From the NCBI GenBank assembly GCA_007118195.1, contig SKSA01000275.1:1-11727 (forward strand): a stretch of DNA of 11,727 nucleotides. Direction: 5' to 3'. Numbering within the stretch: position 1 is the first letter of the stretch; each line of letters begins with the position of its first letter. The stretch comes from Anaerobacillus sp. (GTDB lineage: Bacteria > Bacillota > Bacilli > Bacillales > Anaerobacillaceae). This document shows, in pieces, positions 1-11,727 of the stretch. The position numbers and the translations under genes were made by a program. The notes beneath the pieces were generated by a model. It worked only from the letters and a program-made list of their open reading frames with translations. It was not told where the DNA came from and did no database searches.

Positions 1-12
1 GTTTTGTATGAA

Positions 13-94
13 AAAAGAACGAGTGATTTCCTGAACGAGCCTCTAAAATTCGCTAGAAGTTTACAGCGAAGAGAAGGAAATTGCTCGTTCTTTT
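13..94. repeat. Long imperfect hairpin upstream of ypjB
   Basis: Positions 13-32 pair with 75-94 over 20 bp, of which 18 are Watson-Crick and two (24-83, 25-82) are G-U. The unbroken stem as RNA suggests a transcribed structure. Inside the loop, 49-54 pairs with 65-70 as a second 6-bp stem. The run after the 3' arm is only four T on the plus strand, but read on the minus strand the stem is followed by six T, so it could terminate transcription in either direction. The heptamer GAACGAG occurs in the 5' arm and again at 33-39. It may be the terminator of the gene left of the window or part of a dispersed element. Confidence 0.6.
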
Positions 95-97
95 ACA

Positions 98-179
98 TAT
101 TAGGTGGTGACGGAATGTCCATCATTCGCCTTTTTCCCTATTAGATGGTGACGAACAATCGTCATGCTGGTTTTGCATG
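98..179 (+). repeat. Two diverged 41-nt tandem copies
   Basis: A unit at 98-138 is followed directly by a second at 139-179. Their first 15 bases differ at one position (TATTAGGTGGTGACG against TATTAGATGGTGACG); the rest is more diverged but keeps a T-rich 3' part. The tail of the second copy (GTTTTGCATG, 170-179) nearly matches the first ten bases of the window (GTTTTGTATG), so a third copy may lie left of position 1. No function is recognised. The remaining stretch, 184-247, shows nothing I can name. Confidence 0.45.
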
Positions 180-261
180 AAAATAAAATTGAATACAAAA
201 AGTAGGTCTACTCTTGTCCACCTTTTCATAGGATTTAATTAGAAGAAGAGGAGGGACAGGC

Positions 262-1050
262 ATGCACAAGAAAATGTTCGTTTTTATATGTTTATTTTTT
301 CTTGTTTTTTCAAATAGTGTCCATGCGGAAAAAACTTTAGATGAAAAAGAATGGAGAAATTTAAATCAAACCGCAGACAAAGTTTTACAATTGGTGAAAG
401 AAGAAAAATATAGTGAAGCAAAACAATTACTCGATTTTTTTTCGAAGCAGTTTTTAGCGATCCGTTACGATGATCAAAATTTGACAATGACTCAATTACG
501 ACTCATTACTACTTCCTACGAAAAGGCAATGGGGGCGGTCACTAGTACGAGTGCTAACCATGAACAAAGGGTTTTAGAGGTGTCAGAATTTCGCCTCGTA
601 ATTGATGCTCTCGTTTCTGATCATCATCCACTTTGGAAAAATACAGAAACTCAAGTGATGAATTATTTTGCGAAAATGCGCGAGGCAATTTCCAGCGAAG
701 ATAATAATTCTTTTCAGCATCACTTTAACGGGTTTTTACAACGTTATGCAATGATTCGACCAGCCATTATGGTTGATTTATTACCACATCAATTTCAAAG
801 AATTGATTCACATGTCAAGTATGTTGAACGAAATCGAAACACAATCGTATCTGATAACGAAAAATCGAAACATTTAAAAATAATGGAAGATGATTTCAAG
901 AAGCTGTATCAAGGTTTTGAAGAAGATCAAGCTGATCCTTCCTTATGGTGGGTAATTTTATCTATTGGAGGAACGACATTATTAGCATTGTTTTATGCTG
1001 GGTATAAGAAATACAAAGCTGAAAAAAATAAAGTGAAGATGAAACAATAA
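262..1050 (+). CDS. ypjB: Sporulation protein YpjB
   Basis: Encodes 262 residues and matches the Bacillus YpjB family in overall layout and position, though its biochemical role is not known. The N-terminus has a basic start, a hydrophobic stretch (about residues 5-19) and a likely signal-peptidase site after VHA (residue 22). The charged, mostly helical middle should lie outside the membrane. A single hydrophobic segment near residues 229-247 (starting LWWVILSIGG) precedes a lysine-rich tail, giving a type I membrane topology. The ATG at 262 follows a strong ribosome binding site, GAGGAGGG at 248-255. In B. subtilis the gene follows ypjA, which would lie left of this window. No clear sigma-A promoter is seen before it. 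The family name is fairly secure; a sporulation role comes from family annotation only. Confidence 0.85.
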   Translation: MHKKMFVFICLFFLVFSNSVHAEKTLDEKEWRNLNQTADKVLQLVKEEKYSEAKQLLDFFSKQFLAIRYDDQNLTMTQLRLITTSYEKAMGAVTSTSANHEQRVLEVSEFRLVIDALVSDHHPLWKNTETQVMNYFAKMREAISSEDNNSFQHHFNGFLQRYAMIRPAIMVDLLPHQFQRIDSHVKYVERNRNTIVSDNEKSKHLKIMEDDFKKLYQGFEEDQADPSLWWVILSIGGTTLLALFYAGYKKYKAEKNKVKMKQ

Positions 1051-1057
1051 GTTTTTA

Positions 1058-1187
1058 ATACGTGAGTGAATTTCATAATTACCTAAATTGAGCCATATCA
1101 AACTATATGTAGTTGCGTTTCGATTAACTCAACTACATATAGATACTTAATGGCGAAAATATCGAATTATGAAATTCATTATCGTAT
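1058..1187. repeat. 130-bp nested palindrome (foldback element)
   Basis: Outer arms 1058-1080 and 1165-1187 form a 23-bp inverted repeat with two mismatches and one G-U; 1067-1080 against 1165-1178 is perfect. A second perfect 13-bp pair lies inside (1103-1115 with 1130-1142, 14-nt loop). Between them GCCAT (1092-1096) pairs with ATGGC (1150-1154). The element nearly fills the gap between ypjB and the promoter of the next gene. It has no T-run, so it is not a classical intrinsic terminator. Its terminal inverted repeats and nested symmetry resemble a MITE-like element, but no clear target duplication is visible. Confidence 0.6.
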
Positions 1188-1200
1188 ATTTATATAAGAA

Positions 1201-1229
1201 TTGACAGATATTAAATCTTTGACTAAAAT
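1201..1229 (+). promoter_or_regulatory. Sigma-A promoter of the yugP-like gene
   Basis: A perfect -35 box TTGACA (1201-1206) is followed after 17 nt by TAAAAT (1224-1229), one base from the TATAAT consensus. Transcription would begin near 1236, leaving a leader of about 50 nt. The first T of the -35 box is also an in-frame TTG, which would be a false start codon for the gene. Confidence 0.75.
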
Positions 1230-1287
1230 TGTTATTAAAAGATTTGGGAATTCACAAGTAAAAATACATTTGCGGAGGTTAACATCG

Positions 1288-1971
1288 ATGTCTTTAGGTG
1301 CATTATTAGTTTATTTTGCTATCCTTATCTTAATTCCGTTATGGGCACAAATGAAGGTGAAAAGTGCATATAGCAAATACTCACAAGTCCCTGCATCATC
1401 TGGCATGACAGGGGCACAAGTAGCCCGTAAGATTTTAGATGATAATGGACTTTACAACGTCTCGGTTGAACCAGTTAAAGGGAAACTAACGGATCATTAT
1501 GACCCACGCGCTAAAGCGGTTCGTTTATCTGAAGAAAACTATTATGGACATTCAATTGCGGGCGCTGCAGTTGCTGCTCACGAAGTTGGTCACGCTATGC
1601 AAGACGCAGAAGATTATGCTTTTTTACGTTTCCGTCATGCTTTAGTACCAGTGGCTAATTTTGGATCAAATGGAGCAATCTTTATCATTATTGCTGGTAT
1701 GTTAATGGGCGCAATGAACCTAATGTTATTAGGGATCATTTTTATGGCCGCTGCGGTTGTTTTCCAACTAGTAACTTTACCAGTAGAGTTTAACGCTAGT
1801 AGTCGAGCAATGCATCAAATCGTCTCTATTGGTGTTATTCGTAACAACGAAGAAAGAGAAACGAAAAAAGTCCTTGATGCAGCTGCATTAACATATGTTG
1901 CCGCTGCGGTTGTTGCTGTAATGGAATTAACACGTTTCATCCTTATGTATGTAGCAATGAATCGAGACTAA
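1288..1971 (+). CDS. yugP: YugP-type membrane zinc metallopeptidase
   Basis: A 227-residue membrane protein of the YugP neutral zinc metallopeptidase family. The zinc-binding motif HEVGH is at residues 98-102, and a downstream PVEFNASSRA segment has Glu167 as the likely third zinc ligand. Hydrophobic segments lie near residues 4-20, 130-165 (probably two passes) and 200-222. The region after the first segment carries the family-typical QMKVKSAYSKYSQV stretch. The ATG at 1288 was chosen because GCGGAGG (1272-1278) sits at normal spacing and the length agrees with B. subtilis YugP; the longer TTG start at 1201 overlaps the promoter. The natural substrate is unknown to me. The gene stands alone with its own promoter and terminator between ypjB and ypjC, a position it does not have in B. 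subtilis. Confidence 0.9.
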   Translation: MSLGALLVYFAILILIPLWAQMKVKSAYSKYSQVPASSGMTGAQVARKILDDNGLYNVSVEPVKGKLTDHYDPRAKAVRLSEENYYGHSIAGAAVAAHEVGHAMQDAEDYAFLRFRHALVPVANFGSNGAIFIIIAGMLMGAMNLMLLGIIFMAAAVVFQLVTLPVEFNASSRAMHQIVSIGVIRNNEERETKKVLDAAALTYVAAAVVAVMELTRFILMYVAMNRD

Positions 1972-1980
1972 AACAAACGA

Positions 1981-2025
1981 AAAGAGAGAAGATTCATTTT
2001 TATAATGAGTCATCTCTCTTTTTTT
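1981..2025 (+). terminator. Intrinsic terminator of the yugP-like gene
   Basis: AAAGAGAGA (1981-1989) pairs with 2013-2021; after one A-A mismatch the stem continues with 1991-1998 against 2004-2011, including one G-U. The loop is 1999-2003. The 3' arm runs into a T-tract through 2025. It begins ten bases after the stop codon. Confidence 0.85.
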
Positions 2026-2132
2026 ACGTTATGAACGTCTTGTTAGCGACAATCTTAAACTTACTTACAATTCTTCATATGAAACTAACCCCTGCCAAGC
2101 AGCCAACTATCAACAAAGCTCATCCTATACCA

Positions 2133-2174
2133 ACTCAAAACTCAACACTCAAAACTCAAAACTCAAAACTCAAA
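2133..2174. repeat. Six tandem ACTCAAA heptads
   Basis: Six exact-phase heptamers: ACTCAAA, ACTCAAC, then ACTCAAA four times. The array ends at 2174, directly against the last base of the ypjC stop codon at 2175. A homologous array with the variant unit also in second place lies at 3204-3231, on the other side of ypjC in the same plus-strand orientation. No ypjC terminator is seen between 2030 and 2174 on the minus strand, and the rest of that interval holds nothing I recognise. Confidence 0.85.
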
Positions 2175-3047
2175 TCAATGATCAATCGGCTGTTTATACT
2201 CATCTAAAGTAAAACCTTCACCGATCACGTCTTGAACGTCATTTACAGTGACGAAAGCATGAGGGTCAATTTTTTCAATGATCGTTTTAAGTCGAACGAG
2301 TTCATTTCGACCAACAACACAATAAAGTATTTCTTTATCTAATCGTGAAAAGCTCCCTTTTCCCTTTAAAACGGTTGCGCCACGATCCATTTGTTTTAAA
2401 ATGGCTGCTGCAATTTCTTCAGATTTATCAGAAATGATAAAAGCTGCTTTCCCGGAATAAGCCCCTTGTTGCATGAAATCTAGAACCTTTGCGCTAATAA
2501 AAACGGCGACTAACGTGTACATGGCTTCACGGTAATTTAAATAGACGAGTGATGAAGTAATGACGACGGCATCGAACATAAACATTGTTTTTCCCATACT
2601 CCAACCTAAATATTTATATCCTAAGCGAGCGATAATATCTACGCCACCAGTAGTGCCACCGAAGCGAAATACAATACCGAGACCTACCCCGATAAAAACA
2701 CCAGCGAATAGGGCTACAAGGGTCATATCATCATGTAATGGCATCGAAATAAACTTATACCTTTGAAATACGTATAAGAAAAAAGACAACCCTACAGTTC
2801 CAATTAACGTATATATAAATGAGTTACGCCCAAGAATTTTCCAACCGAGGAAAAATAACGGGATATTTAGAGCTAAATTTGAAAAAGCAGGGTCAATGTT
2901 AAATATAAAATATAAAATTAAGGTAATCCCAGTAAAGCCACCGTCAGCGAGGTTGTTTTCCATATTAAAATAAACAAGCCCAAACGACATAATCGCCGTA
3001 CCAATAAGTATGTATATAACGTTTTTTATTTTAATTGGTGTTGTCAT
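2175..3047 (-). CDS. ypjC: YitT-family membrane protein YpjC
   Basis: A 290-residue integral membrane protein of the YitT family. The N-terminal two thirds hold about five or six hydrophobic segments and two glycine-rich signatures of the family, GGFTGITL near residue 36 and GGTTGGVDIIA near 129. The C-terminal part, from about residue 200, is a soluble DUF2179-type domain (for example RGATVLKGKGSFSR and VNDVQDVIGEGF). Transport or sensing roles have been proposed for such proteins, but no substrate is established. The start ATG (complement of 3045-3047) follows AAAAGGA at good spacing; an upstream in-frame TTG would add nine residues and is less likely. It is the only minus-strand gene here and is divergent from the ypjD cluster. 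Confidence 0.9.
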   Translation of the reverse strand: MTTPIKIKNVIYILIGTAIMSFGLVYFNMENNLADGGFTGITLILYFIFNIDPAFSNLALNIPLFFLGWKILGRNSFIYTLIGTVGLSFFLYVFQRYKFISMPLHDDMTLVALFAGVFIGVGLGIVFRFGGTTGGVDIIARLGYKYLGWSMGKTMFMFDAVVITSSLVYLNYREAMYTLVAVFISAKVLDFMQQGAYSGKAAFIISDKSEEIAAAILKQMDRGATVLKGKGSFSRLDKEILYCVVGRNELVRLKTIIEKIDPHAFVTVNDVQDVIGEGFTLDEYKQPIDH

Positions 3048-3091
3048 AATTATTTCCTTTTCCACGTTTATCAAAATTAACTACGTTTTAT

Positions 3092-3120
3092 ATTATAACG
3101 AAATTTTTACAATAAAGAAA
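3092..3120 (-). promoter_or_regulatory. Candidate ypjC promoter
   Basis: Read on the minus strand, a perfect TATAAT lies at 3097-3092. The base run 17 nt upstream (TTTCTT, 3120-3115) is a poor -35 box, so the promoter may be weak or assisted. It overlaps the candidate plus-strand promoter of the ypjD cluster, so the two could interfere. Confidence 0.4.
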
Positions 3121-3133
3121 TCAAGGTTATAAT
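3106..3133 (+). promoter_or_regulatory. Candidate promoter of the ypjD-birA cluster
   Basis: TTTACA (3106-3111) is one base from the -35 consensus and is followed after 16 nt by a perfect TATAAT (3128-3133). The start would be near 3140, giving a leader of about 165 nt that contains the foldback at 3134-3235. Confidence 0.55.
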
Positions 3134-3235
3134 AAATTTAGAGTTTAGAGTGAAGAGTGTTGAGTGAATGTGGGCGTAGCTTCGCAGCAACGCTTGAAAA
3201 ACAACTCAAAATTCAACACTCAAAACTCAAAATTG
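3134..3235. repeat. Heptad-armed foldback in the ypjD leader
   Basis: The left arm holds four GAGT-type heptads (3138-3165) and the right arm four ACTCAAA-type heptads (3204-3231). The arms pair at 22 of 28 heptad positions, and the stem extends outward to 3134 and 3235. The centre (3166-3203) is less A/T-rich and holds its own small stem, GCGT (3174-3177) with ACGC (3190-3193). The right arm is homologous to the array at 2133-2174. It looks like an inserted repetitive element; family unknown. Confidence 0.65.
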
Positions 3236-3307
3236 GAAATAAAATATTTGTCAAATCATGAACATTTAGCTAACATGGTTACTAGAAGTGTTGAGGTGAT
3301 ATGTATT

Positions 3308-3640
3308 GTGAATGAGAAAAGCATAAAAGAAATACAAGTTGAAGTTGATGACTACATAAGTCAATATAAAGAAGGGTACTTTAGTCCTTTAGCAATGCTT
3401 GCGAGAATGACAGAAGAACTTGGCGAACTCTCTCGTGAGGTTAATCATTACTATGGAGAAAAGCCTAAAAAATCAACTGAAGAAGAAAAGACGATGGAGC
3501 AAGAACTTGGAGATCTTTTTTTTGTACTCGTTTGTTTTGCTAATTCATTAAACATTAATTTAGAGGAAGCTTTCGATCTTGTCATGGAGAAATTTAAAAC
3601 AAGAGATAAAGATCGATGGACTAAAATAGAAGAAGAGTAA
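3308..3640 (+). CDS. ypjD: MazG-like nucleotide pyrophosphohydrolase YpjD
   Basis: A 110-residue all-helical protein of the MazG/dUTPase-like nucleotide pyrophosphohydrolase superfamily, predicted to hydrolyse a nucleoside triphosphate to the monophosphate and pyrophosphate. The metal-binding EExxE and ExxD signature is present as Glu36, Glu37, Glu40 and Glu66, Asp69. The C-terminus ends with the conserved KFKTRDKDRWT stretch. The GTG at 3308 was chosen because GAGGTG (3293-3298) precedes it at good spacing and the length agrees with B. subtilis YpjD (about 111 residues). An upstream extension in the same frame would translate the repeat element and is not protein-like. It is the first gene of the cluster, 14 nt ahead of dapB. 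The physiological nucleotide is not known to me. Confidence 0.9.
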   Translation: MNEKSIKEIQVEVDDYISQYKEGYFSPLAMLARMTEELGELSREVNHYYGEKPKKSTEEEKTMEQELGDLFFVLVCFANSLNINLEEAFDLVMEKFKTRDKDRWTKIEEE

Positions 3641-3654
3641 AGGAGTAATTAAAA

Positions 3655-4458
3655 ATGACACAAACAATTAAAGTAGCAATCACAGGCGCAGGGGGAAAAA
3701 TGGGTCAGGAGGCAGTACGAATGGTTACTTCGACGCCACATTTTCAACTTGTAGCAGCGATAGATATGCATAACGACGGAAAGTTGCTTTCTGAAATCGA
3801 AGGGATGCCTAATGTAGAAGTCCGAATGTACAATGATTTACATAAAGCGTTAACAGAAAATGAGGTTGACGTATTAATAGACTTAACGAATCCGAAAGTT
3901 GGGCGAAAGCATATGGAAATTGCTTTTGAGCATGGAGTTAGGCCAGTAGTCGGGACAACAGGCTTTTCAGAGACCGATGTCCGCGAACTTTCACAAATGG
4001 CTGAAGAAAAAGGGTTAGGAGCGATTATTGCACCCAACTTTGCTATTGGAGCAATTTTAATGATGAAATTTTCGCAAATGGCAGCACGTTATCTTCCAGA
4101 CGTAGAAATTATTGAAATGCATCATGACCGAAAACTTGATGCACCGTCAGGAACAGCTGTTAAAACGGCACAAATGATTTCTGAAGTAAGAGAGCCGAAA
4201 CAACAAGGAAACCCAGAGGAAAAAGAAGAACTTCAAGGAGCAAAAGGAGCTGAATACGAAGGAATGCGTATCCATAGTGTTCGTTTGCCTGGTCTTGTTG
4301 CTCATCAAGAAGTGCTTTTCGGTGGAATTGGACAAACATTAACAATTCGTCACGATTCTATTGACCGTACTTCTTTTATGCCAGGGATCCGCTTAGCAGT
4401 TGAAACAGTGATGAAGCTTGACTTATTAGTATATGGTTTAGAAAATATTATTGAATAA
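3655..4458 (+). CDS. dapB: 4-hydroxy-tetrahydrodipicolinate reductase
   Basis: The 267-residue cytoplasmic DapB reduces 4-hydroxy-tetrahydrodipicolinate to tetrahydrodipicolinate with NAD(P)H, in the diaminopimelate and lysine pathway that also feeds peptidoglycan and spore dipicolinate. The N-terminal Rossmann motif GAGGKMGQ is at residues 11-18 and GTTGF at 100-104. The substrate-binding and catalytic signature [15 protein letters not shown] (154-168) contains the His156/His157 pair and Lys160. AAAGGAG lies just before the ATG. Its neighbours are ypjD, 14 nt upstream, and mgsA, 16 nt downstream. Length and motifs are normal for the family. Confidence 0.97.
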
Positions 4459-4474
4459 AGGGGAAGGTTTCATA

Positions 4475-4891
4475 ATGAAGATTGCATTAATTGCTCACGA
4501 CAAGAAAAAGCCAGAAATGGTCCAATTTGCTACGGCATATGAATCAATTTTAAAAGAGCATCAACTTTTCGGTACTGGAACAACAGGAACAAAAATCATG
4601 GAAGCAACTAGTCTACAAATTGAACGTTTTAAGTCTGGTCCCTTAGGAGGGGACCAACAAATTGGAGCTCTTGTTGCTAAAAATGAAATGGATTTAGTGC
4701 TATTCTTCAGAGACCCACTAGCAGCTCAACCACATGAGCCTGATATCACTGCGTTAATTCGTCTTTGTGACGTATATGGAATCCCCCTTGCTACAAATAT
4801 GGCGACAGGTGAAATACTAGTTAAAGGCCTTGCAAGAGGAGACTTTCAATGGAGAAAAATTGTGAATCCAAAGGTTGAAAATAATGAGTGA
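4475..4891 (+). CDS. mgsA: Methylglyoxal synthase
   Basis: The 138-residue MgsA converts dihydroxyacetone phosphate to methylglyoxal and phosphate, a bypass that relieves sugar-phosphate stress. By alignment with the E. coli enzyme, with a constant offset of 11, the active-site residues are all present: His8, Asp60 (in [11 protein letters not shown], the catalytic base), Asp80, His87 and Asp90. The phosphate-binding TGTTGT is at residues 34-39. The ATG at 4475 is preceded by AAAGGGGAAGG; an in-frame TTG eight codons earlier overlaps the end of dapB and is not used by family members. The stop codon overlaps the bshB1 start by 8 nt. Its place beside the bacillithiol genes makes sense because bacillithiol supports methylglyoxal detoxification in Bacillus. 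Confidence 0.96.
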
Positions 4892-5600
4892 ACATAGCAA
4901 ATTTGACCTTTTAGCTTTTGGCGCCCATGCTGACGATGTTGAAATCGGCATGGGTGGTACAATGGCTAAATATAGTCATCAAGGTTATAACGTAGCAATA
5001 TGTGATTTGACAAAAGCAGAATTGTCATCTAATGGTACTGTAGAGCTACGGGAAAAAGAAGCAAATAAAGCGCAAGAGATCTTAGGTGTAAAGAAAAGGG
5101 TTCAACTTGATTTGCCAGATCGAGGTATTTTTATTACCCCCGATCATATTAATAAAGCGGTGTCTATCATTCGTGAATTTCGACCTCAAATTGTCTTTGC
5201 TCCTTACTATGAAGATCGTCATCCTGATCATGGCAATTGTGCTACATTAATTAAAGAAGCTATTTTTTCAGCACGGATCAAAAATTATGAAGATGAACTC
5301 AAGTTACCAGCTCATAAAGTGGATGCTTTTTATTATTACATGATCAACGGCTTTCATAAACCAAGTTTTATTGTCGATATTTCCAATGAAATTGAATTAA
5401 AAGTAAAAGCATTAAATGCTTATGAAAGTCAGTTTACAAAGCAACCGAAAAGTGTGGAAACTCCACTGACGAATGGTTATATTGAATCAGTCTTAGCGAG
5501 AGAAAGCCTATATGGAAAAGAAGTAGGAGTTGAATACGGAGAGGGCTTTATAAGTGATGCGCCATTATTATTTCAACAACTAGTAAGGGAGAAGAAATGA
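4884..5600 (+). CDS. bshB1: Bacillithiol biosynthesis deacetylase BshB1
   Basis: The 238-residue zinc deacetylase of the PIG-L/LmbE family removes the acetyl group from GlcNAc-malate to give GlcN-malate, the second step of bacillithiol synthesis. The zinc site is visible as AHADD (residues 14-18, with His15 and Asp18) and HPDH (113-116), with the usual Asp17 as general base. GMGGT follows the first motif. The ATG at 4884 overlaps mgsA by 8 nt; the ribosome binding site is weak (AAAGGTTG), which suggests translational coupling. The 3' end shares an ATGA with bshA. Length and motifs are normal, and the bshA neighbour confirms the pathway over other LmbE enzymes. Confidence 0.95.
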
Positions 5601-6736
5601 AGTTAAAAATAGGAATTACTTGTTACCCAACAATAGGTGGCTCAGGGATTATTGCTACTGAATTAGGAAAGCTTTTAGCCGAAAAAGGACATGAAGTTCA
5701 TTTCATTACTACCGGTTTACCATTTCGACTAGAGAAAGTATATTCAAATATATATTACCATGAGGTTGAAGTTAATCAATATTCCGTATTTCAATATCCG
5801 CCTTATGATTTGTCTTTAGCAAATAAAATGGCAGAAGTAACTCGCCGTGAAGATTTGGACATTCTTCACGTTCATTATGCAATCCCCCACGCGATATGTG
5901 CTTTCTTAGCAAAAGAAATGGTTGGTGGCGACTTGAAAATAGTCACAACACTTCACGGTACAGATATAACCGTTTTGGGCTATGATCAGTCATTAAGTGA
6001 AATGATCCGCTTCGGTATTGAAAAGTCTGATGCAGTTACAGCAGTTTCAAGTGATTTGATTAAAGAAACTGAAACGTTATTACATATAGAAAAGAATATA
6101 GTTCCCGTTTATAATTTTGTTGATCATCGTGTCTATCATAAAAAAGATGGCACTGTCTTAAGGCGAGATTATAAGATCGCTGAGGATGAAAAGGTAATTA
6201 TTCACGTATCTAACTTTCGTCAAGTCAAGAGAGTTCCTGATGTTGTTCGTAGTTTTGCCCAAATAGTGAAGCAAGTTAATGCAAAACTACTACTTCTTGG
6301 AGATGGACCTGAGTACTCCACGGTTTGTCGTCTAGTAAAAGAATTAGGATTACGAGATAAGGTATTGTTTTTAGGAAACCAAAAACATGTCGCTGACTTT
6401 TTATCCATCAGTGATTTGATGATGCTATTATCCGAAAAAGAAAGTTTTGGATTAGTGTTATTAGAAGCAATGGCTTGTGAAGTTCCTGTAATTGGAACAA
6501 ATGCGGGTGGTATTCCTGAAGTAGTCGTCGATGGTGTATCCGGTTTTATTTGTGATATTGGCGATGTAGATGCTATTTCAGCGAAAGCCATTGAAATTTT
6601 AACAAATGATGATCTACATAAAAAGATGGCAAACGAATCAGTAAAAAGAGCAAATACGTTTTTTAGCACGGATACGATTATTTCTCAATATGAAGATATT
6701 TATTATACGATTCTAAATAAGCGTAAAGTGATGTAA
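5597..6736 (+). CDS. bshA: Bacillithiol glycosyltransferase BshA
   Basis: The 379-residue retaining GT4 glycosyltransferase joins L-malate to GlcNAc from UDP-GlcNAc, the first step of bacillithiol synthesis. The N-terminal domain shows [11 protein letters not shown] (residues 14-24) and LHGTDIT (119-125). The C-terminal nucleotide-binding domain has NFRQVKR (206-212), LLGDGPE (233-239) and the E-x7-E motif (Glu282 and Glu290 in ESFGLVLLE), followed by [11 protein letters not shown]. The ATG shares four bases with the bshB1 stop and is preceded by AAGGGAG. The cysteine-adding BshC is not in this window. A 21-nt gap separates it from cca. Family and function are well supported by sequence and by bshB1 next door. 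Confidence 0.96.
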
Positions 6737-6757
6737 AAGTCGAAAGTAGGTTGGGAA

Positions 6758-7915
6758 ATGAGCACTAATTTCTTTAAGACGGCGAATATGATTGTTGAAA
6801 AGATTGAAGACGCTGGTTTTGAAGCATACATTGTTGGTGGTGCCGTTCGTGATCACTTACTTAATAGAGGCGTTCACGACATCGATATTACTACGTCAGC
6901 TCCGTGTGAGAAAATTAAAGAGATTTTTTCGCATACGGCAGATGTAGCTTTAAAGCATGGAACTGTTATTGTCTGTTACAATGGTGAAGCGTTTGAAGTA
7001 ACAACTTATCGAGGTCAAACTTTAATTGAGGATCTAAAGCTAAGAGATTTCACAATCAATGCTATGGTGTTAACGAAAGCAGGAGACATTATCGACCCTT
7101 ATTTAGGGAGAGAAGATATTAAGCATAGACTTATTCGTGGCGTAGTAAATCCTCGTGAGCGTTTTAGAGAAGATCCACTACGTATGCTTAGGTCCTTTCG
7201 GTTTGTAAGTCAACTTGGCTTTTCAATTGATCAAACAACATTTGCAGCTATCCAAAGCGAAAGTAGCCAAATAACAAAGGTCGCAATCGAACGTATTGCT
7301 TCAGAATTCGAAAAGATATTTTTAGGGGCTAATGCAAAAAAAGCATTTCAGTTATTAAATAGTTCTAGTATCAGTTGCGAAATTCCTCAGTTGAAGGAAA
7401 TAAGCAAGTCTCTATCTGATGATAACGTGATATTTTCGATTTCTTCACTAAAAAACATAACCGAAGTATGGTCTCTTTTATTGTTTATATCTGAGGTTCA
7501 GGACTGTCAAACATTCTTACGCTGTTGGAAGCAACCTAAAAAAGTGATAAATGAAGTAGATTCGATGATTTCTCGTTTACCAATGCTTTTAAAGCGTGGG
7601 TTTAATGAGGAAGATCTATATTTTCTCGGTCTAGAAACAGTTGAGAAGGCGGAACGAGTTAGAGCTCTACTCAAAAATGAAGCACCTAATATTCATAAAG
7701 TTACGTCACAATATTATTCATTACCGATAAAAGATAAAAAACAACTGGCGATAAACGGAACAGATATTATTGATCTATTGAAAGATGAAAAACCGAAAGA
7801 GCGTATTGGTCAAGTCATTTCTTTAGTAGAAAAGGCAGTTTTAACACAAGTAGTGGAAAATAAAAAAAAGGCAATCATTCATTGGTTACGAGAGGAGGGT
7901 TATGTAAATGCGTAG
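6758..7915 (+). CDS. cca: tRNA nucleotidyltransferase, likely CC-adding type
   Basis: A 385-residue class II tRNA nucleotidyltransferase that adds nucleotides to tRNA 3' ends. Motif A is GGAVRD (27-32) with the metal-binding Asp41 and Asp43 (DID); motif B is RDFTINAM (96-103); the nucleotide-selecting EDxxR is Glu138, Asp139, Arg142 in EDPLRMLRSFRF. Between TTYR (82-85) and EDLKLRDF only five residues remain, where full CCA-adding Bacillus enzymes, as I recall them, have about 21. The missing stretch is the flexible loop needed to switch to A addition; its loss marks CC-adding enzymes. The deletion is in frame. A separate A-adding enzyme would then be expected elsewhere. The ATG follows AGGTTGGGA. 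The last 8 nt overlap birA. The family is certain; CC specificity is inferred. Confidence 0.93.
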   Translation: MSTNFFKTANMIVEKIEDAGFEAYIVGGAVRDHLLNRGVHDIDITTSAPCEKIKEIFSHTADVALKHGTVIVCYNGEAFEVTTYRGQTLIEDLKLRDFTINAMVLTKAGDIIDPYLGREDIKHRLIRGVVNPRERFREDPLRMLRSFRFVSQLGFSIDQTTFAAIQSESSQITKVAIERIASEFEKIFLGANAKKAFQLLNSSSISCEIPQLKEISKSLSDDNVIFSISSLKNITEVWSLLLFISEVQDCQTFLRCWKQPKKVINEVDSMISRLPMLLKRGFNEEDLYFLGLETVEKAERVRALLKNEAPNIHKVTSQYYSLPIKDKKQLAINGTDIIDLLKDEKPKERIGQVISLVEKAVLTQVVENKKKAIIHWLREEGYVNA

Positions 7916-8867
7916 TAAACTATTACAAATGCTTAATGATCATCAAGGAGAATTCGTTTCAGGAGAAGCAATTAGTAATTATTTAGGTTGTTCAAGAACT
8001 GCAGTGTGGAAGCATATAGAGGAGCTTCGTAAAGCAGGCTATAAACTAGAAGCAGCCCCTCGTAAAGGGTATCGGATTATTCATCAGCCTAATTTATTAA
8101 CGGAAAGTGAGATTAAGGCTGGACTCGCAACGAATTATTTAGGAAAACACGTTCATTATGAGAAGTCCGTTAAATCTACTCAAGAAATCGCGCACCGCAT
8201 CTCTAGGGATGGTGCAATAGAAGGAACCATTGTCGTCGCAGATGAGCAAGTAGCTGGAAAAGGAAGGTTAGGTCGACCTTGGTTTTCTCCAATTGGCACA
8301 GGGATTTGGATGAGTTTGATTTTAAGACCGAAAATTCCGCCGCAACAAGCCCCTCAATTAACACTATTAACCGCTGTGGCAGTTATACGAGGAATTAAAG
8401 CAGCTACAGATCTTCAGTGTGATATAAAATGGCCGAATGATATATTGTTAAATGGGAGAAAGTTAGTAGGAATCTTAACCGAGATGCAAGCGGATCCAGA
8501 TCAAATTCACTCCGTCATCATCGGTATTGGGATCAATGTAAATGAAACTGATTTTCCAGAAGAAATAAAAGAAATTGCCACATCACTAAAAATTGAAAAA
8601 GAAGAAGAGATCAACCGGGCGACAGTAATCAAAAGTATTTTAGAACAATTTGAGGAATTGTATGAGTTATTTTTGAATGAGGGTTTTATTCCAATAAAAA
8701 AGCTGTGGGAATCAAATGCGATAACGATTGGTCGAAATATAACGGCAAGAACAACAACTAACTCAATTCATGGTTTTGCCCAAGGAATTACTGAAGACGG
8801 TGTTTTGCTCTTAAAAGATGAAAAAGGAGAAATTCATAAAATTTATTCAGCAGATATTGAATTTTAA
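7908..8867 (+). CDS. birA: Biotin-protein ligase / biotin repressor
   Basis: The 319-residue bifunctional BirA activates biotin to biotinyl-AMP, attaches it to carboxylase biotin domains, and as a dimer represses biotin genes. The N-terminal winged helix covers about residues 1-60, with a recognition helix near 28-42 (CSRTAVWKHIEELRKAGY). The catalytic domain has the biotin- and ATP-binding GKGRLGRPWFSP (117-128) and KWPNDILLNGRKLVGIL (174-190). A small SH3-like C-terminal domain begins near 275. The presence of the DNA-binding domain places it with the class II, repressor-type ligases. GAGGAGGG (7892-7899) is a strong ribosome binding site, and the start overlaps cca by 8 nt. No terminator follows directly, so transcripts may run on into the pan leader. 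Confidence 0.96.
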   Translation: MRSKLLQMLNDHQGEFVSGEAISNYLGCSRTAVWKHIEELRKAGYKLEAAPRKGYRIIHQPNLLTESEIKAGLATNYLGKHVHYEKSVKSTQEIAHRISRDGAIEGTIVVADEQVAGKGRLGRPWFSPIGTGIWMSLILRPKIPPQQAPQLTLLTAVAVIRGIKAATDLQCDIKWPNDILLNGRKLVGILTEMQADPDQIHSVIIGIGINVNETDFPEEIKEIATSLKIEKEEEINRATVIKSILEQFEELYELFLNEGFIPIKKLWESNAITIGRNITARTTTNSIHGFAQGITEDGVLLLKDEKGEIHKIYSADIEF

Positions 8868-8868
8868 T

Positions 8869-8897
8869 GTCACAAATTCGTAAAAATTTGTTATACT
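8869..8897 (+). promoter_or_regulatory. panBCD promoter with operator-like inverted repeat
   Basis: An extended -10 region TGTTATACT (8889-8897) lies 17 nt after GTCACA (8869-8874), which matches four of six -35 bases. Transcription would start near 8904. The spacer contains a perfect 7-bp inverted repeat, ACAAATT (8872-8878) and AATTTGT (8885-8891), with 6 nt between. That is the position and symmetry of a repressor operator. The repressor is not identified. Confidence 0.5.
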
Positions 8898-8918
8898 TTG
8901 ATTGTCATAAAAAAAATT

Positions 8919-8943
8919 GGGCAGTATCTTATAGAACTGCACC
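8919..8943 (+). ncRNA. pan RNA motif, first hairpin
   Basis: Pairs: 8919-8920 with 8942-8943, bulged A8941, five pairs 8921-8925 with 8936-8940, bulged A8926, three pairs 8927-8929 with 8933-8935, loop TAT. The pan motif known upstream of panB in Firmicutes is described as a stem-loop with two conserved bulged adenosines, often in tandem, which is what is seen here. The ligand is not established as far as I know. Confidence 0.7.
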
Positions 8944-8985
8944 ACTTAAAAAACTGTTTTAAAAAAGCATTAAAAAAATTAATAG

Positions 8986-9015
8986 TCTGCCTTGATCCAT
9001 TTGGACTAGGACAGA
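8986..9015 (+). ncRNA. pan RNA motif, second hairpin
   Basis: It has the same plan as the first hairpin: base stem 8986-8989 with 9012-9015, bulged A9011, five positions 8990-8994 with 9006-9010 (one T-T mismatch), bulged A8995, three pairs 8996-8998 with 9003-9005, loop 8999-9002. Sequences differ from the first copy, so the shared architecture is not a simple duplication. An A-rich linker (8944-8985) separates the two. Confidence 0.7.
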
Positions 9016-9039
9016 GGGATAATGAAACTAAACGGAAGT

Positions 9040-9070
9040 GCACATACAGAAACTCTTATTTTCTTTGTGC
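9040..9070 (+). promoter_or_regulatory. Third leader hairpin
   Basis: GCACA (9040-9044) pairs with TGTGC (9066-9070), and AGAAA (9048-9052) with TTTCT (9060-9064). It lies between the pan hairpins and the terminator and would be enclosed by the candidate antiterminator stem. Its role is not known. Confidence 0.45.
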
Positions 9071-9081
9071 TTAAATAAATC

Positions 9082-9114
9082 CTTCTCTCCTTTTTTTGGA
9101 GAGAAGTTTTTTTT
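9082..9114 (+). terminator. Intrinsic terminator in the panB leader
   Basis: CTTCTCTCC (9082-9090) pairs perfectly with GGAGAGAAG (9098-9106) around a seven-T loop and is followed by eight T. It lies about 90 nt before panB and about 180 nt after the predicted start, so it can act as an attenuator. Bases 9080-9090 can instead pair with 9009-9019, overlapping the second pan hairpin. Confidence 0.88.
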
Positions 9115-9155
9115 GCACAATAAGCAAGGCGCTTGCGCTTATCTAGAAAATAAGT

Positions 9156-9195
9156 AGGAGTAGTTTCATTTAGTCTCCTCTGAGAAAAAAGGAGG
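9156..9195 (+). promoter_or_regulatory. panB ribosome binding site with alternative hairpins
   Basis: The strong Shine-Dalgarno GGAGG (9191-9195) lies 7 nt before the panB ATG. CTCCT (9175-9179) can pair with AGGAG at 9190-9194, hiding it, or with AGGAG at 9156-9160, leaving it free. Both are 5-bp stems, so any effect may be mild. Confidence 0.35.
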
Positions 9196-9202
9196 ATAAT
9201 GA

Positions 9203-10033
9203 ATGAAAACGACAGCAACCTTTAAAGAAATGAAAAGAAACAAGGAAAAAATTGCGATGATGACTGCTTACGATGCTCCATCAGCCAAATTGGTAGAAGA
9301 AGCTGGAATTGATGTCATTTTAGTTGGAGATTCTCTAGGAATGGTTGTATTAGGTTATGAATCAACAATTTCTGTAACACTTGACGACATGATATTGCAC
9401 ACGAGAGCAGTTAAGCGAGGCGCAAAAGATACATTTATTGTTACAGATATGCCATTCTTAACGTATCATTCCTCTATAGAGGAAACGATGAATAATGCGA
9501 GACGCATCATGCAAGAAGCTGGAGCCCATGCAGTTAAACTAGAAGGCAATGGTGCTGTTATTGAGAAAATTGAAAAGCTAACGCAAGCTGGAGTGCCCGT
9601 AGCTGCCCACTTAGGGTTAACTCCACAATCAGTAGGGGTCTTAGGCGGCTATAAAGTTCAAGGGAAAGATGCTCAAACGGCAAAGCAGCTCATCGATGAT
9701 TCGAAGCAAGTCGAGTTGGCTGGAGCATGTATGCTCGTCTTAGAATGTGTCCCAAAACAGCTTGCTCAGCTAATTAGCGAACAGTTAACGATACCTGTCA
9801 TTGGAATTGGTGCGGGTTTAGATACAGATGGACAAGTATTAGTATTTCACGACGTAGTCGGATATGGCAGTGAACATGTACCGAAATTCGTTAAACAATA
9901 TACGAACATAGCATCGAATATAAAAGATGCTGTATCAAATTATGTTAATGATGTAAAAAACACCGAGTTTCCTGAAGGGAAACATTCATTTAATATGAAA
10001 GATGAAGAGCTTGGGCGCTTATATGGAGGCTGA
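9203..10033 (+). CDS. panB: Ketopantoate hydroxymethyltransferase
   Basis: The 276-residue PanB transfers a one-carbon unit from methylene-tetrahydrofolate to alpha-ketoisovalerate, giving ketopantoate, the first committed step to pantothenate and coenzyme A. It folds as a TIM barrel. Visible motifs are [17 protein letters not shown] (residues 19-35), the metal ligand Asp43 in VGDSLG, Asp82 in VTDMPF, Glu114 in VKLEGN, the catalytic Glu181, and GIGAG (201-205). Length matches the family. It is first in panBCD, and the stop lies 2 nt before panC. Expression is probably controlled by the structured leader at 8869-9202. Confidence 0.97.
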
Positions 10034-10035
10034 AA

Positions 10036-10881
10036 ATGCAAATAGTTCGTACTATCTCCCAATTAAATAACCTCATTAATGCAGTAAAAAAAGAAGGAAA
10101 AACAGTTGGTTTTGTCCCTACGATGGGTTATTTACATGAGGGACATATCAGTTTAGTAGAAGAAGCAAAAAAACATGATGATTTTATTGTAATGAGCATT
10201 TTTGTAAATCCGTTACAATTTGGACCAAACGAAGATTTTGAACTGTATCCTAGAGATTTAAAAAGAGATGAAAAATTGGCAAAGATGGCAAACGTAGATG
10301 TAATTTTTTATCCAGACGTACAAGAAATGTATCAAAAGGACTTAACGTGTACGGTACATGTTCAAAAAGGTGTTAATGCATTATGTGGGAAAAGTCGACC
10401 AGGTCATTTTGATGGGGTGGCCACAGTCGTTCTTAAGCTTTTTAATATTGTTCAGCCGACACGAGCTTATTTTGGAATGAAAGATGCCCAACAAGTCGCT
10501 GTCATTGAAAATTTAATTGCTGATTTTAATGTGCCTGTTCAATTAATGAAGTGTAAAACCTTAAGGGAAGAGGATGGTTTAGCTCGGAGCTCAAGGAATG
10601 TTTATTTGACAAATGTCGAAAGACAACAGGCGCCAGAAATATATCGGAGTTTAAAACAAGCAGTTGAAAATATTGAAGCTGGCGAAAAAAGTACATCTAA
10701 GCTAAAAGAGGAAATGATTTCGCACTTATCTTTAACGACAACAGGTGAGGTTGATTATGTAGAGATTTTAAGTTATCCAAGTCTTGATGAAATTAGTGCT
10801 ATAGAAGGACAAGTAATTATAGCTATAGCCTTAAAATTTTCAAAAGCACGGCTCATTGATAATGTCACAATTACGGTTTAA
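10036..10881 (+). CDS. panC: Pantothenate synthetase
   Basis: The 281-residue PanC condenses pantoate and beta-alanine with ATP, through pantoyl-adenylate, to give pantothenate. It belongs to the nucleotidyltransferase superfamily. The signatures are VPTMGYLHEGH (27-37) with the nucleotide-binding His34 and His37, FVNPLQFGPNED (56-67), RPGHFDGVATVV (121-132), FGMKDAQQ (146-153) and the KMSKS-like loop DGLARSSRNVYL (180-191). The ribosome binding site GGAGG (10025-10029) lies in the end of panB. Length and motifs are normal. Confidence 0.97.
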   Translation: MQIVRTISQLNNLINAVKKEGKTVGFVPTMGYLHEGHISLVEEAKKHDDFIVMSIFVNPLQFGPNEDFELYPRDLKRDEKLAKMANVDVIFYPDVQEMYQKDLTCTVHVQKGVNALCGKSRPGHFDGVATVVLKLFNIVQPTRAYFGMKDAQQVAVIENLIADFNVPVQLMKCKTLREEDGLARSSRNVYLTNVERQQAPEIYRSLKQAVENIEAGEKSTSKLKEEMISHLSLTTTGEVDYVEILSYPSLDEISAIEGQVIIAIALKFSKARLIDNVTITV

Positions 10882-10914
10882 AAGAAACTATTTGCGAATA
10901 TGGAGGAAATTATA

Positions 10915-11298
10915 ATGTTTAGACATATGATGAAGGCTAAACTTCACCAAGCTCGTGTGACCGAAGCCAATTTAAATTATGTTGGTAGTGTCACGATTGA
11001 TGAAGATTTGTTAGATGCTGTCGACATGCTACCGAACGAAAAGGTTCAAATTGTTAATAACAATAATGGTGCAAGGCTAGAAACATATATCATTCCAGGT
11101 GAGCGAGGAAGTGGTGTTGTTTGTTTAAACGGTGCAGCAGCTAGACTTGTTCAAAAAGGTGATGTTGTTATCATTATTTCATACGCTCTCGTTAGTGAGG
11201 ATCAAGTAAATAAACATGAACCTAAAGTAGCAATTATGAACGAAAATAATCAAATTGTAGAAATGTTTGGTACTGAACCAGCTTCTACCGTTCGTTAA
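10915..11298 (+). CDS. panD: Aspartate 1-decarboxylase proenzyme
   Basis: The 127-residue PanD makes beta-alanine from L-aspartate for PanC. It is a proenzyme cleaved between Gly24 and Ser25 (in [10 protein letters not shown]), which creates the pyruvoyl cofactor at the new N-terminus. [11 protein letters not shown] and [17 protein letters not shown] are further family signatures; Lys9, His11, Tyr22 and Arg54-type positions are kept. The ATG at 10915 follows TGGAGGA (10901-10907). This start puts the cleavage site at residue 24, as in the family, and gives the same length as B. subtilis PanD; the upstream TTG at 10900 is rejected. It lies 33 nt after panC and ends the operon. Confidence 0.97.
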
Positions 11299-11307
11299 AT
11301 CGAATAT

Positions 11308-11376
11308 AAATCCCCCTAATGTAAAACACTTAGCATAAGATTATCAGCTAAATGTGCATCAGTTAGGGGGATTTTT
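11308..11376 (+). terminator. panBCD terminator overlapping the next ribosome binding site
   Basis: A perfect 12-bp stem is formed by 11308-11319 and 11363-11374, with five T ending at 11376. Inside it CACTTAGC (11327-11334) pairs with GCTAA and GTG of 11347-11356 around a 2-nt bulge. The 3' arm (AGGGGG, 11365-11370) is also the only Shine-Dalgarno sequence for the ATG at 11378. The hairpin may therefore end the pan transcript and also hide the next gene's ribosome binding site. Confidence 0.75.
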
Positions 11377-11377
11377 A

Positions 11378-11727
11378 ATGGAAAAATGGGTGAATGATTG
11401 GCATAGTCGTTATTGGAAATTGAAAAAAATGGTTGAAAATAATAGTCAATTTAATGAAAATTTATATGAAGAATTGGCTAAAGAATGTGGTGCGCTTCTA
11501 GAGACTTGGATGGAGATGGAAGATAAATTAGATGATATAAAAGAAATGAAACAGCTTGAACAACCTTTACCAAAAGAAAAATTAGACCCTAAAGAGATCG
11601 AGGGTTTAAAGTATTTTAACCTAGAGCTGTTTGATAAAGCGATTCATTGTTTAAAATCTGAAATTTCGAAGGAACGTAAGCACGAACTTGTTTTATACTT
11701 ATATTTAGGTTTTTCATATCTTTATGA
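11378..11727 (+). CDS. Unrecognised protein with TPR-like segment, 3' end missing
   Basis: An open frame of 116 codons runs off the right edge. I do not recognise a family. The N-terminus is rich in aromatic residues (MEKWVNDWHSRYWKLKKM), followed by a charged helical stretch. From about residue 76, GLKYFNLELFDKAIHCL then a second helix ending in LYLGFSYLY resembles the helix pair of a tetratricopeptide repeat. No signal peptide or membrane segment is seen. AGGGGG lies 7 nt before the ATG, inside the terminator-like hairpin. In B. subtilis dinG follows panD; here this gene takes that place. Codon use looks like its neighbours. It could be a small TPR scaffold, but its function is unknown. Confidence 0.7.
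   Translation, partial: MEKWVNDWHSRYWKLKKMVENNSQFNENLYEELAKECGALLETWMEMEDKLDDIKEMKQLEQPLPKEKLDPKEIEGLKYFNLELFDKAIHCLKSEISKERKHELVLYLYLGFSYLY

Follow-up and report, generated by a model that had tools for sequence, protein, structure and literature searches.

In the window, the 11,727-nucleotide stretch of Anaerobacillus sp. DNA analysed here, the gene that would ordinarily be called cca lacks the segment for its flexible loop. We are confident that it encodes a class II CC-adding tRNA nucleotidyltransferase, working with an 860-aa A-adding partner encoded elsewhere in the genome. A division of labour of this kind, with one enzyme for CC and another for A, is already known, and the Anaerobacillus gene is very probably a mislabelled instance of it. 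Published work on other species is what suggests that the window protein would add CC only and its partner A only. The cca-named gene of the whole genus, and of 61 of the 397 order genomes sampled, probably does two thirds of the named job, and models of tRNA maturation or tests of gene essentiality would miss the need for a second gene.

The window gene and its loop

The open frame at 6758..7915 (forward strand, as are all features of the window described here) encodes a 385-aa product with matches above cut-off to Pfam PolyA_pol, PolyA_pol_RNAbd and tRNA_NucTran2_2. It possesses the class II head and neck and the catalytic residues of motifs A-E. The closest solved relative is PDB 1miv, which we take to be the CCA-adding enzyme of Geobacillus stearothermophilus, aligned over residues 6-380 with E = 1.3e-71. 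Directly upstream lies a bshA-like gene (5597..6736) and directly downstream a birA-like gene (7908..8867), both gene names being presumed by us. The birA-like gene, the usual cca neighbour in the order, adjoins the enzyme in 30/30 single-enzyme loci and in 53/54 short-loop loci (a count that leaves out the window locus and includes L174, a split gene described below); thus, the window gene occupies the usual cca place. The bshA-like gene was matched in 29/30 single-enzyme loci and in 25/54 short-loop loci, 40 of these 54 being covered with only about 200 bases upstream.

What sets the product apart is the stretch following motif A. Read from 7001-7054, residues 82-99 are TTYR-GQTLI-EDLKLRDFT, and the alignment with 1miv places a deletion of 16 residues between TTYR (82-85) and EDLKLRDFT, leaving G86-I90 (7013..7027) at the site. 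The flexible loop required for A addition is gone. Counted from E80 to R96 in the alignment, the stretch comprises 16 residues in the window enzyme. Single-enzyme relatives within the order (30/30) show 32, and the range among further CCA enzymes from named genomes is 31-32 (79/79). A preliminary description of the locus, which had marked 7004-7055 (from residue 83 as far as the opening base of codon 100), stated that only GQTLI separates TTYR from EDLK and that the frame and the other catalytic motifs are intact; both points hold, with the frame sound on either side of the gap and the set from D41 to E183 kept. The source genome is fragmented (2.70 Mb in 393 contigs, 62% complete), and one might therefore suspect that the gene of a normal CCA enzyme had been misassembled or misread. 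However, the length from GG..RD to RDFTxN is 75 in the window and in six other Anaerobacillus genomes alike, and the frame is unbroken on both sides. Chance or misassembly as the cause of the gap was rejected on the strength of the six congeners, and we regard the likelihood of such an error as negligible.

For the remaining motifs, 54 short-loop enzymes of the order were aligned with 109 CCA and 29 long partner enzymes; L174, the short-loop gene of genome G074 that lies in two frames, was excluded from the 54. The window enzyme keeps D41, D43, R96, D97, D113, E138, D139, R142, E178, R179 and E183, and the residues D41, D43, R96, D97, N101, D113, D139, R142, R145, R148, R179 and E183 are present in 54/54 short-loop enzymes. 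Judged by these residues, the catalytic core is otherwise sound. Motif A (D41-x-D43, 6878..6886), whose carboxylates are described as metal-binding (PMC7730189), is invariant in 54/54 short-loop and 109/109 CCA enzymes, and the motif E region (E178-R179...E183, 7289..7306) is kept in 54/54 short-loop enzymes and in 108-109 of the 109 CCA enzymes. In motif D (E138-D139-P-L-R142, 7169..7183), the residues of which are described as nucleotide-templating (PMC7014341), D139 and R142 are found in 54/54 short-loop enzymes and E138 in 43/54; the latter count fits the remark in PMC11784652 that the position of this first templating residue varies in CC-adding enzymes. The motif C region (7094..7108) reads DPYLG, as opposed to DPFGG in 1miv. 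Two positions in particular are shared by the CCA and long enzymes but relaxed in the short-loop ones, namely R85 and the first Arg of motif B. This Arg is replaced by Leu in the window enzyme (L95-R96-D97-F98-T99, 7040..7054, for RRDFT); neither the replacement nor the motif C reading had been remarked on in the preliminary description. R85, a basic residue that immediately precedes the missing loop (7010..7012), is Arg in 109/109 CCA and 29/29 long-type enzymes; among the 54 short-loop enzymes it is Arg in 32 and Lys in 16.

The loop has been described as a lever that turns the EDxxR template from CTP to ATP; in the cases tested, a CCA-adding enzyme becomes CC-adding once the loop is deleted, and its absence is given as the hallmark of bacterial CC-adding enzymes (PMC7014341; PMC3925840). 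By analogy, the window protein would bind tRNA and CTP through its normal catalytic core and add C74 and C75. It would stop after CC for want of the loop by which the nucleotide pocket is switched from CTP to ATP, the adjoining first Arg of motif B being lost as well, and the final A would be added by the 860-aa enzyme.

The preliminary description also considered that the name cca overstates the activity of this gene, a view with which our comparisons agree: the 385-aa product probably cannot carry the A-adding step for lack of the loop, yet it passes NF009814, the NCBIfam equivalog model for CCA tRNA nucleotidyltransferase, with 376 bits against a curated cut-off of 290. So do 6/6 further short-loop enzymes (307-398 bits). 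Since all seven short-loop enzymes tried pass, the model is blind to the difference between CC and CCA enzymes, and the misnaming is built into the annotation.

The partner enzyme and the tRNA genes

That a second nucleotidyltransferase gene should exist elsewhere had been predicted from the window, and the genome search found one. Two proteins of the window genome match PF01743 at E <= 10, namely the window gene product and an 860-aa DHH-CBS-nucleotidyltransferase (G000:C110:4717-7284, reverse strand), the sole other class II nucleotidyltransferase detected there. It combines DHH, DHHA1, two CBS, head and neck domains, which is the A-adding architecture, and carries the long loop and RRDFT. 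Those elements of the preliminary description that sequence can address have all turned out as predicted. The A-adding model NF041569 fits 857 of the 860 residues with 600.7 bits, below its cut-off of 1440. This cut-off is very narrow: it is passed by 0/299 genomes of the phylum sample, where 126 match at E <= 1e-40, so that A-adding-type enzymes would go unnamed. The A-only activity that we ascribe to the partner would follow from homology to the tested Bacillus halodurans A-adding enzyme, which we assume to be of the long type. A further enzyme could have been missed, the window genome being 62% complete; the four congeners at 99-100% completeness (G001-G004) have these two genes only, with one match split in two in G004.

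The closest solved relatives of the nucleotidyltransferase part of the partner are PDB 3h37 and 1vfg/4wbz, both with a long stretch and RRDFT; we take the first to be the Thermotoga maritima CCA-adding enzyme and the second the A. aeolicus A-adding enzyme AaL. According to PMC3925840, the T. maritima enzyme adds CCA and AaL adds A only. As its solved relatives differ in activity, sequence alone does not settle what the partner does, and the 860-aa enzyme might make the whole CCA, with the window gene redundant or in another role. Indeed, 20 other genomes of the phylum have no clear class II enzyme besides one of the DHH-CBS family or of the bare long type, which there presumably makes all of CCA, as has been published for the lone long-type enzyme of T. 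maritima (PMC3925840); the DHH-CBS type by itself is thus no proof of A-only activity. The 20 genomes were chosen for having a long-type enzyme and no clear partner; in two of them a weak additional match appears (E 0.008 and 0.39), and four more genomes, each with one long-type match (G685, G439, G407 and G580), were left out. Among the 20, one genome of another class, G440, has as its lone clear class II enzyme the long DHH-CBS-type L272 (G440:C32:95788-97771), which groups in the tree with the Anaerobacillus long enzymes (support 87/81) and is possibly a transferred gene making all of CCA there. Loci with a long-type or bare long-type enzyme as the only clear class II enzyme include L267-L276. 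Against such a role for the Anaerobacillus partner stand the retention of D41, D43, R96, D97, D139 and R142 in 54/54 short-loop enzymes, their place beside birA in 53/54, and the A-adding enzyme of B. halodurans named in PMC11784652. We therefore judge it very unlikely that the 860-aa enzyme acts alone, and favour its working with the window protein.

The tRNA genes indicate that CCA addition is needed. An encoded CCA is present in 20 of the 27 tRNA genes found in the window genome and absent from 7, among them each of the three detected for tRNA-Thr(tgt). The single-contig congener G002 encodes CCA in 71 of the 86 tRNA genes found and not in the other 15, and no copy with CCA was found there for Arg-cct, Arg-tct, Leu-caa, Leu-gag and Val-gac. 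These searches scored 150 of 181 candidates in the window genome and 150 of 306 in G002, so that a few genes may be missed. On these counts, for some tRNAs CCA must be made anew and not just repaired; as most tRNA genes (20/27) encode it, they cover part of the need themselves. The preliminary description had named as speaking against it a genome with neither a second nucleotidyltransferase nor encoded CCA ends. This does not apply, the second enzyme being present; encoded CCA ends exist as well, on 20 of the 27 genes.

Distribution of the enzyme pair and the first Arg of motif B

In a set of 61 genomes, made up of the window genome with 60 relatives, the pair occurs in 15 and a single full-loop enzyme in 46. 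The order sample of 397 genomes, again with the window genome included, divides into 61 with the pair, 334 with one match and two (G317 and G379) in which a further match accompanies a full-loop enzyme. Full length in the 334 was judged by match span among the matches listed and in the 17 weakest-scoring genomes that were checked, and by score in the rest. The 61 pair genomes belong to seven families, and every sampled member of these families has the pair. In the 62 pair genomes of both samples together, the short-loop gene was read in 55 (in one of them in two frames) and assigned by match span in seven, and the partner sequence was read in 29.

The partner has neither DHH nor CBS in 2/61 pair genomes, where it measures 431 (L209, G170:C95) and 409 residues (L210, G241:C16). 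A 339-residue open frame, transposase-like by eye, lies just upstream of the bare partner in G170. The partner frame is shorter than usual in a few genomes (G003, 564 residues; G384, 726; G196, 759). The short-loop gene L174 (G074:C12:167845-169453) is split over two frames of 215 and 223 residues and is either a broken gene or a sequencing error. In G317, a second nucleotidyltransferase (L225, G317:C2:322077-324454), divergent, 405 residues long and with both head and neck domains, sits on a different contig from a normal full-loop CCA enzyme; L225 and L226 were excluded from the partner counts.

No short-loop enzyme without a partner was found among the sampled genomes of the order. This bears on whether the short-loop enzyme still adds the whole CCA, only slowly, the second enzyme being a helper or repair enzyme. 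Such a reading could draw on reports that specificity is not wholly determined by the loop (PMC3925840) and that two full CCA enzymes can coexist in one organism, Dictyostelium (PMC7432833). It sits poorly, however, not only with the constant presence of a partner but also with the CC-adding enzymes obtained by loop deletion in tested cases (PMC7014341), and with the loss of the first Arg of motif B, which is present in 159/159 CCA or long-type enzymes. We find slow CCA addition by the window enzyme highly improbable. That the organism needs two enzymes for tRNA 3' maturation, as proposed from the window, is supported at the level of sequence by the loop loss, the partner gene, the co-occurrence of both genes and the tRNA genes without CCA.

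How often the loop was lost was approached with a tree of 76 rows, in which 36 of the 54 short-loop enzymes were used. The order's short-loop enzymes fall on one side of a branch with 56/46 support, found in 58% of the bootstrap trees; with support this weak, a single origin for them is a possibility. The eight partners from other classes in this tree (six with a short stretch; L227 and L228 without) group elsewhere with full-loop enzymes, in another starred clade (99/98). This separation makes at least two losses likely.

The distribution of the first Arg of motif B deserves separate discussion. At this position (L95 of the window enzyme, R110 of G. stearothermophilus), Arg is present in 109/109 CCA and 29/29 long-type enzymes and in 3/54 short-loop enzymes of the order. 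In one alignment, it is kept in all 159 enzymes expected to add A, which comprise 30 single enzymes of the order, 79 other CCA enzymes, 5 full-loop and 16 long-type enzymes of other classes, and the 29 long partners of the order. Among 93 predicted CC partners it is found in 18, these being the 3/54 in the order and 15/39 in other classes. The stretch is short in 91 of the 93, including the 18 that keep the Arg, and full or nearly full in L227 (G408:C19:1057-3013) and L228 (G436:C6:68179-70132). Counted from E80 to R96 in the alignment, the 39 other-class partners thus comprise 37 with 14-25 residues and these two, with 32 and 30, respectively. L227 and L228 come from two-enzyme genomes in other classes, and both combine an unusual sequence in the loop with absence of the first Arg; they are possible bacterial CC-adding enzymes that lack the deletion. 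It may be that CC addition is not the activity of some of the 39. L234 keeps the Arg and has as its best match among solved chains a poly(A) polymerase, presumably that of E. coli, and L232 has Lys in place of the second Arg. Among the solved chains in the alignments listed, those that add CCA or A, or make poly(A), have RRDFT or RRDLT.

We would suggest, tentatively and with somewhat less than even confidence, that the first Arg, acting with the loop, contributes to the C-to-A switch as its second element, and that its absence is a second mark of CC-adding enzymes, seen even in L227 and L228. Shared function would be hard to tell from a constraint relaxed once the loop had gone; L227 and L228, which keep the loop stretch and lack the Arg, speak a little for shared function. 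Over the 104 rows of a tree test of joint loss, the Arg is lost in 41/59 short-loop enzymes, 2/2 full-length partners and 0/43 other rows. This test yielded one independent pair on starred branches, so the tree is too weak to show repeated joint loss of loop and Arg. In the searched portion of the literature on CCA- and CC-adding enzymes, the first Arg of motif B was not found as a mark of CC versus CCA addition; it may be known, the original 2008 alignments lying outside the search. The C-to-A switch is described as not understood in detail (PMC7014341), and the loss of this Arg offers one residue to test for it. If the suggestion is true, the role of the Arg would help explain the weak or missing A addition after loop re-insertion into CC-adding enzymes.

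Comparison with known systems

Relative to the G. stearothermophilus CCA-adding enzyme (1miv), which has 16 extra loop residues, RRDFT and DPFGG, the window enzyme departs in each of these features. In the loop region it resembles a solved entry listed as Poly A polymerase, which we take to be the Aquifex CC-adding enzyme AaS: this, too, has a short loop and lacks the first Arg of motif B, with Glu in its place (EDLKERDFT). The Aquifex enzyme differs in coming from another phylum, in its 525-residue chain as opposed to 385 aa in the window, and in having extra helices (PMC3925840). A close parallel is the CC-adding/A-adding pair of B. halodurans (Bralley 2005 and Neuenfeldt 2008, as reported in PMC3925840, PMC7014341 and PMC11784652). 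The species is a different one and the two systems are likened by description, not by sequence; they share a Bacillus-like host in which a loop-less short enzyme is accompanied by another class II enzyme, of the A-adding kind.
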